Position numbers and translations under genes: made by a program. Source: Modestobacter sp. Leaf380 (lineage in GTDB: Bacteria > Actinomycetota > Actinomycetes > Mycobacteriales > Geodermatophilaceae). From it: DNA of 64,000 bases. Position 1 is the stretch's first letter; each line of letters starts with the position of its first letter. The notes below the pieces were generated by a model. The model was not told where the DNA came from. It searched no databases and saw only the letters and a program-made list of their open reading frames with translations. Positions 1 through 64,000 of this stretch are shown piece after piece. Where the stretch lies: positions 1 through 64,000 of the forward strand of contig NZ_LMQC01000020.1 in NCBI RefSeq assembly GCF_001424485.1. The letters are read 5' to 3'.

Positions 1-63
1 GACCCCGCCGAAGAGCACCGGGTACCCGACGCTGCTGCCGTCGGTCCAGCCCGAGGCCAGCAC
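1..63 (-). CDS. Left-edge gene fragment, unknown
   Basis: An open minus-strand frame runs off the left edge. From a possible GTG at 63 it reads VLASGWTDGSSVGYPVLFGG, a hydrophobic, protein-like stretch with normal codon use. The frame is closed by a TGA at 78-76, just inside the IS110-like fragment, so either the gene starts at the GTG or its true N-terminus was replaced by insertion debris. It could be the start of a polytopic membrane protein, but 21 codons are too few to name a family. Confidence 0.25.
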   Translation of the reverse strand, partial: MLASGWTDGSSVGYPVLFGGV

Positions 64-71
64 CAGCCCAA

Positions 72-149
72 GGCCTCAGCAACCTCGAGATCATCCGCTG
101 CCTCAAGCGCTACATCGCCCGCGAGATCCACCACGTCCTGACCACTTGA
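72..149 (+). pseudogene. C-terminal remnant of an IS110-like transposase
   Basis: One plus-strand frame closed by TGA at 147-149 reads LSNLEIIRCLKRYIAREIHH and then VLTT. The RCLKRY-[IV]-ARE signature is recalled as the extreme C-terminus of IS110-family (DEDD) transposases. Nothing earlier in that frame looks like transposase, and only about 25 codons survive before sequence that appears to belong to the minus-strand neighbour. It is therefore a truncated relic. The family call rests on one short motif. Confidence 0.45.
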
Positions 150-166
150 CGAGGCATAGGAGCATC

Positions 167-775
167 TCAGCCGGGGACCAGCTCGCGGGCCAGCGACTGC
201 CACAGCGCGACGTGGGGGTCGGTGGCCGGCGGGCGGTCCTCGAAGGCGTAGGCCATCGCCACGCCGCGCATCGAGGTGAACAGCAGCTCGGAGACCACCG
301 GGTAGCGCGGGTGCGCGGTGACGGTCGGCCCCCAGATGCGGTCGGCCACGCCGCGGATCGCGATCCGCAGCCGGCGTTCCTGGGGCCGCAGCGCCGCCCG
401 CAGCGCCTCGTCGGTGCGGGCGGCGTTCCACAGCTCCATCGCCGCCCAGAACGGCGGCTCGAAGAACGTCGCCCAGATCAGCTCGACGCACCGGTCGACC
501 CGCTCGGCCTCGTCGGCGATGCCCGCCCCGACCGCGACGGCGTGGTCGGCGGCCTCGGTCAGCATCGTCTCGGCCAGGTGCGAGGTGGCCGCGACCAGCA
601 GCTCCTCACGTGAGGGGAAGTGGTGCAGCAGCCGGCCGCGGGACACCCCGGCGCGGGCCTGGACGGCCAGCGTCGAGGCCCCGGCGTAGCCGTCGGACAC
701 CAGGCAGGCCACGGCGGCGTCGAGGATCAGCGCACGGCTGTCGGCGCTGCGTTCACTCCGGCTGCGGGTCTCCAC
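167..775 (-). CDS. TetR/AcrR family transcriptional regulator
   Basis: This 202-residue protein has the usual TetR length. The N-terminal DNA-binding domain (about residues 12-60) shows a first helix RALILDAAVACLV and the helix-turn-helix and recognition region AVQARAGVSRGRLLHHF, which ends with the expected SREEL. The rest is an alpha-helical ligand-binding domain that cannot be matched to a specific inducer. The gene is divergent from the acyl-CoA dehydrogenase operon starting at 875, and an inverted repeat lies in the shared gap. The natural inference is a repressor of its own gene and of that beta-oxidation operon, sensing an acyl-CoA or related acid. Confidence 0.9.
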   Translation of the reverse strand: METRSRSERSADSRALILDAAVACLVSDGYAGASTLAVQARAGVSRGRLLHHFPSREELLVAATSHLAETMLTEAADHAVAVGAGIADEAERVDRCVELIWATFFEPPFWAAMELWNAARTDEALRAALRPQERRLRIAIRGVADRIWGPTVTAHPRYPVVSELLFTSMRGVAMAYAFEDRPPATDPHVALWQSLARELVPG

Positions 776-798
776 GGGGACCAGCCTACGCAGCGACA

Positions 799-821
799 GT
801 CAGGGTTGACCGTTCCCTGAC
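799..821. promoter_or_regulatory. Candidate TetR operator
   Basis: The gap between the divergent TetR and acyl-CoA dehydrogenase genes holds a perfect inverted repeat, GTCAGGG (799-805) and CCCTGAC (815-821), separated by 9 bases. Its position between the two starts and its size fit a TetR-family operator. No binding evidence exists; this is read from symmetry and location only. Confidence 0.4.
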
Positions 822-874
822 CCGACCGGAGGATGCGCACCAGCACCACCACTCGACGAGGAGAGGTGTCCCGC

Positions 875-2119
875 GTGGACTTCGACGACACACCGGACGA
901 GGCCGCCTACCGGGCGCGCGTCCGGGACCTGCTGGCCGAGCACGCGGCCGACCTGGTGCACCTGGACGCCGGCGAGGAGGCCGCCGACGCCCGCCAGCAG
1001 GAGCAGGCGCTGCGCCGGACCCAGCGGGTGCTCGCCGACGCCGGCCTGGTCGGCGTCGCCTGGGCCGCCGAGCACGGCGGGCAGGCCGGCACGCTGGCCC
1101 AGCAGGCGATCGTCGGCCAGGAGCTGGCCCGCGCCCGGGTGCCCAGCCTGATCAACCACATCGGCCTGGGCATGTGCGGGCCGACCGTCGTCGCGCACGG
1201 CACCCCCGAGCAGCACGAGCGGTACCTGGCCCGGCTGCTGCGGGCCGACGACGTGTGGTGCCAGCTGTTCAGCGAGCCGGCCAGCGGGTCGGACCTGGCC
1301 GCGCTGCGCACCACCGCCGTCCGGGACGGCGAGGACTGGGTGGTCAACGGGCAGAAGGTCTGGACGACGCTGGCCCACGTCGCCGACTTCGGCGTCCTGC
1401 TGACCCGCACCGACCCGGACCGGCCCAAGCACGGCGGGCTGACCATGTTCGTCGTCGACATGCACGCCCCGGGGGTGACGGTCCGACCGCTGCGCCAGAT
1501 GGGCGGGCAGTCGGACTTCAACGAGGTGTTCTTCGACGACGTCCGCATCCCGGACTCCGAGCGGCTGGGCGAGCCCGGTGAGGGCTGGCGGGTCGCGCTG
1601 ACCACGCTGCTCAACGAGCGGGTCGCGGTCGGCGGTGGGGGCAACGACCTGGGCCTGTCGGTCGAGTCGCTGGCCCGGCTGGCCCGGGAGGCGGTGCCGG
1701 CACTGCCGGCCGAGCGGCAGGTGCTGGCCCGCCAGGCGGTCGGCCGGGCCGCGGTCGCCGCGCTGGCCAACCGGTACACCGGCTACCGGCGGCTCACCGC
1801 GATCAGCCAGGGCGGGCTGCCCGGCCCCGAGGCCAGCGCCGGCAAGCTCGCCGGCACGGCCGCGGCCAAGCTGGTCTCCGACGCCGGGGTCCGGCTGCTC
1901 GGCGACGACGCGGTGTTCGCCGTCGGCCCCGGGGACGACGGCAGGGAGGGCGGAGCCGGCCGCTGGCAGCGCAACCAGGCCTGGCTGCCGGGCATCGCCA
2001 TCGCCGGAGGCACCGACGAGGTGCTGCGCAACATCATCGGCGAGCGGGTGCTGGGGCTGCCGCCGGAGCCGCGCGAGGACAAGCACCGTCCCTTCAACGC
2101 CGCGGGGAGCACCCGGTGA
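875..2119 (+). CDS. Acyl-CoA dehydrogenase, large subunit of a probable heteromeric pair
   Basis: A flavin-dependent acyl-CoA dehydrogenase of 414 residues. The GTG at 875 is preferred because GAGGAGAGG sits 8 bases upstream; an ATG at 833 in the same frame has no comparable site. Family marks in order are the middle beta-domain motif WCQLFSEPASGSDLA, then GEDWVVNGQKVWTT, and the C-terminal GGTDEVLRNIIGERVLGLP. The gene overlaps the next dehydrogenase by 4 bases. Adjacent, unequal dehydrogenase genes of this kind in actinobacteria often form mixed alpha2beta2 enzymes (FadE28/29-type in sterol side-chain degradation, PimC/PimD-type for dicarboxylates). The substrate cannot be read from the sequence. 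Confidence 0.9.
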   Translation: MDFDDTPDEAAYRARVRDLLAEHAADLVHLDAGEEAADARQQEQALRRTQRVLADAGLVGVAWAAEHGGQAGTLAQQAIVGQELARARVPSLINHIGLGMCGPTVVAHGTPEQHERYLARLLRADDVWCQLFSEPASGSDLAALRTTAVRDGEDWVVNGQKVWTTLAHVADFGVLLTRTDPDRPKHGGLTMFVVDMHAPGVTVRPLRQMGGQSDFNEVFFDDVRIPDSERLGEPGEGWRVALTTLLNERVAVGGGGNDLGLSVESLARLAREAVPALPAERQVLARQAVGRAAVAALANRYTGYRRLTAISQGGLPGPEASAGKLAGTAAAKLVSDAGVRLLGDDAVFAVGPGDDGREGGAGRWQRNQAWLPGIAIAGGTDEVLRNIIGERVLGLPPEPREDKHRPFNAAGSTR

Positions 2120-3093
2120 ACTTCGACCTCGACACCGACCAGCTCGACGCCGCGGCCGGGGCGGAGCAGTTCTTCTCCGGCCAGGCGTCCCCGGCACAGG
2201 CGCGGGCCGCGCTGGAGGAGGGGCCGGTGGCGCCCGGGCGGCGGGCGCTCGCCGACATCGGGTTCACCGGCATCACGGTCGCCGAGTCCGCGGGCGGGGC
2301 GGGCGGGTCGCTGCTGGACCTCGCCGTCGTCGCCGAGCAGGCCGGCCGGGTGCTGGCCGGGCCGTCGCTGGTCACCGCTGCGCGGGCCGCGGTGCTGCTG
2401 GCCGACCACCCCGAGCTGGCGCAGGCGCTGGCCGACGGGTCGCGGGCCTTCGCGGTCGTCGACGGCGACCGGCCGGCCCTGGACGCGGTCGGTGCAGACA
2501 CCTTCCTGGCCCTGGTCGACGGCGACCTGGTCGTCGGCGGGGGAGCGGTGGTCACCGGGCAGCCGATGGACGCCACCCGCGGCCTCGGCGTCGTCACGCC
2601 GACCGACACCCGGGTGCTCACGCCCGACGCCGGTGCGCTCTGGGCCCGGGCCCGGGACGTCGCGCTGGTCGCGCTGGCCGCCGAGGACCTGGGCACCGCC
2701 GGCCGCGCGGTCGAGGTCGGCGTCGCCTACGCCAAAGAGCGGCACGCCTTCGGCCGGCCGATCGGCTCCTACCAGGCGGTCAAGCACTCCCTGGTGGACG
2801 CCTGGGTCGGCGTCGAGCAGCTGCGGTCGCTGGTCTGGTGGGCGGCCTGGGCCGCCGACCGGGCGCCCGAGGAGCTGCCGCTGGCCGCCGCCTCGGTGGC
2901 CGCGTTCGCCGCGGAGACCCTGGAGCGGGCCGCCGAGACCTGCATCCAGGTGCACGGCGGCATCGGGTTCACCTGGGAGCACGACGCCCACCTGTACTGG
3001 CGGCGGGCCAAGGTCGACCGGTTGGTGCTGGGCGACGCGGCCGGGCACCACGACGTCGTCGCCGGGCTCGTGCTGGCCGGGGCGCTGTCGTGA
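2116..3093 (+). CDS. Acyl-CoA dehydrogenase family protein, small subunit of the pair
   Basis: At 325 residues this is shorter than a standard acyl-CoA dehydrogenase (about 380-400). It starts at GTG 2116, overlapping the stop of the preceding gene. The N-terminal half is degenerate, but the C-terminal helical domain is clear: YAKERHAFGRPIGSYQAVKH with the FAD-contacting Arg, then the end loop QVHGGIGFTWEHDAHLYWRR. The usual YEGT catalytic loop is not seen. Together with the longer partner at 875-2119, this fits a two-subunit dehydrogenase with FAD sites shared between the subunits. It overlaps the downstream crotonase gene, so all three are translationally coupled. Confidence 0.88.
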   Translation: MNFDLDTDQLDAAAGAEQFFSGQASPAQARAALEEGPVAPGRRALADIGFTGITVAESAGGAGGSLLDLAVVAEQAGRVLAGPSLVTAARAAVLLADHPELAQALADGSRAFAVVDGDRPALDAVGADTFLALVDGDLVVGGGAVVTGQPMDATRGLGVVTPTDTRVLTPDAGALWARARDVALVALAAEDLGTAGRAVEVGVAYAKERHAFGRPIGSYQAVKHSLVDAWVGVEQLRSLVWWAAWAADRAPEELPLAAASVAAFAAETLERAAETCIQVHGGIGFTWEHDAHLYWRRAKVDRLVLGDAAGHHDVVAGLVLAGALS

Positions 3094-3950
3094 GGCAGTG
3101 GGAGCAGGTCTCCTGGGTCGTCGACGGCGGGGTCGGCACGCTGACCCTGGACCGGCCCGACCGGCGCAACGCCTACACCCCGCAGATGGCCCGCGAGCTC
3201 GGCGAGGTGGCCGCGGTCGCCGACTCCGACGCCGCCGTCCGGGTGGTCGTGGTGACTGGGCAGGGGCGGGACTTCTGCGTCGGCGCCGACCTGCAGCGCG
3301 CGGGGACCTTCGACCGCAGCGCCTCCGCTGCCGACGCCGGGACCATCGACGGCGTCGCCCGGGACTGGGGCGGCATCGGGGCGCTGCCGTTCGCGGCGCT
3401 GCGCAAGCCGGTGATCGCCGCGGTCAACGGCGTGGCGGTCGGCATCGGGGCCACGATGATCCTGCCGATGGACATCCGCATCGCCGCGGAGTCCGCGCGC
3501 TTCGGCTACGTGTTCGCCCGCCGCGGCATCGTGCCGGAGGCGGCGTCGAGCTGGTTCCTGCCCAGGGTCGTGGGCATCAGCCAGGCGATGGAGTGGGTGG
3601 CCACCGGCCGCGTGTTCGACGCCGCGGAGGCGCTGCGCGGGCGGCTGGTGTCCCGCGTCGTCCCCGACGCCGAGCTGCTGGACACCGCCTACGCCCTCGC
3701 CCACGAGATCGCCGACAACACCTCCGGGGTCTCGGTGGCCGCGTCCCGGCAGCTGCTGTGGTCGATGCTCTCGGCGGCCAGCCCGTGGGACGCCCACCGC
3801 GCGGAGTCCCGGGCGCTGGTGGAGCTGGGCAGCGGTCCGGACGCCGCCGAGGGGGTGGCCTCCTTCCTGGAGAAGCGCCCGGCGGTCTTCACCGCCCCGC
3901 TGGACGGCGTCGGCCAGGGCTGGCCGGCACCACCGGAGGACCTGGCCTGA
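3090..3950 (+). CDS. Enoyl-CoA hydratase/isomerase (crotonase) family protein
   Basis: A 286-residue crotonase-fold enzyme starting at GTG 3090 (VRQWEQVSWVVDGGVGTLTL), which overlaps the preceding stop by 4 bases. The oxyanion-hole segments are GRDFCVGADLQ (about residue 60) and NGVAVGIGATMILPMDIRIA. A Glu in the position of a hydratase catalytic acid appears in RRGIVPEAASSWFLPR. It is third in the operon after the paired dehydrogenases and would hydrate the 2-enoyl-CoA they produce. Isomerase or hydrolase activity cannot be excluded. No thiolase follows, so the pathway is incomplete here. Confidence 0.9.
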   Translation: MRQWEQVSWVVDGGVGTLTLDRPDRRNAYTPQMARELGEVAAVADSDAAVRVVVVTGQGRDFCVGADLQRAGTFDRSASAADAGTIDGVARDWGGIGALPFAALRKPVIAAVNGVAVGIGATMILPMDIRIAAESARFGYVFARRGIVPEAASSWFLPRVVGISQAMEWVATGRVFDAAEALRGRLVSRVVPDAELLDTAYALAHEIADNTSGVSVAASRQLLWSMLSAASPWDAHRAESRALVELGSGPDAAEGVASFLEKRPAVFTAPLDGVGQGWPAPPEDLA

Positions 3951-3995
3951 GCGGGGGACGGTTTCGGCCGGGGGGAGGACGGGGACCACCGGACG

Positions 3996-4520
3996 GTGGA
4001 CACCCAGATCACCCTGCGGGTCGACGGGGCCGACCGGCCGCTGACCGTCGACACCCGCACCTCCCTGCTGGACGCGATGCGCGAGCGCCTCGGCGCGACG
4101 AGTGCCAAGAAGGGCTGCGACCACGGCCAGTGCGGGGCCTGCACGGTGCTGCTGGACGGCCGCCGGGTCAACAGCTGTCTGGTCCTCGCCGTCACCGCAC
4201 AGGGGCAGGAGGTGACGACGTCGGACGGGCTCGCGGTGGACGGGCAGCCCCACGCCCTGCACGAGGCCTTCGTCGACCACGACGCCTACCAGTGCGGCTA
4301 CTGCACGCCGGGGCAGATCACCTCCGCCGCGGGCGTCGTCGCCGAGGCGCGGGCGGGCTGGCCCAGCGCCGTCACCGAGGACCTGGTCGGCGACCAGGTG
4401 GACCTGACCGACGACGAGATCCGGGAGCGGATGAGCGGGAACCTGTGCCGCTGCGCCGCGTACGCGAACATCGTCCCGGCAGTCGCCGAGTACGCCACCG
4501 AGCAGGGAGTGCGCGCGTGA
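3996..4520 (+). CDS. (2Fe-2S)-binding subunit of a molybdenum hydroxylase
   Basis: A 174-residue iron-sulfur subunit of the xanthine dehydrogenase/aldehyde oxidase family. The N-terminal plant-ferredoxin cluster is seen in KKGCDHGQCGACTVLLDG and a following RVNSC. The C-terminal cluster is seen in YQCGYCTPGQ and GNLCRCAAY. The GTG start at 3996 gives VDTQITLRVDGADRPLT, with no Tat signal, unlike the periplasmic E. coli PaoA (YagT), so the enzyme is probably cytoplasmic. The next gene overlaps by 4 bases. It passes electrons from the molybdenum site to the FAD subunit. Confidence 0.93.
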   Translation: MDTQITLRVDGADRPLTVDTRTSLLDAMRERLGATSAKKGCDHGQCGACTVLLDGRRVNSCLVLAVTAQGQEVTTSDGLAVDGQPHALHEAFVDHDAYQCGYCTPGQITSAAGVVAEARAGWPSAVTEDLVGDQVDLTDDEIRERMSGNLCRCAAYANIVPAVAEYATEQGVRA

Positions 4521-5542
4521 GGGAGTTCCGCTACGAGAAGGCCACCGACCCCGCCGGGGCCGTGGCCACGCTGACCGCGGCCCCCGAGGGTGCCTACCTG
4601 GGCGGTGGCACCAACCTGGTCGACCTGATGCGGCTGGGGGTGGCCACCCCCGACGTGCTGGTCGACGTCCGGCAGCTGACCTCCACCGAGGTCGAGGACC
4701 TCCCCGACGGCGGCCTGCGGATCGGGGCTGCCGTCCCCAACGCCGACCTGGCGGCCGAGCCCCGGGTGCGCGAGCGCTTCCCGCTGCTGGCCCAGGCGCT
4801 GCTGGCCGGGGCGTCCGGGCAGCTGCGCAACCGGGCCACCACCGGCGGCAACCTGCTCCAGCGCACCCGTTGCACGTACTTCACCGACGTGACCATGCCG
4901 TGCAACAAGCGGGCGCCGGGCTCGGGCTGCGGCGCGGTCGCCGGGTACCACCGCAACCTCGCGGTGCTGGGCGCCACGAACCGGGGTGGGGACGACGGGC
5001 ACACCTGCATCGCCACGCACCCCTCGGACATGGCCGTGGCGCTGCGCGCCCTGGACGCCACCGTCCGGGTGCTCGGTGCCGAGGGCGAGCGGGCCGTCCC
5101 GATCGGTGAGCTGCACCGGCTGCCCGGCGAGGACCCCTCCCGGGACACGACGTTGGCCCACGGCGAGCTGATCACCGCGATCGACGTCCCGGCGCTGCCG
5201 TGGGCGACCCGCTCGCGCTACCGCAAGGTCCGCGACCGGGCCTCCTACGCCTTCGCCCTGGTCAGCGTCGCGGCGGCGATGGACCTGCGGGGCACCGGCC
5301 CGGACGCCGTCGTCGCCGACGTGCGGATCGCGCTGGGCGGGGTCGCGCACGTGCCGTGGCGGGCCACGGTCGCGGAGGACGCGCTGCGCGGCGGACCGGC
5401 CACCGAGGAGGCCTTCGCGGCCGCGGTGGCCGCGGAGCTGGCGGCGGCGGACCCGCTGCCGGAGAACGCCTTCAAGCTGCCGATGGCGACCAACCTGGTC
5501 ACCCGCACCCTGCTGCAGATCTCCGGGGAGGCCCGCGCGTGA
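4517..5542 (+). CDS. FAD-binding subunit of a molybdenum hydroxylase, with a 4Fe-4S loop (PaoB/YagS-like)
   Basis: A 341-residue subunit starting at GTG 4517 (VREFRYEKATDPAGAV). The PCMH-type FAD motif is GAYLGGGTNLVDLMRLG near residue 30. The second FAD segment is GQLRNRATTGGNLLQRTRC. The insertion that follows, CTYFTDVTMPCNKRAPGSGC, carries Cys residues arranged as in the PaoB/YagS subgroup, where an extra [4Fe-4S] cluster is bound. Plain xanthine dehydrogenase FAD subunits lack it. The subunit links the 2Fe-2S protein to the final electron acceptor and overlaps its neighbours by 4 bases on each side. Confidence 0.92.
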   Translation: MREFRYEKATDPAGAVATLTAAPEGAYLGGGTNLVDLMRLGVATPDVLVDVRQLTSTEVEDLPDGGLRIGAAVPNADLAAEPRVRERFPLLAQALLAGASGQLRNRATTGGNLLQRTRCTYFTDVTMPCNKRAPGSGCGAVAGYHRNLAVLGATNRGGDDGHTCIATHPSDMAVALRALDATVRVLGAEGERAVPIGELHRLPGEDPSRDTTLAHGELITAIDVPALPWATRSRYRKVRDRASYAFALVSVAAAMDLRGTGPDAVVADVRIALGGVAHVPWRATVAEDALRGGPATEEAFAAAVAAELAAADPLPENAFKLPMATNLVTRTLLQISGEARA

Positions 5543-7653
5543 CTGCGCTCAGCGACCGGCCCACGACGCACGCGCCCGCGGTGGGCAGCGACGTGCGGCG
5601 CATCGACGGCCCGGCCAAGGTCCGTGGCCGCGCGCCCTACGCCTACGAGCACGAGCTGGACAGCTCCCCGGCGTTCGTGGCGATCGTGCAGTCCCCGGTC
5701 GCCCGGGGCCGGGTGGTGTCGATCGACGCCTCGGCCGCGGAGGCGCTGCCCGGCGTGCTGGCCGTGCTCACCCACGAGAACGCGCCCCGGCTCGGCGAGG
5801 TCGTGGAGGAGATCCGGGTCCTGCAGTCGGCGACCGTGCAGTACGCCGGGGAACCGGTGGCCGCCGTCGTCGCCGAGACCTCCGAGGTCGCCCGGGACGC
5901 GATCGGCCGGGTGGTGGTCCGCTACGACAGCGAGGCCCCCGACGTCGTGCTGTCCGTCGACCGGGACGACCTGTACGCCCCCGAGCAGCTGATGGCCGGC
6001 TTCGAGACCGATTCCGTCATCGGCGACGTCGACGCCGCCCTGGCCGCGGCCCCGGTGGCCGTCGACGTCACCTACGCCACGCCCGTGCAGCACAACCAGC
6101 CCATCGAGATGCACGCGACCGTCGCCCGCTGGGACGGCGACGTGCTGCGGATGTGGGACGCCAACCAGGGCCCGCACAACCTGGTCCCGGTGCTCACCTC
6201 GGCGTTCGGCATCACCGAGGACCAGCTGCACGTCGTGTCCCCCTACGTGGGGGGCGCGTTCGGCTCCAAGGCCTTCACCCACGTGCACCAGCTGCTGGCC
6301 GGCATGGCCGCCCGGGTGACCGGGCGGACGGTGAAGCTGGAGCTGACCCGGCAGCAGATGTCCAGCCTGGTCGGGCACCGCACCCCGACGATCCAGCGGC
6401 TGCGCCTGGGCGCCGAGGCCGACGGGACGCTGACCGCGATCAGCCACGAGGTCGTCGAGCACACCTCGCGCAACGCGGAGTTCGCCGAGCAGACGGCGAC
6501 CGCGACCCGGCTGCTCTACGCCGCGCCCGCCCGCCGGACGACGCACCGGCTGGCGCGCCTCGACGTCCCGGCGCCGACGATCATGCGGGCCCCGGGGGAG
6601 ACCCCGGGGGTCTACGCGCTGGAGTCGGCGATGGACGAGCTGGCCGTGGCCCTGGGCATGGACCCGGTCGAGCTGCGGGTGCACAACGAGCCCGCCCGCG
6701 ACCCCGAGCGGGACGTGCCCTGGAGCAGCCGCAACCTGGTGGCCTGCCTGCGCCAGGGGGCGGAGCGGTTCGGCTGGGCCGGCCGGGACCCCCGCCCGCG
6801 GGTCCGCGAGGTCGGCCGCCGGCTGGTCGGCACCGGGGTCGCCGCGTCGACGTACCCGACCCGGCGGCGCCCCTCGCAGTGCCGGATCGAGGCCGTGCCC
6901 GGGAAGGCGACGGTGGTCTCCATCGACGCCTCCGACATCGGCACCGGCGCGTGGACGGCGCTGACCCAGATCGCGGCCGACGCGCTCGGCGTCGCGATGG
7001 CCGAGGTCGACCTGCGGATCGGGGACAGCCGGCTGCCGAAGGCCTCCGGTGCGGGGGGCTCGACCGGCACCACGTCCTGGGGCCCGGCGATCCAGGCCGC
7101 CGCGCAGGCGCTGCGTGAGCGGGTGCACGCCGAGCACGGCGGGCAGCTGCCCGCCGGCGGCGTGGTGGTCACCGGCTCGTCCGGGCCGGGGGAGGAGGTC
7201 GAGCGGTTCTCCATGCACGCCTTCGGGGCGCACTTCGCCGAGGTCCGGGTCGACCGGGACACCGGTGAGGTGCGGGTGCCCCGGATGACCAGCGTGTTCG
7301 CCGCCGGCCGGATCGTCAACGCCACCACCGCCCGCTCGCAGTTCCTGGGCGGGATGACGATGGGGCTGTCGATGGCGCTGCACGAGGAGTCGGTGCTCGA
7401 CGCCGTCCACGGGCACTTCGCCAACCACGACCTCGCCGAGTACCACGTGGCCACCAACGCCGACGTCGGCGAGATGGACATCAGCTGGCTCGACGAGGTC
7501 GACGAACACGTCAACCCCCTCGGTGCCAAGGGCATCGGGGAGATCGGCATCGTCGGTGCCGCCGCCGCGATCGGCAACGCCTACTGGCACGCCACCGGAC
7601 GGCGGGTGCGCGACCTGCCGATCACCCCGGAGGCGTTCTTCCGGGGGGAGTGA
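5539..7653 (+). CDS. Molybdopterin-binding catalytic subunit of a molybdenum hydroxylase (PaoC/YagR-like)
   Basis: A 704-residue catalytic subunit starting at GTG 5539. It opens with the typical VGSDVRRIDGPAKVRGRAPY. Later signatures include SPYVGGAFGSK in the cofactor-binding region, IMRAPGETPGVYALESAMDE, and the C-terminal GAKGIGEIGIVGAAAAIGNA containing the Glu used as catalytic base in this family. Length and organisation fit YagR/PaoC rather than fused xanthine dehydrogenase. The substrate is probably an aldehyde or N-heterocycle and cannot be specified. No MCD-insertion chaperone (XdhC/PaoD-like) gene follows; a MarR gene on the other strand ends 3 bases downstream. Confidence 0.93.
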   Translation: MTALSDRPTTHAPAVGSDVRRIDGPAKVRGRAPYAYEHELDSSPAFVAIVQSPVARGRVVSIDASAAEALPGVLAVLTHENAPRLGEVVEEIRVLQSATVQYAGEPVAAVVAETSEVARDAIGRVVVRYDSEAPDVVLSVDRDDLYAPEQLMAGFETDSVIGDVDAALAAAPVAVDVTYATPVQHNQPIEMHATVARWDGDVLRMWDANQGPHNLVPVLTSAFGITEDQLHVVSPYVGGAFGSKAFTHVHQLLAGMAARVTGRTVKLELTRQQMSSLVGHRTPTIQRLRLGAEADGTLTAISHEVVEHTSRNAEFAEQTATATRLLYAAPARRTTHRLARLDVPAPTIMRAPGETPGVYALESAMDELAVALGMDPVELRVHNEPARDPERDVPWSSRNLVACLRQGAERFGWAGRDPRPRVREVGRRLVGTGVAASTYPTRRRPSQCRIEAVPGKATVVSIDASDIGTGAWTALTQIAADALGVAMAEVDLRIGDSRLPKASGAGGSTGTTSWGPAIQAAAQALRERVHAEHGGQLPAGGVVVTGSSGPGEEVERFSMHAFGAHFAEVRVDRDTGEVRVPRMTSVFAAGRIVNATTARSQFLGGMTMGLSMALHEESVLDAVHGHFANHDLAEYHVATNADVGEMDISWLDEVDEHVNPLGAKGIGEIGIVGAAAAIGNAYWHATGRRVRDLPITPEAFFRGE

Positions 7654-7656
7654 GCA

Positions 7657-8151
7657 TCAGCGCTGCTGGCCCAGGTGGGCCAGCAGCGTCTGTCCCAGGT
7701 CCTGCATCGCGGCGACCTGCTCGGGCGTGAGCTGGTCGAACAGGTGCGTGCGGACGCTCTCCACGTGCACGGGGGCGGCCTTCTCCAGGGCGGCGAACCC
7801 GTCGTCGGTGAGGACGGCGAGCTGCCCGCGGCCGTCGGACTCGCAGACCTGCCGGCGCACCCAGCCGCGCTCCTCCAGCCGGGAGACGGCGTGGGAGAGC
7901 CGGCTGCGCGAGGACAGGCACCGCTCGGCCAGCTCGCTCATGCGCAGCGACCGGCCCGGCGTCTCCGACAGCTGGACCAGGATCTCGTAGTAGGCGTGGG
8001 AGATGCCGGTCTCCCGGGTCAGCTCCCGGTCGAGCCGGTCGGCCAGCAGCTGCGTGCTGTACAGCCAGGCCCGCCAGGCCTGCTGCTCACCCTCGTCCAA
8101 CCACCGGGTCCCGCCGTCGGCGGGTGGTGGGGACGACACCTCTGATGTCAT
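7657..8151 (-). CDS. MarR family transcriptional regulator
   Basis: A 164-residue winged-helix regulator of MarR length. The core reads SLRMSELAERCLSSRSRLSH (recognition helix), then AVSRLEERGWVRRQVCESDG, with the acidic wing DGRGQLAVLTDDG. A conserved WRAWLYSTQLL helix precedes it. It is convergent with the molybdenum hydroxylase gene and divergent from the YceI gene at 8239. The shared 87-base region contains a direct-repeat pair. A MarR/YceI divergent pair is common in actinobacteria, so autoregulation plus control of yceI is the likely role. Confidence 0.92.
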   Translation of the reverse strand: MTSEVSSPPPADGGTRWLDEGEQQAWRAWLYSTQLLADRLDRELTRETGISHAYYEILVQLSETPGRSLRMSELAERCLSSRSRLSHAVSRLEERGWVRRQVCESDGRGQLAVLTDDGFAALEKAAPVHVESVRTHLFDQLTPEQVAAMQDLGQTLLAHLGQQR

Positions 8152-8175
8152 GTGCTCAGGGTACTGGCGGAATGC

Positions 8176-8224
8176 TCAAGGCTTCAACTACGCTACGGTC
8201 CAGCGAAGCAGTCAAGCGCTCAAC
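8176..8224. promoter_or_regulatory. Paired direct repeats between marR-like and yceI genes
   Basis: Two 13-base elements, TCAAGGCTTCAAC (8176-8188) and TCAAGCGCTCAAC (8212-8224), share TCAAG-N3-TCAAC and lie 36 bases apart, about 3.5 turns. They cover the likely promoter region of the YceI gene. They are candidate operators for the adjacent MarR protein, although MarR sites are usually palindromic and these look directional. Confidence 0.35.
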
Positions 8225-8238
8225 CACTTGGAGAGACC

Positions 8239-8796
8239 ATGAGCAGCACCACGCAGATCCCCGGCTACGTCGTCGGCACCTGGGACATCGACGCCACCCA
8301 CTCCACGGTCGGCTTCTCCGTCCGCCACATGATGGTCAGCAAGGTCCGCGGCTACTTCACGAAGTTCGAGGGCGTCGTCATCACCGCGCAGGACCCGGCC
8401 GCCTCCACCGTCGAGGCCACCGTCGACATGGACTCGATCGACACCCGCCAGGAGCAGCGCGACGCGCACATCAAGTCCGCCGACTTCTTCGACACCGGCA
8501 ACCACACCGTCATGACCTTCCGGTCCACCACGATCAAGCCCAAGGGCGACGACTGGACCGTCGAGGGCGAGCTCACCATCAAGGGCATCACCAAGCCCAC
8601 CACGCTGCACCTGGAGCTCAACGGCTTCGGTCCGGACGCCTACGGCGGCACGCGCGCCGGCTTCTCCGGCAAGACCGACATCTCCCGCAAGGAGTTCGGC
8701 GTGGACATCGACATGCCCATGGACGGTGGCGGCGTCGTCGTCGGCGACAAGATCTCCGTCGAGCTCGAGATCGAGGCCGTGCTCCGCACCGCCTGA
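8239..8796 (+). CDS. YceI family protein
   Basis: A 185-residue protein with the YceI lipocalin-like beta-barrel that binds polyisoprenoids or similar lipids. Typical segments are GTWDIDATHSTVGFSVRHMM near the N-terminus, ADFFDTGNHTVMTFRSTTI in the middle, and KTDISRKEFGVDIDMPMDGG toward the end. There is no signal peptide, so unlike E. coli YceI it should be cytoplasmic, as is usual for actinobacterial members. ATG 8239 is preceded by a GGAGAG site. It is monocistronic and closed by a strong hairpin at 8834-8868. Control by the divergent MarR protein is inferred. Confidence 0.93.
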   Translation: MSSTTQIPGYVVGTWDIDATHSTVGFSVRHMMVSKVRGYFTKFEGVVITAQDPAASTVEATVDMDSIDTRQEQRDAHIKSADFFDTGNHTVMTFRSTTIKPKGDDWTVEGELTIKGITKPTTLHLELNGFGPDAYGGTRAGFSGKTDISRKEFGVDIDMPMDGGGVVVGDKISVELEIEAVLRTA

Positions 8797-8833
8797 TCCA
8801 CCGCCCCGCCGCACGGCGGGGACCGCACGCGAG

Positions 8834-8868
8834 GAGGGGCCCCGGGTGACCACACCCCGGGGCCCCTC
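8834..8868 (+). terminator. Strong hairpin terminator after yceI
   Basis: Perfect 13-base arms GAGGGGCCCCGGG (8834-8846) and CCCGGGGCCCCTC (8856-8868) enclose a 9-base loop. There is no T-run, as is common at very high GC. A smaller CCCCGCCG/CGGCGGGG hairpin precedes it just after the stop codon. Confidence 0.6.
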
Positions 8869-8940
8869 GTCCGCGTCGCGCAGCGACACCCGCGGGTGTC
8901 GGTGGTCCACCGCGGGGTCGACCACCGGCAGGCTGGGGTC

Positions 8941-10281
8941 GTGGAGGAGGTCGAGGGACCGCGAGGCACGTCGCGCGCGACCGTCGGGGTGGTCCTCGCC
9001 CTGGCGGGGTGGGTGGCCACGGTCGTGACCTCCCTGCGGAGCGGACCGTGGCGTCCCAGCTGGTTCGACCCCGACGACCCGCTGCCCTGCGCGTCCTCGG
9101 GCACCTGCCCCGCCGACCTCGCCGCGGCCTCGGCCGGCCTCTGGTGGTGGGTGGGCCTGACGTCCCTGGTCGTGCTCGTCGGGGTGGGCACCGTCGTGTC
9201 CGGCCTGTCGACGGCGACCGACGGGGAGGGGACGGCCGCTGCCGTGGCGCGTGGCCGACGGCCGTGGCTGGACCTCCTCGTCGCCGGCGCCGGCGCGGGG
9301 GTGCTGGGGGCCGTCGCGGCGCCGGTGGTCCTGGTCGCCAGCTTCTTCTCCCAGCACGCCGTCGTGCCCGCTGCGCTCCTCCTCTGGGTGCTGACCGCGT
9401 GGTTCCTGGCCGGGACGTCGTCGCTGGGCGGGCCGGCGGTGACCTCGCCCCGCGGGCGCGCCGTGGACGCCCTGGTGGTGGCCGCGCTCGGCCTGGCCGC
9501 AGGTGCTGCGGTCGTGCTGCTGGGCGCTGCGGACGGCGTCGACGCGGTCGCCCGGGGCAGTGCTGTCACCGGGCTGGTCACGCTCACCGGTGTGGCCGTC
9601 GGCTGGGCGGTCCGGGACCGGCACCGCGCCTCGCGGTGGGCCACCGCCGGCTTCGGGGTGACCGCGGTCGTCGCGCTGCTGGCGGCGGGCCTGTCGGCCG
9701 TGCTGCCCGCCGAGGACGCCACGGTGCCCAGCGCCGTCACCCAGGCCGCGCCGACCAGCGCCCCACCGCCGACCCCCAGCACCCCGTCGCCTCCGCCGAC
9801 GGTGGTCCCGGAGCCCGCTCCCACGGCCGCGCCGACCGGGGTGGCGGCGGAGGTGCCCTGCGCCACGGCCGACCTGGCACTCACCGTCGGCGGCTTCGAC
9901 GCCGCGATGGGTGCCCGCGCCGCCGCGGTGACGGCCACGAACACCGGCGCAGCGGCCTGCCTGCTGACCGGGACGCCCACGGTCACGCTCCTGCAGGGCG
10001 GCACGCCGCTGACCCTGGTGGTGGAGCCCGGGCGCGACCCCTCCGGCCTGCCCGGCGTGGTGGCCCCGATCGGCCTGGCACCCGGTGACTCCGCCTTCGT
10101 CCTGCTCGGCTGGCGCACCTACGCGGGGTGGGCCGACGCCGAGACCCCGCAGTCGGTGACGGTCGACCTGGGGGACGGGTCGGTCGACGTCCCCGTCGTC
10201 TCTGCGTACGGGCCGGCGCCCTTCGACATCGCCGACGGCGGCACCTGGGAGGTCGCCCCCTGGGCCCTGTCGACGGGCTGA
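8941..10281 (+). CDS. Multi-pass membrane protein with exported DUF4232-like C-terminal domain
   Basis: About 446 residues from GTG 8941. The first half has roughly five to seven hydrophobic helices (for example TVGVVLALAGWVATVVTSL and LLVAGAGAGVLGAVAAPVVL). A Pro/Thr/Ser linker at about residues 265-300 follows. The C-terminal globular domain starts PCATADLALTVGGFDAAMGA, with NTGAAACLLTGTPTVTLLQG, and resembles the extracytoplasmic DUF4232 domain, including its paired Cys. No function is known for DUF4232 and the fusion to several membrane helices is less usual. Upstream in-frame starts exist; this one was chosen by the start of protein-like sequence. Confidence 0.75.
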   Translation: MEEVEGPRGTSRATVGVVLALAGWVATVVTSLRSGPWRPSWFDPDDPLPCASSGTCPADLAAASAGLWWWVGLTSLVVLVGVGTVVSGLSTATDGEGTAAAVARGRRPWLDLLVAGAGAGVLGAVAAPVVLVASFFSQHAVVPAALLLWVLTAWFLAGTSSLGGPAVTSPRGRAVDALVVAALGLAAGAAVVLLGAADGVDAVARGSAVTGLVTLTGVAVGWAVRDRHRASRWATAGFGVTAVVALLAAGLSAVLPAEDATVPSAVTQAAPTSAPPPTPSTPSPPPTVVPEPAPTAAPTGVAAEVPCATADLALTVGGFDAAMGARAAAVTATNTGAAACLLTGTPTVTLLQGGTPLTLVVEPGRDPSGLPGVVAPIGLAPGDSAFVLLGWRTYAGWADAETPQSVTVDLGDGSVDVPVVSAYGPAPFDIADGGTWEVAPWALSTG

Positions 10282-10299
10282 GCGGGGACACTGGGGGCC

Positions 10300-10650
10300 A
10301 TGTCGACCAGCACCCTCTCCCGTGGCACCACCCGGCTCGCCGGGCTCCCGAGCGCGCTGCCCGTCGCGGTCGGCCTGGCCGCCGGCTTCGGCATCGCCCA
10401 GGGCACCGGCGTCCGTGCGCTGGGTGGCGCGGTCTTCCTCGCCGGTGGGGTGGCCGCCGGCTGGCTGTGGCAGCGCCGGCGCGGCTGGGCGGTCACCGCC
10501 GGGCTCGCCGCGGTCTACCTGGTGGCCTTCGTGCTGGCCCACGTGCTGGCCATCGGGGTGGGCTGGCCGGCGTGGCTGGCTGTGGGCGTCGTCACAAGCG
10601 TGGCCGCCGGCATCTCCTCCGGGGTGGCTGACCGGTCACAGCGGCACTGA
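10300..10650 (+). CDS. Small membrane protein, unknown function
   Basis: A 116-residue hydrophobic protein with three to four predicted membrane segments: LPSALPVAVGLAAGFGIAQG, LGGAVFLAGGVAAGWLW, AVTAGLAAVYLVAFVLAHVL and a final one near residue 95. It starts at ATG 10300, 18 bases after the preceding gene, and probably shares its transcript. No motif ties it to a family with confidence. Similar short proteins sit in front of other genes in related genomes, but that is recollection. Confidence 0.75.
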   Translation: MSTSTLSRGTTRLAGLPSALPVAVGLAAGFGIAQGTGVRALGGAVFLAGGVAAGWLWQRRRGWAVTAGLAAVYLVAFVLAHVLAIGVGWPAWLAVGVVTSVAAGISSGVADRSQRH

Positions 10651-10757
10651 GCTGCCCCGGGAGCGCCTACCATGGGAGGGTCGCCGGTCGGCGACGGGCG
10701 GTGCTCGGGGGATCCCACCAGCGCCGCGAACCCCGATCTCCTGAGGTGCCTCTCCGC

Positions 10758-12650
<1,893 letters not shown>

Positions 12651-12732
12651 GGGAGGACCTCGTCCCACCCCACGACACGCTCCGCGCGTCGCGGGCCCCT
12701 GGGACGAGGCCGTTCCACCGGGCTGCGGTGTC

Positions 12733-12764
12733 ACGCCCCCGTCACCTGCAGGTGACGGGGGCGT
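12733..12764 (+). terminator. Terminator hairpin after typA
   Basis: Perfect 14-base arms, ACGCCCCCGTCACC (12733-12746) and GGTGACGGGGGCGT (12751-12764), flank a TGCA loop and are followed by CGTCGTCGTCG. Upstream, 10-base arms CCTCGTCCCA (12658-12667) and TGGGACGAGG (12700-12709) form a second, looser hairpin directly after the typA stop. Confidence 0.6.
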
Positions 12765-12856
12765 CGTCGTCGCGTGGTGGTGTGGTCGGCGACGGCGTCG
12801 CGGGCAGCCGGTGGGGTCCGACCCGCCTCCGCGACGGGCCGGGCTGTGGAGCCACC

Positions 12857-13915
12857 GTGACCACCCTGGAGCAGACCACCCGATCCACCCGCCACGCGGG
12901 CCCCGACCACCTGGTGCTGTCCGAGCACCCGGTCCTCCGCCGGTTCTGGTACGCCACCGGCTTCGCCGCCGCCGTCGACGGCAGTCCGGTCAAGCGCACG
13001 GTGCTGGGCGTGGACCTGGTGCTGTGGCGGCCGGCGCCGGGCCGTCCGGTGAGCGTGGCCCTGGACCGCTGCGCGCACCGGGACGCCCCGCTGTCCCGCG
13101 GTTGGGTCACCGACTGCCACCTGGTCTGCCCCTACCACGGCTGGGAGTGGGACGCCCAGGGCCGGACCCAGCGCATCCCGCAGTTCCCGGACTCCCCGCA
13201 CCCCACGAAGTCCGGGCTCACCATGGTGGCCAGCCAGGAGCGCTACGGGATGGTCTGGGTGTGCCTCGCGAGTGAGGCCGAGGGCGGCCCGATCACCGGC
13301 CTGCCGGAGGTCCCGCAGTTCGACGACCCGGCCTGGCGGGTGGTGCCGGAGTACGAGTGGGCCTTCGACTGCACCGCCATGCACCTGCTGGAGAACAACT
13401 TCGACCCCGGCCACGTCGCCTTCGTGCACCGCAACACGTTCGGCAACATCGACAAGCCGGAGGTGACCGACACCGAGGTCACCCGCACCCCGTGGGGTCT
13501 GTCGACCTACGGCGAGATCCCGGTCGAGGGGCGCCCCGGGGAGGTCGGGACGACGGTGCGCCGGACGGTCTCCCAGCTGTGGTCCCCCTTCTTCGGCCAC
13601 ATCCACATCACCTACCCCGACGGGCTGGGCCACGTCATGGTCAAGGCGATCACCCCGGTGGACGACCGGCGCTGCCTGCTGACCCAGACGGTGCTGCGCA
13701 CCGACTCCGAGGCCGACCGGCCGGCGGCGGAGATCCTCGCCTTCGACGACGAGGTGGAGGGGGAGGACCGCGACCTCCTGGAGTCCCTGCCCGCGGACTT
13801 CCCGCTGGCCCCACACCTCAACGCGCACGCCCGGGCCGACCGGAACTCCCTGGCCATCCGGCGGCTGTGGACCGACCTCGTCACCGGCCGGTTCGTGCCC
13901 CCGCCGTCGGTGTGA
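12857..13915 (+). CDS. Rieske-type aromatic ring-hydroxylating oxygenase, alpha subunit
   Basis: A 352-residue oxygenase starting at GTG 12857. The Rieske 2Fe-2S ligands are CAHRDAPLSRG and, 20 residues on, CPYHGWEWD (C-x-H ... C-x2-H). The mononuclear iron site is in LENNFDPGHVAFVHRNTFG, with His residues spaced H-x4-H and the bridging Asp. Length and sequence are closest to single-component-type oxygenases such as VanA or pheophorbide a oxygenase-like proteins. The substrate is unknown. No reductase or ferredoxin gene lies nearby, so electrons must come from a partner elsewhere. The gene stands alone between terminators. Confidence 0.92.
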   Translation: MTTLEQTTRSTRHAGPDHLVLSEHPVLRRFWYATGFAAAVDGSPVKRTVLGVDLVLWRPAPGRPVSVALDRCAHRDAPLSRGWVTDCHLVCPYHGWEWDAQGRTQRIPQFPDSPHPTKSGLTMVASQERYGMVWVCLASEAEGGPITGLPEVPQFDDPAWRVVPEYEWAFDCTAMHLLENNFDPGHVAFVHRNTFGNIDKPEVTDTEVTRTPWGLSTYGEIPVEGRPGEVGTTVRRTVSQLWSPFFGHIHITYPDGLGHVMVKAITPVDDRRCLLTQTVLRTDSEADRPAAEILAFDDEVEGEDRDLLESLPADFPLAPHLNAHARADRNSLAIRRLWTDLVTGRFVPPPSV

Positions 13916-13961
13916 GGACCCGTCACGCTGGGTGAGGACGAGCCGTGTGACGGACGGGTCC
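13916..13961 (+). terminator. Probable terminator after the Rieske oxygenase
   Basis: GGACCCGTCAC (13916-13926) pairs with GTGACGGACGGGTCC (13947-13961) through a 4-base bulge. It begins immediately after the stop codon. Confidence 0.4.
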
Positions 13962-14069
13962 GCTGGGGCACGGCGTGTCCGGTGGGACGACGCGCACGGG
14001 CTGCCTAGCGTCGTCCCCGGGGTCGTCCGGCAGCAGGTCGCCGGCCCCGGTGGACGAGAGGCGGTGCGG

Positions 14070-14570
14070 GTGACGACGAACCGTGCAGCATGGGTCGGGG
14101 AGCAGGAGCTCCCCGGCTTCCGCGGTGGCATCGACGTGCGGGTCAGCCTGCGCACGGACGCCGGGGAGGGGCTGCACGGGGCCTGGTGGCCGCGCTCGAC
14201 CGACCTCGCCGTCGAGCTGCCCGAGCTGGTCGCCGCGCTGGACCGGCGTGGCGTCGCGGTGCAGCGCTTCACCTACCCCTTCGCCACCTGGCACGCCGTC
14301 CCGCGCAAGCTCGCCGTCGGTGACCGGGTGGTCCGGGTCGGCGGGTTCAGCACCGGCGACCCGCAGCTGGTCACCGTGACCTGCGGCCCCGGCGCTCTGC
14401 AGCTGGAGCTGCTGGTCGTCCCGCCGGACACCGAGGCGCTCTTCAGCGCCCGGGCCATGCGGCTGGCCTCCTGCCCGGGCACGGCCCGCAGTCCCCGGGC
14501 CGTGCTCACCGCCGCCGGTCGGCACCCGGCGCTCCGGGTGGCGTCGCTGCCGCTCCCGACCGCCGGCTGA
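14070..14570 (+). CDS. DUF5994 family protein
   Basis: About 166 residues from GTG 14070, chosen because GAGAGG lies 8 bases upstream. The segment GLHGAWWPRSTDLAVELPEL and the later LQLELLVVPPDTEALFSARA match what is recalled of the actinobacterial DUF5994 family, which has no assigned function. It lacks a signal peptide or membrane segment and has a beta-rich core. Stand-alone gene with hairpins on both sides. Confidence 0.75.
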   Translation: MTTNRAAWVGEQELPGFRGGIDVRVSLRTDAGEGLHGAWWPRSTDLAVELPELVAALDRRGVAVQRFTYPFATWHAVPRKLAVGDRVVRVGGFSTGDPQLVTVTCGPGALQLELLVVPPDTEALFSARAMRLASCPGTARSPRAVLTAAGRHPALRVASLPLPTAG

Positions 14571-14571
14571 A

Positions 14572-14590
14572 CCCCACCGTCCCGGTGGGG
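14572..14590 (+). terminator. Short hairpin after the DUF5994 gene
   Basis: Arms CCCCACC (14572-14578) and GGTGGGG (14584-14590) with a 5-base loop begin one base after the stop. A weak terminator candidate. Confidence 0.4.
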
Positions 14591-14656
14591 AATGCCGCGG
14601 CGGTGCCCGTCGCTGGGCCGGGGGAGGCCCGCACCACCGACCCGCCGGAGGACCCG

Positions 14657-15505
14657 ATGACCAGCACCCTGCCCGACGTGGGCGCCTTCGCCCGCGAGCA
14701 CGCCACCTGGCACCAGGCCAAGGAGGCGACGCTGACCTCACCGCACGGCTTCCTCTCGGTCACCTCGCTGGCCTGGCTGTCCGACCGGCCGGTCGTCGTC
14801 CCCGGGGTGCCGGGCACCTGGGTGGTGGGCGACCGCGGCGTCGTGGTCACCCTCACCCAGGGTGAGCACTTGGAGGTCGACGGGGCCGCCATCGCCGGTG
14901 AGCACGTGTTCGGCCACCTGTCCCTGCGGGAGAGCGTGCTGGCCACCGCCGGGGACACCGCCGTGGAGCTGGCCGAGCGCGGTGGCCGGTACGTCGTCCG
15001 GCTGCGTGACCCCCGGTCGCCGCTGCGCCTGGGCCACCCCGGCACGCCGGTCTTCCCGGCCGACCCGCGCTGGGCGGTCACCGGCCGCTTCACCGCCTTC
15101 GACGCACCCGTGCCGACGACCGTCGGCGGCGCGTTCGAGGGCGTCGAGCACGTCTACGACGCCCCGGGCACGGTCGAGTTCACCCTCGACGGGCAGACGT
15201 ACTCCCTGCGCGCCTTCCCCGGCCACGGCGAGGGCCGGCTGATGGTGCTGTTCTCCGACGCCACGTCGGGCCGGAGCACCTACGCCTTCCGGTCGCTGAC
15301 CCTGGAGGCGCCGGGTGCCGACGGCGAGGTGGTCGTGGACCTCAACCGCGCCGCCAACCTGCCGTGCGCCTACACCGACCTGGCCACCTGCCCGCTGCCG
15401 CCGGCGGAGAACCGGCTGCCGGTGGCGGTGGAGGCGGGGGAGAAGACCCCGCTCACCCGCGGCACCGCCCTCCCCACGGAGGACGGCGCGGTCCTGGCGG
15501 TCTGA
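14657..15505 (+). CDS. DUF1684 domain-containing protein
   Basis: A 282-residue protein from ATG 14657 with CCGGAGGA upstream. The family-typical parts are the N-terminal SPHGFLSVTSLAWLSDRPVV, the central segment ending in LRAFPGHGEGRLMVLFSDAT, and the C-terminal VDLNRAANLPCAYTDLATCP with the PLPP stretch. DUF1684 proteins are widespread and lack a proven activity. No signal peptide is seen. The convergent SDR gene ends 42 bases away and a shared hairpin separates them. Confidence 0.88.
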   Translation: MTSTLPDVGAFAREHATWHQAKEATLTSPHGFLSVTSLAWLSDRPVVVPGVPGTWVVGDRGVVVTLTQGEHLEVDGAAIAGEHVFGHLSLRESVLATAGDTAVELAERGGRYVVRLRDPRSPLRLGHPGTPVFPADPRWAVTGRFTAFDAPVPTTVGGAFEGVEHVYDAPGTVEFTLDGQTYSLRAFPGHGEGRLMVLFSDATSGRSTYAFRSLTLEAPGADGEVVVDLNRAANLPCAYTDLATCPLPPAENRLPVAVEAGEKTPLTRGTALPTEDGAVLAV

Positions 15506-15510
15506 CCCGG

Positions 15511-15539
15511 GTCCCGGGCGGCACGTGGCCGCCCGGGAC
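15511..15539. terminator. Bidirectional terminator hairpin
   Basis: Perfect 12-base arms GTCCCGGGCGGC (15511-15522) and GCCGCCCGGGAC (15528-15539) with a 5-base loop sit between two convergent genes, so the structure can end transcripts from both sides. Confidence 0.6.
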
Positions 15540-15547
15540 GGGGCGGG

Positions 15548-16219
15548 TCAGTCGCTGCCCTGCACCTGGTGGCGGAAGCGGTCCCGGCGGCTGTGCAGGT
15601 CCCACAGGTGCCCGGCCATCGCCTCGGGTCCCTTGACCGGGTCCCCGTCGACGATGGCCCCCGGGATGACGAGCTGGGACACCTGGATGCCCTCGGCTCC
15701 CAGCACCTCGTGCAGGAGCTGCGCGTAGGCGCTGAGCCCGGCGAAGGCGATGCTGGTCCCCGCCACCGCCGAGTTCGGGACGACGGCCGAGCCGCCGTTG
15801 ACGAAGAGGATCGAGGGGTTGCTGCCCTCGGGCAGGTAGCGCATGCCCGGCAGCACCTGCCGGACCGCAGCGACCGGCCCGTAGACGGAGAACTCGACCG
15901 GACCGACGAGGTCGGCTGCGGTGGTCTCCAGCACCGGGCGCAGGAAGGTCTTGTCCGGCAGCGGGCTGTACTGCAGCACCTCGATGGGCCCCATCGTCTC
16001 GCCGATCCGGGCGAGGGTGTGGGTGATCGACTCCGGGTCACGGACGTCGGCCACGAAGCCGCCGGTGGTGATGCCCTCCGCGGCGAGGTCGGCGGCGAGC
16101 CCGGAGACGCGCGTCTGGTTGCGGGCGATCAGGGCGACGTCGAAGCCCTGGGCGCCGAAGCGGCGGGCGACGGCCGCGCCGAGGCCGCGACCGGCACCGA
16201 CGATGGCGAGAACGGACAT
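15548..16219 (-). CDS. SDR family NAD(P)-binding protein with atypical active site
   Basis: A 223-residue Rossmann-fold protein. The dinucleotide motif is VGAGRGLGAAVARRFGAQG near residue 8, and ARNQ in the NADP-sensing region. The canonical YxxxK is not intact: the corresponding segment reads LSAYAQLLHEVLGAEG, where the Lys position is Leu or His. The typical catalytic Ser region is SAVAGTSIAFAG. It may bind cofactor without classic SDR catalysis, or use a divergent site. No operon partner: the downstream (lower-coordinate) neighbour is convergent and the upstream gene is a transporter 97 bases away. Confidence 0.85.
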   Translation of the reverse strand: MSVLAIVGAGRGLGAAVARRFGAQGFDVALIARNQTRVSGLAADLAAEGITTGGFVADVRDPESITHTLARIGETMGPIEVLQYSPLPDKTFLRPVLETTAADLVGPVEFSVYGPVAAVRQVLPGMRYLPEGSNPSILFVNGGSAVVPNSAVAGTSIAFAGLSAYAQLLHEVLGAEGIQVSQLVIPGAIVDGDPVKGPEAMAGHLWDLHSRRDRFRHQVQGSD

Positions 16220-16315
16220 GCGGGGGGACCACCTCGAGGTAGAGCGCGCCGCGGGGAGCGACGCCGTCCCGGTGGTCCTACCCGCGCCCGGCGCCGCGAC
16301 CCCGTGGTCCTCCTC

Positions 16316-17293
16316 CTAGTCGCGCGGGTCCTGCGGGCGGCCGGCGGTGACGGAGTCCTCGCGCGACAGCTCGGCGACCAGGGCGTCGCGGCGCTCCTGC
16401 TCCAGGCGGGCGGCGGCCTCGACCGACTCGGCCTCGGTGTCGGCCCGGTAGACCCGCCACGAGTGGACGACGGCGGCGACCCAGCCGAGCACGATGACCG
16501 CGTAGACCGGCCAGCGGACGGCGTCGGCGACCTCGAAGGCGTTGAACAGCGACCGGGTGTTGGTGAACACGATGATCCCGCCGACCGCGGAGCCCAGCAG
16601 GCGAGGCGGCACGTGCCGGACCAGCCAGGCGGCGATCGGGGCGGCGATGACGCCACCGATGAGCAGACCGGCGACCCAGGTGGCGTCGATGCCCTGGGAG
16701 CCCAGGGAGAGCAGGAAGCCCAGCGAGGCGGCGAGCGCGACGATGAACTCCGAGGTGTCGATGGAGCCGATCACCTTGCGGGGCTCCATCCGGCCGCTGG
16801 CCAGGATGGCGGGGGTGCCGACCGGGCCCCAGCCGCCGCCGCCGGTGGCGTCGACGAAGCCGGCGACCAGGCCCAGCGGGCCCAGGAAGCGCTTGCGCAT
16901 GGGCTTGCCGAGGTTCTGCTTGTTCAGCCCGCGGAAGGTGAAGCGGATCAGCACGTAGAGGCCCAGGACCAGCAGGATCGCGCTCATCAGCGGGGCGGCG
17001 ACCGAGGTGTCCAGCGAGGCCAGGAAGGTCGCGCCGGCGAAGGCGCCGATGCCACCGGGGATGCCGATCTTGGCGACGACCTTCCAGTCGACGTTGCCGA
17101 AGCGCCAGTGCGAGGCGCCCGACACCAGCGTGGTGCCGATCTCGGCGAGGTGGACGGTGGCCGACGCCGCGGCCGGGCTGGCGCCGACGGCCAGCAGCAG
17201 CGTCGTGGAGGTGACGCCGTAGGCCATGCCCAGGCTGCCGTCGACGAGCTGGGCGCCGAGGCCCACGAGGGCGAAGAGGATCAGGGTGCGCAC
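16316..17293 (-). CDS. TSUP (TauE/SafE) family permease, probable sulfur-compound transporter
   Basis: A 325-residue membrane protein from GTG 17293 (VRTLILFALVGLGAQLVDG), with about eight hydrophobic helices. The two TauE-fold repeats carry GLGAQLVDGSLGMAYGVTST in the first half and VDATGGGGWGPVGTPAILAS in the second. The cytoplasmic C-terminus is charged (EAAARLEQERRDALVAELSR). TSUP members move sulfite, sulfoacetate, taurine or other sulfur organics. The upstream leader contains a short Cys-containing peptide of a type found before actinobacterial sulfur genes (17393-17452), which supports a sulfur substrate and control by cysteine or charged tRNA-Cys supply. Confidence 0.9.
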   Translation of the reverse strand: MRTLILFALVGLGAQLVDGSLGMAYGVTSTTLLLAVGASPAAASATVHLAEIGTTLVSGASHWRFGNVDWKVVAKIGIPGGIGAFAGATFLASLDTSVAAPLMSAILLVLGLYVLIRFTFRGLNKQNLGKPMRKRFLGPLGLVAGFVDATGGGGWGPVGTPAILASGRMEPRKVIGSIDTSEFIVALAASLGFLLSLGSQGIDATWVAGLLIGGVIAAPIAAWLVRHVPPRLLGSAVGGIIVFTNTRSLFNAFEVADAVRWPVYAVIVLGWVAAVVHSWRVYRADTEAESVEAAARLEQERRDALVAELSREDSVTAGRPQDPRD

Positions 17294-17330
17294 AGGGGTG
17301 CTCCAGGAAGAGGGTCTGGCTGGGGGAGGG

Positions 17331-17379
17331 GCCCGACCGCGCACCCGCGTCGGGCAGGGCGTCTCAGCAGAGGGAGACG
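17331..17379 (-). promoter_or_regulatory. Two hairpins between leader peptide and TSUP gene (possible attenuator)
   Basis: On the transcript, CGTCTC/GAGACG (17379-17360 region, loop of 8) is followed by GCCCGAC/GTCGGGC (17355-17331, loop of 11). Both lie between the leader-peptide stop and the permease start. They could be alternative structures governed by ribosome position on the leader; no competing pairing was computed. Confidence 0.35.
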
Positions 17380-17392
17380 GCCCCGGGGGAGT

Positions 17393-17452
17393 TCAGCGAG
17401 CCAGACAGGCTGCGGTGGTGACGCGCACCAGGTCGACGTGGATGCGGGTCAC
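17393..17452 (-). CDS. Leader peptide upstream of TSUP permease (H-V-D-L ... C type)
   Basis: A 19-codon ORF from GTG 17452 to TGA 17393 reads VTRIHVDLVRVTTAACLAR. An AGGTGA ribosome site ends 7 bases before the GTG. A -10-like TAGACA lies at 17501-17496, giving a short 5' leader. The HVDL-x-R-V ... A-x-C core matches the very short proteins annotated in actinobacteria as putative leader peptides, typically ahead of sulfur assimilation and transport genes. The Cys near the end is the presumed sensor codon. This gene is too short for normal gene finders, and its role in attenuation is inferred. Confidence 0.6.
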   Translation of the reverse strand: MTRIHVDLVRVTTAACLAR

Positions 17453-17518
17453 CAGGAGGTCACCTGGGAGCACACCGGTCGCCGACACGGGGCAATGTCT
17501 ACCAGTCCGATGCAGAAG

Positions 17519-17531
17519 GGGGGAAACCCCC
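17519..17531 (-). terminator. Small hairpin after the MFS gene
   Basis: GGGGG and CCCCC separated by three bases lie just past the MFS stop codon at 17538 and before the TSUP leader promoter. A weak terminator candidate. Confidence 0.3.
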
Positions 17532-17537
17532 GTCCCG

Positions 17538-18983
17538 TCAGGTGGGATCGGGTTCCAGGACGTCGGCCCGGATGGTCACCAGGGCCACCAGACCGCCCAG
17601 CGCGACGAGGCCGGCGCACAGCCGCATCGCCAGCGCGTAGCCGTCGGTGAAGGCGTCGGCGTCGGCGTAGTCGTCGCCGGACAACCCCACCAGCAGCGGC
17701 AGCGCGGCCACCGAGAGCAGCTGGGCGGCGCGGGCGACGGCGTTGTTCACCCCGCTGGCCACCCCGGCCAGGTGGTCGGGTGCGGCACCGAGCACGGTGG
17801 CGGTCAGCGGCGCGACGGTGAGCGCCATCCCCAGCCCGAACAGCAGCGAGCCCGGCAGCACCCCGGTGGGCCACGACGTCCCGGCACCGACGAAGGACAG
17901 CCAGAGGACCCCGGACGCGGCGACCAGCGGGCCCACGGTCATCGGCAGCCGGGGCCCGAACCGGGTGGCCAGCGCGCCGGCCCGGGAGGACAGCAGCGAG
18001 ATCACCAGGATCGAGGGCACCATCGCCGCCCCGGACTCCAGTGCGTCGTAGCCCAGCACGGTCTGCAGCTGCAGCACCAGGAAGAAGGAGAACCCGCCCA
18101 GGGCGCCGTACACGGCCAGCGTCGTGAGGTTGGCGCCGGTGAACTGGCGGTCGGCGAAGACCCCCAGCGGCAGCATCGGGTCCGCCGTCCGCCGCTCCTG
18201 GACGACGAACCCGACGCCGGCGGCCAGGCCCACGGCCAGTGCGACCCAGGTGCCCGGCCCCGAGCCGGCGTCGATGAGGGCGTAGGTGACCCCGCCCAGC
18301 GCCAGCGCGGTCAGCACCGCCCCGGGGACGTCGAAGCGGCCGTGGTGGGCGGGGTCCCGGCTCTCGGGCACGTGCCGGACCGACACCACGACGACGGCGA
18401 TCGCCAGCGGCACGTTGACCAGGAAGACCCACCGCCAGCTGACGGCGTCCACCAGGAACCCGCCCAGGAACGGGCCCCCCAGCCCGGCGATGCCGCCGAG
18501 CCCGGACCACAGCCCGATCGCCCGGGCCCGGTCGGCGTGCCGGAAGGAGGACTGGATCAGCGACAGCGAGCCCGGCGTCAGCAGGGCGCCGCCGACGCCC
18601 TGCAGCACCCGGGCGGCGACCAGCAGCTCGGTGGAGGGGGCCAGCCCGCACAGCAGCGAGGTGGTGGCGAACCAGACGACGCCGACCAGGAAGACCTTCC
18701 GCCGGCCGTACCGGTCCCCGAGCGCGCCGCCGAGCAGGATCAGCGAGGCCAGCGCCAGGGTGTAGCCGGTGACGGTCCACTGCAGCCCCGACAGCGAGGA
18801 GCCCAGCTCGGCCCCGATGCTGGGCAGGGCGACGTTGACCGCGGTGGAGTCCAGGAACGCCATCGCCGAGGCGAGCACGGTGGCCAGCAGCACCCAGCGG
18901 GCCGGCGGCGTGCCCAGGGCGAGGGGGGTCGGCGGGGGAGCGGGCGGGGCGTCGTCCCTGGCCACCGGGCCCCCGTTCCTCAT
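17538..18983 (-). CDS. MFS transporter, DHA2 (14-TM) drug:proton antiporter type
   Basis: A 481-residue major-facilitator pump. Motif A appears as GGALGDRYGRRKVFL between helices 2 and 3. The DHA motif C-like region is GLWSGLGGIAGLGGPFLGGF in helix 5. The early D1-type motif is LASAMAFLDSTAVNVALPSI. About fourteen hydrophobic segments and the length fit EmrB/QacA-type efflux. The ATG at 18983 overlaps the Pit transporter stop (ATGA), so translation is probably coupled to the phosphate genes. A downstream GTG giving VARDDAPPAP is an alternative start. The substrate is unknown. Confidence 0.9.
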   Translation of the reverse strand: MRNGGPVARDDAPPAPPPTPLALGTPPARWVLLATVLASAMAFLDSTAVNVALPSIGAELGSSLSGLQWTVTGYTLALASLILLGGALGDRYGRRKVFLVGVVWFATTSLLCGLAPSTELLVAARVLQGVGGALLTPGSLSLIQSSFRHADRARAIGLWSGLGGIAGLGGPFLGGFLVDAVSWRWVFLVNVPLAIAVVVVSVRHVPESRDPAHHGRFDVPGAVLTALALGGVTYALIDAGSGPGTWVALAVGLAAGVGFVVQERRTADPMLPLGVFADRQFTGANLTTLAVYGALGGFSFFLVLQLQTVLGYDALESGAAMVPSILVISLLSSRAGALATRFGPRLPMTVGPLVAASGVLWLSFVGAGTSWPTGVLPGSLLFGLGMALTVAPLTATVLGAAPDHLAGVASGVNNAVARAAQLLSVAALPLLVGLSGDDYADADAFTDGYALAMRLCAGLVALGGLVALVTIRADVLEPDPT

Positions 18984-19981
18984 CCGACGATCGCGTGCGT
19001 GAGCCAGTAGACCCCGGCGGCGACGGCGCCCGCTGCCGGCAGCGTCAACACCCAGGCCACGACGATGTTCCCGGCCACGCCCCAGCGCACCGCCGACAGC
19101 CGCCGGGTGGAGCCCACGCCCATGATCGAGGTGGTGGTGATGTGCGTGGTGGACACCGGCACCGCGAACACGGTGGCCGTGGTGATCATGACGCCCGACG
19201 CCACCGTCTGGGCGGAGAAGCCGCCGGCCGGGGTGAGCTGGATGATCCGCCGCCCCAGCGTGCGCATGATCCGGAAGCCGCCGGCGTAGGTGCCCGCGCT
19301 GATCGCCAGGGCGGCCGCGATCACCACCCAGAGCGGGACCTCGAAGGTGTCGATCTGGCCGGAGGTGACCAGCGCGAGGGTGATGATGCCCATCGTCTTC
19401 TGGGCGTCCTGCAGGCCGTGGCCCAGCGCCATGGTCGCGGAGCTGACGATCTGGGCGTACCGGAAGCCACGGTTGGCCCGGGTGACGTTGGCGCCGCGGA
19501 AGGACCACAGCACCGCGAGCATCACCAGGTAGCCCAGGCCGAAGCCGACCAGCGGCGAGAGCACCATCGGGATGACGACCTTCTCCACGATGCCCAGCCA
19601 CTGCACCGAGTGGACGGCGGCCAGCGCGGCGCCGACCAGTCCGCCGATGAGGGCGTGCGAGGAGGAGCTGGGCAGCCCGAAGTACCAGGTGATCAGGTTC
19701 CAGGTGATCGCGCCGACGAGGGCGGCGAAGACGATCTGCAGGCCACCGGCGCCCGAGGGGGTGTCGATGATGCCGGCACCCACGGTCTGCGCGACCTCGG
19801 TGGAGATCAGCGCCCCGACCAGGTTCATCACCGCGGCGAGGGCCAGCGCGACCTTGGGGGTGAGCGCCTTGGTGGAGACGGCGACGGCGATGGAGTTGGC
19901 CGCGTCGTGGAAGCCGTTGGTGTAGTCGAAGGCCAGGGCGACGACGACGATGACGACGAGGGCGAGGAACAACCCGTCCAC
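18980..19981 (-). CDS. pit: Inorganic phosphate transporter, PiT family
   Basis: A 333-residue low-affinity phosphate:cation symporter. The two inverted PiT signature repeats are FDYTNGFHDAANSIAVAVST near residue 20 and HGLQDAQKTMGIITLALVTS around residue 190. GLPSSSSHALIGGLVGAALA is also typical. About ten membrane helices. The DUF47 partner gene ends 7 bases upstream (19989) and the MFS gene overlaps downstream, giving a three-gene unit on the minus strand. A PHO-box-like repeat stands before the first gene. Confidence 0.95.
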   Translation of the reverse strand: MDGLFLALVVIVVVALAFDYTNGFHDAANSIAVAVSTKALTPKVALALAAVMNLVGALISTEVAQTVGAGIIDTPSGAGGLQIVFAALVGAITWNLITWYFGLPSSSSHALIGGLVGAALAAVHSVQWLGIVEKVVIPMVLSPLVGFGLGYLVMLAVLWSFRGANVTRANRGFRYAQIVSSATMALGHGLQDAQKTMGIITLALVTSGQIDTFEVPLWVVIAAALAISAGTYAGGFRIMRTLGRRIIQLTPAGGFSAQTVASGVMITTATVFAVPVSTTHITTTSIMGVGSTRRLSAVRWGVAGNIVVAWVLTLPAAGAVAAGVYWLTHAIVG

Positions 19982-19988
19982 GGCGGGC

Positions 19989-20606
19989 TCAGGACTCCTT
20001 GACGGCGATGGTCTCGACCACGTTCGCCACGTGCTCGAAGGCGTCGGCGGCCTCCTCGAGCTGGTCGGCGACCTCCTTGAGCTTGAGGATCTCCAGGGCG
20101 TCGAACTCCCCGGAGTACAGCCGGGACAGCAGCCGGCGGTACAGCTTGTCCGCCTCGTTCTCCAGGCTGTTGACCTCGATCCAGTAGTCGGAGAGGTCCT
20201 TCATCGAGCGCAGCCGGGGCATCGCGTCGGCGGTGACCTGTGCGCAGCGCTGCAGCAGCGCGACCTGCTGGCCCATCTCGGCGGGCAGCGTGCCCAGCCC
20301 GGTGAGGACGACGAGGTCGGCGGCGGCCTCGATGGCGTCCATGACGTCGTCCAGGTCGCTGGCCAGGTTGTAGATGTCCTCGCGGTCGAACGGGGTCACG
20401 AAGCTGGAGTTCAGCTGCCGGAAGACCGCGTGCGTGGCGTTGTCACCGGCGTGCTCCAGGTCGCGCAGGACGCGGCCGAGCTCCTCGCGGCGGGTGATGT
20501 CGTGCACGAAGTCGCCCAGTACGGCGGTGGCCTCGACGAGGTTCGTCGCCGAGGCGGTGAACATGTCGTAGAAGCGCGAGTCCTTGGGCTTGAGGCTGAA
20601 GGCCAC
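19989..20606 (-). CDS. DUF47 family (PhoU-like) protein, Pit accessory
   Basis: A 205-residue all-alpha protein of the DUF47/PhoU-like family (YkaA type). It begins MAFSLKPKDSRFYDMFTASA and contains LEHAGDNATHAVFRQLNSSF, LASDLDDVMDAIEAAADLVV, and the conserved ending DAFEHVANVVETIAVKES. The E/D-rich motifs bind metal clusters in PhoU relatives. Members are typically encoded next to pit and modulate Pit transport. The gene is first in the operon, 70-90 bases downstream of a PHO-box-like element and a TAGGCT -10 candidate (20660-20655). Confidence 0.93.
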   Translation of the reverse strand: MAFSLKPKDSRFYDMFTASATNLVEATAVLGDFVHDITRREELGRVLRDLEHAGDNATHAVFRQLNSSFVTPFDREDIYNLASDLDDVMDAIEAAADLVVLTGLGTLPAEMGQQVALLQRCAQVTADAMPRLRSMKDLSDYWIEVNSLENEADKLYRRLLSRLYSGEFDALEILKLKEVADQLEEAADAFEHVANVVETIAVKES

Positions 20607-20671
20607 GGGAGACGACTCCGGGGGAGGTGGGGTGTCGGTCGGACGACCGCGGAGAGCCTACGACCCCTTGC

Positions 20672-20700
20672 GTCCACCAACCGTTCACCTCTGCGTCACC
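20672..20700 (-). promoter_or_regulatory. PHO-box-like triple direct repeat before DUF47-pit
   Basis: Three 7-base units at exact 11-base intervals, GTCCACC (20672), GTTCACC (20683) and CGTCACC (20694), resemble the actinobacterial PhoP/RegX3 box (GTTCACC direct repeats). The block covers the -35 region of the DUF47-pit operon, with TAGGCT as -10. Its far end overlaps the stop of the ECF sigma gene. The units are reversed relative to the operon. Confidence 0.5.
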
Positions 20701-21274
20701 TGACGCCGGCGTCGCCCTGCCCGTCGTGGCGGTCGTCCCGCTGCTCGTCGGCCACGGCCTGCACCAGGTCGCCCCGCGCCCGGGCGACCCGCGACCGGAT
20801 GGTGCCCACCGGCACGCCCGCGACCTCGGCGGCCTCGGCGTAGGGCAGGCCCATCAGCTGGGTGAGCACGAAGGCCTCGCGCCGGTCGGGGTGCAACCGG
20901 GCCAGCAGGTCCTCCACGACCGCGCCCTCCCCGACCCGGTCGGTGGTGCCGTCGGCGCGGTCGAGCAGCTCGTCGTCCCCGACCAGGGTGAGCCGTCGCC
21001 GCTTCCGGCTGCGGATGGCGTCGGCGCAGACCCGCCGGGCGATCGACAGCAGCCAGGTGCGCACGGTGGAGCGGCCGGCGAAGCGGTGCAGCGAGCCGAA
21101 CGCCCGCAGGTAGGTCTCCTGGGTCAGGTCGTCGGCGGACTGCCGGTCCCCGAGGTGAGCGCACAGCCGCCAGACGTCGGTCTGGGTCTCCCGGACCAGC
21201 GTCGCCGCGGCCACCGGGTCCCCTGCGACGGCGGCCGCGGCGACCCGCGCCAGCTCGTCGTAGGGGGTGTCCAC
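20696..21274 (-). CDS. ECF RNA polymerase sigma factor (SigC-like)
   Basis: A 192-residue sigma-70 family protein with only regions 2 and 4. Region 2 reads LGDRQSADDLTQETYLRAFG with RTWLLSIARRVCADAIRSRK. Region 4 reads LTQLMGLPYAEAAEVAGVPV and GTIRSRVARARGDLVQAV. GTG 21274 is taken as start (VDTPYDELARVAAAAVAGD); an ATG at 21304 is also in frame. It is divergent from a zinc-finger membrane protein and copper-type genes. Resemblance to mycobacterial SigC, which has been linked to copper acquisition, is recalled rather than computed. Confidence 0.9.
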   Translation of the reverse strand: MDTPYDELARVAAAAVAGDPVAAATLVRETQTDVWRLCAHLGDRQSADDLTQETYLRAFGSLHRFAGRSTVRTWLLSIARRVCADAIRSRKRRRLTLVGDDELLDRADGTTDRVGEGAVVEDLLARLHPDRREAFVLTQLMGLPYAEAAEVAGVPVGTIRSRVARARGDLVQAVADEQRDDRHDGQGDAGVR

Positions 21275-21351
21275 ACACCCAGTCTGACCTGTGACCCAGC
21301 CCATGTGGTCGCTGCGGGAACCCGGGACGCCCCGGCGGCGACTAGGAGGAC

Positions 21352-21990
21352 GTGCACTGCGACGTCTACCGCGAGGCCGCCTCCGCCCGGATGGACGGGG
21401 AGGGCTCACCCGTCCCCGCGTCCGCCCTGGACGCCCACCTCGCCGGCTGCCCGGCCTGCACCGGGTGGCTGGCCGCCGCCGGACTGGTGACCCGCCGCGC
21501 CCGGCTGGCCCCGGCCCCCGCCGTCCCGGACCTGACCGCGGCCGTCCTCGGCGCCCTGCCGGCCCGGCTGCCGGGTGCCGCCGCCGCAGCCCGCTCCCGG
21601 CTGGTGACGACGGCGCTGCGGCTGCTGCTGCTGGCCGTCGGCGTCGCCCAGGTGGGGCTGGCCACGCCGTCGCTGGTGTTCGGCGAGGGTGCGATGAGCG
21701 CCCCGGTGCACATGGCGCACGAGACCGGCGCCTGGAACCTGGGTCTGGCCGTGGCCTTCCTGGCCTGTGCCGCCGCGCCGCGGCTGGCCGCCGGTGCACT
21801 GCCCTTCCTGGCCACCTTCACCGGCGTGCTCACCGTCATGACCGTCACCGACCTGGGTGCCGGCCACGTCACCGCCGACCGGGCCACCGGGCACCTGCTG
21901 CTGCTGGCCGGGCTCGTCGTCACCGCCGTGCTGGCCTGGCGCGGGCGGCGGCGCCGCGCGGTCGGTGCCGGGTTCCGGGTGCTCGCGTGA
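21352..21990 (+). CDS. Zinc-finger (zf-HC2-like) multi-pass membrane protein, possible anti-sigma factor
   Basis: A 212-residue protein from GTG 21352 with a strong AGGAGGA just upstream. The N-terminal 40 residues carry a ZAS-like motif: HCDVYREAASARMDGE and then DAHLAGCPACTGW (H-x3-C-x2-C). After that come about five hydrophobic helices, for example LRLLLLAVGVAQVGLATPS and HLLLLAGLVVTAVLAW. Single-pass anti-sigma factors are the norm, so the polytopic C-terminus is a variant, perhaps sensing membrane events. It is divergent from the ECF sigma gene and the stop overlaps the CopC-CopD start, tying the sigma pair to the copper operon. Confidence 0.82.
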   Translation: MHCDVYREAASARMDGEGSPVPASALDAHLAGCPACTGWLAAAGLVTRRARLAPAPAVPDLTAAVLGALPARLPGAAAAARSRLVTTALRLLLLAVGVAQVGLATPSLVFGEGAMSAPVHMAHETGAWNLGLAVAFLACAAAPRLAAGALPFLATFTGVLTVMTVTDLGAGHVTADRATGHLLLLAGLVVTAVLAWRGRRRRAVGAGFRVLA

Positions 21991-23720
21991 GGCGGGTCGC
22001 CCTCCTGCTGCTCGGCCTGGTCGCGTGCGGGCTGCTCGTCGACGTCGGCACCGCCCGTCCGGCCAGCGCGCACGCCACCGTCGTCACCACCTCGCCCGGT
22101 GAGGGGGCCCGGCTGGAGGCCGCCCCCGACGAGGTGACCCTGACCTTCGACGAGGGCATCTCGCTCGGTGCCGGCTACGCCCGGGTGCTGGGCGCCGGCG
22201 GCGACCGGGTCGACACCGGCGCGGCCACGGTCTCCGACACCACGATCACCGTGCCGCTGCGCGCCGACCTCCCCGACGCCAGCTACGTCGTCACCTACCG
22301 GGTCGTGTCGGCGGACTCGCACCCCGTCTCCGGTGCCTACGCCTTCGTCGTCGGGGACGGCGAACTGGTCGCGGCCACCGACGTCGACGCCGGCAGCGAC
22401 GTCGACCCGGTGGTCGGTGCACTGCTGCCGGTCGCCCGCTGGGTCGGATTCGCCGGGCTCGCGCTGGGCGTGGGTGTCCCGGTGTTCCTGGTCGCCTGCT
22501 GGCCGGCCGGGTGGGCCGCGCCCCGGGCCCGGAGGATGACGCTGGCCGGGCTGGCCGCCGTCGGCGTCGGCGGGCTGCTGTCCTTCCTGCTGCAGGGCCC
22601 GTACGCGGCCGCCGTCGGGCTCACCGGGGTGGTCGACCCGCAGCTGTTGTCGACCACCGCCGGGTCGGCGTACGGCGCGACCCTGCTGGTCCGGGTCGTG
22701 CTCGCCGCCGGTCTGGCCGCGGTGGCCGTGCTGGCGTTCCGTGGCCGCCCCACCGTCCCGCTGCTGGCCGGGGGCGGGGTGCTGGGGTCCGGGCTCGTGC
22801 TGAGCACCGCGGCCGTCGGGCACCCGGTCGCCGGGGCGCTGCCCGGGCTGGCCGTCGTCGTCACCACCGTGCACGTGGCCGCGATGACCGCCTGGCTGGG
22901 CGGCCTGGCGGTGTTGCTGGCGGTGGTGCTGCGGCCCGGCGTGGCCGCCGGGGGGCTGGCGACCGCGCTGCCCCGGTACAGCCGGCTGGCCGCCGGGTCG
23001 GTGGCCGCGCTGGTGGTGACCGGGGTCGTGCAGTCCGTCCGCGAGGTCGGCACCCTCGGCGCCCTGCTCTCGACCACCTACGGCTGGGTGCTGGTCGCCA
23101 AGCTGGTGCTCGTCCTGGGCCTGCTCGCCGTCGCCGGGGTCAGCCGGGTGTGGGTGCAGCAGCGCCTGGGCGCCCCGCGCACCAGCTCGCGCCGGGTGGT
23201 TGCGCACGCCTACAGCGAGGACGCCGACGACGAGGACCCCGCCGCCCGCGGTCGCGCCGAGGCCGCCGTCGCCGAGGTCGGTCCGTTCCGCCGGTCGGTG
23301 CTGATCGAGCTCGCCGTCGCCGCCGTCGTGCTGGCGCTGTCGGCGGTGCTCGTGGGCACCCCGCCGGCCAAGGCCGCCGTCGCCGACCCGGTCGACGTCA
23401 CCCTGCCGCTGGAGAGCGCCACCGGGACCGACGGCAGCGTGCAGCTGTCGCTGGACCCGGCCTCGCCGGGCCCGAACACGCTGCACGTCTACCTCTTCGA
23501 CGACACCGGCCAGCTGACCCAGCCGCAGGCGCTGCGGGTCACGCTGACGGAGGCCCAGCAGCAGATCGGCCCGCTCGACGTCGACCTCGAGCCGGCCGGG
23601 CCCGGCCACACCATCGGCGACGCGCAGGTGCCCACCGCCGGCACCTGGACGCTCACCGTCACCGTGCGGCTCGACGAGTTCACCGCCCTCACGGCGGCCA
23701 CCACCTTCCCCGTGCGCTGA
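21987..23720 (+). CDS. CopC-CopD fusion, copper resistance/uptake protein
   Basis: A 577-residue fusion starting at GTG 21987. After a signal peptide ending SAHAT, the mature protein would begin at His, the first ligand of the CopC Cu(II) site. The CopC domain (about residues 30-125) also shows DEVTLTFDEGISLGAGYARV and VSADSHPVSGAYAFVVGDG, with a second His. The CopD part (about 145-430) has eight or so helices, including VVTTVHVAAMTAWLGGLAVL with conserved His and Trp. The final 110 residues form an extra exported beta-rich domain. CopCD takes copper into or across the membrane, probably for cuproenzymes. Confidence 0.93.
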   Translation: MRRVALLLLGLVACGLLVDVGTARPASAHATVVTTSPGEGARLEAAPDEVTLTFDEGISLGAGYARVLGAGGDRVDTGAATVSDTTITVPLRADLPDASYVVTYRVVSADSHPVSGAYAFVVGDGELVAATDVDAGSDVDPVVGALLPVARWVGFAGLALGVGVPVFLVACWPAGWAAPRARRMTLAGLAAVGVGGLLSFLLQGPYAAAVGLTGVVDPQLLSTTAGSAYGATLLVRVVLAAGLAAVAVLAFRGRPTVPLLAGGGVLGSGLVLSTAAVGHPVAGALPGLAVVVTTVHVAAMTAWLGGLAVLLAVVLRPGVAAGGLATALPRYSRLAAGSVAALVVTGVVQSVREVGTLGALLSTTYGWVLVAKLVLVLGLLAVAGVSRVWVQQRLGAPRTSSRRVVAHAYSEDADDEDPAARGRAEAAVAEVGPFRRSVLIELAVAAVVLALSAVLVGTPPAKAAVADPVDVTLPLESATGTDGSVQLSLDPASPGPNTLHVYLFDDTGQLTQPQALRVTLTEAQQQIGPLDVDLEPAGPGHTIGDAQVPTAGTWTLTVTVRLDEFTALTAATTFPVR

Positions 23721-23749
23721 CCGGCGCACACCCGATCGACAGGAGAACC

Positions 23750-24484
23750 ATGTCCACCGCACCCCGCCGTCTCGCCGTCCTGACCCTGGCCACCGGCATC
23801 GCCGTGGTCGCCGGGAGCGGCGTCGCCTCCGCCCACGTCCGGGTGTCCTCCTCGGACGCCACCCCCGGCGGTTACGGCGTCTTCACCTTCCGGGTGCCCA
23901 ACGAGAGCGACACGGCCAGCACCACCTCGCTGCGCATCCAGCTGCCCACCGACACCCCGCTGACCTTCGTGCAGGCCGAGCCGGTCGCCGGCTGGACCAT
24001 CACCCCCACCACCACCCAGCTGGACCCGCCGGTGGAGTCCGACGGCGAGGAGATCACCCAGGCCGTCACCGTCGTGCAGTTCACCGCCGAGACCGGCGGG
24101 GGGATCGCCCCCGGCCAGTTCCAGGAGTTCTCGCTGCTGGGCGGCCCCTTCCCGGACGCCGACAGCGTCTCCTTCGCCGCGGTGCAGACCTACAGCGACG
24201 GCAGCGAGGCGGCCTGGATCGAGCCGACCGTGGAGGGCCAGGACGAGCCGCAGTACCCCGCGCCGGTGCTGGAGCTCGCCGCCGGGACCGAGGCGGCCGG
24301 GGACGCGCACGGCTCGGGGTCCGCGGACGCCGACGCCGGCACCACCACCGAGGCGGCGTCGGGCGACGAGGACGGCAACGGCCTAGCGGTCACCGCGCTG
24401 GTGCTCGGTGGGCTCGGCCTGGTCGCCGGCCTGGCCGGACTCGCCCTGGGGCTCACCGCGCGCCGTCGTACCGTGGGGTCGTGA
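23750..24484 (+). CDS. YcnI family (DUF1775) exported copper-binding protein
   Basis: A 244-residue membrane-anchored protein. A signal peptide ends GVASAHVRVSS, so the mature N-terminus is His, as in B. subtilis YcnI, where His1 helps bind Cu(II). The DUF1775 body shows ATPGGYGVFTFRVPNES and later IAPGQFQEFSLLGG. An acidic Gly/Ser/Thr linker and a C-terminal helix (LVLGGLGLVAGLAGLALGLT) anchor it outside the cell. The stop overlaps the next gene (SCO1-like) by 4 bases. In the CopCD-YcnI-SCO1 order it likely passes copper between partners. Confidence 0.93.
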   Translation: MSTAPRRLAVLTLATGIAVVAGSGVASAHVRVSSSDATPGGYGVFTFRVPNESDTASTTSLRIQLPTDTPLTFVQAEPVAGWTITPTTTQLDPPVESDGEEITQAVTVVQFTAETGGGIAPGQFQEFSLLGGPFPDADSVSFAAVQTYSDGSEAAWIEPTVEGQDEPQYPAPVLELAAGTEAAGDAHGSGSADADAGTTTEAASGDEDGNGLAVTALVLGGLGLVAGLAGLALGLTARRRTVGS

Positions 24485-25158
24485 GGGCACCAGTGCACGG
24501 ACACCGGACCGGACTGGCCGCGACGGCGGTGGGGGCACTGCTCCTGCTGACCGGCTGCAGCGGCGGTGACGGCGGCAGTGGTGCCGCGGGCTCCGGGCAC
24601 GACCACGCCGCGGGCGAGGCCCCGGCGACCGTGTCCGGGCCGTCGAACCCCTACGACGGCCTGTTCCTGCGCGACGCCTACCAGAAGCCGGACTTCACGC
24701 TCACCGACCAGACGGGTGCGCCCTACGACTTCGCCGCCCAGACGGCGGACGGGCCGACGCTGCTCTTCTTCGGCTACACCAACTGCCCCGACATCTGCCC
24801 CACGACGATGGCCGACGTCGCCATCGCGCTGCAGAGCGTCGACCCGGCGGTGGCCGAGGCGACCCGCGTGGTGTTCGTGACCACCGACCCGACGCGGGAC
24901 AGCCCCGAGGTGCTGGGGGAGTACCTGGGCCGGTTCTCCACCGGGATCGCCCCGGAGATCGTCGGGCTGACCGGTGACCAGTCGCAGGTCGACGCGGCCC
25001 AGCTGTCCGCGGGCGTGCCGCTGGCCGAGGAGATGGGCCAGCAGCACAGCTCGCTGCTGCTGCTGTACGGCACGGACGGCGAGGCCGACGTCGCCTTCGA
25101 CGCCGGCAACACCTCCCGGGACATCGCGCACGACCTGTCCCTCGTGGCCGCCGAGTGA
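24481..25158 (+). CDS. SCO1/SenC family lipoprotein
   Basis: A 225-residue thioredoxin-fold copper chaperone from GTG 24481. The lipobox is LLLTGC near residue 25, so the protein is a lipoprotein. The SCO core shows the metal and redox motif GYTNCPDICPTTMADVAI (CxxxC), then VFVTTDPTRDSPEVLGEYL. The distal His expected around residue 190 is supplied by the QQHSSLLLLYGTDG region. SCO proteins deliver copper to the CuA site of cytochrome c oxidase. Translational coupling to YcnI suggests direct cooperation. Confidence 0.93.
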   Translation: MRAPVHGHRTGLAATAVGALLLLTGCSGGDGGSGAAGSGHDHAAGEAPATVSGPSNPYDGLFLRDAYQKPDFTLTDQTGAPYDFAAQTADGPTLLFFGYTNCPDICPTTMADVAIALQSVDPAVAEATRVVFVTTDPTRDSPEVLGEYLGRFSTGIAPEIVGLTGDQSQVDAAQLSAGVPLAEEMGQQHSSLLLLYGTDGEADVAFDAGNTSRDIAHDLSLVAAE

Positions 25159-25174
25159 CGGCAGACTGAGCGCC

Positions 25175-26227
25175 GTGGGCGACGGGGCGGTGCGGCGGGC
25201 CGGTGCGCGGGCACTGACCGTGCTGCTCGGCCTCGTCGCCGTGCTCGCGCTGGCCGGTCCGGCGGTCGCGCACGTGGGCAGCGGCGCTGCGGGCAGCGAC
25301 TTCGACGGCCGGGTCACCTCGGTGTCTCCCGCGGTGCCGGGGCTCACCGTGCGGGTGCTCCAGTTCGGCGACGAGATCGAGGTGGTCAACACCACCGACA
25401 CCGAGCTCTCCGTGCCGGGCTACTCCGGTGAGCCCTACCTGCGGATCGGCCCGGACGGCGTCTGGCGCAACAGCCGCAGCCCGGCCACCACGATCAACCT
25501 GGACCGCTTCGCCCGCACCGAGCTGCCCGAGGACGCCGACGCGCAGGCGACCCCGGTCTGGGAGCAGGTCTCCACCCAGCCGCAGTACGTGTGGCACGAC
25601 CACCGCACGCACTGGATGAGCGAGGGCCTGCTGCCCCCGGAGGTGGCCGCGGACCCGACCAGCGAGCACACCGTCTTCGCCTGGACCGTGCCGATGTCCC
25701 TCGGCGGCGCCCCGGTCGACGTCGAGGGGGTGCTCACCTGGTCCCCGCCGCCACCGGCCTGGCTGGTGTGGCCGGTGTACCTGCTGCTCCTCGGGCTGGT
25801 GGTGGCCGCCGGCCTGCGCGCACCCCGCGCCCTCGCCGCCGCCCTGGCCGTCGGCGCCGCCGCCTCGCTGTGGCACGCGCTCAGCACGCCGGCCCCGGCG
25901 GTGAGCGTGAGCTCGCACCTGGGAGCCGTGGCCTCCGCCCTGCTGCCTGCGCTGCTGGTCGGGGCCGTGGCGCTGCTGGGTGTCCGGGCCGCGTCGCGCG
26001 GGCGCGGCTCGCTGACCGGGGTGCTCGCCGTCGTCGCCGGGTGGCTGCTGCTGGTTCAGGGACTGCCCGACGTCGACGTGCTCTGGACGGCGAACGTGCT
26101 GGGCACCGGGCCCGCGCTGCTGGCCCGGGCCGCGGTGGCGGTGCTGCTGGCCGGTGGACTCGGCCTGGTCGTCGGCGGTGCGCTGGCGGCCCGCCGGTGG
26201 CGGGCGGTCGAGACCGTCCCGGCCTGA
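25175..26227 (+). CDS. Exported membrane protein of unknown family in the copper operon; mature N-terminus likely His
   Basis: About 350 residues from GTG 25175. The signal peptide ends LAGPAVAHVGSGAAG; cleavage after AVA would expose His1, as in CopC and YcnI two and three genes upstream. An exported beta-rich domain of roughly 190 residues follows, with QPQYVWHDHRTHWMSEGLLP rich in His and Met. After it come five to six membrane helices (WLVWPVYLLLLGLVVAAGL and others). No named domain is recognised. Operon position plus His1 and HDHRTHWM suggest an undescribed copper-binding or copper-transfer protein; this is inference. Confidence 0.8.
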   Translation: MGDGAVRRAGARALTVLLGLVAVLALAGPAVAHVGSGAAGSDFDGRVTSVSPAVPGLTVRVLQFGDEIEVVNTTDTELSVPGYSGEPYLRIGPDGVWRNSRSPATTINLDRFARTELPEDADAQATPVWEQVSTQPQYVWHDHRTHWMSEGLLPPEVAADPTSEHTVFAWTVPMSLGGAPVDVEGVLTWSPPPPAWLVWPVYLLLLGLVVAAGLRAPRALAAALAVGAAASLWHALSTPAPAVSVSSHLGAVASALLPALLVGAVALLGVRAASRGRGSLTGVLAVVAGWLLLVQGLPDVDVLWTANVLGTGPALLARAAVAVLLAGGLGLVVGGALAARRWRAVETVPA

Positions 26228-26285
26228 CCCGCCGAGAGGATGGTCACGGGTTCAACCACCCCGGGCGTGGGCACACCCACCACCT

Positions 26286-26753
26286 GTGACACCTCTCCGC
26301 GTGCTGTCCGCCGTCCTCGCGTCGACGGCCCTGCTCGGTGGCTGCGCTGCGGAGAACGACCTGGGGCAGACCGCCGCCCAGGAGCGGCCCGGGCACGAGT
26401 CTGCGGCCCAGGTCGAGGTGAGCAAGGACGTCACGGTCACCGCCGCGCGACTGCAGCGCCCGGCCGACGGCGACCTGGCCGCCGGTGACGACGTCGTCCT
26501 CGGGCTGACGGTGAGCAACACCGGCGGGTCCGACGACGAGCTGGTGTCGGTCACGGGGACCGGCTTCGGCGCGGTCCTGGGTGGCCCGTGGACGGTGCCG
26601 GCCGGGGGCGAGCTGACCGCCGGTGGTGCGGGGTCGGACACGCTCACCCTCCCCGGGCTCCTCGCGGGTCTGCCGGTCGGGGACGCCCTGCAGGTCACGT
26701 TCGTCTTCGAGCGTTCCGGCGACGTGACGCTGACCGTGCCCTACGAGGGCTGA
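26286..26753 (+). CDS. Lipoprotein, LpqE/PCuAC-like fold, unknown function
   Basis: A 155-residue lipoprotein from GTG 26286 with lipobox ALLGGC. The mature domain starts EVSKDVTVTAARLQRPADGD and contains GLTVSNTGGSDDELVSVTG, resembling actinobacterial lipoproteins of the LpqE/PCu(A)C-like group. The Met and His ligands (H-x-M) of true PCuAC copper chaperones are not visible here. It follows the copper operon 58 bases after the preceding stop and may belong to it. An association with cytochrome oxidase assembly is possible but unproven. Confidence 0.75.
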   Translation: MTPLRVLSAVLASTALLGGCAAENDLGQTAAQERPGHESAAQVEVSKDVTVTAARLQRPADGDLAAGDDVVLGLTVSNTGGSDDELVSVTGTGFGAVLGGPWTVPAGGELTAGGAGSDTLTLPGLLAGLPVGDALQVTFVFERSGDVTLTVPYEG

Positions 26754-26807
26754 CCCGCCGGGGGTCCCGCCCCGCGGATCAGCGCCGGTCGTGGCAGGCT
26801 CGGGGAC

Positions 26808-27800
26808 GTGGGCGGGGTCGCGCAGGTGCAGCTGCTGGCAGCCCAGGGTCCCCCGCCGGGCGCCGCGCCCAACCTGGGCCTGGCCGTCCTGCTGGCGCTG
26901 CTGTCGGCGTGCGCCTTCGCCGTCTCCACCGTCGTCCAGCACCGGGCCGCCACCGCGGCCGGTGAGGACCTGCCGCAGGGCGCGGTCCTCCGGCTGGTCG
27001 GCAAGCTGGTCCGCAACCGGGCCTGGATCGCCGGGCAGGGCGCCGCGCTGGCGGGGTTCCTGCTGCACGCCGCGGCGCTGAAGTTCGGGCCGGTCGTCGT
27101 CGTGCAGCCGCTGCTCAGCGGTGGGCTGGTCATCTCCCTGGCCCTGGGTGCAGTGGTGGACCGCCGGCACGCCGACCGGGTGCTGCCCGAGCGGGGTCAG
27201 TGGATCGCCGCCGGCGTGGTCGCGGTGACCCTCGGTCTCTTCGTCGTCTCCGCCATGCCGCGGCACGGCTCGTCCTACGCCGACCCGACCGCGTTGCTGG
27301 CGTGCGCCGGGGGAGCGGCCCTGTTGATGGTGGGCGCGGCCCTGTGGGCGCTGCGTCCGGACGCCCCGCACAAGGCGCTGGCCCTGGGGGTGGCGGCCGG
27401 TGGCGGTTTCGGCATCACCGGACTGGTGCTCAAGGACGTCGTCGCGCACCCGCCGGCCGAGCTGCTCACCAGCTGGACCACCTACCTGCTGCTGGTCTCC
27501 GGTGCGGCCTCCATCGTCTTCGCCCAGTGGGCCTACCAGTCCGGGGCGCTCATCGAGTGCCTGCCGGTGATGGCCGTGCTGGAGCCGCTGGTCGCGGTCG
27601 GGCTGGCGGCGCCGGTGTACGGCGAGCAGCTCGCACCCGGGTTCCTGGCGACCACCGGGCAGGTCGTCGGGGTGGTCGGGCTGGTGGTCGGGGTGGCGGT
27701 GCTGGCCCGGCGGACCGCGGCCCGGGAGACCACGGGCGTGCCGCTGGCCGTCCCGGCACCGGCACCGGCCCCGCACCCGCACCCCCGCCGGCGGGGCTGA
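26808..27800 (+). CDS. DMT (EamA-like) superfamily transporter
   Basis: A 330-residue membrane protein from GTG 26808 with about ten hydrophobic helices. The first, LGLAVLLALLSACAFAVSTV, is followed by the conserved VVQHRAAT. The repeat halves contain LHAAALKFGPVVVVQPLLSG and FAQWAYQSGALIECLPVMAV, which is characteristic of the actinobacterial DMT branch often annotated only as DMT family transporter. The C-terminus is Pro/His-rich (APAPHPHPRRRG). Substrate unknown. Two hairpins follow the stop. Confidence 0.88.
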   Translation: MGGVAQVQLLAAQGPPPGAAPNLGLAVLLALLSACAFAVSTVVQHRAATAAGEDLPQGAVLRLVGKLVRNRAWIAGQGAALAGFLLHAAALKFGPVVVVQPLLSGGLVISLALGAVVDRRHADRVLPERGQWIAAGVVAVTLGLFVVSAMPRHGSSYADPTALLACAGGAALLMVGAALWALRPDAPHKALALGVAAGGGFGITGLVLKDVVAHPPAELLTSWTTYLLLVSGAASIVFAQWAYQSGALIECLPVMAVLEPLVAVGLAAPVYGEQLAPGFLATTGQVVGVVGLVVGVAVLARRTAARETTGVPLAVPAPAPAPHPHPRRRG

Positions 27801-27819
27801 CCCTCCCGACCGGATCGGC

Positions 27820-27872
27820 CCGAATGACAGCGATGTCATTCGGCACACGGCGTGTCTCGGGAGACGCGCCGT
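27820..27872. promoter_or_regulatory. Two adjacent strong hairpins between DMT and M23 genes
   Basis: The first is CCGAATGACA (27820-27829) with TGTCATTCGG (27834-27843) around a GCGA tetraloop. The second is ACGGCGTGTCT with AGACGCGCCGT (27847-27872), one G-T wobble and a minimal loop. They may terminate the DMT gene. The AT-richer first palindrome also looks like an operator. A -10-like TTACGT lies at 27901-27906, ahead of the peptidase. Confidence 0.4.
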
Positions 27873-27963
27873 CCAGGGGGTCACAGGCAGGTCACGGCTC
27901 GTTACGTTGTGCGGCATCGGTCGCGGTGCGCGGTCGGGGGACGCACACACCGGGGGACGCAGC

Positions 27964-28674
27964 ATGGCGGCAGGTCGCAGCGCGGGACGGGCCACCACCG
28001 GCGCACGCGCGCTCCGCCGCCGACCGGCCGCCCTGCTCGTCGCACTCGCCCTGGGCGGTGTCCTCGCCGGGGTCGTCGGACTGCCCGCCGTCCCCGCCGC
28101 GACCGCCGACAGCAGCGTCGCCGAGGTCCTGCTGGCCTCGGAGGACGCGGCGTTCGCCGACGAGGTCATGCCGCAGATGGCGATCACCGAGGCCGAGGCG
28201 CAGGAGCGGCTGGTCGAGGTCGCGGCGTCCCGGGCGCAGCGCGAGGCCGACGCGGTCGCTGCCGCCGAGGCCGCCCGGCCCGACGCGGTGGCGCCCGTCG
28301 ACGGCGCCCGGATGACGACCTGCTTCTGTCAGCGCTGGGGCACCATGCACTGGGGCATCGACCTCGCCGCCCCGATGCTCACCCCCGAGTACGCGGCGGA
28401 GGACGGCGTCGTCGTCCGGGCCGGTGCGGCCAGCGGCTACGGCCAGGCCGTCTACGTCCTGGGCGTCAGCGGCGACGTGACCGTCTACGGCCACATGGAG
28501 GAGATCGAGGTCTCCGCCGGCGACACGGTGCAGGCCGGCGACACGATCGCGCTGCTGGGCAGCCGCGGGCAGTCCACCGGGCCGCACCTGCACTTCGAGG
28601 TGCACGTGGGCGGCATGAACGGCCCGCCCACCGACCCGGTCGAGTGGCTCCGCGAGCGCGGCGTCGAGCTCTGA
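27964..28674 (+). CDS. M23 family metallopeptidase (secreted)
   Basis: A 236-residue secreted endopeptidase. An Arg-rich n-region and hydrophobic core (LLVALALGGVLAGVVGLPAV) form the signal peptide. A helical, Glu/Ala-rich segment (ITEAEAQERLVEVAASRAQR) follows. The LytM domain has MHWGIDLAAPML (first His and Asp ligands), VYGHMEE, and GPHLHFEVHVGG (catalytic and ligand His), so the active site is complete. It should cut peptidoglycan cross-bridges outside the cell during growth or separation. Monocistronic and convergent with kdpE. Confidence 0.93.
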   Translation: MAAGRSAGRATTGARALRRRPAALLVALALGGVLAGVVGLPAVPAATADSSVAEVLLASEDAAFADEVMPQMAITEAEAQERLVEVAASRAQREADAVAAAEAARPDAVAPVDGARMTTCFCQRWGTMHWGIDLAAPMLTPEYAAEDGVVVRAGAASGYGQAVYVLGVSGDVTVYGHMEEIEVSAGDTVQAGDTIALLGSRGQSTGPHLHFEVHVGGMNGPPTDPVEWLRERGVEL

Positions 28675-28687
28675 CCGACGCCCCCGC

Positions 28688-29362
28688 CTAGGGGCGGAAG
28701 CGGTAGCCCATCCCGGGTTCGGTGTGCAGGTACCGCGGGTGGGCGGGGTCGGGTTCCAGCTTGCGGCGCAGCTGGGCCAGGTAGACCCGCAGGTAGTTGG
28801 TCTCGGTCTCGTACGCCGGGCCCCACACCGACTGCAGCAGCTGCCGCTGGCCGACCAGCCGGCCCGGCGCGCGCACAAGCTCCGACAGCAGCGCCCACTC
28901 GGTCGGGGTCAGCCGCACCGGGACGCCGTCGACGGTGACCTGCCGGGCGGCCAGGTCCACGGTGAAGTGGTCGGTGACGACGACGGGGGCGGTGGTCTCG
29001 GTGGACCGCCGGCGCAGCACCGCGCGCAGCCGGGCCAGCAGCTCGTCCATGTCGAAGGGCTTGGTCACGTAGTCGTCGGCACCGGCGTCCAGCGCGGCGA
29101 CGGCGTCCGCGCTGGCGGTGCGGGCGGTGAGCACCAGCACGGGGCCGGTGAACCAGGGCCGGAGCCCGGCGAGCACCTCCGTGCCGTCCAGGTCGGGCAG
29201 GCCCAGGTCCAGGACGACGACGTCGGGGTGCGACGCGGCGGCCTCGCGGAGCGCGGTGGCGCCGTCGGGGGCCACGACGACCTCGTGCCCGGCGGCGCGC
29301 AGGGTGATCCGCAGGGCGCGCAGCAGCTGGGGGTCGTCGTCGACGACCAGCACCCGGCTCAT
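28688..29362 (-). CDS. kdpE: KdpE, OmpR-family response regulator of potassium uptake
   Basis: A 224-residue regulator. The receiver domain has the phospho-acceptor Asp in VVVLDLGLPDLDGTEVL (about residue 52), acidic pair VDDD near the N-terminus, and the switch Lys in DDYVTKPFDMDELLARL. The C-terminal winged helix is the OmpR/PhoB type, LTPTEWALLSELVRAPGRLV and ETNYLRVYLAQLRRKLEPDP. It overlaps kdpD by 4 bases and lies downstream of it on the minus strand. Its targets are probably the 11-base direct repeats before kdpD and before kdpF. Confidence 0.96.
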   Translation of the reverse strand: MSRVLVVDDDPQLLRALRITLRAAGHEVVVAPDGATALREAAASHPDVVVLDLGLPDLDGTEVLAGLRPWFTGPVLVLTARTASADAVAALDAGADDYVTKPFDMDELLARLRAVLRRRSTETTAPVVVTDHFTVDLAARQVTVDGVPVRLTPTEWALLSELVRAPGRLVGQRQLLQSVWGPAYETETNYLRVYLAQLRRKLEPDPAHPRYLHTEPGMGYRFRP

Positions 29363-31836
29363 GCCGCGACCTGCAGCGACAGCACCATGGTCAGCCCGCC
29401 GCCGGGGGTGTCCTCGGCGTCCAGCGTGCCGCCCATGGCCTCGGTGAGCCCGCGGGCCACGGCCAGCCCCAGCCCGACGCCGTGCCCGGACGGGGCGTCG
29501 CCGAGCCGCTGGAACGGGGCGAAGACCCGCTCCCGGTCGGCGGCGGGCACGCCCGGACCGCGGTCGACGACCCGCAGCTCGACCCGGTCGCCGACGGTGC
29601 CGGCGGTGACGGCGAGTGCCCCGGCGGGGGCGTGCCGGGCGGCGTTGTCCACCAGGTTGGCGACCACGCGCTCCAGCAGGCCGGGGTCGGCGAGCACCGG
29701 CGGCAGGTCGTCGGGGGCGGTGACGGCGACCCTGGCGGGGTCCTCCAGCCAGGTCAGGGCACGGTGCACGACGCCCACCAGGTCGGCGGGTGCGGTGACC
29801 GGGGTGACGGCGCCGGCCTGCAGCCGGCTCATGTCCAGCAGGTTGTCCACCAGCCCGGTGAGCCGGTCGGCCGAGACGTCCACGGTCTCGACGAGCTCCT
29901 CGCGGTCGGCGTCGGTGAGCGCCAGCTGGGTGGAGCGCAGCGCGGAGGACGCGGCCTTGATGCCGGCCAGCGGGGTGCGCAGGTCGTGGCTGACGGCGGC
30001 CAGCAGGGCCGTGCGCATGCTGTTGCCGGCGGCCAGCCGGTCGGCCTCGGCGGCGGCGACGGCGAGCCGGCCCTGCTGCAGCGCGACCGCGGCCTGCTCG
30101 GCGAAGGCGACCAGCACCCGGCGGTCCCCGGGGGTCAGCACCCGGCCGGTGAGCTGCAGGTCCAGGGTGTCGGTGACGGTCAGGGAGTCAACGTCCCCGA
30201 CCGGGGTGCCGCAGGAGCCGACCACCGCACCGTCCTCGACGAGGGCGACCGAGTGCAGCCCGAACGCCTCGCGGACCTGCTCGAGCAGGCTGGGCAGCGC
30301 CTGGGCCCCGGCCAGCACGGAGCGTGACAGCGAGGCCAGCAGCGCGGTCTCGGCGCGCGACCGGGCTGCCGCGGTGGCCCGGCGGGCGGAGCGGTCCACG
30401 ACGGTGGCCACGGCGACCGCGACGACCAGGTACCCGCCGAGGGCGACGACGTCGTCGAGCTGGTCGACGGTGAGCCGGCCGGTGGGCTGGGTGAAGTACC
30501 AGTTCTCGGCCAGCCCACCGACGACGGCCGCCACCAGGGCGGGGTACAGCCCGCCGACCAGGGCGACGGCGACGACGAGCAGCAGGAAGACCAGCAGCAC
30601 GCTGGCGAGTGACAGGGCGGGGCCGGCGGCCAGGCACAGCGCGGTGACCGCCGGCACGCCCAGCAGCGCGACGGCGAGGCCGGCCCAGCGGCGGCGGGCG
30701 GTGAGCGCGCCGGTCAGCGGGGGCAGTCGCAGCCCTCGGGACCCGGCGGCGGCGTGGGTGACGGTGTGCACGTCGATCTCGCCGGACCGGGCGACCACCG
30801 CCCCGCCCACGCCGCCCCGGAGGGCGCGCGCCCAGCGGCTGCGCCGTGAGGTGCCGACGACGAGCTGGGTGGCGTCCACCCCACGCGCGAACTCCAGCAG
30901 GGCGCCGGCGACGTCGTCCCCGACGACCTGGTGGTACGTGCCGCCGAGGGACTCGACGAGCGCGCGCTGGACGCGCAGCGCCGCGGGGGAGGCCCCGGTG
31001 AGGCCGTCGGAGCGCAGCACGTGCACGGCCAGCAGCACGCCGTCCCCACCGCGGCGGGCGACCCGGGCGGCGCGGCGCACCAGCGTCTCGCCCTCCGGGC
31101 CGCCGGTGAGGGCGACGACGACCCGCTCGCGGGTCTCCCAGACGTGGTCGATGTCGTGCTCGGCGCGGTAGCGGCGCAGTCCCTCGTCGACCCGGTCGGC
31201 CAGCCACAGCAGGGCCAGCTCGCGCAACGCGGTCAGGTTGCCGACCCGGAACCAGGCGCCCATGGCGGCGTCGACGCGCTCGGCCGGGTAGACGTTGCCG
31301 TGCGCCAGCCGCCGGCGCAGCGACTCCGGCGACATGTCGACCAGCTCGACCTGGTCGGCCCGCCGGACCACCTCGTCGGGCACCGTCTCGCCCTGGGTGA
31401 CGCCGGTGATCTGGGCGACGACGTCGGTGAGGCTGGCCAGGTGCTGCACGTTCACCGTGGTCAGCACGCAGATGCCGGCCGCGACGAACTCCTCGACGTC
31501 CTGCCAGCGGAACCGGTTGCGGGAGCCGGGGGCGTTGGTGTGCGCGAGCTCGTCGACGACGACGACCTCGGGGTGCCGGGCGAGCACGCCGTCGACGTCG
31601 AGCTCGGACAGCGTGACGCCGCGGTGGGTGACGGTCGCGCGGGGGAGGACCTCGAGACCCTCGAGCTGGGCCCGGGTGCGGTCCCGGCCGTGGGTCTCCA
31701 CGACACCGACGACGACGTCGGTGCCCCGGGCCGCGCGCCGGTGCGCCTCGCCCAGGGCGGCGAAGGTCTTCCCGACGCCCGGTGCGGCGCCCAGGTAGAC
31801 GCGCAACGTGCCCCGGCCCATGTGCTCCATGATCAC
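29359..31836 (-). CDS. kdpD: KdpD, sensor histidine kinase of potassium uptake
   Basis: About 825 residues. The N-terminal KdpD domain has Walker A GAAPGVGKTFAALGEAH and Walker B VVVVDELAHTNAPGSRNRFR. A UspA-like domain follows (about 235-365). Four close membrane helices occur at about 390-480, then a GAF-like region. The kinase core has H-box AAVSHDLRTPLAGIKAA, N-box VVANLVDNAARHAPAG and G-boxes VVDRGPGVP and GHGVGLGLAVARGL. The start is uncertain: GTG 31836, ATG 31830 and ATG 31821 are all in frame, and many homologs begin at MGRG-. It senses K+ limitation and phosphorylates KdpE. Confidence 0.95.
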   Translation of the reverse strand: MIMEHMGRGTLRVYLGAAPGVGKTFAALGEAHRRAARGTDVVVGVVETHGRDRTRAQLEGLEVLPRATVTHRGVTLSELDVDGVLARHPEVVVVDELAHTNAPGSRNRFRWQDVEEFVAAGICVLTTVNVQHLASLTDVVAQITGVTQGETVPDEVVRRADQVELVDMSPESLRRRLAHGNVYPAERVDAAMGAWFRVGNLTALRELALLWLADRVDEGLRRYRAEHDIDHVWETRERVVVALTGGPEGETLVRRAARVARRGGDGVLLAVHVLRSDGLTGASPAALRVQRALVESLGGTYHQVVGDDVAGALLEFARGVDATQLVVGTSRRSRWARALRGGVGGAVVARSGEIDVHTVTHAAAGSRGLRLPPLTGALTARRRWAGLAVALLGVPAVTALCLAAGPALSLASVLLVFLLLVVAVALVGGLYPALVAAVVGGLAENWYFTQPTGRLTVDQLDDVVALGGYLVVAVAVATVVDRSARRATAAARSRAETALLASLSRSVLAGAQALPSLLEQVREAFGLHSVALVEDGAVVGSCGTPVGDVDSLTVTDTLDLQLTGRVLTPGDRRVLVAFAEQAAVALQQGRLAVAAAEADRLAAGNSMRTALLAAVSHDLRTPLAGIKAASSALRSTQLALTDADREELVETVDVSADRLTGLVDNLLDMSRLQAGAVTPVTAPADLVGVVHRALTWLEDPARVAVTAPDDLPPVLADPGLLERVVANLVDNAARHAPAGALAVTAGTVGDRVELRVVDRGPGVPAADRERVFAPFQRLGDAPSGHGVGLGLAVARGLTEAMGGTLDAEDTPGGGLTMVLSLQVAA

Positions 31837-31866
31837 CCCGCCGCGGGCCGCGCCGGTGCTCCCGGC

Positions 31867-31883
31867 GTCAAGGTCGCGTCAGG
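31867..31883. promoter_or_regulatory. KdpE-type direct repeat before kdpD
   Basis: GTCAAG (31867-31872) and GTCAGG (31878-31883) are spaced exactly 11 bases start to start, some 30 bases upstream of kdpD. The same elements at the same spacing occur before kdpF. Candidate KdpE autoregulation site. Confidence 0.4.
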
Positions 31884-32109
31884 ATCGGCCCCGCGGGGGT
31901 GACTCCGGGTCACGTCGTGGCGACCGGCGTCCTCGGACGGGTGGCAGGCGCGCCCCGACGGTGCGACCCACGGCGCGCGAGGACTGGACGGTCCGGTTTC
32001 GGAGCACTCTCGGGGGACGAAGGTCCCTCGAGCCTCGGCAACCGTGCCGGCGTCGTCTTCTGTGAACGACGCACCCGGTCCCCCGCGGACCGGAGACGGG
32101 AGCGCCGAC

Positions 32110-33162
32110 GTGACGTCGGTCCTCGACCACCCCACCCTGTCCACCCGCGGCCGGCGGCTCACCGTGGCCGGCAGCCTCGCCGCCGCGCTGCTGCTGGTCA
32201 CCGTGGGCTCGCTGGGCACCGCCACCCCGGCGCGGGCGGCGACCGCCGTCGGGCTGGGTGCGGCGGACTCCTTCGCCGTGCTCGCCGGCGCCGGCATCAC
32301 CAACACCGGCCCGACCACGCTGACCGGGGACACCGGCACCTTCCCGACGACGTCGGTCACCGGCGGCGCCTCGATCACCCAGACCGGGACGGCGCACGGC
32401 GGGGACGCCGTCACCCAGCAGGCCAAGACCGACCTGGTGACCGCCTACGACAGCGCGGCCGCCCAGCAGCCGCCGACGGCGCTGCCCGCCGACCCCACCG
32501 GGCTGACCCTCGTGCCCGGCGTCTACACCCAGGCGGTCGACATCGACCTGTCCGGCGTCCTCACCCTGGACGCCGGGGGGACGCCGTCGGCGGTGTTCGT
32601 CTTCCAGGCCGGTCGCGACCTGCTGACCGCCAGCAACAGCCGCATCGACCTGGTGAACGGCGCGCAGGCCTGCAACGTGTTCTGGCAGGTCGGGGCCTCC
32701 ACGACGCTGGGCACCGGCAGCCTGCTGCGCGGCACGGTGCTGGCGCTGACCTCGATCACCGCACAGACCTCGGCGGTCGTCGAGGGGCGGCTGCTGGCCC
32801 GCAACGGCGCGGTCACCCTGGACTCGAACACGATCACCCGGCCGGCGTGCGTGACGACCCCGACCACCACGCCGACGACCACCCCGACCACCAGCGCCGG
32901 CCCGACGACGACGCCGCCGGTGGTCACCCCGCCGACCGCGACCGCCCCGGCGCCGACCCCGGCGGCCACCGCCACCGCGACTCCCGCACCCGGCCCGGCG
33001 ACGCGTCCGGGCGGGAACGGCGGGAACGGCGGGAACGGCGGGAGTGGCGGCACGGGCGGCCGTGGTGACGGCGGCACGACCGGCTCCGGTGGGTACTCGC
33101 AGGTCGACGTGGTCCCGCGTGGCTCGGTGGACACCGGCGACGGTTCCGCCGTCCGTCCGTGA
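32110..33162 (+). CDS. Secreted DUF3494 (ice-binding/adhesin-like) protein with Thr/Pro and Gly-rich tail
   Basis: About 350 residues from GTG 32110; an ATG at 32044 is also in frame. A signal peptide ends TATPARAATA. The DUF3494 beta-solenoid (about residues 45-240) shows LGAADSFAVLAGAGITNTGP, then GTFPTTSVTGG, LVPGVYTQAVDI, and the end VEGRLLARNGAVTLDSNTIT. A Thr/Pro linker, a GGN-rich repeat and the ending QVDVVPRGSVDTGDGSAVRP follow. DUF3494 proteins bind ice or serve as surface adhesins. The downstream sortase overlaps by 4 bases, so the tail may be a sorting signal, although no membrane helix follows it. The gene sits inside the kdp locus. Confidence 0.88.
   Translation: MTSVLDHPTLSTRGRRLTVAGSLAAALLLVTVGSLGTATPARAATAVGLGAADSFAVLAGAGITNTGPTTLTGDTGTFPTTSVTGGASITQTGTAHGGDAVTQQAKTDLVTAYDSAAAQQPPTALPADPTGLTLVPGVYTQAVDIDLSGVLTLDAGGTPSAVFVFQAGRDLLTASNSRIDLVNGAQACNVFWQVGASTTLGTGSLLRGTVLALTSITAQTSAVVEGRLLARNGAVTLDSNTITRPACVTTPTTTPTTTPTTSAGPTTTPPVVTPPTATAPAPTPAATATATPAPGPATRPGGNGGNGGNGGSGGTGGRGDGGTTGSGGYSQVDVVPRGSVDTGDGSAVRP
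33010..33045 (+). repeat. Tandem 9-base coding repeat (Gly-Gly-Asn)
   Basis: Four copies of GGCGGGAAC, the last reading GGCGGGAGT, encode GGN units in the tail of the DUF3494 protein. Exact copies suggest recent slippage expansion, and copy number may vary among strains. Confidence 0.8.
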
Positions 33163-33767
33163 CCCGGTACGGCCGGGCTCGGCGGACCTCCCTGTCCGCG
33201 CTGGCCGCCCTGCTGCTGGCCGGCTGCGGGTCGGCTGCGGCAGCCCCGGACCCGGCACCGGCGCCCGCGGCCGTGTCCGCGGCCGCAGCCGCCCCGACGG
33301 TCGCCGCGCCCGTGGTGCTCACCGCGTCGGAGCCGCTGCGGGTCCGGGTGCCGGCCATCGGCGTCGACTCCGGGCTGGTGGACCTGGGCCTGCAGGCCGA
33401 CGGCTCCCTGGAGGTGCCCGCGGAGGGCTTCCCCGCGGGCTGGTTCACCGGCTCCCCGACCCCGGGCGAGCGCGGCCCGGCCGTGCTGGCCGGGCACGTC
33501 GACTGGGCCGGGTCGCCCGGCGTCTTCGCCGAGCTCGCGCAGCTGGCACCCGGGGACGCCGTGCTCGTCGACCGGACCGACGGCAGCACCGCCACCTTCG
33601 TGGTGACCCTGGTCGACCAGGTCGCCAAGGCCGACTTCCCGACCGAGGAGGTGTACGGCGACCTCGGGCACGCCGGGCTGCGGCTGATCACCTGCGGCGG
33701 GGAGTTCGACGGCTCCACCGGGGACTACCTGGACGACGTCGTCGTCTACGCCGACCTGGTGGCCTGA
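33159..33767 (+). CDS. Class F-like sortase without an Arg after the catalytic Cys
   Basis: A 202-residue sortase-fold protein from GTG 33159, overlapping the DUF3494 stop. The N-terminus is a lipoprotein-type signal (ALLLAGC). The sortase domain begins PLRVRVPAIGVDSGLVDLGL. The catalytic His is in AVLAGHVDWAGSPGVF and the Cys in LRLITCGGEFDGSTGDYLDD. From that Cys to the C-terminus no Arg occurs, although sortases normally use a downstream Arg to hold the tetrahedral intermediate. It may be inactive, use another residue, or do other chemistry. The partner substrate is presumably the DUF3494 protein. Confidence 0.88.
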   Translation: MTRYGRARRTSLSALAALLLAGCGSAAAAPDPAPAPAAVSAAAAAPTVAAPVVLTASEPLRVRVPAIGVDSGLVDLGLQADGSLEVPAEGFPAGWFTGSPTPGERGPAVLAGHVDWAGSPGVFAELAQLAPGDAVLVDRTDGSTATFVVTLVDQVAKADFPTEEVYGDLGHAGLRLITCGGEFDGSTGDYLDDVVVYADLVA

Positions 33768-33791
33768 CCCGGCTCCCCGCCCGCGCCCGCC

Positions 33792-33874
33792 GTCAGGACG
33801 GCGTCAAGGGCCGGGCACCGCGGCGTCAAGGACCCGTCAAGAGGCCGTTCGGGGGCCTCCGGCGCTCCTAACGT
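33792..33874 (+). promoter_or_regulatory. kdp promoter with four KdpE-type repeats
   Basis: Repeat units GTCAGG (33792), GTCAAG (33803), GTCAAG (33825) and GTCAAG (33836) all fall on one 11-base register (offsets 0, 11, 33, 44). This is the spacing expected for tandem OmpR-family dimers. The block ends 5 bases before the -35 zone of a promoter with -10 TAACGT (33869-33874). KdpE bound here would contact RNA polymerase and activate kdpFABC. Confidence 0.5.
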
Positions 33875-33933
33875 CGCCGACCGCGAGGGCCCGACGACGG
33901 GTCGGCCCCGCGGGAGGAAGAGGTGCGACTCAG

Positions 33934-34017
33934 GTGACCGACGTGGTCTACGTGCTCCTGACGCTGGCGGTCTTCGGGCTGCTGGCGCTGGCCGTGCGCG
34001 GGGTGGAGCGGCTGTGA
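33934..34017 (+). CDS. Tiny single-helix membrane protein preceding kdpF
   Basis: A 27-codon ORF from GTG 33934 to TGA 34017 beginning [19 protein letters not shown] and ending with a basic and acidic tail (RGVERL). It is one complete membrane helix, has good codon bias, and its GTGA overlap couples it to kdpF. Very similar micro-ORFs (ending VERL) are recalled before kdpF in other actinobacteria. It may be a second small Kdp subunit or stabiliser. Too short for standard gene calls; no experimental support is known to me. Confidence 0.6.
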
Positions 34018-34100
34018 CCGAGACCTGGGTCGGGTTGGCGGTCGCCGTGGGGCTGGTCGCCTACCTGCTGGCGACGCTGCTGTTCCCGGACCGGTTCTGA
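34014..34100 (+). CDS. kdpF: KdpF, small subunit of the potassium-transporting ATPase
   Basis: A 28-residue single-helix protein from GTG 34014, overlapping the preceding micro-ORF by 4 bases and the kdpA start by 1 base (TGATG). The sequence runs [20 protein letters not shown] with a final Phe, the usual end of KdpF (E. coli ends NAEAF). KdpF stabilises the KdpABC complex in the membrane. Confidence 0.85.
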
Positions 34101-35719
34101 TGACCGGCTGGCTGCAGGTCGGGCTGCTCGTGGTGGCGCTGGCCGTCGTCCACAGGCCGCTGGGTGACTGGATGGCGCGGGTGTACACCAGCCCGGCGCA
34201 CTGGCGGGTGGAGGAGCTGGTCTACCGGGCGGTCGGCGTGGACGCCGACTCCGAGCAGCGCTGGCCCACCTTCCTGCGCAGCGTGCTGGCGTTCTCCCTG
34301 GTCGGGGTGCTGGCGCTGTACGCGCTGCAGCGGGTGCAGGGGCTGCTGCCCCTGGACAACGGGATGGCCGGGGTCGAGCCCTCCAGTGCCTGGAACACCG
34401 CGGTCAGCTTCGTGACCAACACGAACTGGCAGGGCTACGCGGGTGAGTCGACGATGGGCCACCTGGTCCAGATGGCCGGCCTCGCGGTGCAGAACTTCGT
34501 GTCCGCCGCGGTCGGGCTGGCGGTGCTCGCGGCCCTGGTCCGCGGGTTCGCCCGGGCCGGCACCGACCGGCTGGGCAATGCGTGGGTCGACGTCACCCGC
34601 TCGGTGGTCCGGCTGCTGCTGCCGCTGGCCGTGCTCGCCACGGTGGTGCTGGTCCTCGGCGGTGTCGTGCAGAGCCTGCGGGCCGGCACCGACGTGTCGA
34701 CGCTGGCCGGGGGCACCCAGTGGGTGCCCGGCGGGCCGGTGGCCTCGCAGGAGGCGATCAAGGAGCTGGGCACCAACGGCGGCGGGTTCTTCAACGCCAA
34801 CTCCGCGCACCCCTTCGAGGGGCCGACCGCCTGGGTGTCGCTCTTCCAGGTCTTCCTCATGCTGCTGATCCCGTTCTCGCTGCCCCGCACGTTCGGCGCG
34901 ATGGTCGGCGACCGGAAGCAGGGGTACGCGATCCTCGGCGTGATGGCCACGCTGGCCACGATCTCGGTGTCGCTGTTGAGCGGGTTCCAGGCCGGGGCGC
35001 TCCCGGAGGGCCAGGAGGTCCGCTTCGGCGGACCGCTGTCCGCGCTCTTCGCGGCGTCCACCACGCTGACCTCGACCGGGGCGGTCAACGCCCAGCACGA
35101 CTCGCTGAGCCCGCTCGGCGGCATGGTCACGTTGTTCGACATGATGCTGGGCGAGGTCGCGCCCGGCGGGGTGGGCTCCGGGCTCTACGGGATGCTGGTG
35201 CTCGCCGTCGTCGCCGTCTTCGTCGCGGGCCTCATGGTCGGCCGGACGCCGGAGTACCTGGGCAAGAAGCTCGGCCGCCGGGAGATGACCCTGGCCTCCC
35301 TCTACATCCTCACCACCCCGGCGATCGTGCTGGTCGGGACGGCGGTCGCGGTCAGCCTGCCGGCCGGGCAGGCCGGGATGCTCAACGACGGGCCGCACGG
35401 TCTCTCCGAGGTGCTCTACGCCTTCACCTCCGCCGGCAACAACAACGGCTCCGCGTTCGCCGGGCTCAGCGCGAACACGACGTTCTACAACACCGCGCTC
35501 GGGCTGGCCATGCTGCTGGGCCGCTTCGTGCCGATCGTGCTGGTCCTCGCCCTGGCCGGCCGCCTGGGCGAGCAGGGCCGCACGCCGGTCACCGCCGGCA
35601 CCCTCCCCACGCACCGGCCGCTGTTCGCCGGCCTGCTCACCGCCGTCGTCCTCGTGGTCGTCGGTCTCACCTACTTCCCCGTGCTCGCGCTCGGGCCTCT
35701 CGCCGAAGGACTCTCATGA
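34100..35719 (+). CDS. kdpA: KdpA, potassium-binding channel-like subunit
   Basis: A 539-residue subunit with about ten membrane helices. The selectivity-filter-like loops include [17 protein letters not shown] (about residue 110), [20 protein letters not shown] (about 225), LTSTGAVNA (about 330) and [20 protein letters not shown] (about 445), matching the four pore repeats. It takes potassium from outside and hands it to KdpB. Length fits the family (about 555). It overlaps kdpF upstream and kdpB downstream, so the genes are fully coupled. Confidence 0.97.
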
Positions 35720-37743
35720 CCGCCGTCGTGCTGGACCGACCTGCTCCCGAGCAGGCGCCCCGGCCCACCATCGAGTGGGGGCCGGCGCTGGCCGGCGCCG
35801 TCCGCAAGCTGGACCCCCGGGGCCTGGTCCGCCAGCCCGTGGTGTTCACCGTCTGGGTCGGCTCGGTGTTCTCCACCGTGCTCGCCGTGGCCGACCCCTC
35901 GGTGTTCGGCTGGGCGATCGCGGTGTGGCTGTGGCTGACCGTGCTGTTCGCCAACGTCGCCGAGGCCGTCGCCGAGGGGCGCGGGAAGGCGCAGGCGGCG
36001 TCCCTGCGGAAGGCCAAGACCACCGCGGTCGCGGTGCTGGAGGACGGCCGTGAGGTGCCGGCGGCCTCGCTGACCCCGGGGGACCGGGTGGTGGTGGTCG
36101 CCGGCCAGGTGGTCCCCGGGGACGGCGACGTCGTCGAGGGCATCGCCAGCGTCGACGAGTCGGCGATCACCGGGGAGTCCGCGCCGGTGATCCGGGAGTC
36201 CGGCGGCGACCGCTGCGCGGTGACCGGCGGGACGACGGTGCTCTCGGACCGGGTGGTCGTGCAGATCACCAGCAAGCCGGGGGAGACCTTCGTCGACCGG
36301 ATGATCGCCCTGGTCGAGGGCGCCTCGCGGCAGAAGACCCCGAACGAGACGGCGCTGGACATCCTGCTGTCCTCGCTGACCATCGTCTTCGTCCTGGCCG
36401 TGGTGACGCTGCAGCCGATCGCCGCCTGGTCGGGCGCCGGGCAGTCGCTGACCGTGCTCATCGCGCTGGTGGTCTGCCTCATCCCCACGACGATCGGGGC
36501 GCTGCTGTCGGCCATCGGCATCGCCGGGATGGACCGGCTGGTGCAGCGCAACGTGCTGGCGATGAGCGGGCGGGCCGTCGAGGCCGCCGGCGACGTCGGC
36601 ACGCTGCTGCTGGACAAGACCGGCACCATCACGCTGGGCAACCGGCAGGCGGCGTCGTTCCGCCCCGTCGGCGACGCGTCCCCCGAGGACGTCGCTGCGG
36701 CGGCGGTGCTGGCGTCGCTGGCCGACGAGACGCCGGAGGGCCGGTCGGTCGTCGTCCTCGGTGGGGGAGCGGTGCCGCGACCCGAGGGTGCGTCCTTCGT
36801 GGAGTTCACCGCGCAGACCCGGATGAGCGGGGTCGACCTGCCCGACGGCCGGCAGCTGCGCAAGGGCGCGGCAGGTGCGGTGCAGGCCTGGGTGCGCTCG
36901 CTGGGCGGTGCGGTGCCCACCGAGGTGCCCGGCGTCGTCGCCGAGGTCTCGACCGCCGGCGGGACGCCGCTGCTGCTGGCCTCCGCCGGCCCGGACGGCG
37001 CGCGGGTGCTCGGCGTCATCGAGCTCAAGGACGTCGTCAAGCCCGGCATGCGCGAGCGCTTCGACGAGCTGCGCCGGATGGGCATCCGCACCGTGATGAT
37101 CACCGGGGACAGCGAGGCGACGGCGCGGGCCATCGCCGCCGAGGCCGGGGTGGACGACGTCCTGGCGGAGGCGACGCCGGAGGACAAGCTGGCCCTCATC
37201 GCCCGCGAGCAGGAGGGTGGCCGGCTGGTCGCGATGACCGGCGACGGGACCAACGACGCCCCCGCGCTGGCGCAGGCCGACGTCGGGGTGGCGATGAACA
37301 CCGGGACGTCGGCGGCCAAGGAGGCCGGCAACATGGTCGACCTGGACTCCGACCCGACCAAGCTGATCGAGATCGTCGCGATCGGCAAGCAGCTGCTCAT
37401 CACCCGCGGCTCGCTGGCCACGTTCTCCATCGCCAACGACCTGGCCAAGTACTTCGCGATCCTGCCGGCGATGTTCGCCCCGGCCTTCCCGGGCCTGGAC
37501 ACCCTCAACGTGATGCGGCTGTCCTCGCCGGAGTCGGCGATCCTGTCGGCCGTCGTGTTCAACGCGCTGATCATCGTGGCGCTGGTGCCGCTGGCTCTGC
37601 GGGGCGTGCGCTACCGGCCCGGGACGGCCTCGGCCCTGCTGTCCCGCAACCTGCTGGTCTACGGCGTCGGCGGCGTGGTGCTGCCCTTCGTCGGGATCAA
37701 GGCCATCGACCTGCTCGTCTCCTCCATCCCCGGGATCGCGTGA
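35716..37743 (+). CDS. kdpB: KdpB, P-type ATPase catalytic subunit
   Basis: A 675-residue P1A-type ATPase starting at ATG 35716. The actuator motif is [20 protein letters not shown], whose TGES Ser corresponds to the E. coli KdpB regulatory phosphosite. The phosphorylated Asp is in [14 protein letters not shown]. The nucleotide domain has [11 protein letters not shown] and KGAAG; the hinge motif is [19 protein letters not shown]. Helices at both ends are as expected. A longer in-frame reading upstream is an artefact overlapping kdpA. Confidence 0.97.
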
Positions 37744-38327
37744 TGCTCCGACAGCTCCTCGCCGCCGTCCGTGCCGTGCTGGTGGCCACCGTGGTCCTCG
37801 GCCTGGCGTACCCGCTGCTGATGACCGGCCTGGCCCAGGTGGTCGCCCCGGCCCGGGCCGACGGCTCGCTGGTGACCGTCGACGGGACCGTCGTGGGGTC
37901 CGCGCTCATCGGGCAGGGCTTCGTGTCCGCGGACGGCGACCCGCTGCCCCGGTACTTCCAGTCCCGGCCCTCGGCAGGCGACTGGGACGGCCGGGCGTCG
38001 GGCGGGTCGAACCTGGGGCCGTCGTCCCCGGAGCTGGCCGAGGCGGTCGCCACCCGCCGGGCCGAGGTCGCCGCGTTCAACGGCGTCCCCGAGTCGGCCG
38101 TGCCCGACGACGCGGTGACGACGTCGGCGTCCGGGCTGGACCCGCACATCTCCCCGGCCTACGCGCAGCTGCAGGTGGCCCGGGTCGCCGAGGCCCGCGG
38201 GGTGCCCGTCTCCGAGGTGGCCGACCTGCTCGCCGAGGCCACCCACGGCCGTGACCTGGGCTTCATCGGCGCGCCGCACGTGGACGTGCTGGAGCTCAAC
38301 GTCGCCCTGGACCGGGCCTTCGACTGA
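37743..38327 (+). CDS. kdpC: KdpC, potassium-transporting ATPase subunit C
   Basis: A 194-residue protein with one N-terminal membrane helix (LLAAVRAVLVATVVLGLAYP) and an extracytoplasmic domain. Typical segments are GSALIGQGFVSADGDPLPRY with FQSRPSAG, SGGSNLGPSSPEL and DPHISPAYAQLQVARVAEAR. ATG 37743 gives a TGATG junction with kdpB; a GTG one codon earlier is the alternative. KdpC increases the ATP affinity of KdpB. Last gene of the operon, followed by a strong hairpin. Confidence 0.96.
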   Translation: MLRQLLAAVRAVLVATVVLGLAYPLLMTGLAQVVAPARADGSLVTVDGTVVGSALIGQGFVSADGDPLPRYFQSRPSAGDWDGRASGGSNLGPSSPELAEAVATRRAEVAAFNGVPESAVPDDAVTTSASGLDPHISPAYAQLQVARVAEARGVPVSEVADLLAEATHGRDLGFIGAPHVDVLELNVALDRAFD

Positions 38328-38329
38328 CC

Positions 38330-38376
38330 GACGGCCGAGGGGGCGTGCGGCACGCCCCGGCGCCCCCTCGGCCGTC
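38330..38376 (+). terminator. Terminator after kdpC
   Basis: Perfect 16-base arms GACGGCCGAGGGGGCG (38330-38345) and CGCCCCCTCGGCCGTC (38361-38376). An alternative inner hairpin GGGGCGTG/CACGCCCC can form in the same region. Confidence 0.65.
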
Positions 38377-38473
38377 ACTCGGCGACACGCAGGTGGACAG
38401 GACCCCCCTCCGGGGAGGCCGCGCGGGGACTGTATGGTTGTCCACGGCTCGGACACACCAGACCGGGTCGCAA

Positions 38474-38546
38474 GGGGCTGTGGCGCAGCTGGTAGCGCAC
38501 CACACTGGCAGTGTGGGGGTCAGGGGTTCGAGTCCCCTCAGCTCCA
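38474..38546 (+). tRNA. tRNA-Ala (anticodon GGC)
   Basis: A 73-nt cloverleaf. The acceptor arms are GGGGCTG and CAGCTCC (one G-T pair). The D arm is GCGCAGCTGGTAGCGC, the anticodon stem is CCACA/TGTGG with loop CTGGCAG (anticodon GGC at 38507-38509), and the T arm is AGGGGTTCGAGTCCCCT. Discriminator A at 38546. The 3' CCA is not encoded (ACCC follows) and must be added. Confidence 0.95.
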
Positions 38547-38554
38547 CCCACGAT

Positions 38555-38588
38555 CGAAGGCCGCTCTCCTCACGGAGAGCGGCCTTCG
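38555..38588 (+). terminator. Terminator after tRNA-Ala
   Basis: Perfect 15-base arms CGAAGGCCGCTCTCC (38555-38569) and GGAGAGCGGCCTTCG (38574-38588) with a TCAC loop, then TCGTCG. Confidence 0.7.
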
Positions 38589-38629
38589 TCGTCGACGGGG
38601 GTGGTGTGTGGGCCGACGGGCCCACGGTC

Positions 38630-39529
38630 TCACCGGTGCTGGGACCAGAACGCCAGGTGGGAGCGGTGCAGCCAGGCATCGACCCATGCCCGGTCCGGCT
38701 CGTCCGGGACGGCGGTGCTCTCGCGCAGGCCGATCAGCCGTCGCTCGGCGTCGTCGATGGAGGCCAGCACGTCGCCGAGGGGGACCTCGCCGCGACGGAC
38801 GGCGCGCAGGTACGCCAGGTCCGGCTCGGGCACGGGCAGCGAGATGCGGCCGGTGGTCAGCAGCTCGGTGCCCTGCACCCCCAGCCGCAGGGCGTGCATG
38901 GCGAACTTGGTGTCGTAGCCGTGCTCGGCGACGAGCTCCGGGCGGTTGGTGTGTGCCCCCGACTCCCCGGTCATGGCGCTGCGCTGGGCCGACAGGTAGC
39001 CGAGGAAGCGGTCGGCGGCCAGGCGCGAGACGAACCGGTGGGCGTTGTCGACCAGCTCCACCCCGACCTCGTCCCGGTGGACGACGTCGGAGTCGGGGAC
39101 AAAGAGCAGCAGCAGGACGGTGGGGTTCCCGCCCAGCGCCAGCCGGGCCCACTTGCGCGCGGAGTACACGACGACGTCCAGGTCGCCGGCTCCCGACCGG
39201 TTGGCCAGCCCGCCCGGGCGGTCCCAGACGGTGTGCCGCTGGTACTGCTCGAACGGGATGGACGCCTTCCGCTCGCCGACACCGGCGGGGACGCGGGCGA
39301 CACCGGTGACGTGCTCGGGCGGCTCCAGGCAGATGCCCATCTCGTCCCGGTCGTCTTGACCGTCGACGGACGTGCCGTGCACGCCCGAGCCCACCTGCAC
39401 CCGCAGGACCGTCCCCTGCTCGGCGATCCGCCGCGCCTCCTCCGAGGCGTGGGGGTGGTCGAAGCCGGCCGGTAGCGTCCGGTCACCCAGGAGCACGGAG
39501 CAGGAGACGTGGTCGCGCGTGTCCGCCAT
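38630..39529 (-). CDS. RlaP-like nucleotidyltransferase (PF10127 type)
   Basis: A 299-residue DNA-polymerase-beta-superfamily nucleotidyltransferase. The active-site segment reads VLRVQVGSGVHGTSVDGQDD and RDEMGICLEPPEHV, with the G-S motif and acidic residues. DLDVVVYSARKWARLALGGN and PTVLLLLFVPDSDVVHRDEV are typical of the family named RlaP, linked to RNA repair, and of mycobacteriophage homologs. It is divergent, across 62 bases, from a CCA-adding-like HD protein. The substrate is unknown; RNA 3'-end modification is the reasonable inference. Confidence 0.85.
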   Translation of the reverse strand: MADTRDHVSCSVLLGDRTLPAGFDHPHASEEARRIAEQGTVLRVQVGSGVHGTSVDGQDDRDEMGICLEPPEHVTGVARVPAGVGERKASIPFEQYQRHTVWDRPGGLANRSGAGDLDVVVYSARKWARLALGGNPTVLLLLFVPDSDVVHRDEVGVELVDNAHRFVSRLAADRFLGYLSAQRSAMTGESGAHTNRPELVAEHGYDTKFAMHALRLGVQGTELLTTGRISLPVPEPDLAYLRAVRRGEVPLGDVLASIDDAERRLIGLRESTAVPDEPDRAWVDAWLHRSHLAFWSQHR

Positions 39530-39591
39530 GGACGTCAGGCTCCCACCGGGTCGTCCGGACGGACAGCGAGTTGATCGGTGGAGGGGGAGCG

Positions 39592-41076
39592 GTGACCGTT
39601 CGGGGGGAGACCGACGACGAGTCCCGGCGGCGTCCCCAGCGTCAACGTGCCCCCGGTCTGCTGGAGCTCACGGACGCGACGCGGGCCGTCGTCGACGCCC
39701 TCGTCCAGGCCGGTGGTCGGCCCTTCCTGGTCGGGGGCTGCGTCCGGGACGCACTCCTGACCCCAGGACGTCGCCCCGTCGACGTCGACGTCGAGGTGTT
39801 CGGTCTCCCCGGTGACCGTGTCGTCGACGTGCTGCGGCGGGTCGGCGTCGTGAGCGAGGTCGGCCGTGCGTTCGCCGTCGTCAAGGTGCGCCGGGACGGC
39901 GAGGACCTCGACGTCTCGGTGCCGCGGCCCGCTGTCCCCGGTGGGGGAGCGGTCCCGCCGGAGGTGGCGGCACGGCGTCGGGACTTCACGGTGAACGCGC
40001 TGATGTTCGATCCCTCGACCGAGGTGGTCCTTGATGCCGTGGGCGGGATCGGGGACCTGCGGGCCGGGGTCCTGCGCCACAGCGGGCCGTCCTTCGGGGA
40101 CGACCCCCTCCGGGTGCTGCGCGCGGCCCAGCTCGCCGCCCGCTTCGGCTTCCGGCTGGCTCCCGAGACCGTCGAGCTGTGCCGGCGTCTCGCCCCGTCC
40201 CACGCCGCCCTGCCGGTGGAGCGGGTCTGGGCCGAGTGGCGCAAGATCGGGGAGCGGGGGCGGTCCGTCAGCGCCGCACTCACGGTTCTGTCGCAGACCG
40301 GTTGGCTGGCGCACCTGCCACAGCTCGCGGTGCTGGCCGGGGTGCCCCAGGACCCGCACTGGCACCCGGAGGGCGACGTCCTGACGCATGTGGGTCTGGC
40401 CGCCGACGCGGCGGCGGCGATGGCCGACGCAGCGGGCCTGACCGGTGACGACCGCACGGTCGTGGTCCTGGGGGCCCTGCTGCACGACGTCGGCAAGGCC
40501 GAGCACACCCAGGTCCGCGCGGACGGGCGGATCACCTCCTACGGGCACGCCGAGGGAGGCGTCGGGCCCGCCCGGGCACTGCTCGCCGCACTGGGTGCTC
40601 CGGCCTCGCTCGCCGGCCGGATCACCCCCGTCGTCCGCGAGCACATGACGGCGACGACGGCGCCGGGCCGGCCCAGTCAGGCGGCGGTCCGCCGCCTGGC
40701 GCGCCGCCTGGCCCCGGCGTCCGTGGCCGAGTGGGCGCTGGTCTGCGCAGCCGACCACGCCGGACGCGGGCCGGGATCCGGGCCCAGCCCGGCGGCGTCC
40801 TGGGCGGAGCTGGCCGAGGCGACCGGGGTGGGCCGTGAGCCGACGCGTCCGCTGCTCAGGGGGGACGACCTGATGGCGCTCGGCCATGCGCCCGGTCCGC
40901 AGTACCGGGCAGTCATGGCTGCATCCGTGGCGGCGCAGGACGAGGGTCTCTTCGCCGACCACCCCGGCGCGGTCGACTGGCTGGCGCAGGTCGCCGCCGA
41001 CGGTCGGTTGGCGGGCTACCTGGCCGAGGCCCCCGGGCGGCACGCGGACGCTGGTCCGCCGCCGGGAGCAGGCTGA
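39592..41076 (+). CDS. CCA-adding-like nucleotidyltransferase with HD domain
   Basis: About 494 residues from GTG 39592, with GGAGGGGGAG upstream; a start at 39571 is also in frame. The class II nucleotidyltransferase motif is PFLVGGCVRDALLTPGRRPV with DVDVEVFG (catalytic DxD). The next segment reads EVGRAFAVVKVRRDGEDLDV and SVPR. The RRDFTVNALMFDP and DDPLRVLRAAQLAARFGF motifs confirm a tRNA-nucleotidyltransferase/poly(A) polymerase fold. A metal-dependent HD domain follows (GALLHDVGKAEHTQV). It resembles proteobacterial and phage-type enzymes more than the usual actinobacterial PcnA, so it may be a second, repair-linked enzyme. Confidence 0.88.
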   Translation: MTVRGETDDESRRRPQRQRAPGLLELTDATRAVVDALVQAGGRPFLVGGCVRDALLTPGRRPVDVDVEVFGLPGDRVVDVLRRVGVVSEVGRAFAVVKVRRDGEDLDVSVPRPAVPGGGAVPPEVAARRRDFTVNALMFDPSTEVVLDAVGGIGDLRAGVLRHSGPSFGDDPLRVLRAAQLAARFGFRLAPETVELCRRLAPSHAALPVERVWAEWRKIGERGRSVSAALTVLSQTGWLAHLPQLAVLAGVPQDPHWHPEGDVLTHVGLAADAAAAMADAAGLTGDDRTVVVLGALLHDVGKAEHTQVRADGRITSYGHAEGGVGPARALLAALGAPASLAGRITPVVREHMTATTAPGRPSQAAVRRLARRLAPASVAEWALVCAADHAGRGPGSGPSPAASWAELAEATGVGREPTRPLLRGDDLMALGHAPGPQYRAVMAASVAAQDEGLFADHPGAVDWLAQVAADGRLAGYLAEAPGRHADAGPPPGAG

Positions 41077-41086
41077 CCGGGCGGCC

Positions 41087-41284
41087 TCAGCGCTGCTGTC
41101 GTCGGGCGACCACGACCAGCCCCACCAGCACGAGCGCCAGCGGTGCCCAGCCGGGCAGGCCGAAGGGCCCGAGCAGGAGCTCGGCCACGAAGAGCAACAG
41201 CTGGAAGGCCACCCAGAAGCCCACCAGCAGCACGATCCAGAAGAGCACCGGCTTCTCAGCCTGCAGGCGACGCAGTTGTTCCAT
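41087..41284 (-). CDS. Small two-helix membrane protein, unknown
   Basis: 65 residues from ATG 41284, beginning MEQLRRLQAEKPVLFWIVLL. Two membrane helices (FWIVLLVGFWVAFQLLLFVA and LPGWAPLALVLVGLVVVA) end with a basic ARRQQR tail. Convergent with the HD nucleotidyltransferase, 10 bases away. No family recognised. Confidence 0.7.
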   Translation of the reverse strand: MEQLRRLQAEKPVLFWIVLLVGFWVAFQLLLFVAELLLGPFGLPGWAPLALVLVGLVVVARRQQR

Positions 41285-41374
41285 GCCCCCATCCTCCCTG
41301 CTCGGGGGCGGCCGGGCCACGATTCCGGGCCGTCATCGGCGGTGGGTCGCAAGACGACCCCGAGGTCACGGCCG

Positions 41375-41391
41375 TTGGCAACAAATGCCAA
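41375..41391. promoter_or_regulatory. Inverted repeat TTGGCA-N5-TGCCAA
   Basis: A perfect palindrome, TTGGCA (41375-41380) and TGCCAA (41386-41391), in the 238-base gap between two small membrane protein genes. It is AT-richer than its surroundings and lies about 130 bases before the GPGG protein. Probably an operator; the regulator is unknown. Confidence 0.4.
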
Positions 41392-41522
41392 TCGAGACGG
41401 TCCCGGTCCGGTCGCCCCGACGAGCCACCAGTCACATCTCGACGTGCGGGGCCGATGCCGTCTCGCTACTTTCACTGCCTCGGGCCGCCATCAGGGGGCC
41501 CTCGTTCGTCAGGAGGCCAGTC

Positions 41523-41666
41523 GTGGCCACACTGCTCTGGATCCTCGCCGTCGTCCTCGTGGTCGCCGGCGTCTTCGCGATCATCCGCAAGCAGCTGCTG
41601 TGGGGGATCGTGCTCATCGTCGTGGGGCTCCTCGTGGGCCCGGGCGGCGTCAGCATCTTCGCCTGA
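41523..41666 (+). CDS. GPGG-motif small membrane protein
   Basis: A 47-residue protein from GTG 41523 with AGGAGG upstream. Two hydrophobic helices (LLWILAVVLVVAGVFAII and LLWGIVLIVVGLLVGPGG) end in GPGGVSIFA. The conserved GPGG-x-S-I-F tail matches the small actinobacterial membrane proteins that carry that name. Function unknown. Confidence 0.75.
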   Translation: MATLLWILAVVLVVAGVFAIIRKQLLWGIVLIVVGLLVGPGGVSIFA

Positions 41667-41721
41667 CCGTGGGCGGCGCGGTCGGGGAACAGCTGGCGCC
41701 CCGACCGTGCTGCCCCTGGCG

Positions 41722-42819
41722 ATGAGCATCGAGCAGAGCACCCCCACCCCGCCCTTCCTCGGCGCGCACGCCCTCGTGGTCGGCGCCAGCGGCATCACCG
41801 GCAGCGCGCTGGTCGAGAAGCTGACCGCCGGTGGCTGGGAGGTCTCCGGACTCTCCCGCAACCCGGTCGAGGGCTCCAGCGCCCGGCACGTCCGCGCCGA
41901 CCTCCGCTCGCCGGAGTCCCTCACCGAGACCCTCGGCGAGCTGCGCCCCACCCACGTCTTCTTCTGCGCCTGGTCCAAGCAGGACACCGAGGCCCAGAAC
42001 ATCGTCGTCAACCGCGCGATGGTCGCCGACCTGCTCGCCGCCCTCGCCCCGGGCCGCAGCGTCCGGCACGTCGCGCTGGTCACCGGGCTCAAGCACTACC
42101 TCGGCCCCTTCGAGGCCTACGCGCAGGGCGAGATGCCCGACACCCCGTTCCACGAGGACGCCGAGCGTCTCCCGGTCGAGAACTTCTACTACGACCAGGA
42201 GGACGCGCTCTTCGCCGCCGCTGCCGAGCAGGGCTTCACCTGGAGCGTGCACCGCTCGCACACCGTCATCGGCCACGCCGTCGGCAACGCGATGAACATG
42301 GGCTCGACGCTGGCCGCCTACGCCGCGATCTGCCGCGCCGACGGGCGGCCGTTCGTCTTCCCGGGCTCGCAGACCCAGTGGGACTCCCTCGTCGACATGA
42401 CCGACGCCGGCCTGCTCGCCGACCACATGATCTGGGCCTCCACCACCGAGGCCGCCGCCGACCTGGCCTTCAACGTGGTCAACGGCGACGTCTTCCGGTG
42501 GTGCTGGATGTGGCCACGGCTCGCGGCTGCGCTGGGTGTCGAGCCGGTCGGGTTCGCCGACGCCCCACGCCCGCTGGAGCAGCAGATGGCCGACGCCGCC
42601 CCCGTCTGGGAGCGGGTCGTCGCCGAGCACGGGCTCGTCGAGCCCGACCTGAGCCGGGTCGCCTCCTGGTGGCACACCGACTCCGACCTCGGTCGCGACA
42701 TCGAGGTCCTCGCCGACATGAGCCGCTCCCGGTTGCTCGGCTTCACCGGTTACGTGCGCACCGAGGACTCCTTCTACCGGCTCTTCGACCGCTACCGCGC
42801 GGACGGCGTCATCCCGTGA
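41722..42819 (+). CDS. SDR family oxidoreductase, PRISE type (progesterone 5-beta-reductase/iridoid synthase-like)
   Basis: A 365-residue enzyme from ATG 41722. The NADPH motif is ALVVGASGITGSALVEKLTA. The PRISE-specific catalytic segments are VTGLKHYLGPFEAYAQGEMP (Lys) and ENFYYDQEDALFAAAAE (Tyr). TWSVHRSHTVIGHAVGNAMN and FPGSQTQWDSLVDMTDAGLL are also typical. These enzymes reduce C=C bonds of enones; bacterial substrates are mostly unknown. Monocistronic, with no obvious regulator next to it. A longer upstream reading in the same frame is not coding-like. Confidence 0.92.
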   Translation: MSIEQSTPTPPFLGAHALVVGASGITGSALVEKLTAGGWEVSGLSRNPVEGSSARHVRADLRSPESLTETLGELRPTHVFFCAWSKQDTEAQNIVVNRAMVADLLAALAPGRSVRHVALVTGLKHYLGPFEAYAQGEMPDTPFHEDAERLPVENFYYDQEDALFAAAAEQGFTWSVHRSHTVIGHAVGNAMNMGSTLAAYAAICRADGRPFVFPGSQTQWDSLVDMTDAGLLADHMIWASTTEAAADLAFNVVNGDVFRWCWMWPRLAAALGVEPVGFADAPRPLEQQMADAAPVWERVVAEHGLVEPDLSRVASWWHTDSDLGRDIEVLADMSRSRLLGFTGYVRTEDSFYRLFDRYRADGVIP

Positions 42820-42921
42820 CTTGATGCGATGGGCGCGGTGGGAATGACCAGGGGTCTGTCGCCCGAACGCGGACGTCGTGGCGCGGAACGGCGGCGTCCC
42901 CCGTGGCTAGGCTCCGCGGGC

Positions 42922-43788
42922 ATGGCAGATGGGGACCAGGACAAGCTCTACGCGACGACCCTCCAGACGATCGGGGCAGTCTCCAAACTGCCCGTCGTCC
43001 GAGTAGACCGTGAGGCGTTCCTTCGCAAGCAGTTCGCGGCGAGTGCTCACCTCGAAGCCATCCTCACAGAGGGCCCGCCAGCGGTCTTCGCGGTCGACTC
43101 CCTGCGGAAGAAGGCCGACTCGCTCATCAAGGCGAGCGCGGCCAAGAGTTCCGCGGCGTCCTTCGCGATGGGTCTTCCGGGCAATCCTGTCGTCATGCTC
43201 GCCGCAGGCGGGGTCGACGTGGCGCAGTACTTCGGGTTCGCCATCAACCTCGCTCAGCAGATTGCCTACCTGTTCGGCGAGGACGACCTGTTCGACGGTG
43301 GCGATCAGCTGTCCGAGGCTGCCCAGGTGAGGGTCATCGCCTACCTGGGCGCCATGTTCGGAGCGGCTGGGGCGGCCGCGCTGGTGAGCCAGACCTCGAA
43401 GCTGGCCGGCGCGAGCATGGGCAAAAAGGTCGCTTCGCAGGCCCTCACGAAGACCGCCTGGTATCCGATGGTGAAGAAGGTGGGTGCCTTGGTGGGTCAG
43501 AAGGTCACCAAGAAGACCGTCGAGAAGACGATCACGAAGGCGGTCCCAGTCATCGGGGGCGTGGTCTCCGGCGCGCTGACGTACGCCACCTTCCGCCCGA
43601 TGGGTGGCCGCCTCGCTGATGCTCTGGTCATGCACCTCAGGGGCGAGTTCGACACCGAGATGGAGTTGAACCCCGATTTCGCCGCCAGGAAGACCGACCC
43701 GATCACGGCGACAGCGGCGATCGACCGCTCCGACCCAAGGTTCGTGGTCGGCACGGTCGTGGACGATGGAGATGCCAGTCTGCATTGA
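42922..43788 (+). CDS. EcsC-like membrane-associated protein of atypical base composition
   Basis: About 288 residues from ATG 42922 (MADGDQDKLYATTLQTIGAV). The central part GLPGNPVVMLAAGGVDVAQY, the following FGFAINLAQQIAYLFGEDDL, and the C-terminal AVPVIGGVVSGALTYATF resemble EcsC-family proteins. Their function is poorly known; ties to ABC exporters and membrane stress have been suggested. Codon choice is visibly less GC-biased than in the neighbours (AAG, TTC, CTC, GGG and GTA mixed), and the next 200 bases share this look, which suggests acquisition by transfer. No partner genes. Confidence 0.65.
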   Translation: MADGDQDKLYATTLQTIGAVSKLPVVRVDREAFLRKQFAASAHLEAILTEGPPAVFAVDSLRKKADSLIKASAAKSSAASFAMGLPGNPVVMLAAGGVDVAQYFGFAINLAQQIAYLFGEDDLFDGGDQLSEAAQVRVIAYLGAMFGAAGAAALVSQTSKLAGASMGKKVASQALTKTAWYPMVKKVGALVGQKVTKKTVEKTITKAVPVIGGVVSGALTYATFRPMGGRLADALVMHLRGEFDTEMELNPDFAARKTDPITATAAIDRSDPRFVVGTVVDDGDASLH

Positions 43789-43987
43789 CCACCAACGAGT
43801 ACTGGACGTGGAGATGGGCAGCTCCTGGTCTTCCCAGAACGGGCATCCCGCCTGAGGCGCTCACGTCGCAGGAGCGCGCCTTGGGAGTCTCAGGAGCGGC
43901 ACCAGGTTCGGCCGCGACGTCTCAGTTGTTGGTTCTCTCGTCCTGACCCGCCGTGCTGGGTTGCCGGAGGCGCGGGCGGGGGCGGCC

Positions 43988-44788
43988 TCAGCCCGGGACG
44001 ACGGCCGTGACGCCGGAGACCATCAGTCCCGTGGCGCCCTCGTCCAGGGCGGTCCGGGCCTGCTCCGGCGTCGAGACGATGTGCCCGAAGACCGGCTTGC
44101 CGGTGGCCAGCGCGGTCGCGAAGTCCGCGGCGGGGGCGTCCCAGGCCAGCGCGATCAGGTCCCAGGCGCCCTCGGTCGCGGCGAAGTCGGCCATGTCGGC
44201 CGGGTACCAGTAGCCCCACGTCGTGTAGCCGCGCTCCCGGGCCAGCCCGGCCAGGCCGTCGGCGGTGTGGAAGTTCTTCACCACGAAGCGGGCCGGTCCG
44301 CCGGACGCGTCCAGCAGGTCCAGGAACCCGGCCACGTCGGCGTTCGGCTTGTCGTCGAGCACCCACACCCGGTCCGGGTGCGCCGCCAGGACGTCGACCA
44401 GCCGCGCCATCGGGAGCCCGCCGTCGGTGGTGCGCAGCGCGGACAGCTGCTCCCACGTGCTGGTCGGGACGTCGAGGTCGGCGTCGAAGACCCCGCCGGT
44501 CCGCTGGTCGTGGCACACGACCCACACCCCGTCCGCGGTCAGCCAGACGGGCGCCTCCAGCGCGAGGTCCGGCGACCACGCGGCGGCCTGGTCGTAGGCG
44601 TACGCGGTGCCCTCGGGCCAGTCGCCGCTGCCACCCCGGTGCGCGATGAGGGACGGCGACGCCCCGAGCCAGCGCTCCACGGCCGTCGGCAGCGCCCCGG
44701 CGACCGGGCGCTCCCCCAGGCCGGTGCTGCACGCGGCCAGGCACGTCCCCAGCAGCAGGACGGCGGCCAGGGCACGCGTGGACCTCAT
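43988..44788 (-). CDS. Glycerophosphodiester phosphodiesterase family lipoprotein
   Basis: A 266-residue exported enzyme from ATG 44788. The lipobox is GTCLAACSTG. The catalytic start of the TIM barrel is PSLIAHRGGSGDWPEGTAYA (His-Arg, Glu), followed by the second His in GVWVVCHDQRTGGVF. LDDKPN supplies a later Lys and Asp. It would hydrolyse glycerophosphodiesters from phospholipids or wall polymers outside the cell, giving glycerol-3-phosphate. Divergent from the PLP enzyme at 44873; no partner gene. Confidence 0.9.
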   Translation of the reverse strand: MRSTRALAAVLLLGTCLAACSTGLGERPVAGALPTAVERWLGASPSLIAHRGGSGDWPEGTAYAYDQAAAWSPDLALEAPVWLTADGVWVVCHDQRTGGVFDADLDVPTSTWEQLSALRTTDGGLPMARLVDVLAAHPDRVWVLDDKPNADVAGFLDLLDASGGPARFVVKNFHTADGLAGLARERGYTTWGYWYPADMADFAATEGAWDLIALAWDAPAADFATALATGKPVFGHIVSTPEQARTALDEGATGLMVSGVTAVVPG

Positions 44789-44872
44789 GCCCGGGACGGT
44801 AGCCAGGCCCGCGGACGGTCCACGTCCGACCCGCGGATCGCGCGTGGCCCCAGCAGCCCGCACGATGCGGGG

Positions 44873-45793
44873 GTGACCGTCGCGCTCTCGCACTGGCCCA
44901 CCCCGCTGGACGCCGCCCCCCGGCTCGCCGTCGCCGTCGGCCTCCGGCCCGGGGACCTGTGGGTCAAGCGCGACGACCTCACCGACCTCGGCGGTGGCAA
45001 CAAGATCCGCAAGCTCGAGCACCTGGTCGCCGAGGCGGAGCAGGCGGGCGCGACCGTGCTGGTCACCAGCGGAGGGGTGCAGAGCAACCACGCCCGGATG
45101 ACCGCTGCCGCCGCGGCCCGCCGCGGCCTGGGCTGCGTGCTCGTCCTGTCCGGGGACGCCGACCCGCGGCACCCGGGGAACCTCGCCCTGGAGGGCCTCT
45201 TCGGTGCCCGCGTGGTGGCCGGCGGCGACCCGGCCGCGGTGTCCGACGAGCTCCGCGCGGCCGGGGAGACGCCGTTCCTCATCCCGCTGGGCGGGTCTTC
45301 CCCGACCGGGGCGCGCGGGTACCTGACCTGTGCGGCGGAGCTCACCGACCAGGCGCCGGACGCCCGCCACGTGGTGACCGCGGTCGGTTCCGGCGGCACC
45401 ATGGCCGGCCTGGTCGCCGGGCTGGGCGCCGACCGGGTGCTGGGTGTGGACACCGGTGCGGTGCCCGACCCGGCCGAGTGGGTGACCGCCCTGGTCGAGG
45501 CCCTGGGAGCGTCGGCGGCCGGGCTGCGGCTGCGCACGGACCAGGTCGGCGCCGGGTACGGCGCGCTCACCGACGCCGGCGAGCACGCCCTCCGCACCGC
45601 AGCCCGGACCGAGGGCCTGGTGCTGGAGCCGACCTACACGGCCAAGGCGCTCGCCGGACTGGTCGCCGCCGTCGCCGACGGCTCGATCCGGCCCGGCGAG
45701 CGCACCGTGTGGCTGCACACCGGCGGGCTGCCCGGGCTCTTCGGTCACCCGTTCGCGGAGGCCGCTGCGCGTGCGGTGCTGGACGGGGTGTGA
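44873..45793 (+). CDS. PLP-dependent D-cysteine desulfhydrase/ACC deaminase family enzyme
   Basis: A 306-residue fold-type II PLP enzyme from GTG 44873. The N-terminal LWVKRDDLTDLGGGNKIRKL holds the Schiff-base Lys (in GNKIRK). TSGGVQSNHARMTAAAAARR is the substrate Ser/Asn-His segment. AVGSGGTMAGLVAGLGA binds the phosphate. LEPTYTAKALAGL and LHTGGLPGLF are typical of D-cysteine desulfhydrase rather than ACC deaminase, but the two cannot be reliably told apart by eye. It would release sulfide, ammonia and pyruvate from D-Cys. Confidence 0.9.
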   Translation: MTVALSHWPTPLDAAPRLAVAVGLRPGDLWVKRDDLTDLGGGNKIRKLEHLVAEAEQAGATVLVTSGGVQSNHARMTAAAAARRGLGCVLVLSGDADPRHPGNLALEGLFGARVVAGGDPAAVSDELRAAGETPFLIPLGGSSPTGARGYLTCAAELTDQAPDARHVVTAVGSGGTMAGLVAGLGADRVLGVDTGAVPDPAEWVTALVEALGASAAGLRLRTDQVGAGYGALTDAGEHALRTAARTEGLVLEPTYTAKALAGLVAAVADGSIRPGERTVWLHTGGLPGLFGHPFAEAAARAVLDGV

Positions 45794-45862
45794 GCAGCGG
45801 CGGACCCCAGCCCCGGGGCGGGTGCATCGCATCGGCCTCGGTGTCCAGCGCCACCCCGGGGG

Positions 45863-46783
45863 TCAGCGGGTGAGTGCCTCGATCTCCCAGCTGGTGACGT
45901 GCGCGTCGCCGGGGGCCAGCACGACGAGGTCGGTGCCGGAGTTGAACGCGTCCGGCGGGCAGGTCATCGGCTCGATGGCCAGGCCCACCCGGTCGTCGGC
46001 GGGGTCCGGGCGGTCGGCGGTGTGCACCTGGACCCACGGCATCTCCGCCGCCGACCAGTGCACCGCCACCCCGGTGCCCTCGGGCGCCCAGACGGTCGCC
46101 GTCGCCCGTCCGGTGGCGCCCAGCCCGGTGTAGGCGTGGTCCACGGCCAGCCCGCGCAGCGGGCGCGGGGTGCGGAAGTCCAGGTCGGTGCTCCCCACCG
46201 GGACGACGCCGGTGGGCAGCAGCCGCTCGTCGTCGACGGTGAGCACCTGGGCCGCGTCCAGCTCCAGCTCCCAGTCGTCGACCAGCCCGGAGCCGGCGCG
46301 CAGGTAGGGGTGCACCGAGCAGCCCCAGGGGGCGGCGGTGCTCCCGGCGTTGGTGCCCTGGAGGCTCCAGCGCAGGCCGGTCGGGGTCAGCTCGTAGCCC
46401 ACCACCAGGTCCAGCAGGTGTGGCCAGCCCTGCTGGGGCCAGACCCGGACGCCGAGCCGGATGCCCGAGTCGGTCCGGTCCAGCAGCTGCCAGGGCGTCC
46501 AGCAGGCCAGCCCGTGCAGGGCGTTGCCGCGGTCGGGCTCGGTGAGGGCGAGCTGGTGCTCGACTCCGTCGCGGCTCCAGCGGCCGTCGGCGACCCGGTT
46601 GGGCCACGGGGCGAGCACAGACCCGCGGTAGAGCGGGCGCGGTGCGTCGGCGGGGAAGCCCTGGACGAGGTGCCGGCCGGCCACGGTCAGCTCGCGCAGT
46701 GCGCCGCCGACCTCGGTGACCACCGCCCGGACGTCGCCGAGGACGAGCTCGTGCTGGGTGCCGCTGGGCAGTGGTGTGGACAT
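45863..46783 (-). CDS. Aldose 1-epimerase family protein
   Basis: A 306-residue galactose-mutarotase-fold enzyme. Segments include VQGFPADAPRPLYRGSVLAP with the substrate Arg, NALHGLACWTPWQL (first catalytic His), GCSVHPYLRAGSG (second His) and LAIEPMTCPPDAFNSG, where the catalytic Glu lies. It interconverts sugar anomers. Its promoter region carries a LacI-type operator identical to the one before the divergent sugar ABC operon, so it is probably co-regulated and prepares the imported sugar for catabolism. Confidence 0.93.
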   Translation of the reverse strand: MSTPLPSGTQHELVLGDVRAVVTEVGGALRELTVAGRHLVQGFPADAPRPLYRGSVLAPWPNRVADGRWSRDGVEHQLALTEPDRGNALHGLACWTPWQLLDRTDSGIRLGVRVWPQQGWPHLLDLVVGYELTPTGLRWSLQGTNAGSTAAPWGCSVHPYLRAGSGLVDDWELELDAAQVLTVDDERLLPTGVVPVGSTDLDFRTPRPLRGLAVDHAYTGLGATGRATATVWAPEGTGVAVHWSAAEMPWVQVHTADRPDPADDRVGLAIEPMTCPPDAFNSGTDLVVLAPGDAHVTSWEIEALTR

Positions 46784-46853
46784 GCGTGGACTCCTCGGGC
46801 ACGACGACGGGCCAGGGGGACGATGCCACGTCCTCCGGTGGGGCTGCGCATTG

Positions 46854-46867
46854 TGTGAGCGCTAACA
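46854..46867. promoter_or_regulatory. LacI-family operator 1 (epimerase side)
   Basis: TGTGAGCGCTAACA, a near-palindrome with the AGCGCT core typical of LacI-family sites. It lies 71 bases upstream of the epimerase start. An identical copy is at 46976-46989, 122 bases away. Confidence 0.7.
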
Positions 46868-46927
46868 GGCTGGCGTCAAGCTCCACCCCCACGAGCCACA
46901 TGCCCGTTTCGCTTCGCTTCTGCCCGC

Positions 46928-46990
46928 TGTGATCCGATGCACAACCGTGACACAGGATGTGCTTGACACCACATGTGTGAGCGCTAACAG
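46928..46990 (+). promoter_or_regulatory. Promoter of the sugar ABC operon with a CRP-like site
   Basis: TTGACA (46963-46968) and TAACAG (46985-46990), with a 16-base spacer, form a sigma-70-like promoter. TGTGA-N6-GCACA (46928-46943) is one base from the CRP/GlxR consensus and its centre is near -61 from the expected start, the classic class I activation position. The leader to the GTG at 47137 is about 140 bases. Confidence 0.5.
46976..46989. promoter_or_regulatory. LacI-family operator 2 (ABC operon side)
   Basis: A second exact TGTGAGCGCTAACA. It fills the spacer and overlaps the -10 of the promoter at 46963-46990, so repressor binding would block RNA polymerase. The two operators could also be bridged by looping. 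The regulator is presumably the LacI protein at 52140-53165. Confidence 0.7.
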
Positions 46991-47136
46991 TTCGCCCCCA
47001 GAACGTGACCGGGCCGCAACGCCGGGGCTACCCCACCGATCGGTGGTCGGTGCCCCGCAGTGCAGGACGGCACGTCGGTGCAACAGGCGAGACCGGTCCG
47101 GAGTCCCCGGCCGGCAGACCACGTGGAGGCAGCTCG

Positions 47137-48120
47137 GTGTTCAAGAAGACGGTGGTGACCGCGATCGCGGTGGCGGTGGCGTTCGGTGCGACCGCCTGTG
47201 GCGGCAGTGACGGCGACGGCGGCGGTTCCGCCTCCGGTGGCGGCGACGGCACGATCACGATGGGCTTCTCCCAGGTCGGCGCCGAGAGCGGTTGGCGGAC
47301 GGCGAACACCGCCTCCATCCAGGAGTCCGCCGAGGCCGCGGGCATCGAGCTGCAGTTCTCCGACGCCCAGGGTGAGCAGGAGAACCAGATCTCGGCGATC
47401 CGCTCCTTCATCCAGCAGCGCGTCGACGTCATCGCGTTCTCCCCCGTCGTCGAGACCGGCTGGGACTCGGTGCTGCTGGAGGCCCAGCGCGCCGGCATCC
47501 CGGTCATCCTCACCGACCGCGCGGTCGACTCCGAGGACGAGTCCCTCTACGAGACCTTCCTGGGCTCGGACTTCGTCGAGGAGGGCAAGAAGGCCGGCGA
47601 GTGGGCGGTGGAGAACTGGGGCTCGCAGCCCACGTTCGTGGCCGAGCTCGAGGGCACCACGGGTGCTGCGCCGGCCATCGACCGCCAGGAGGGCTTCGCC
47701 GAGGCCATCGAGGGCACCGACAACATCGAGGTCGTCGCCTCGCAGTCCGGTGACTTCACCCGCGCCGGTGGCCGCGAGGTCATGGAGGCGCTGCTGAACT
47801 CCAACCCCGAGATCAACGCCGTCTACGCGCACAACGACGACATGGCCCTGGGCGCCATCGAGGCGATCGAGGCCGCGGGCAAGACCCCCGGCACCGACAT
47901 CCAGATCATCTCCGTGGACGCGGTCCGCGACGGCATGCAGGCCCTCGCCGACGGCAAGATCAACTTCATCGTCGAGTGCAACCCGCTGCTCGGTGAGCAG
48001 CTGATGGAGCTGGCCGAGGCCGTCGTCGCCGGCGACGAGGTCGAGCGTCGCGTCGTCACCGAGGAGACCACATTCACCCAGGAGCAGGCCATCGAGGCCC
48101 TGCCGAGCCGCGAGTACTGA
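47137..48120 (+). CDS. ytfQ: Sugar ABC transporter substrate-binding lipoprotein, YtfQ-like (galactofuranose)
   Basis: A 327-residue binding protein from GTG 47137 with GGAGG 7 bases upstream. Lipobox GATACGG, then a Gly/Ser linker. The mature domain is a periplasmic-binding protein type I fold, closest by recall to E. coli YtfQ: MGFSQVGAESGWRTANTASI, EQENQISAIRSFIQQRVDVI, FSPVVETGW, SQSGDFTRAGGREVMEALL and VYAHNDDMALGAIEAIEAAG. YtfQ binds galactofuranose; conservation through these ligand-contacting regions suggests the same or a close furanose. Two hairpins after the stop could limit downstream expression. Confidence 0.9.
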   Translation: MFKKTVVTAIAVAVAFGATACGGSDGDGGGSASGGGDGTITMGFSQVGAESGWRTANTASIQESAEAAGIELQFSDAQGEQENQISAIRSFIQQRVDVIAFSPVVETGWDSVLLEAQRAGIPVILTDRAVDSEDESLYETFLGSDFVEEGKKAGEWAVENWGSQPTFVAELEGTTGAAPAIDRQEGFAEAIEGTDNIEVVASQSGDFTRAGGREVMEALLNSNPEINAVYAHNDDMALGAIEAIEAAGKTPGTDIQIISVDAVRDGMQALADGKINFIVECNPLLGEQLMELAEAVVAGDEVERRVVTEETTFTQEQAIEALPSREY

Positions 48121-48125
48121 TCGGC

Positions 48126-48192
48126 CCGGGGTCCCGCCGCCGCGCGGGACCCCGGCCACCCGCCCCGCCGTCACCCCCGCGACGGCGGGGCG
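48126..48192 (+). promoter_or_regulatory. Tandem perfect hairpins between ytfQ and ytfR
   Basis: CCGGGGTCCCGC/GCGGGACCCCGG (48126-48155, loop of 6) is followed by CGCCCCGCCGTC/GACGGCGGGGCG (48161-48192, loop of 8), each with 12 perfect pairs. Such structures behind a binding-protein gene typically protect its mRNA or cause partial termination, giving excess binding protein. Confidence 0.55.
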
Positions 48193-48217
48193 TCCCCACA
48201 GCCAGGAGAGGCACGGC

Positions 48218-49777
48218 ATGACCACCGCAGTCCCGCTGACCGCCCCAGCGCCAGGGTCCGGACCCACGGCACCCGTCGTCGAGATGTCCGGCATCACCAT
48301 CGAGTTCCCCGGCGTCCGCGCGCTGGACGGGGTCGGCCTGCGGCTGTTCCCCGGCGAGGTGCACGCCCTCATGGGCGAGAACGGTGCCGGCAAGTCCACC
48401 CTGATCAAGGCCCTGACCGGGGTCTACCGGTACGACGCCGGGACGGTGACGGTCGCCGGGCAGGAGCAGCTCTTCGGCGTGCCCGCCGACGCCCAGGCCG
48501 CCGGCATCAGCACCGTGTACCAAGAGGTCAACCTCTGCCCCAACCTGACCGTCACCGAGAACATCGTGCTGGGCCGCGAGCCCCGCAAGCGCGGCTCGAT
48601 CGACGCCCGCGCCTCACGCGCCCGGGCCCGCCGGGTGCTCGCCGAGCTGCACCTGGACCTCGACCCCGGCAGCATCCTGGGCCGGCACCCCATCGCCGTC
48701 CAGCAACTGGTCGCGATCGCCCGTGCCGTGGACACCGACTGCAAGGTGCTGGTGCTCGACGAGCCCACCTCCAGCCTGGACGCCGGCGAGGTCGCCGAGC
48801 TGTTCCGCGTCGTCCGCGAGCTGCGCGACCGCGGCGTCGCGATCCTCTTCGTCTCCCACTTCCTGGACCAGGTCTACGAGATCAGCGACCGGATGACGGT
48901 GCTGCGCAACGGCCGCCTGGTCGCCGAGCACCGCACCGCCGACCTGCCCCGCCTGCAGCTGGTGCAGGAGATGATCGGCCGCGAGCTCTCCACCCTGGAG
49001 CACCTGGACCGCGCGGCCGCCCAGCCCGCACCCACCGACGCCGTCCCCCGGCTGTCCGCCCGCGGCCTGGGCCGCACCGGGGCCATCTCACCCACCGACC
49101 TGGACGTGCACGCCGGTCGCGTCACCGGCCTGGCCGGGCTCCTGGGCTCCGGGCGCACCGAGCTCACCCGGCTGCTCTTCGGGGCCGACCGGGCCAGCAC
49201 CGGCACCGTCGAGGTCGACGGCAAGCCGGTCCGGCTGCGCACCCCGCGCGCCGCGATCGCCCAGGGCATCGCCTTCTGCTCCGAGGACCGCAAGGGCGAG
49301 GGCGTCGTCGGCGACCTCACCGTCCGGGACAACGTGCTGCTGGCCCTGCAGGCCCGCCGTGGCTGGGTGCGCCGCATCCCGAAGAAGACCGGCGACGAGC
49401 TGGTGGCCAAGTACATCGCCGCCCTCGACGTCCGGCCCGCCGACCCCAACGCGCTGCTGCGCAACCTGTCCGGCGGCAACCAGCAGAAGGTGCTGCTGGC
49501 CCGCTGGCTGCTCACCGAGCCCCGGCTGCTGCTGCTCGACGAGCCCACCCGCGGCATCGACATCGGCGCCAAGGCCCAGATCCAGGCCCTCGTCAGCCAG
49601 CTGGCCGCCGAGGGCATGTCCGTCGTCTTCGTCTCCGCCGAGCTCGAGGAGGTGCTGCGGATCAGCGACCGGATCACCGTCCTGCGCGACCGTCGCACCG
49701 TGGCCGACCTCGACGGCCGGGACACCACCCTCGACGACGTCGTCGACCTGATCGCCCGTGGAGGCGACCGTGCCTGA
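48218..49777 (+). CDS. ytfR: Sugar ABC transporter ATP-binding protein, YtfR-like
   Basis: A 519-residue tandem ATPase from ATG 48218. The N-terminal domain has Walker A MGENGAGKSTLIKALTG, and VLVLDEPTSSLDAGEV as Walker B. The C-terminal half has the degenerate Walker A GLLGSGRTELTRLLFGA, as usual for this family, with signature LSGGNQQKVLLARWLL and Walker B LLLLDEPTRGIDIGAK. It energises import with the two permeases that follow; a 4-to-8-base overlap couples it to the first of them. Confidence 0.95.
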   Translation: MTTAVPLTAPAPGSGPTAPVVEMSGITIEFPGVRALDGVGLRLFPGEVHALMGENGAGKSTLIKALTGVYRYDAGTVTVAGQEQLFGVPADAQAAGISTVYQEVNLCPNLTVTENIVLGREPRKRGSIDARASRARARRVLAELHLDLDPGSILGRHPIAVQQLVAIARAVDTDCKVLVLDEPTSSLDAGEVAELFRVVRELRDRGVAILFVSHFLDQVYEISDRMTVLRNGRLVAEHRTADLPRLQLVQEMIGRELSTLEHLDRAAAQPAPTDAVPRLSARGLGRTGAISPTDLDVHAGRVTGLAGLLGSGRTELTRLLFGADRASTGTVEVDGKPVRLRTPRAAIAQGIAFCSEDRKGEGVVGDLTVRDNVLLALQARRGWVRRIPKKTGDELVAKYIAALDVRPADPNALLRNLSGGNQQKVLLARWLLTEPRLLLLDEPTRGIDIGAKAQIQALVSQLAAEGMSVVFVSAELEEVLRISDRITVLRDRRTVADLDGRDTTLDDVVDLIARGGDRA

Positions 49778-50960
49778 GACCCCGAGCCCGACCCCCACCC
49801 GGCGCCGCCGGGTCGACCTGTCCTCCCCGGTCGTCTGGGCCGCAGCCGCCCTGCTGGCGCTGCTGCTGTTCAACGCCGTGGTCAACCCCGGCTTCTTCGG
49901 CCTCCGCATCCAGGACGGCCACCTGTTCGGCTCCCCGGTCGACGTGCTGAAGAACTCGGCCCCGACCCTGCTCATCGCCGTCGGCATGACCCTGGTCATC
50001 GCCACCCGCGGGATCGACCTGTCGGTCGGCGCCGTGCTCGCGATCTCCGGGTCCGTCGCCTTCACGATCATCGAGGGCTCGTCGGACCCGACCTCGACCG
50101 GCACCGCCGTCGTCGCGATCCTCACCGCGCTGGCCGTCGGCCTGCTGCTCGGTGCCTGGAACGGCTTCCTGGTCTCGGTGATCGGGATCCAGCCGATCAT
50201 CGCGACCCTGGTGCTGATGACCGCCGGGCGTGGCCTGGCCATGCTGGTCACCGACGGGCAGATCATCACCGCCGAGAGCCCGGCCTTCAACTGGCTGGGC
50301 GGAGGGTTCGTCCTCGGCCTGCCCGCCCAGGTCGTGCTGACCCTCGCCGTGCTCCTCCTGGTCGCGGCCCTCACCCGCCGGACGGCGCTGGGCACCCTGA
50401 TCGAGGCCGTCGGCACCAACCCCGAGGCCGCCCGGCTCGCCGGTGTCCGGTCCCGGTCGATCACCTGGACCGTCTACGTCTTCGTGGCCTTCACCGCCGC
50501 GGTCGCCGGGTTGATGACCACCGCGAACGTCAGCGCCGCAGACGCCAACCGGGCCGGGCTCTTCATCGAGCTGGACGCCATCCTCGCCGTCGTCATCGGC
50601 GGCACGTCGCTGGCCGGTGGCCGCTACTCGCTGACCGGCACGGTGATCGGCGCGCTGATCCTGCAGACGCTGACCACCACGGTGCTCACCATGGGCGTCC
50701 CCGACGAGTACATCCGGCTCTTCAAGGCCGTCGTCATCATCGCCGTCTTCCTGCTGCAGGCCCCGCGCATCCGCGCCGCCCTGAGCCGCCGGCGCGGTGG
50801 ACCCCGGGCCGTCACCAGCCCCGCCGTCCCGGTGCCCCCGGTCGACGGTGCCGACGCCCGGCCGCTCACCCCGGCCGTGCCCGCCCCGGCGCGGGCCGCC
50901 GACGGCCCCAGCTCCACCTCCGACAGCTCCGTCGACTCCGACCAGGGAGCCCTCCGATGA
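49770..50960 (+). CDS. ytfT: Sugar ABC transporter permease, YtfT-like
   Basis: About 396 residues from GTG 49770, preferred because GGAGG precedes it; GTG 49758 is an in-frame alternative. Eight to ten helices of the RbsC type. Motifs include GMTLVIATRGIDLSVGAVLA, the EAA-like segment EAVGTNPEAARLAGVRSRSI, and AVVIGGTSLAGGRYSLTGTV. An unusual Pro/Ala/Ser-rich cytoplasmic tail of about 60 residues follows the last helix. The stop overlaps the second permease start. Confidence 0.93.
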   Translation: MPETPSPTPTRRRRVDLSSPVVWAAAALLALLLFNAVVNPGFFGLRIQDGHLFGSPVDVLKNSAPTLLIAVGMTLVIATRGIDLSVGAVLAISGSVAFTIIEGSSDPTSTGTAVVAILTALAVGLLLGAWNGFLVSVIGIQPIIATLVLMTAGRGLAMLVTDGQIITAESPAFNWLGGGFVLGLPAQVVLTLAVLLLVAALTRRTALGTLIEAVGTNPEAARLAGVRSRSITWTVYVFVAFTAAVAGLMTTANVSAADANRAGLFIELDAILAVVIGGTSLAGGRYSLTGTVIGALILQTLTTTVLTMGVPDEYIRLFKAVVIIAVFLLQAPRIRAALSRRRGGPRAVTSPAVPVPPVDGADARPLTPAVPAPARAADGPSSTSDSSVDSDQGALR

Positions 50961-52018
50961 CCGTCTCCGACACCCGTCCCGCGCCCGCCCCGGCGCCGGA
51001 GGACACCGCCCCGCGGCGTACCGCCGCCCAGTCGGCCTACGCCTGGCTGCGCCGCACCGACACCGGATCCAGCACCTTCTCCGTGCTGGTCACCGCGGTC
51101 CTCCTCGTCGTGCTGTTCGGCGCCGGGTCCGCGCGGTACGAGAACTTCGGCTACCCGCAGGTCGCGCTGAACCTGCTGGTGGACAACGCGCACCTGATCG
51201 TGCTGGCCGTCGGGATGACGTTCGTGATCCTCACCGGGGGCATCGACCTGTCCTCCGGTGCGGTCGTCGCGCTGTCCACCGTGGTCACCGCCTCGCTGCT
51301 GGAGGCCGGCTGGCCCGCGCCGGTGGTGATCGTGTTGGTGCTGGCCATCGGCTCGTCGCTGGGCTGGGCGATGGGGGCCGCGGTGCACCACCTGCAGCTG
51401 CAGCCCTTCATCGTCACGCTGGCCGGGATGTTCCTGGCCCGCGGCCTGTGCTTCGTGATCAGCGAGCCCTCCATCCCGATCCGGGACGAGCTGTTCACCG
51501 GTCTGGCCCAGAACGTGATCGAGCTGCCCGGCAACACCTACCTGACCTACGGCGTCGTCATCGCCCTGGTGGTGGTCGCCGTCGCCGTCTACGTGCTGCA
51601 CCGCACCCGCTTCGGCCGCACGGTCTACGCGATCGGCGGCAGCGAGCAGTCCGCCGGGCTGATGGGCCTGGCCGTGGGACGCACCAAGGTCGGCGTCTAC
51701 GTGATCAGCGGCTTCTGCTCAGCGCTGGGCGGCCTGCTCTTCAGCCTCTACATCCTGTCGGGCTGGAGCCTGCACGCCATCGGCCTGGAGCTGGACGCGA
51801 TCGCCGCGGTGGTCATCGGCGGCACGCTGCTGACCGGTGGTCGGGGCCTGGTCGTCGGGTCGCTGCTGGGTGTGCTCGTGCTGGGCACGATCCAGTCCTT
51901 GATCAGCTTCGACGGTGGACTGAGCTCGTGGTGGACCAAGATCACGATCGGGGTGCTGCTGCTGGTGTTCGTCGTCGTGCAGCGGGTCACCACCCGCCGG
52001 GACCGGTCGGTGACCTGA
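50957..52018 (+). CDS. yjfF: Sugar ABC transporter permease, YjfF-like
   Basis: A 353-residue RbsC-type permease from ATG 50957, overlapping the preceding stop. Signature segments are GMTFVILTGGIDLSSGAVVA, HHLQLQPFIVTLAGMFLARG, AIGGSEQSAGLMGLAVGRTK and AIAAVVIGGTLLTGGRGLVV. Two non-identical permeases in tandem are the YtfT/YjfF arrangement, which supports the galactofuranose assignment over ribose- or xylose-type systems with one permease gene. Confidence 0.93.
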   Translation: MTVSDTRPAPAPAPEDTAPRRTAAQSAYAWLRRTDTGSSTFSVLVTAVLLVVLFGAGSARYENFGYPQVALNLLVDNAHLIVLAVGMTFVILTGGIDLSSGAVVALSTVVTASLLEAGWPAPVVIVLVLAIGSSLGWAMGAAVHHLQLQPFIVTLAGMFLARGLCFVISEPSIPIRDELFTGLAQNVIELPGNTYLTYGVVIALVVVAVAVYVLHRTRFGRTVYAIGGSEQSAGLMGLAVGRTKVGVYVISGFCSALGGLLFSLYILSGWSLHAIGLELDAIAAVVIGGTLLTGGRGLVVGSLLGVLVLGTIQSLISFDGGLSSWWTKITIGVLLLVFVVVQRVTTRRDRSVT

Positions 52019-52139
52019 CGTGACCGTCCTCGCTCGTCCGGGGCGGGACGAGGAGGCCGCGGGCCTCGTCCCCGCCCCGCGGGTGAGACGATCCGGACCG
52101 GACCCCCGGACACCGCCGGCGGGCGGGCGGGAGGTCAGG

Positions 52140-53165
52140 GTGGAGCCACGGTCGAGCCGACCGGCCGTCATGGCCGACGTCGCCCAGCTCGCCGGGGTCT
52201 CCCACCAGACCGTCTCGCGGGTGCTCAACGACCACCCCTACGTCAAGGACGAGACCCGCGAGCGCGTGCTGGCCGCGATGGCCAAGCTGGGCTACCGGCG
52301 CAACCTGACGGCGCGGGCGCTGGCCCGCCGGCAGTCCGACACCATCGGCGTGATCGCCTTCGACACCACGCTGCACGGCCCGGCCAGCACGCTGTTCAGC
52401 CTGGAGCAGGCCGCCCGCGCGGCCGGCTACGAGGTGCACGTGGTCACCGTGCCCGACCCGGACCCGCAGGCCTTCGCCGACGCCGTCGACCGGTTGGTCG
52501 ACCAGTCGGTGTGCGGTGTGGTGGTCCTGGCCCCGCAGCGGGCCGCGGTCCAGGTGATGGCGGGGCTCCCGGCGGACCTGCCGGCCGTGGCGGTCGAGGG
52601 CGGGGCGGCACCGGGCGTGCCGTCGGTGGTGGTGGACCAGTTCGACGGCGCACTGCAGGCCACCCGTCACCTCATCGAGCTGGGCCACACCGAGATCGCG
52701 CACGTCCGCGGCCGGGAGGACTGGCTGGAGGCCAACGCCCGGGCCGACGGCTGGCGGCAGGCGGTCCTCGCGGCCGGGCTGACCGCGCGGGAGCCGCTGG
52801 CCGGGGACTGGAGCGCGCGGTCCGGGTACGACGCCGGGCTGCTGCTGCACGAGCGGTGGCCCGAGGTCACCGCGGTCTTCGTGGGGAACGACCACATGGC
52901 GCTGGGGTTGGTGCGGGCGCTGTCCGAGGCCGGGGTGGACGTGCCCGGCGACGTCAGCGTCGTGGGCTTCGACGACATCGCCGAGGCGGGGTACCTGCGG
53001 CCGCCGCTGACCACGGTGCACCAGGACTTCGCCGAGGTGGGACGGCGGTGCGTCGACGTCCTGGTCGAGCGGATCGACGCAGCCGAGCGGTGGTTCCAGG
53101 GTCAGCCGGTCGTGGTGCCCAGCCGGCTGGTGGTGCGGGCCTCGACCGGGCCCGTGCGGCGCTGA
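52140..53165 (+). CDS. LacI family transcriptional regulator
   Basis: About 341 residues from GTG 52140, with GGAGG 5 bases upstream; GTG 52020 is an alternative with a poor leader. The DNA-binding hinge reads VMADVAQLAGVSHQTVSRVL, then NDHPYVKDETRERVLAAMAK. The ligand domain is a PBP type I fold (SDTIGVIAFDTTLHGPAS, AVFVGNDHMALGLVRALSEA, VSVVGFDDIAEAGYLRPPLT). It is last in the sugar operon and is the obvious ligand for the two TGTGAGCGCTAACA operators. The inducer is probably the imported sugar. Confidence 0.95.
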   Translation: MEPRSSRPAVMADVAQLAGVSHQTVSRVLNDHPYVKDETRERVLAAMAKLGYRRNLTARALARRQSDTIGVIAFDTTLHGPASTLFSLEQAARAAGYEVHVVTVPDPDPQAFADAVDRLVDQSVCGVVVLAPQRAAVQVMAGLPADLPAVAVEGGAAPGVPSVVVDQFDGALQATRHLIELGHTEIAHVRGREDWLEANARADGWRQAVLAAGLTAREPLAGDWSARSGYDAGLLLHERWPEVTAVFVGNDHMALGLVRALSEAGVDVPGDVSVVGFDDIAEAGYLRPPLTTVHQDFAEVGRRCVDVLVERIDAAERWFQGQPVVVPSRLVVRASTGPVRR

Positions 53166-53168
53166 ACC

Positions 53169-53396
53169 TCAGCTCAGGAGTGCGCTGACCGCGACGGCCA
53201 GCCCGGCGGCCGTGCAGGCCAGTCCGGCCGGCAGCAGGGCCATCCGGCGCAGCGCGGCCCGGCCGTCCGGTGGGCCGCCGGCCTTCATCGCCGGGCGGAC
53301 GACCCGGAGGAAGACCGCGAGCAGCACCGCGCCGGCACCCAGCAACGCCACCGCGAGGGCCCAGCGCACCAGGGTCGTGTCCACGCCGCTGATCAT
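53169..53396 (-). CDS. Small two-helix membrane protein, unknown
   Basis: 75 residues from ATG 53396. Two hydrophobic segments (WALAVALLGAGAVLLAVFLR and LLPAGLACTAAGLAVAVSAL) flank a short basic loop (PPDGRAALRRMA). Convergent with the LacI gene three bases away. No family recognised; codon use is normal. Confidence 0.65.
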   Translation of the reverse strand: MISGVDTTLVRWALAVALLGAGAVLLAVFLRVVRPAMKAGGPPDGRAALRRMALLPAGLACTAAGLAVAVSALLS

Positions 53397-53420
53397 GGCG
53401 CACCCGCGGGCGCGGTGGGG

Positions 53421-54665
53421 TCACCGGTGCAGCGGCGTCCGCCCCGGTCCCAGGTCGGCGTCCTCGGCGGCCCGACGGCCGGCGTGCCAGCCCGCGGCGT
53501 CCACCGTCCGGCCCGGCCGGGTGCGCAGCCGCGGGAAGAGCTCCTGCACGGTCGCGGCGACCGCCTCGTCGCGGCGGGCGAGCACCGGGACCAGGGCGCT
53601 GCCGTGCGCACCGGCCGCCTCGGCGGTGGCCTGCTCCCGCGCCTGGACGAGCCGTTCGCCCACCCGGGTGGCGTAGGAGTAGAGGAAGCCGCGGCGGAAG
53701 ACCGCCGTGCGGGCACCCGCGCCGCCGGAGGTGGCGGCGGCCAGGGCGCGGGTGGCCTGCAGCAGCAGCGAGGTGAACAGCAGCTCCACCAGCTCCAGGT
53801 CGGTCGGGAGCCCGACGACCGTGGCGATGCCCAGCTCGGTCAGCAGCACCACCCGGCAGCCGTTCGCCGTGGCGACGGCCTGGAGCAGGTGGGCCTTGGG
53901 TTCGGCGTAGGGGTCGTCCAGGTGCAGTCGTCGGGCCAGCACGTCCGCGCCCAGGTCGACCGTCCCGCGGTCGGCGAGCACCGCGGCATCGATGGCGTGC
54001 CGGCTCATCAGCTGCTGGGCCTTCGCGGTCAGCGCGTCGGCCTCCTCCGGGAACTCGGTGCGCTCGGCCTTGGCCAGCAGCCCGCGCACCCGGCCCAGCA
54101 CCTTCTGGTCCACGGGACCGCCGCGGGCCGGGCCGCGGGCCGCCCGGTGCTCGGGCCAGGCGGACGGCCCGGGCAGCAGCTGCTCGAGCCGGGGGAGCGT
54201 GGGCAGCAGCGCCAGCACCCGGACGACGTCCCGCCACGCGGTGGCCGCGTCGACCTCGGTGGTGGCCCGCCAGCCGCTGAGCCCGGACGCCGTCCCGAGG
54301 CCGGGGAGCTGGTCGGCCCAGGCCAGCGGTGCCCGGTCGGCCGCCCGGGTGGTGGCAGCGTCGGTGACCAGCACCGCGGCGGCCAACCGCCCGGCCCGCC
54401 GGTTGACCCGGCGACCGGTGACGTGCACGACGTCGGCGGGCTGCCAGCCCCGGTCGTGCAGGTCGGACACCGCCCGGACCAGGGCGTCCTGCACGTCGGG
54501 GGAGTCGACCCCGGGCACCCGCCGGGCCAGCTCGGCGGTCACCGGGTCGAGTGCCTCCGCGGGGAGGTCGGCCTCCCGTACCGCGTCGGCCGCGGCCAGC
54601 ACCAGCGCCAGGACCGGGTCGTCGTCGGGCCGCCGGGCGCGGCCGGTCCGCCAGGGGGTGCGCAT
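53421..54665 (-). CDS. DUF2786 domain-containing protein
   Basis: A 414-residue protein from ATG 54665. The DUF2786 region, VLGRVRGLLAKAERTEFPEE and ADALTAKAQQLMSRHAID, lies at about residues 195-240 and is followed by a domain with LLQAVATANGCRVVLL and FLYSYATRVGERLVQAREQA. The family is common in actinobacteria and phages and has no proven role. The N-terminal 190 residues are unassigned. It is followed at 24 bases by a small membrane gene that may share the transcript. Confidence 0.85.
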   Translation of the reverse strand: MRTPWRTGRARRPDDDPVLALVLAAADAVREADLPAEALDPVTAELARRVPGVDSPDVQDALVRAVSDLHDRGWQPADVVHVTGRRVNRRAGRLAAAVLVTDAATTRAADRAPLAWADQLPGLGTASGLSGWRATTEVDAATAWRDVVRVLALLPTLPRLEQLLPGPSAWPEHRAARGPARGGPVDQKVLGRVRGLLAKAERTEFPEEADALTAKAQQLMSRHAIDAAVLADRGTVDLGADVLARRLHLDDPYAEPKAHLLQAVATANGCRVVLLTELGIATVVGLPTDLELVELLFTSLLLQATRALAAATSGGAGARTAVFRRGFLYSYATRVGERLVQAREQATAEAAGAHGSALVPVLARRDEAVAATVQELFPRLRTRPGRTVDAAGWHAGRRAAEDADLGPGRTPLHR

Positions 54666-54830
54666 GCCCCGAGCCTGCCCCACCCCGGCGTCGGCACGGC
54701 CCCCGCGGGTGGGGCCGGTGGACGGCACCCCCCGGTGTGGACGACGGCCGGCACCGCCGTCCCCTCCTGTGCCGGCCCGGACCGTCGGACCCCGGCGCTA
54801 CCGTGCCGCCCACCTGACCCGGGAGGCCCG

Positions 54831-55910
54831 ATGGACGTCGACGTGCGGACCCTGCTGCGGATGCGGCTGGCCGCCCAGGGGCTGACCCGCCCGCTGGGGA
54901 CGTCGGTCGTCGACGTCGTCCGCGGGGCGTTCGCGCTGCAGGGCCAGGACCTCCGGCAGGTCGAGTGGGCGATCGGCTCCCGGCTGGCCGGCAGCAGCGT
55001 CGAGGACGTCTGGGCCGCCTTCGACTCCGGCGAGGTGGTCCGGGCGTGGCCGATGCGCGGCACGCTGTTCGCCCTCGCCCCGGCCGACCTGCGGCTGCTG
55101 CTGTCGCTGACCGGTGCGCGGCAGGTCGCCCAGACGGCCGGCCGGCACCGGCAGCTGGGACTGACCGAGGCCGACGTCGCACGGGCCGGCGCCGTCGCCC
55201 GCGCCGAGCTGACCGGGGGTGGGGTGCTCTCCCGGCCGGAGTTGCTGGCGGCCTTCACCGCGGCCGGGCTGGACGTCTCCGGTCAGCGCGGGCCGCACCT
55301 GTACGGCCGGCTGGCCCACGAGGGGCTGCTCTGCCTGGGCCCCCGGCACGGAGGTGCGGCGGGCGGTCCGGCGCAGGGCTTCGTGCTGCTGGACGAGTGG
55401 GCTCCGGGGGAGTCCCCGACCGACCGCGGGAGCGCCGTGGCCGAGGTGGTCCGCCGCTACCTGGCCGGACACGGGCCGGCCAGCGACCGCGACCTCGCCT
55501 GGTGGACCAAGCTGACGCTCACCGAGGTCCGCGCCGGGCTGGCCGCGGTGCGCGACGAGCTGACCGAGGTGCGGTGCGGGGACGGGGTGCACTGGACCCT
55601 CGGTGACCCGCCCCCGGCCGAGCCCTGCGGGGTGCTGGCGCTGGCCGGCTACGACGAGCTGCTGCTGGGCTACACCGACCGCTCGCACGGGTTGGCCCCT
55701 GAGCACGCCGACCGGGTGGTGCCCGGCCAGAACGGCGTGTTCTCCCCCCTCGTCGTCGATGACGGCCAGGTGGTGGGGACCTGGCGCCGGGTCGTCACCC
55801 GGGGGCGCGCGGCCGTCGACGTCACCCCCTTCGTCGACGTGCCCGACGAGGTGGCGGCCCGGTACGAGGCGGCCGCGGCCGCGGTGCTCGTCTTCCGCGG
55901 CGACGCCTGA
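54831..55910 (+). CDS. Winged-helix DNA-binding protein, AlkZ-like DNA glycosylase family
   Basis: A 359-residue protein of the HTH_42/AlkZ family from ATG 54831. The likely catalytic Gln-x-Gln motif is in AFALQGQDLRQVEWAI near residue 45. GEVVRAWPMRGTLFALAPAD and the C-terminal VVPGQNGVFSPLVVDDGQVV with TWRR are further family marks. AlkZ from Streptomyces unhooks azinomycin interstrand crosslinks; other members repair alkylated bases. There is no toxin gene cluster here, so a general repair role is more likely. Convergent with purT, with no spacer. Confidence 0.88.
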   Translation: MDVDVRTLLRMRLAAQGLTRPLGTSVVDVVRGAFALQGQDLRQVEWAIGSRLAGSSVEDVWAAFDSGEVVRAWPMRGTLFALAPADLRLLLSLTGARQVAQTAGRHRQLGLTEADVARAGAVARAELTGGGVLSRPELLAAFTAAGLDVSGQRGPHLYGRLAHEGLLCLGPRHGGAAGGPAQGFVLLDEWAPGESPTDRGSAVAEVVRRYLAGHGPASDRDLAWWTKLTLTEVRAGLAAVRDELTEVRCGDGVHWTLGDPPPAEPCGVLALAGYDELLLGYTDRSHGLAPEHADRVVPGQNGVFSPLVVDDGQVVGTWRRVVTRGRAAVDVTPFVDVPDEVAARYEAAAAAVLVFRGDA

Positions 55911-57101
55911 TCAGGCGCGCGGGCGGATCTTCCCGGCGGCGTCGCGGGCGGTGGCCCGGGCGGTGTCGACGTCTTCGTCGCGGGCCAGGGCCACGCCCAT
56001 CCGGCGACGGGTGAAGCTCTCGGGCTTCCCGAAGAGGCGGATGTCGACCCCGGGGACGGCGAGGGCCTCATCGACGCCGTCGAAGACGATGCCGGTGGCC
56101 TCCACCCCGCCGTAGACGACGGCCGAGGCGCCGGCATTGCGCAGCGAGGTGTCCACCGGCAGGCCGAGCAGGGCGCGGGCGTGCAGCTCGAACTCGTTCT
56201 GCCACTGGGTGGACATGGTGACCATGCCGGTGTCGTGGGGCCGCGGGCTGACCTCGGAGAACCACACGTCGTCGCCGCGGACGAACAGCTCGACGCCGAA
56301 CAGGCCCAGCCCGCCCAGGTCGTCGGTGACCGCGGCCGCGATGGCCTGCGCCCGCTCCAGGGCGAGCTCGGACATCGGCTGGGGCTGCCAGCTCTCGACG
56401 TAGTCACCGGCCTCCTGGCGGTGGCCGATCGGCGCGCAGAAGTCGGTCACCGGCTGCCCGTCGCGCAGCGAGCGGACGGTCAGCAGGGTGATCTCGTAGT
56501 CGAAGTCGACGAGGCCCTCCACGATCACCCGGGTGCCGGCGACCCGGCTGCCGGCCATCGCGTGCTCCCAGGCACCGGCGACGTCGTCCGCGGTGCGCAG
56601 GGTGCTCTGCCCCTTCCCGGAGGAGGACATCACCGGCTTGACCACGCACGGGAACCCGACGGCGGTGGCACCGGCCTGCAGCTCCTCGAGGGAGTCGCAG
56701 AACCGGTAGTCACTGGTCGGCAGGCCCAGGGTCTCGGCGGCGAGGCGGCGGATGCCCTCCCGGTCCATGGTCAGCCGGGCCGCGCGGGCGGTCGGCACCA
56801 CCCGGACGCCCTCGGCCTCCAGCTCCACCAGCGTCGGGGTCGCGATCGCCTCGATCTCGGGGACGACGACGTCGGGTCGCTCCGCCTCGACGAGTGCGCG
56901 CAGCTGCGCCGGGTCGCTCATGGTGATGGTGCGCTGGTGGTGGGCGACCTGGTGGCCGGGCGCGTCGTCGTAGCGGTCCACCGCGATGGTCTCCACGCCC
57001 AGGCGCTGCAGCGCGATCAGCACCTCCTTGGCCAGCTCACCGCTGCCCAGCAGCATCACGCGGGTCGCGGACGGGGAGAGCGGCGTGCCCAGGGAGACCA
57101 T
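55911..57101 (-). CDS. purT: Formate-dependent phosphoribosylglycinamide formyltransferase (GAR transformylase 2)
   Basis: A 396-residue ATP-grasp enzyme of normal PurT length. The N-terminal preATP-grasp domain reads [20 protein letters not shown] with [13 protein letters not shown]. The ATP-grasp core has [20 protein letters not shown] (P-loop-like Gly-rich stretch) and [20 protein letters not shown] with DTGMVT. It converts GAR to FGAR using formate and ATP in purine synthesis, an alternative to PurN. Stand-alone gene with the convergent AlkZ-like gene immediately downstream. Confidence 0.97.
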
Positions 57102-57156
57102 GCGTGGAGGCTAAACGGCCTCGCCGGCAGGCGCGGAGGCCCCTACGGTCGCGCAG

Positions 57157-57669
57157 GTGACCGGACGCTGGGGACCAGGGGGCCCACCCGAGGAGGCGTA
57201 CAGCCGGGTGACCGACGCCGGGCGGTACGCACCGGTGGGCACTCACGCCCGGGATCTGGTGGAGGGGCTGCTCGCCCGCCACGACGTCCGGTCCGAGCCG
57301 GCGCCCGCCATCGGGCCCGGGGAGACGGCCGCGGTCAGGCTCGTCCCGGGGCACCCGGGTGCGGCCGAGCTGGTGGTGGTGTGGACCGACTTCCCCGGGG
57401 TCCGGGTGCGGGCCGGTCGCTACTTGGAGGAGTCCTTCCCCAGCTGCGGCTGCGACGCCTGCGACGAGGACCCGGTCGACCTGGCCGAGGACCTGGAGAC
57501 CCTGGTGGCCTCGACGGTCGACGGTGACCTGGTCGAGGAGGTCACCGGCGGGTGGCGAGGCGGCTTGGTGCGCGTCGCGTGGGCGGGCCGGAGCCAGGGT
57601 CAGCAGACCGGGCGGTCCACTCCCCGCGGTCGGACGGCGTGGGCGGCGTGGCCGGCGCGCACCGGGTGA
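57157..57669 (+). CDS. DUF6226 family protein
   Basis: A 170-residue cytoplasmic protein from GTG 57157. The opening PPEEAYSRVTDAGRYAPV, the central PGVRVRAGRYLEESFPSCGC and following DACDED match the pattern recalled for DUF6226. The C-x-C-x2-C arrangement in the latter might bind metal. The last 30 residues are Arg/Thr-rich. No function known; divergent from purT. Confidence 0.75.
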   Translation: MTGRWGPGGPPEEAYSRVTDAGRYAPVGTHARDLVEGLLARHDVRSEPAPAIGPGETAAVRLVPGHPGAAELVVVWTDFPGVRVRAGRYLEESFPSCGCDACDEDPVDLAEDLETLVASTVDGDLVEEVTGGWRGGLVRVAWAGRSQGQQTGRSTPRGRTAWAAWPARTG

Positions 57670-57679
57670 GGCCGGCGGG

Positions 57680-58318
57680 TCAGTCGACCTCGGCGCGCAG
57701 CACCGTGCCCTCCAGCGACAACCACACCCGCGAGCTCGACGGGCTGTAGCGCTCGGAGACCGTCACGAGCACGTCGCCGTAGGCGGGGAAGGGCCGTTCC
57801 ACGACCAGCTGAAGGAAGTCGACGTCCTCGGCGTCCTGGCGCAGCGCCCGGTTGCCCGTGGTGAGCAGGTCGGTCAGCACAGCACCGGTGACCCCGTCGA
57901 GGGCGAACTCCGCCTCCGGCGGCGGTGCCGAGGCCAGCGTGTCGGAGTCGCCGTCGCCGGGGGAGTCGAAGGCGTACTCGTGGTACCGGGTCCAGACCTG
58001 GCTGGTCGGGTCGAAGAGCACGACCGAGACCTCGCCGTCGTCCACCGAGACCTGGGTCGCACGGCTGCTGCCGGCCTGGGCGACGGCGGCGTCGAGCGCG
58101 GTCTGCAGGCGGTCGGGCTCGGTGAAGGGGACGTCCTCGGTGGAGCGGTCCGCTGCCTCGTCGGACCCCTGGGAGGCGAGCGCGGGCGCCAGGCCGGCCT
58201 TCTCCGCGACCACCGCGCCGAGGCACAGCAGGAGGCCCACGACCAGGCCCACGGCACGCCCACCGGGCCCGGACCGGCCGCCGGCGGGCGCGGTGGCCGA
58301 GGGGATCGGCGGGGTCAC
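57680..58318 (-). CDS. Membrane-anchored protein, unknown function
   Basis: About 212 residues from GTG 58318. One N-terminal membrane helix (RAVGLVVGLLLCLGAVVA) and a mostly beta exported domain containing VSVDDGEVSVVLFDPTSQVW and RVWLSLEGTVLRAEVD. The start overlaps the stop of the preceding gene (58315-58983), whose product has a similar layout, so the two probably work together. No family recognised. Confidence 0.7.
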   Translation of the reverse strand: MTPPIPSATAPAGGRSGPGGRAVGLVVGLLLCLGAVVAEKAGLAPALASQGSDEAADRSTEDVPFTEPDRLQTALDAAVAQAGSSRATQVSVDDGEVSVVLFDPTSQVWTRYHEYAFDSPGDGDSDTLASAPPPEAEFALDGVTGAVLTDLLTTGNRALRQDAEDVDFLQLVVERPFPAYGDVLVTVSERYSPSSSRVWLSLEGTVLRAEVD

Positions 58319-58983
58319 AGCGCGTCCTGCTGGACGTAGAGGAGGTCCCCGGACGCCGTGGCCCAGAGCACGTCGCCCCAGTCGCCCTGCACCCGGAGGG
58401 TGACCTCGTCGCGCAACCCCGTGGGCACGTCCACGACCGTCACCAGGTCCTGGTCCCCACCCCAGGTGTCGGGGTGCTGCAGGCGGGCCCGGTCGAGGAC
58501 CCGGGACAACGCGTGGGGACCGACGTCCCGGGGGGAGAAGCGGACGGGCGGGAACGGGCCGCTCGCCGGGTCCGCCGCGGCGGGCTCGACGCGGGCGGTG
58601 AACCCGCCCGGCGCGGACGGGTCCGCGCGCACCGTGATGGTCGTCAGCACCGTCGGACCGGCCACGGTCAGCTCGACCTCGTCGTCGGTCACCTCGATGC
58701 GTTCCAGCGTCGTCACACCGTGCTGCCGCGTCGCCCACTCCAGGGCGTCCCCCAGGACCCGGCCGGAGGAGAAGCCGGGGGTGCCGGGGGGCCGGGCGGG
58801 TGTCCGTCCGCGGCCCGGTCGGGTGCCCGGTCGCGGGCGCTGCGGGGAGCGCAGGGCGAGGAGCCCGGACACGGTGAGCAGGACGAACGCGGACAGGGCC
58901 GAGTACGGACGGGCGACGTCGGCCGCGAAGGCACCCACGGACCCCAGCCCCAGCCCCAGGACGAGACCCCTCACGAACCGCAC
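58315..58983 (-). CDS. Membrane-anchored protein, unknown function
   Basis: About 222 residues from GTG 58983, with GGAGG 4 bases upstream; 58998 is another in-frame start. Two short hydrophobic segments (LVLGLGLGSVGAFAADVA and ALSAFVLLTVSGLLAL), a Pro/Arg/Gly-rich linker, then an alpha/beta domain ending VTLRVQGDWGDVLWATASGD. First gene of a coupled pair with 57680-58318. The shared end pattern of beta strands suggests related folds. Function unknown. Confidence 0.7.
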   Translation of the reverse strand: MRFVRGLVLGLGLGSVGAFAADVARPYSALSAFVLLTVSGLLALRSPQRPRPGTRPGRGRTPARPPGTPGFSSGRVLGDALEWATRQHGVTTLERIEVTDDEVELTVAGPTVLTTITVRADPSAPGGFTARVEPAAADPASGPFPPVRFSPRDVGPHALSRVLDRARLQHPDTWGGDQDLVTVVDVPTGLRDEVTLRVQGDWGDVLWATASGDLLYVQQDAL

Positions 58984-59150
58984 GTGACCTCCGGGCAACG
59001 GTGGGTGGTGACGGCGACACCAGTGAGGCAGGGCCCTCCGACGGTCGGCCGGTCGACGGTGACGACGCCCACCGCCCCGGAGTGGCTACCGGCGGGTGAC
59101 CGGCGGACCATCGACGGGTAGACGCCGTCGTCACGAGGAGAACCCACCAC

Positions 59151-60329
59151 ATGACCGCCGACCTGCTGACCGGGGACTTCTTCGGGTACGAGACCCTGCT
59201 GTCCGACGAGGAGCGCAAGGAGCTGCAGTCGCTCCGGGAGTTCCTGGACGAGAAGGTGCGCCCGCGGGTGAACGCCGCCTGGGCCGCCGCCGAGTTCCCG
59301 ATGGACCTGATCCCCGAGTTCGCCTCGATCGACGTGGTGGGGCGCGCCTACGAGTGGGACGGCCGGGTGCCGGCGTCCAAGCTCTACGGCGGGTTCCAGG
59401 CACTGGAGCTGTCCCGCGTCGACCCCTCGATCGCCACCTTCCTGGGCGTGCACAACGGCCTGGCGATGGGCTCGATCATGATCCTGGGCTCGGAGGAGCA
59501 GCGGCAGCGCTGGATCCCGGAGATGATGTCGATGGACAAGATCGGCGCCTTCGCCCTCACCGAGCCCGAGGGCGGTTCCGACGTCGCCCGCGGCCTGCGC
59601 ACCACCGCCCGCCGGGACGGTGACTCCTGGGTGCTCAACGGCGCCAAGCGCTGGATCGGCAACGGCACCTTCGCCGACCACGTCGTCGTCTTCGCCCGGG
59701 ACGAGGCCGACGACGCGGTGAAGACCTTCGTCGTGGACAAGGGCACCCCGGGCTTCACCGCCACCAAGATCGAGGACAAGTTCGCGCTGCGGACCGTGCA
59801 GAACGCCGACATCACCTTCGTCGACTGCCGCATCCCCGCCGACCACAAGCTCGAGGGCGGCAACACCTTCAAGGACGTCAACAAGGTCCTCAAGGTGACC
59901 CGCGGCGGGGTGGCCTGGTCCGGTGTCGGCTGCCAGATGGGCGCCTACGAGTACGCGGTGGCCTACGCCAAGGAGCGCGAGCAGTTCGGCAAGCCGATCG
60001 GCAGCTACCAGCTGATCCAGGACCTGCTGGCCAAGATGCTCGGCAACGTCACCGCCTCGCTGGGCATGGTCGTGCGGATCGCCCAGCTGCAGGAGACCGA
60101 CGACCTGCGCGACGACCAGGCCGCGCTGGCCAAGGCCTACGTCACCGCCCGCGGGCGGGAGACCGTGGCGATGGCCCGCGAGCTGTTCGGGGGCAACGGG
60201 ATCGTGCTGGAGAACAACGTCATCCGGTACTTCAACGACGCCGAGGCGCTGTACTCCTACGAGGGCACCCGGGAGATGAACACCCTCATCGTGGGCCGCT
60301 CGGTCACCGGGATGAGCGCCTTCGTCTGA
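59151..60329 (+). CDS. Acyl-CoA dehydrogenase family protein (glutaryl-CoA dehydrogenase-like)
   Basis: A 392-residue flavoenzyme of full length. Motifs: GAFALTEPEGGSDVARGLRT (substrate and flavin), GDSWVLNGAKRWIGNGTFAD, REQFGKPIGSYQLIQDLLAK (FAD Arg) and LYSYEGTREMNTLIVGRSVT with the catalytic Glu in YEGT. The general look and the ARELFGGNGIVLENNVIRYF segment are near glutaryl-CoA dehydrogenases, but decarboxylation cannot be confirmed. Stand-alone and followed by a large hairpin. Confidence 0.92.
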   Translation: MTADLLTGDFFGYETLLSDEERKELQSLREFLDEKVRPRVNAAWAAAEFPMDLIPEFASIDVVGRAYEWDGRVPASKLYGGFQALELSRVDPSIATFLGVHNGLAMGSIMILGSEEQRQRWIPEMMSMDKIGAFALTEPEGGSDVARGLRTTARRDGDSWVLNGAKRWIGNGTFADHVVVFARDEADDAVKTFVVDKGTPGFTATKIEDKFALRTVQNADITFVDCRIPADHKLEGGNTFKDVNKVLKVTRGGVAWSGVGCQMGAYEYAVAYAKEREQFGKPIGSYQLIQDLLAKMLGNVTASLGMVVRIAQLQETDDLRDDQAALAKAYVTARGRETVAMARELFGGNGIVLENNVIRYFNDAEALYSYEGTREMNTLIVGRSVTGMSAFV

Positions 60330-60342
60330 GGCTGCAGCGCTG

Positions 60343-60384
60343 GTGGAGTGACAGGGACGCGGGATCCGCGCCCTGCCACTCCAC
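60343..60384 (+). terminator. Terminator after the acyl-CoA dehydrogenase
   Basis: A long imperfect stem: GTGGAGTG, CAGGG and CGCGG pair in order with CCGCG, CCCTG and CACTCCAC, with single-base mismatches between blocks. Confidence 0.5.
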
Positions 60385-60398
60385 CCGCGGGGCGTACA

Positions 60399-60414
60399 GT
60401 TAGGTGACCCTAAC
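60399..60414. promoter_or_regulatory. IdeR/DmdR-type iron box
   Basis: GTTAGGTGACCCTAAC has perfect inverted arms GTTAGG and CCTAAC, as in the TTAGGTTAGGCTAACCTAA iron-box consensus. It lies 23 bases before the siderophore-interacting protein gene, in the promoter position, so iron-loaded IdeR/DmdR should repress that gene. Confidence 0.7.
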
Positions 60415-60436
60415 CAGTACGACCGTGGAGGACCGC

Positions 60437-61264
60437 GTGACACAGGCACCGCGCAAGCGCCGGGTGACCCGGGTGGGCACCGTCGTCCGCACCGAGCGGG
60501 TGACCCCGCACCTGGTCCGTGTCGTCCTCGGCGGGGAGTCGCTGGCCGGCTTCGGCGCCGGCGACTTCACCGACCACTACGTCAAGCTGCAGCTCCCACC
60601 GGCCGGGGCGCCCTACGCCGCGCCCTTCGACGTCGACGCCGTCCAGGCCGAGCAGCCGCGCGAGCTGTGGCCGGTCAGCCGCACGTACACCGTGCGCGCC
60701 TGGGACGCCGAGGCCACCGAGCTCACCATCGACTTCGTCACCCACGGGGACGACGGCGTCGCCGGCCCCTGGGCCGCGGCCGCGCAGCCCGGCGACCTGC
60801 TGCAGTTCGCCGGGCCCGGCGGCGCCTACGCCCCCGCCCCGGACGCCGCCTGGCACCTGCTGGCCGGCGACGACTCCGCGCTGCCCGCGATCGCCGCGGC
60901 GCTGCCCCGGCTGCCGGACGGCGTCCCGGCGCAGGTGTTCGTCGAGGTCGAGGGCCCGGCCGACGAGCAGGACCTGCCCGGCGTCACCTGGGTGTACCGC
61001 GGTTCGCAGCCGGTCGGTGCCGCCCTCACGGCGGCGGTGCTGGCCGCGGACCGTCCCGAGGGCACCCCGCACGCCTTCGTGCACGGGGAGGCCGGGTTCG
61101 TCCGCGAGCTGCGCCGGTTCCTGCGGGCCGAGCTGGACCTGCCGCGCGAGCTGATGAGCGTGTCGGGCTACTGGCGGCTGGGCCGCACCGAGGACCGGTG
61201 GCAGGCCGAGAAGCCCGAGTGGAACGCCGCCGTCGAGGCCGACGAGGCCGCGCTCACCGTCTGA
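60437..61264 (+). CDS. Siderophore-interacting protein (ferric-siderophore reductase, SIP family)
   Basis: A 275-residue flavoprotein from GTG 60437 with GGAGG upstream. The FAD-binding barrel shows PHLVRVVLGGESLAGF, then LWPVSRTYTVRAWDAEATEL (R-x-Y-T-x-R) and GPGGAYAPAPDAAWHLLAGD with DSALPAIAAAL. The C-terminal NAD(P)H domain ends SVSGYWRLGRTEDRW, typical of SIPs. It reduces ferric siderophores inside the cell to release iron. The iron box at 60399-60414 fits this role. Single gene. Confidence 0.95.
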   Translation: MTQAPRKRRVTRVGTVVRTERVTPHLVRVVLGGESLAGFGAGDFTDHYVKLQLPPAGAPYAAPFDVDAVQAEQPRELWPVSRTYTVRAWDAEATELTIDFVTHGDDGVAGPWAAAAQPGDLLQFAGPGGAYAPAPDAAWHLLAGDDSALPAIAAALPRLPDGVPAQVFVEVEGPADEQDLPGVTWVYRGSQPVGAALTAAVLAADRPEGTPHAFVHGEAGFVRELRRFLRAELDLPRELMSVSGYWRLGRTEDRWQAEKPEWNAAVEADEAALTV

Positions 61265-61287
61265 GACGGCGGGCGCGGCCCCGTGGG

Positions 61288-61953
61288 TCACATGTCGCGG
61301 TAGCGCTTGGCCTGGGCCGTGGCCTCGCGGAGCTGCTCGACGTCGAACTCCGGGCCGTAGCCGGGGGTGTCGCGCTGGATGCGCCAGCCCTCGGCGAGCG
61401 GGCCGACGTCGAAGGTGTCGAAGCCGATGGCGTCGATGTAGCCGGCCACCCACGCCTTGGCGTCGGCGTCGTCCCCGGCGATGACCAGCGCCCGGCGGTG
61501 CTCGGTGCCGGTGGCGGTGCGCTTGCTGGTCAGGTGCTCGCTGTAGATGTGGTTGAACGCCTTGACGACCGTCGAGGTGGGCAGGTGGCGCTGGGCCATC
61601 TCCGCGGTGGTCGTCGTCTCCTCGTCGAGCTCGGCGATGTGGCCGTCCCGCTCGGGGTAGTAGTTGTTGGTGTCGATGACGGTCTTGCCGGCCAGCGGCT
61701 CGACCGGCACGTCGGCCAGGTTCTTCAGCGGGACGGTGACGACGACGACCTCGCCGGCCTCCCCGGCCTCGGTGGCGGTGGCCGCCCGGATGGAGCCCTG
61801 CCGCGACGGGCGGGCCTCGATCTCGGCGACCAGGTCGGCCAGGGTCTCCGGGCCGCGGGAGTTGGACAGGACGACGTCGTAGCCGGCGTCGGTGCTGATG
61901 CGGGCGAGCTGGGCGCCGATCTGGCCGGCGCCGATGATGCCGATGGTGGTCAT
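61288..61953 (-). CDS. NADPH-dependent F420 reductase-like / NAD(P)-binding oxidoreductase
   Basis: A 221-residue Rossmann protein. It opens TTIGIIGAGQIGAQLARIST, the usual G-x-G-x2-G, followed by LSNSRGPETLADLVAEI, where NSRG fits NADP selection in F420-dependent NADP reductases. VVVTVPLKNLADVPVEPLAG and VIDTNNYYPERDGHIAELDE follow, and FNHIYSEHLTSK is typical of this group. The members' substrates vary, so F420 use is not certain. Monocistronic. Confidence 0.88.
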   Translation of the reverse strand: MTTIGIIGAGQIGAQLARISTDAGYDVVLSNSRGPETLADLVAEIEARPSRQGSIRAATATEAGEAGEVVVVTVPLKNLADVPVEPLAGKTVIDTNNYYPERDGHIAELDEETTTTAEMAQRHLPTSTVVKAFNHIYSEHLTSKRTATGTEHRRALVIAGDDADAKAWVAGYIDAIGFDTFDVGPLAEGWRIQRDTPGYGPEFDVEQLREATAQAKRYRDM

Positions 61954-61992
61954 GTGGGGTCGAACGCCGGGCGTCCCCGCGCATTCCTCCCT

Positions 61993-62035
61993 GCGGAGTG
62001 CCCGGGAGGAGTTCTCCTGGGCGCCGGCACTCCGC
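61993..62035 (-). terminator. Terminator after the crotonase gene
   Basis: Arms GCGGAGTGCC (61993-62002) and GGCACTCCGC (62026-62035), with an inner AGGA/TCCT helix, begin directly after the stop codon of the minus-strand enoyl-CoA hydratase. Confidence 0.55.
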
Positions 62036-62812
62036 TCAGCCGGTCCACGGGAAGCGCGGGGGACGGCGCTGGGTGAATGCGGCCACGCCCTCGGCCAGCT
62101 CGCCGGCGGTGGTGGTCTCCCGGTACCAGCGGTCCGCGACGGCCTCGGCGTCCCCGCCGTGCAGGAGGGCGGCGACGACCTCCTTGGTGGCCCGCTGGGA
62201 CAGCGCCGACCGGGAGGCGAGGACGGTGGCGGACCGGGCGACGACGTCGGCCAGGTCGGCGGGGGAGGTCACCTCGTCGACCAGGCCCACCCGCAGCGCG
62301 GTCGCGGCGTCCAGCAGCTCCCCGCTGAGCAGCAGCCGCTTCGTGGTGGCCGGCCCGACCAGGTCCAGCAGGGCCCGGGTCGGGGCCGGTGGGTAGACGA
62401 TGCCGACCTTGGCCGGGGTGACACCGAAGACGGCGGTGTCGTCGGCGAACCGCAGGTCGCAGCAGGCCGCGAGCTCGACGCCGCCGCCGATGCAGTGCCC
62501 GCGGACCAGCGCGACCGTCGGGCGCGGGAAGTGCCGGAGGGCGTGCTGGGCGGCCAGGTTCGCCGCCCGCAGCTGCGCCATCGGGTCGGCGGGGTCCGGG
62601 CCGCCGAGCAGGTCGGAGATGTCGGCGCCGGAGCAGAACGAGGGGCCGGCCCCGGTCACCACCAGCACCCGGACCCGCTCGTCGGCGGCCAGGCCGTCCA
62701 GCAGTCCCGGGACCGCGGCCCACATGGCACCGGTCATCGCGTTGCGCTTGTGCGCCCGGTCGATGGTCAGCGTGGCGACCGGCCCGTCGACCGTGACCGT
62801 GAGGTCGCTCAT
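62036..62812 (-). CDS. Enoyl-CoA hydratase/isomerase family protein
   Basis: A 258-residue crotonase-fold enzyme. The oxyanion-hole segments are GAGPSFCSGADISDLLGG and GHCIGGGVELAACCDLRFAD. A Gly/Pro-rich region VTPAKVGIVYPPAPTRALLD occupies the acidic-residue position of hydratases, so the exact reaction is unclear. The ending FTQRRPPRFPWTG is typical. The start overlaps the stop of the zinc peptidase gene by 4 bases, an odd pairing with no metabolic link. Confidence 0.9.
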   Translation of the reverse strand: MSDLTVTVDGPVATLTIDRAHKRNAMTGAMWAAVPGLLDGLAADERVRVLVVTGAGPSFCSGADISDLLGGPDPADPMAQLRAANLAAQHALRHFPRPTVALVRGHCIGGGVELAACCDLRFADDTAVFGVTPAKVGIVYPPAPTRALLDLVGPATTKRLLLSGELLDAATALRVGLVDEVTSPADLADVVARSATVLASRSALSQRATKEVVAALLHGGDAEAVADRWYRETTTAGELAEGVAAFTQRRPPRFPWTG

Positions 62813-63735
62813 CCCAGGTCGTCGGTGCCGAAGGTGTCGCAGGCGTTGGGGTCACCGGACTCGAAGCCGGTGGTGAACCAGCGCTGGCGCTGCTCGGAGG
62901 AGCCGTGGGTGAAGGCGTCCTGGTCGACGTTGCCGTTGCCCAGGTTGGTCTGGATGAAGTCGTCGCCGATCCGGCCGGCGGCGTCGAGGGCCGCGTCGAC
63001 GTCGTCGGAGGTGATCTCCTCGATCAGCGGCGCCCCGGACTCGTCGGGCACGGTCGTGGCGTGGTTGGCCCAGGTGCCGGCGTAGCAGTCGGCCTGCAGC
63101 TCCAGCCGCACGGTGCCGCTGGTGGGGCCGGTCTCCCCGGGCTGGACCTGGGCGTTGGTGCCCAGCAGGTTCTGCACGTGGTGGCCGTACTCGTGGGCCA
63201 GGATGTAGGCGTTGACGAAGGGCCCGCCCTCGGCGCCGAACTGGGTCTGCAGGTCCTGGTAGAAGGACAGGTCGATGTAGACCAGCTGGTCGGCCGGGCA
63301 GTAGAACGGCCCCGAGCCCGAGGTCGCCCCACCGCACCGGGTCTGCACCTGGCCGGAGAAGAACACGGTGTCGGTGGGCACGTAGCCCTCCAGGTTCTGC
63401 TCCCAGAAGTCCTGGATCGAGTCGATGTTGGCCGCCGTCGCGCAGTCGGCGCTGTCGTTGGCGTCGGCCCCGGTCTGGCAGGACTGCTCCAGCTGGGTGT
63501 TGTCGGCGGTCTCGCCCTGGCTCAGCCCGCCGAGCACGTCCTGCAGCCCGGACGACGCGGACCCGCCCCCGCCCCCGCCGCCGCCGAGGACCTGGAACAG
63601 CACCACGACGATCAGCCCGACGACGCCGAGCCCACCGCCGCCGACGGCCAGGCCGCGGCCGCCCCGACCACCGCCCCCGCCGCGACGGTCCTGCACTCCG
63701 GAGGTGTCGATGTCGGCGCCCTCGCGGTACCTCAT
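62809..63735 (-). CDS. Neutral zinc metallopeptidase (YpfJ/KPN_02809 family)
   Basis: A 308-residue membrane protein from ATG 63735. It starts MRYREGADIDTSGVQDRRGG, the family's opening, then a Gly-rich stretch and one membrane helix (LGVVGLIVVVLFQVLGGG). The exported domain holds the zinc site ILAHEYGHHVQNLLG (HExxH) and LELQADCYAGTWANHA, with the third ligand. Two Cys pairs may form disulfides. The substrate is unknown. First gene of a coupled pair with the crotonase gene. Confidence 0.92.
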   Translation of the reverse strand: MRYREGADIDTSGVQDRRGGGGGRGGRGLAVGGGGLGVVGLIVVVLFQVLGGGGGGGGSASSGLQDVLGGLSQGETADNTQLEQSCQTGADANDSADCATAANIDSIQDFWEQNLEGYVPTDTVFFSGQVQTRCGGATSGSGPFYCPADQLVYIDLSFYQDLQTQFGAEGGPFVNAYILAHEYGHHVQNLLGTNAQVQPGETGPTSGTVRLELQADCYAGTWANHATTVPDESGAPLIEEITSDDVDAALDAAGRIGDDFIQTNLGNGNVDQDAFTHGSSEQRQRWFTTGFESGDPNACDTFGTDDLG

Positions 63736-63775
63736 GGCTGCTCCTGCGTGGTGGTCGTGGTCGGGCGGGCTGTGC

Positions 63776-64000
63776 TCACAGCGCGTCCAGGTCGGGTGGG
63801 GTGAGGGTGAACACGGCCTCGACGGCGCCGTGCACGTCCTGCAGTGCCGGGGTGAGGTCGAACTCGGGTGCCTCCGGCAGGCCGGAGGCGCGCGAGGCCG
63901 TCGCGGACACCGGCAGCCCACCGTGACCGGCACCCACGTCGCGCAGCTCGACCAGGCCGGTGAGCGTGCTGCCCACGGCCGCGGCGTACCCGCGGGCCCG
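63776..64000 (-). CDS. Gene fragment at the right edge, unknown
   Basis: The C-terminal 74 residues or so of a minus-strand protein whose start lies beyond the window. The readable part includes GYAAAVGSTLTGLVELRDVG and ends AVFTLTPPDLDAL. It is 40 bases upstream of the zinc peptidase start and may share its operon. A family cannot be named. Confidence 0.5.
   Translation of the reverse strand, partial: RARGYAAAVGSTLTGLVELRDVGAGHGGLPVSATASRASGLPEAPEFDLTPALQDVHGAVEAVFTLTPPDLDAL

Follow-up and report, generated by a model that had tools for sequence, protein, structure and literature searches.

A gene at positions 25175-26227 of the forward strand of the window, the 64,000-nucleotide stretch of Modestobacter sp. 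Leaf380 DNA that was analysed, codes for a bacterial membrane protein of a hitherto undescribed family, whose genes adjoin copper-handling and respiratory-oxidase genes in many actinobacteria. The evidence that this family is associated with copper delivery and with cytochrome oxidase is good. We consider it probable that the target protein belongs to a new family of extracytoplasmic copper-handling proteins, with a predicted capacity to bind metal, that would link CopCD and YcnI to Sco, PCuAC and cytochrome oxidase. In a 2022 review, the proteins that insert the metal centres of oxidase subunit I are described as poorly understood (PMC9145763). A concrete candidate is offered by a broadly distributed, unnamed family whose genes lie beside those for CopCD/YcnI, Sco, PCuAC and the oxidase.

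The target gene and its operon

The first gene of the operon (21352-21990, forward strand) encodes a zf-HC2 anti-sigma-like protein (Pfam zf-HC2, 35 bits) and lies divergent from a called gene for an ECF sigma factor on the reverse strand (20696-21274; Pfam Sigma70_r2 and r4_2). There follow, all on the forward strand, a YcnJ-like CopC-CopD fusion (21987-23720; Pfam CopC 81 bits, CopD 67 bits), YcnI, a DUF1775 protein (23750-24484; 152 bits), a SCO1/SenC lipoprotein (24493-25158, with a possible alternative start at 24481; 95 bits), the target, and a PCuAC-like lipoprotein (26301-26753). CopC/CopD, YcnI and SCO1, which a preliminary description of this DNA had named as the neighbours of the target, each score above the Pfam cut-off. 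The C-terminus of the CopC-CopD fusion carries a weak FixH/YtkA-like region (FixH 20.6 bits, YtkA 13 bits, both below cut-off). The PCuAC-like product is a weak match (Pfam PCuAC 23.4 bits vs a cut-off of 29.4), and it has one His and no Met after the lipobox, so that the usual copper motif has seemingly been lost.

The GTG start of the target lies 17 nt beyond the last base of the SCO1 stop, and its 350-residue product is predicted to be exported and membrane-anchored, in agreement with the preliminary description, which had placed an exported reading frame directly after SCO1. The same description had assigned the product to no known family, and this holds: no family in Pfam, NCBIfam or PHROGs scored above cut-off, and the sequence had no match in the PDB. 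Membership matches to Pfam CopC, DUF1775, PCuAC and SCO1 were each absent, and the protein contains no Cys at any position and hence no CXXXC motif. DUF3093 (E value 0.33) and MXAN_0125 were considered as identities and rejected, as both matches fell below cut-off. Among the open-licence PMC papers listed in literature searches, no title or opening of an abstract describes the family.

Association with copper and oxidase genes

The locus set consisted of 80 regions around matches to the target, a selection from all matches, together with the window and with the remnant at L063 excluded; the resulting sample held 80 target loci from 71 genomes and 24 taxonomic families. The window supplied the seeds for marker profiles of CopC, CopD, YcnI, SCO1 and PCuAC, which were fixed before the loci were inspected. 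Once the neighbours had been examined, the set was extended by profiles for PCuAC2, COX1, CtaB, cupredoxin and multicopper oxidase, whose representatives were checked against Pfam; the cupredoxin check was marginal (21.6 vs 21.2 bits), and the CtaB assignment is based on a UbiA match and the place of the gene after COX1. Control regions were drawn from 20 genomes, at approximately preset relative positions along the contigs, and 38 of 40 were used, L258 and L261 having been dropped as short and lying beside target loci.

With profiles that had all been iterated on the target loci, and are to that extent biased in their favour, a marker of any kind had its midpoint within 5.5 kb at 61 of the 80 target loci (19 of the 24 families) and at none of the 38 controls (Fisher p 5e-17, for loci that are non-independent and uncorrected for relatedness). 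The five window-seeded profiles alone gave 52/80 loci (18 families) vs 0/38 controls within the same distance. When up to 9.1 kb on each side was considered, where the stretch reached that far, a marker was found at 63/80 loci vs 2/38 controls, one of the two positive controls containing CopC/CopD and the other the end of a CopD gene. The co-occurrence with copper genes that the preliminary description had suggested surveying is borne out by the 5.5-kb comparison, in which 19 of the 80 loci have no marker gene.

By marker, and within 5.5 kb of the 80 targets, the counts were 39 for CopC, 40 for CopD, 30 for YcnI, 22 for SCO1, 11 for PCuAC, 7 for COX1, 5 for CtaB, 8 for cupredoxin and 2 for multicopper oxidase. 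Given the frequencies of CopC and CopD, CopC is usually present alongside the target.

The exported domain and its candidate copper ligands

The A-x-A rule assigns residues 1-32 (25175-25270) to the signal peptide, which ends in PAVA; in the alignment of 80 homologs A30 is kept in 70 and A32 in 75. AlphaFold and conservation together delimit an exported beta-sandwich domain of about 160 residues (33-193; 25271-25753), which is followed by a poorly conserved anchor of five transmembrane helices (25757-26212, AlphaFold). The model of the mature protein, built from 74 aligned sequences, has a mean pLDDT of 89.3 and a pTM of 0.82, and consists of ten strands and then five long helices at mature positions 163-183, 185-205, 216-242, 246-271 and 282-314; of the five or six C-terminal helices counted in the preliminary description, five are thus predicted and a sixth is not. 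The exported domain modelled alone gave a pLDDT of 88.4 and a pTM of 0.81, and Foldseek searches of the PDB with both models returned no match at E <= 1e-3. Hydropathy indicates only one helix in 11 of the 80 members, and the best-kept helix residues are R318 (63/68) and P239 (58/68). Because the helices vary across members, the exported domain is taken to be the conserved unit of the family. A copper channel formed by conserved polar helix residues was considered and is disfavoured by the same variation and by the single-helix members.

The candidate copper ligands of the domain are H141, H143 and H146, which lie in the sequence W-H-D-H-R-T-H-W-M (residues 140-148; 25592-25618), with HDHRTHWM itself at residues 141-148 (25595-25618). 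Of the 80 homologs, 73 have H141, 75 D142, 73 H143, 80 R144 and 74 H146, and the whole [WFY]HDHRxH motif is retained in 71. A pattern scan of GTDB contigs gave 219 relatives among 240 hits, of which the best 80 were kept; in all 80 of these H141, D142, H143, R144 and H146 are present, a count that is partly selected since DHRTHWM was among the three search patterns. The simplest reading of these sequences is that the HDHRxH cluster would bind copper.

Residue 33 (25271-25273), the predicted mature N-terminus, is His in the target; some members of the family have Asp instead. Cleavage according to the A-x-A rule (marked by a slash) would expose His in the target (PAVA/HVGS), in CopCD (PASA/HATV) and in YcnI (VASA/HVRV), and the SCO1 protein of the operon carries the lipobox LTGC and is a lipoprotein; the observation that three of four consecutive exported products begin with His is accordingly upheld by that rule. 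A rough signal-peptide script put His at +1 in both the target and YcnI and made no call for CopCD; of 52 further neighbourhood proteins predicted to be exported, it put His at +1 in none. In the 80 target loci residue 33 is His in 56, Asp in 22, Gly in 1 and Gln in 1. It is His in 78 of the best 80 of the 219 contig-scan loci, the other two being unreadable, and in 18 of 19 further loci of the distant family f57, with a gap in one (L231). None of these three counts involved pre-selection for His or Asp. In the structure alignment, which included 73 of the 80 contig-scan loci, the rows were picked by a pattern demanding His or Asp after A-x-A; the invariance of the first His in those rows was partly selected for and has been set aside as evidence.

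All 22 members with Asp33 retain HDHRxH and 20 have copper or oxidase neighbours; the corresponding numbers for the His33 members are 48/56 and 41/56. When the 80 domains are arranged in a tree, the two labels cluster strongly (3 label changes vs 19.4 in shuffles), and the switch between the Asp and His forms may have had a single origin. The preliminary description had asked whether the N-terminal His and HDHRTHWM are both invariant. The motif, as [WFY]HDHRxH, came close to this (71/80), whereas the His did not, being replaced by Asp in 22/80. Of the preliminary proposal of an undescribed copper protein working with CopCD, YcnI and SCO1, the novelty, the co-occurrence and the motif have therefore stood, but not a family-wide N-terminal His.

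These data bear on a further reading, namely that the target is a histidine-brace protein in which the amine and side chain of the first His, with one of H141, H143 and H146, hold Cu(II). The preponderance of His at residue 33 in all three sets of loci speaks for it, as does the precedent of B. subtilis YcnI, CopC and other proteins, in which the N-terminal His is described as a copper ligand (PMC8424229). The Asp33 members, however, resemble the His33 members in motif and neighbourhood, and the existence of Asp clades weakens the case for an obligatory brace ligand. In both AlphaFold models the N-terminus is disordered (pLDDT below 50 for residues 1-4 of the mature model and 1-8 of the domain model), and a brace is not seen because these residues lack placement. 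On balance we regard a histidine brace as rather unlikely, and favour a copper-handling domain in which the free mature N-terminus is a possible supplementary ligand. The natural exchange of His for Asp at this position offers a probe of what an N-terminal ligand contributes.

Gene arrangements

At five loci of family f31 (L100, L101, L107, L136 and L138) the target directly follows, on the same strand, COX1 and a CtaB-like gene, both of which were Pfam-checked in one locus; a second target copy is present in four of these five genomes. Such loci, where no CopC, CopD, YcnI, SCO1 or PCuAC was detected by the profiles within 5.5 kb, could indicate that the target is an assembly scaffold of cytochrome c oxidase, or a haem-related helper, which does not bind copper and uses its His cluster structurally. 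The invariance of R144 and N99 (80/80 each), together with the conservation of E86 (79/80) and D142, would likewise suit a structural core. CopC genes, on the other hand, lie near 39 of the 80 loci, and the nine members that lack [WFY]HDHRxH all retain R144, with copper or oxidase neighbours in 3/9 vs 58/71 for the motif-bearing members (p 0.005), which fits a functional role of the His residues. A copper-free assembly factor is thus judged improbable, and copper handling by the exported domain remains the preferred explanation.

At L116 (8792-10843) a single open reading frame of 684 amino acids encodes the target domain followed by CopD (Pfam 57 bits), with no CopC match. In family f57, to which L116 belongs, CopC adjoins a free-standing target at 18 of the best 20 loci; of the other two, one is the fusion locus and one shows neither arrangement. 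Given this predominance of an adjacent CopC, the fusion is likely to have arisen by deletion. In this single case the target domain appears to stand in the usual place of CopC.

SCO1 and a cupredoxin-like lipoprotein occur together near the target at eight loci from five families, and the order SCO1, cupredoxin, target is found in L108, L109 and L113. The small cupredoxin-like lipoprotein (3414-3782 in L109, and likewise in L108, L113 and L106) has the target on one side and SCO1 or CopC on the other; the one tested gave a marginal plastocyanin-type match.

The ECF sigma and zf-HC2 pair of the window (20696-21990) recurs beside CopCD at other target loci, and is possibly a copper-responsive switch. 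That the target is itself a copper sensor which signals to this adjacent pair is very unlikely: the anti-sigma profile was found near 25/80 targets vs 0/38 controls and the sigma profile near 25/80, yet the latter was also found near 7/38 controls, the pair is absent within 5.5 kb at most loci, many of which have the target beside CopCD, SCO1 or COX1, and two f11 loci carry CopCD and the anti-sigma gene on the strand opposite the target.

Comparison with known copper proteins and proposed role

YcnI (DUF1775; PF07987) resembles the target of the window in being exported, in a His predicted to come first after cleavage, in having a membrane anchor and in sharing operons with CopCD. The two show no profile similarity (hhalign 0.3%), and the target has HDHRxH and, in the window, five helices, whereas a single C-terminal helix and a brace with one histidine are described for B. 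subtilis YcnI (PMC8424229). CopC (PF04234) is also exported, with an N-terminal His, and is encoded beside or fused to CopD; it shows no profile similarity to the target (hhalign 0.4%). Sco1/SenC and PCuAC, encoded near the target, probably cooperate with it in supplying cytochrome oxidase with copper; their hhalign probabilities are 0.8% for Sco1 and 0.7% for PCuAC. Sco proteins have a thioredoxin fold with CXXXC, and PCuAC a cupredoxin-like fold with a His/Met motif (PMC9145763); the target is Cys-free. In comparisons with CopC, YcnI, PCuAC, cupredoxin and SCO1 all hhalign probabilities for the target were <=1.5%, in a test of low power that gave only 6.6% for the reference pair CopC and YcnI, and the same low-power test indicated no remote homology to CopD.

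The layout of CopCD in the window resembles that of B. subtilis YcnJ, whose CopC domain is proposed to serve the oxidases by handing Cu(II) to CopD and whose YtkA domain has been connected with the assembly of CuA (PMC13344008). By analogy with YcnJ, the target would act after import by CopCD/YcnI and before delivery by Sco/PCuAC. In the proposed mechanism, cleavage of the signal peptide would leave the beta-sandwich domain on the outer side of the membrane, anchored through five helices in the window and through one in some members. The HDHRxH cluster, helped by the free N-terminus, His here and Asp in other lineages, would then bind copper, probably as Cu(II); either YcnI or the CopC domain of CopCD might donate this copper to the target domain. 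We infer that the copper would be handed on to Sco or PCuAC and thence to cytochrome c oxidase.

The features taken to mark an extracytoplasmic copper chaperone, i.e., predicted export, a membrane tether and linkage to copper genes, are all found in the target. A related arrangement is the sco-ecuc-SLI_4212-dtpA operon of S. lividans, which combines Sco with an extracytoplasmic chaperone for copper and a putative transporter of the metal, and feeds the oxidase and GlxA; it differs in that its fourth gene encodes a DyP peroxidase, and the available text of the source mentions no target homolog (PMC4736821).

A more specific proposal, which we put forward tentatively and with somewhat less than even confidence, is that the family represents a new copper-binding domain of the Actinomycetota, unrelated in sequence to CopC, YcnI, PCuAC and Sco, whose ligands would be HDHRxH and a His or Asp N-terminus (the latter as an Asp variant of a brace), which would hand copper from CopD-type importers to Sco and the oxidase, and which could fully replace CopC.

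Distribution and loss

Homologs were found in 36 of 60 related genomes (a count that takes in the G006 remnant and one short match, in G015), in 61 of 396 genomes sampled across the phylum and in 46 of 121 genomes of family f57. Among the best 80 of the 219 contig-scan relatives, 78 are titled Geodermatophilaceae or its genera, one Frankiales and one Bacillus, the last being unverified. CopC is present in 53/60 relatives vs 36/60 for the target gene, which is therefore regarded as accessory.

In the congener G006 (locus L063) the flanks are colinear with positions 16375-20607 and 26786-29361 of the window, and 21181-26056, i.e., most of the operon, has no counterpart. What is left over consists of sigma-factor pieces and the final 164 nt of the target coding region, and CopC genes are still present elsewhere in the genome. 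The copper operon of G006 thus appears to have been lost as one block.

Three records of the plasmid collection match the target, all from actinomycetes, and two of the three were inspected. The Iamia plasmid encodes an Asp-type member near zf-HC2, cupredoxin, CopD and DUF1775 genes. On the Pseudonocardia plasmid, L292:5899-7011 encodes two tandem degenerate target domains and adjoins a gene annotated as galactose-oxidase-like; maturation of the galactose-oxidase-like GlxA of S. lividans is described as requiring Sco at low copper (PMC4736821). Two target domains per reading frame are likewise found in L129 and L288, and in L129 the His cluster has been lost.
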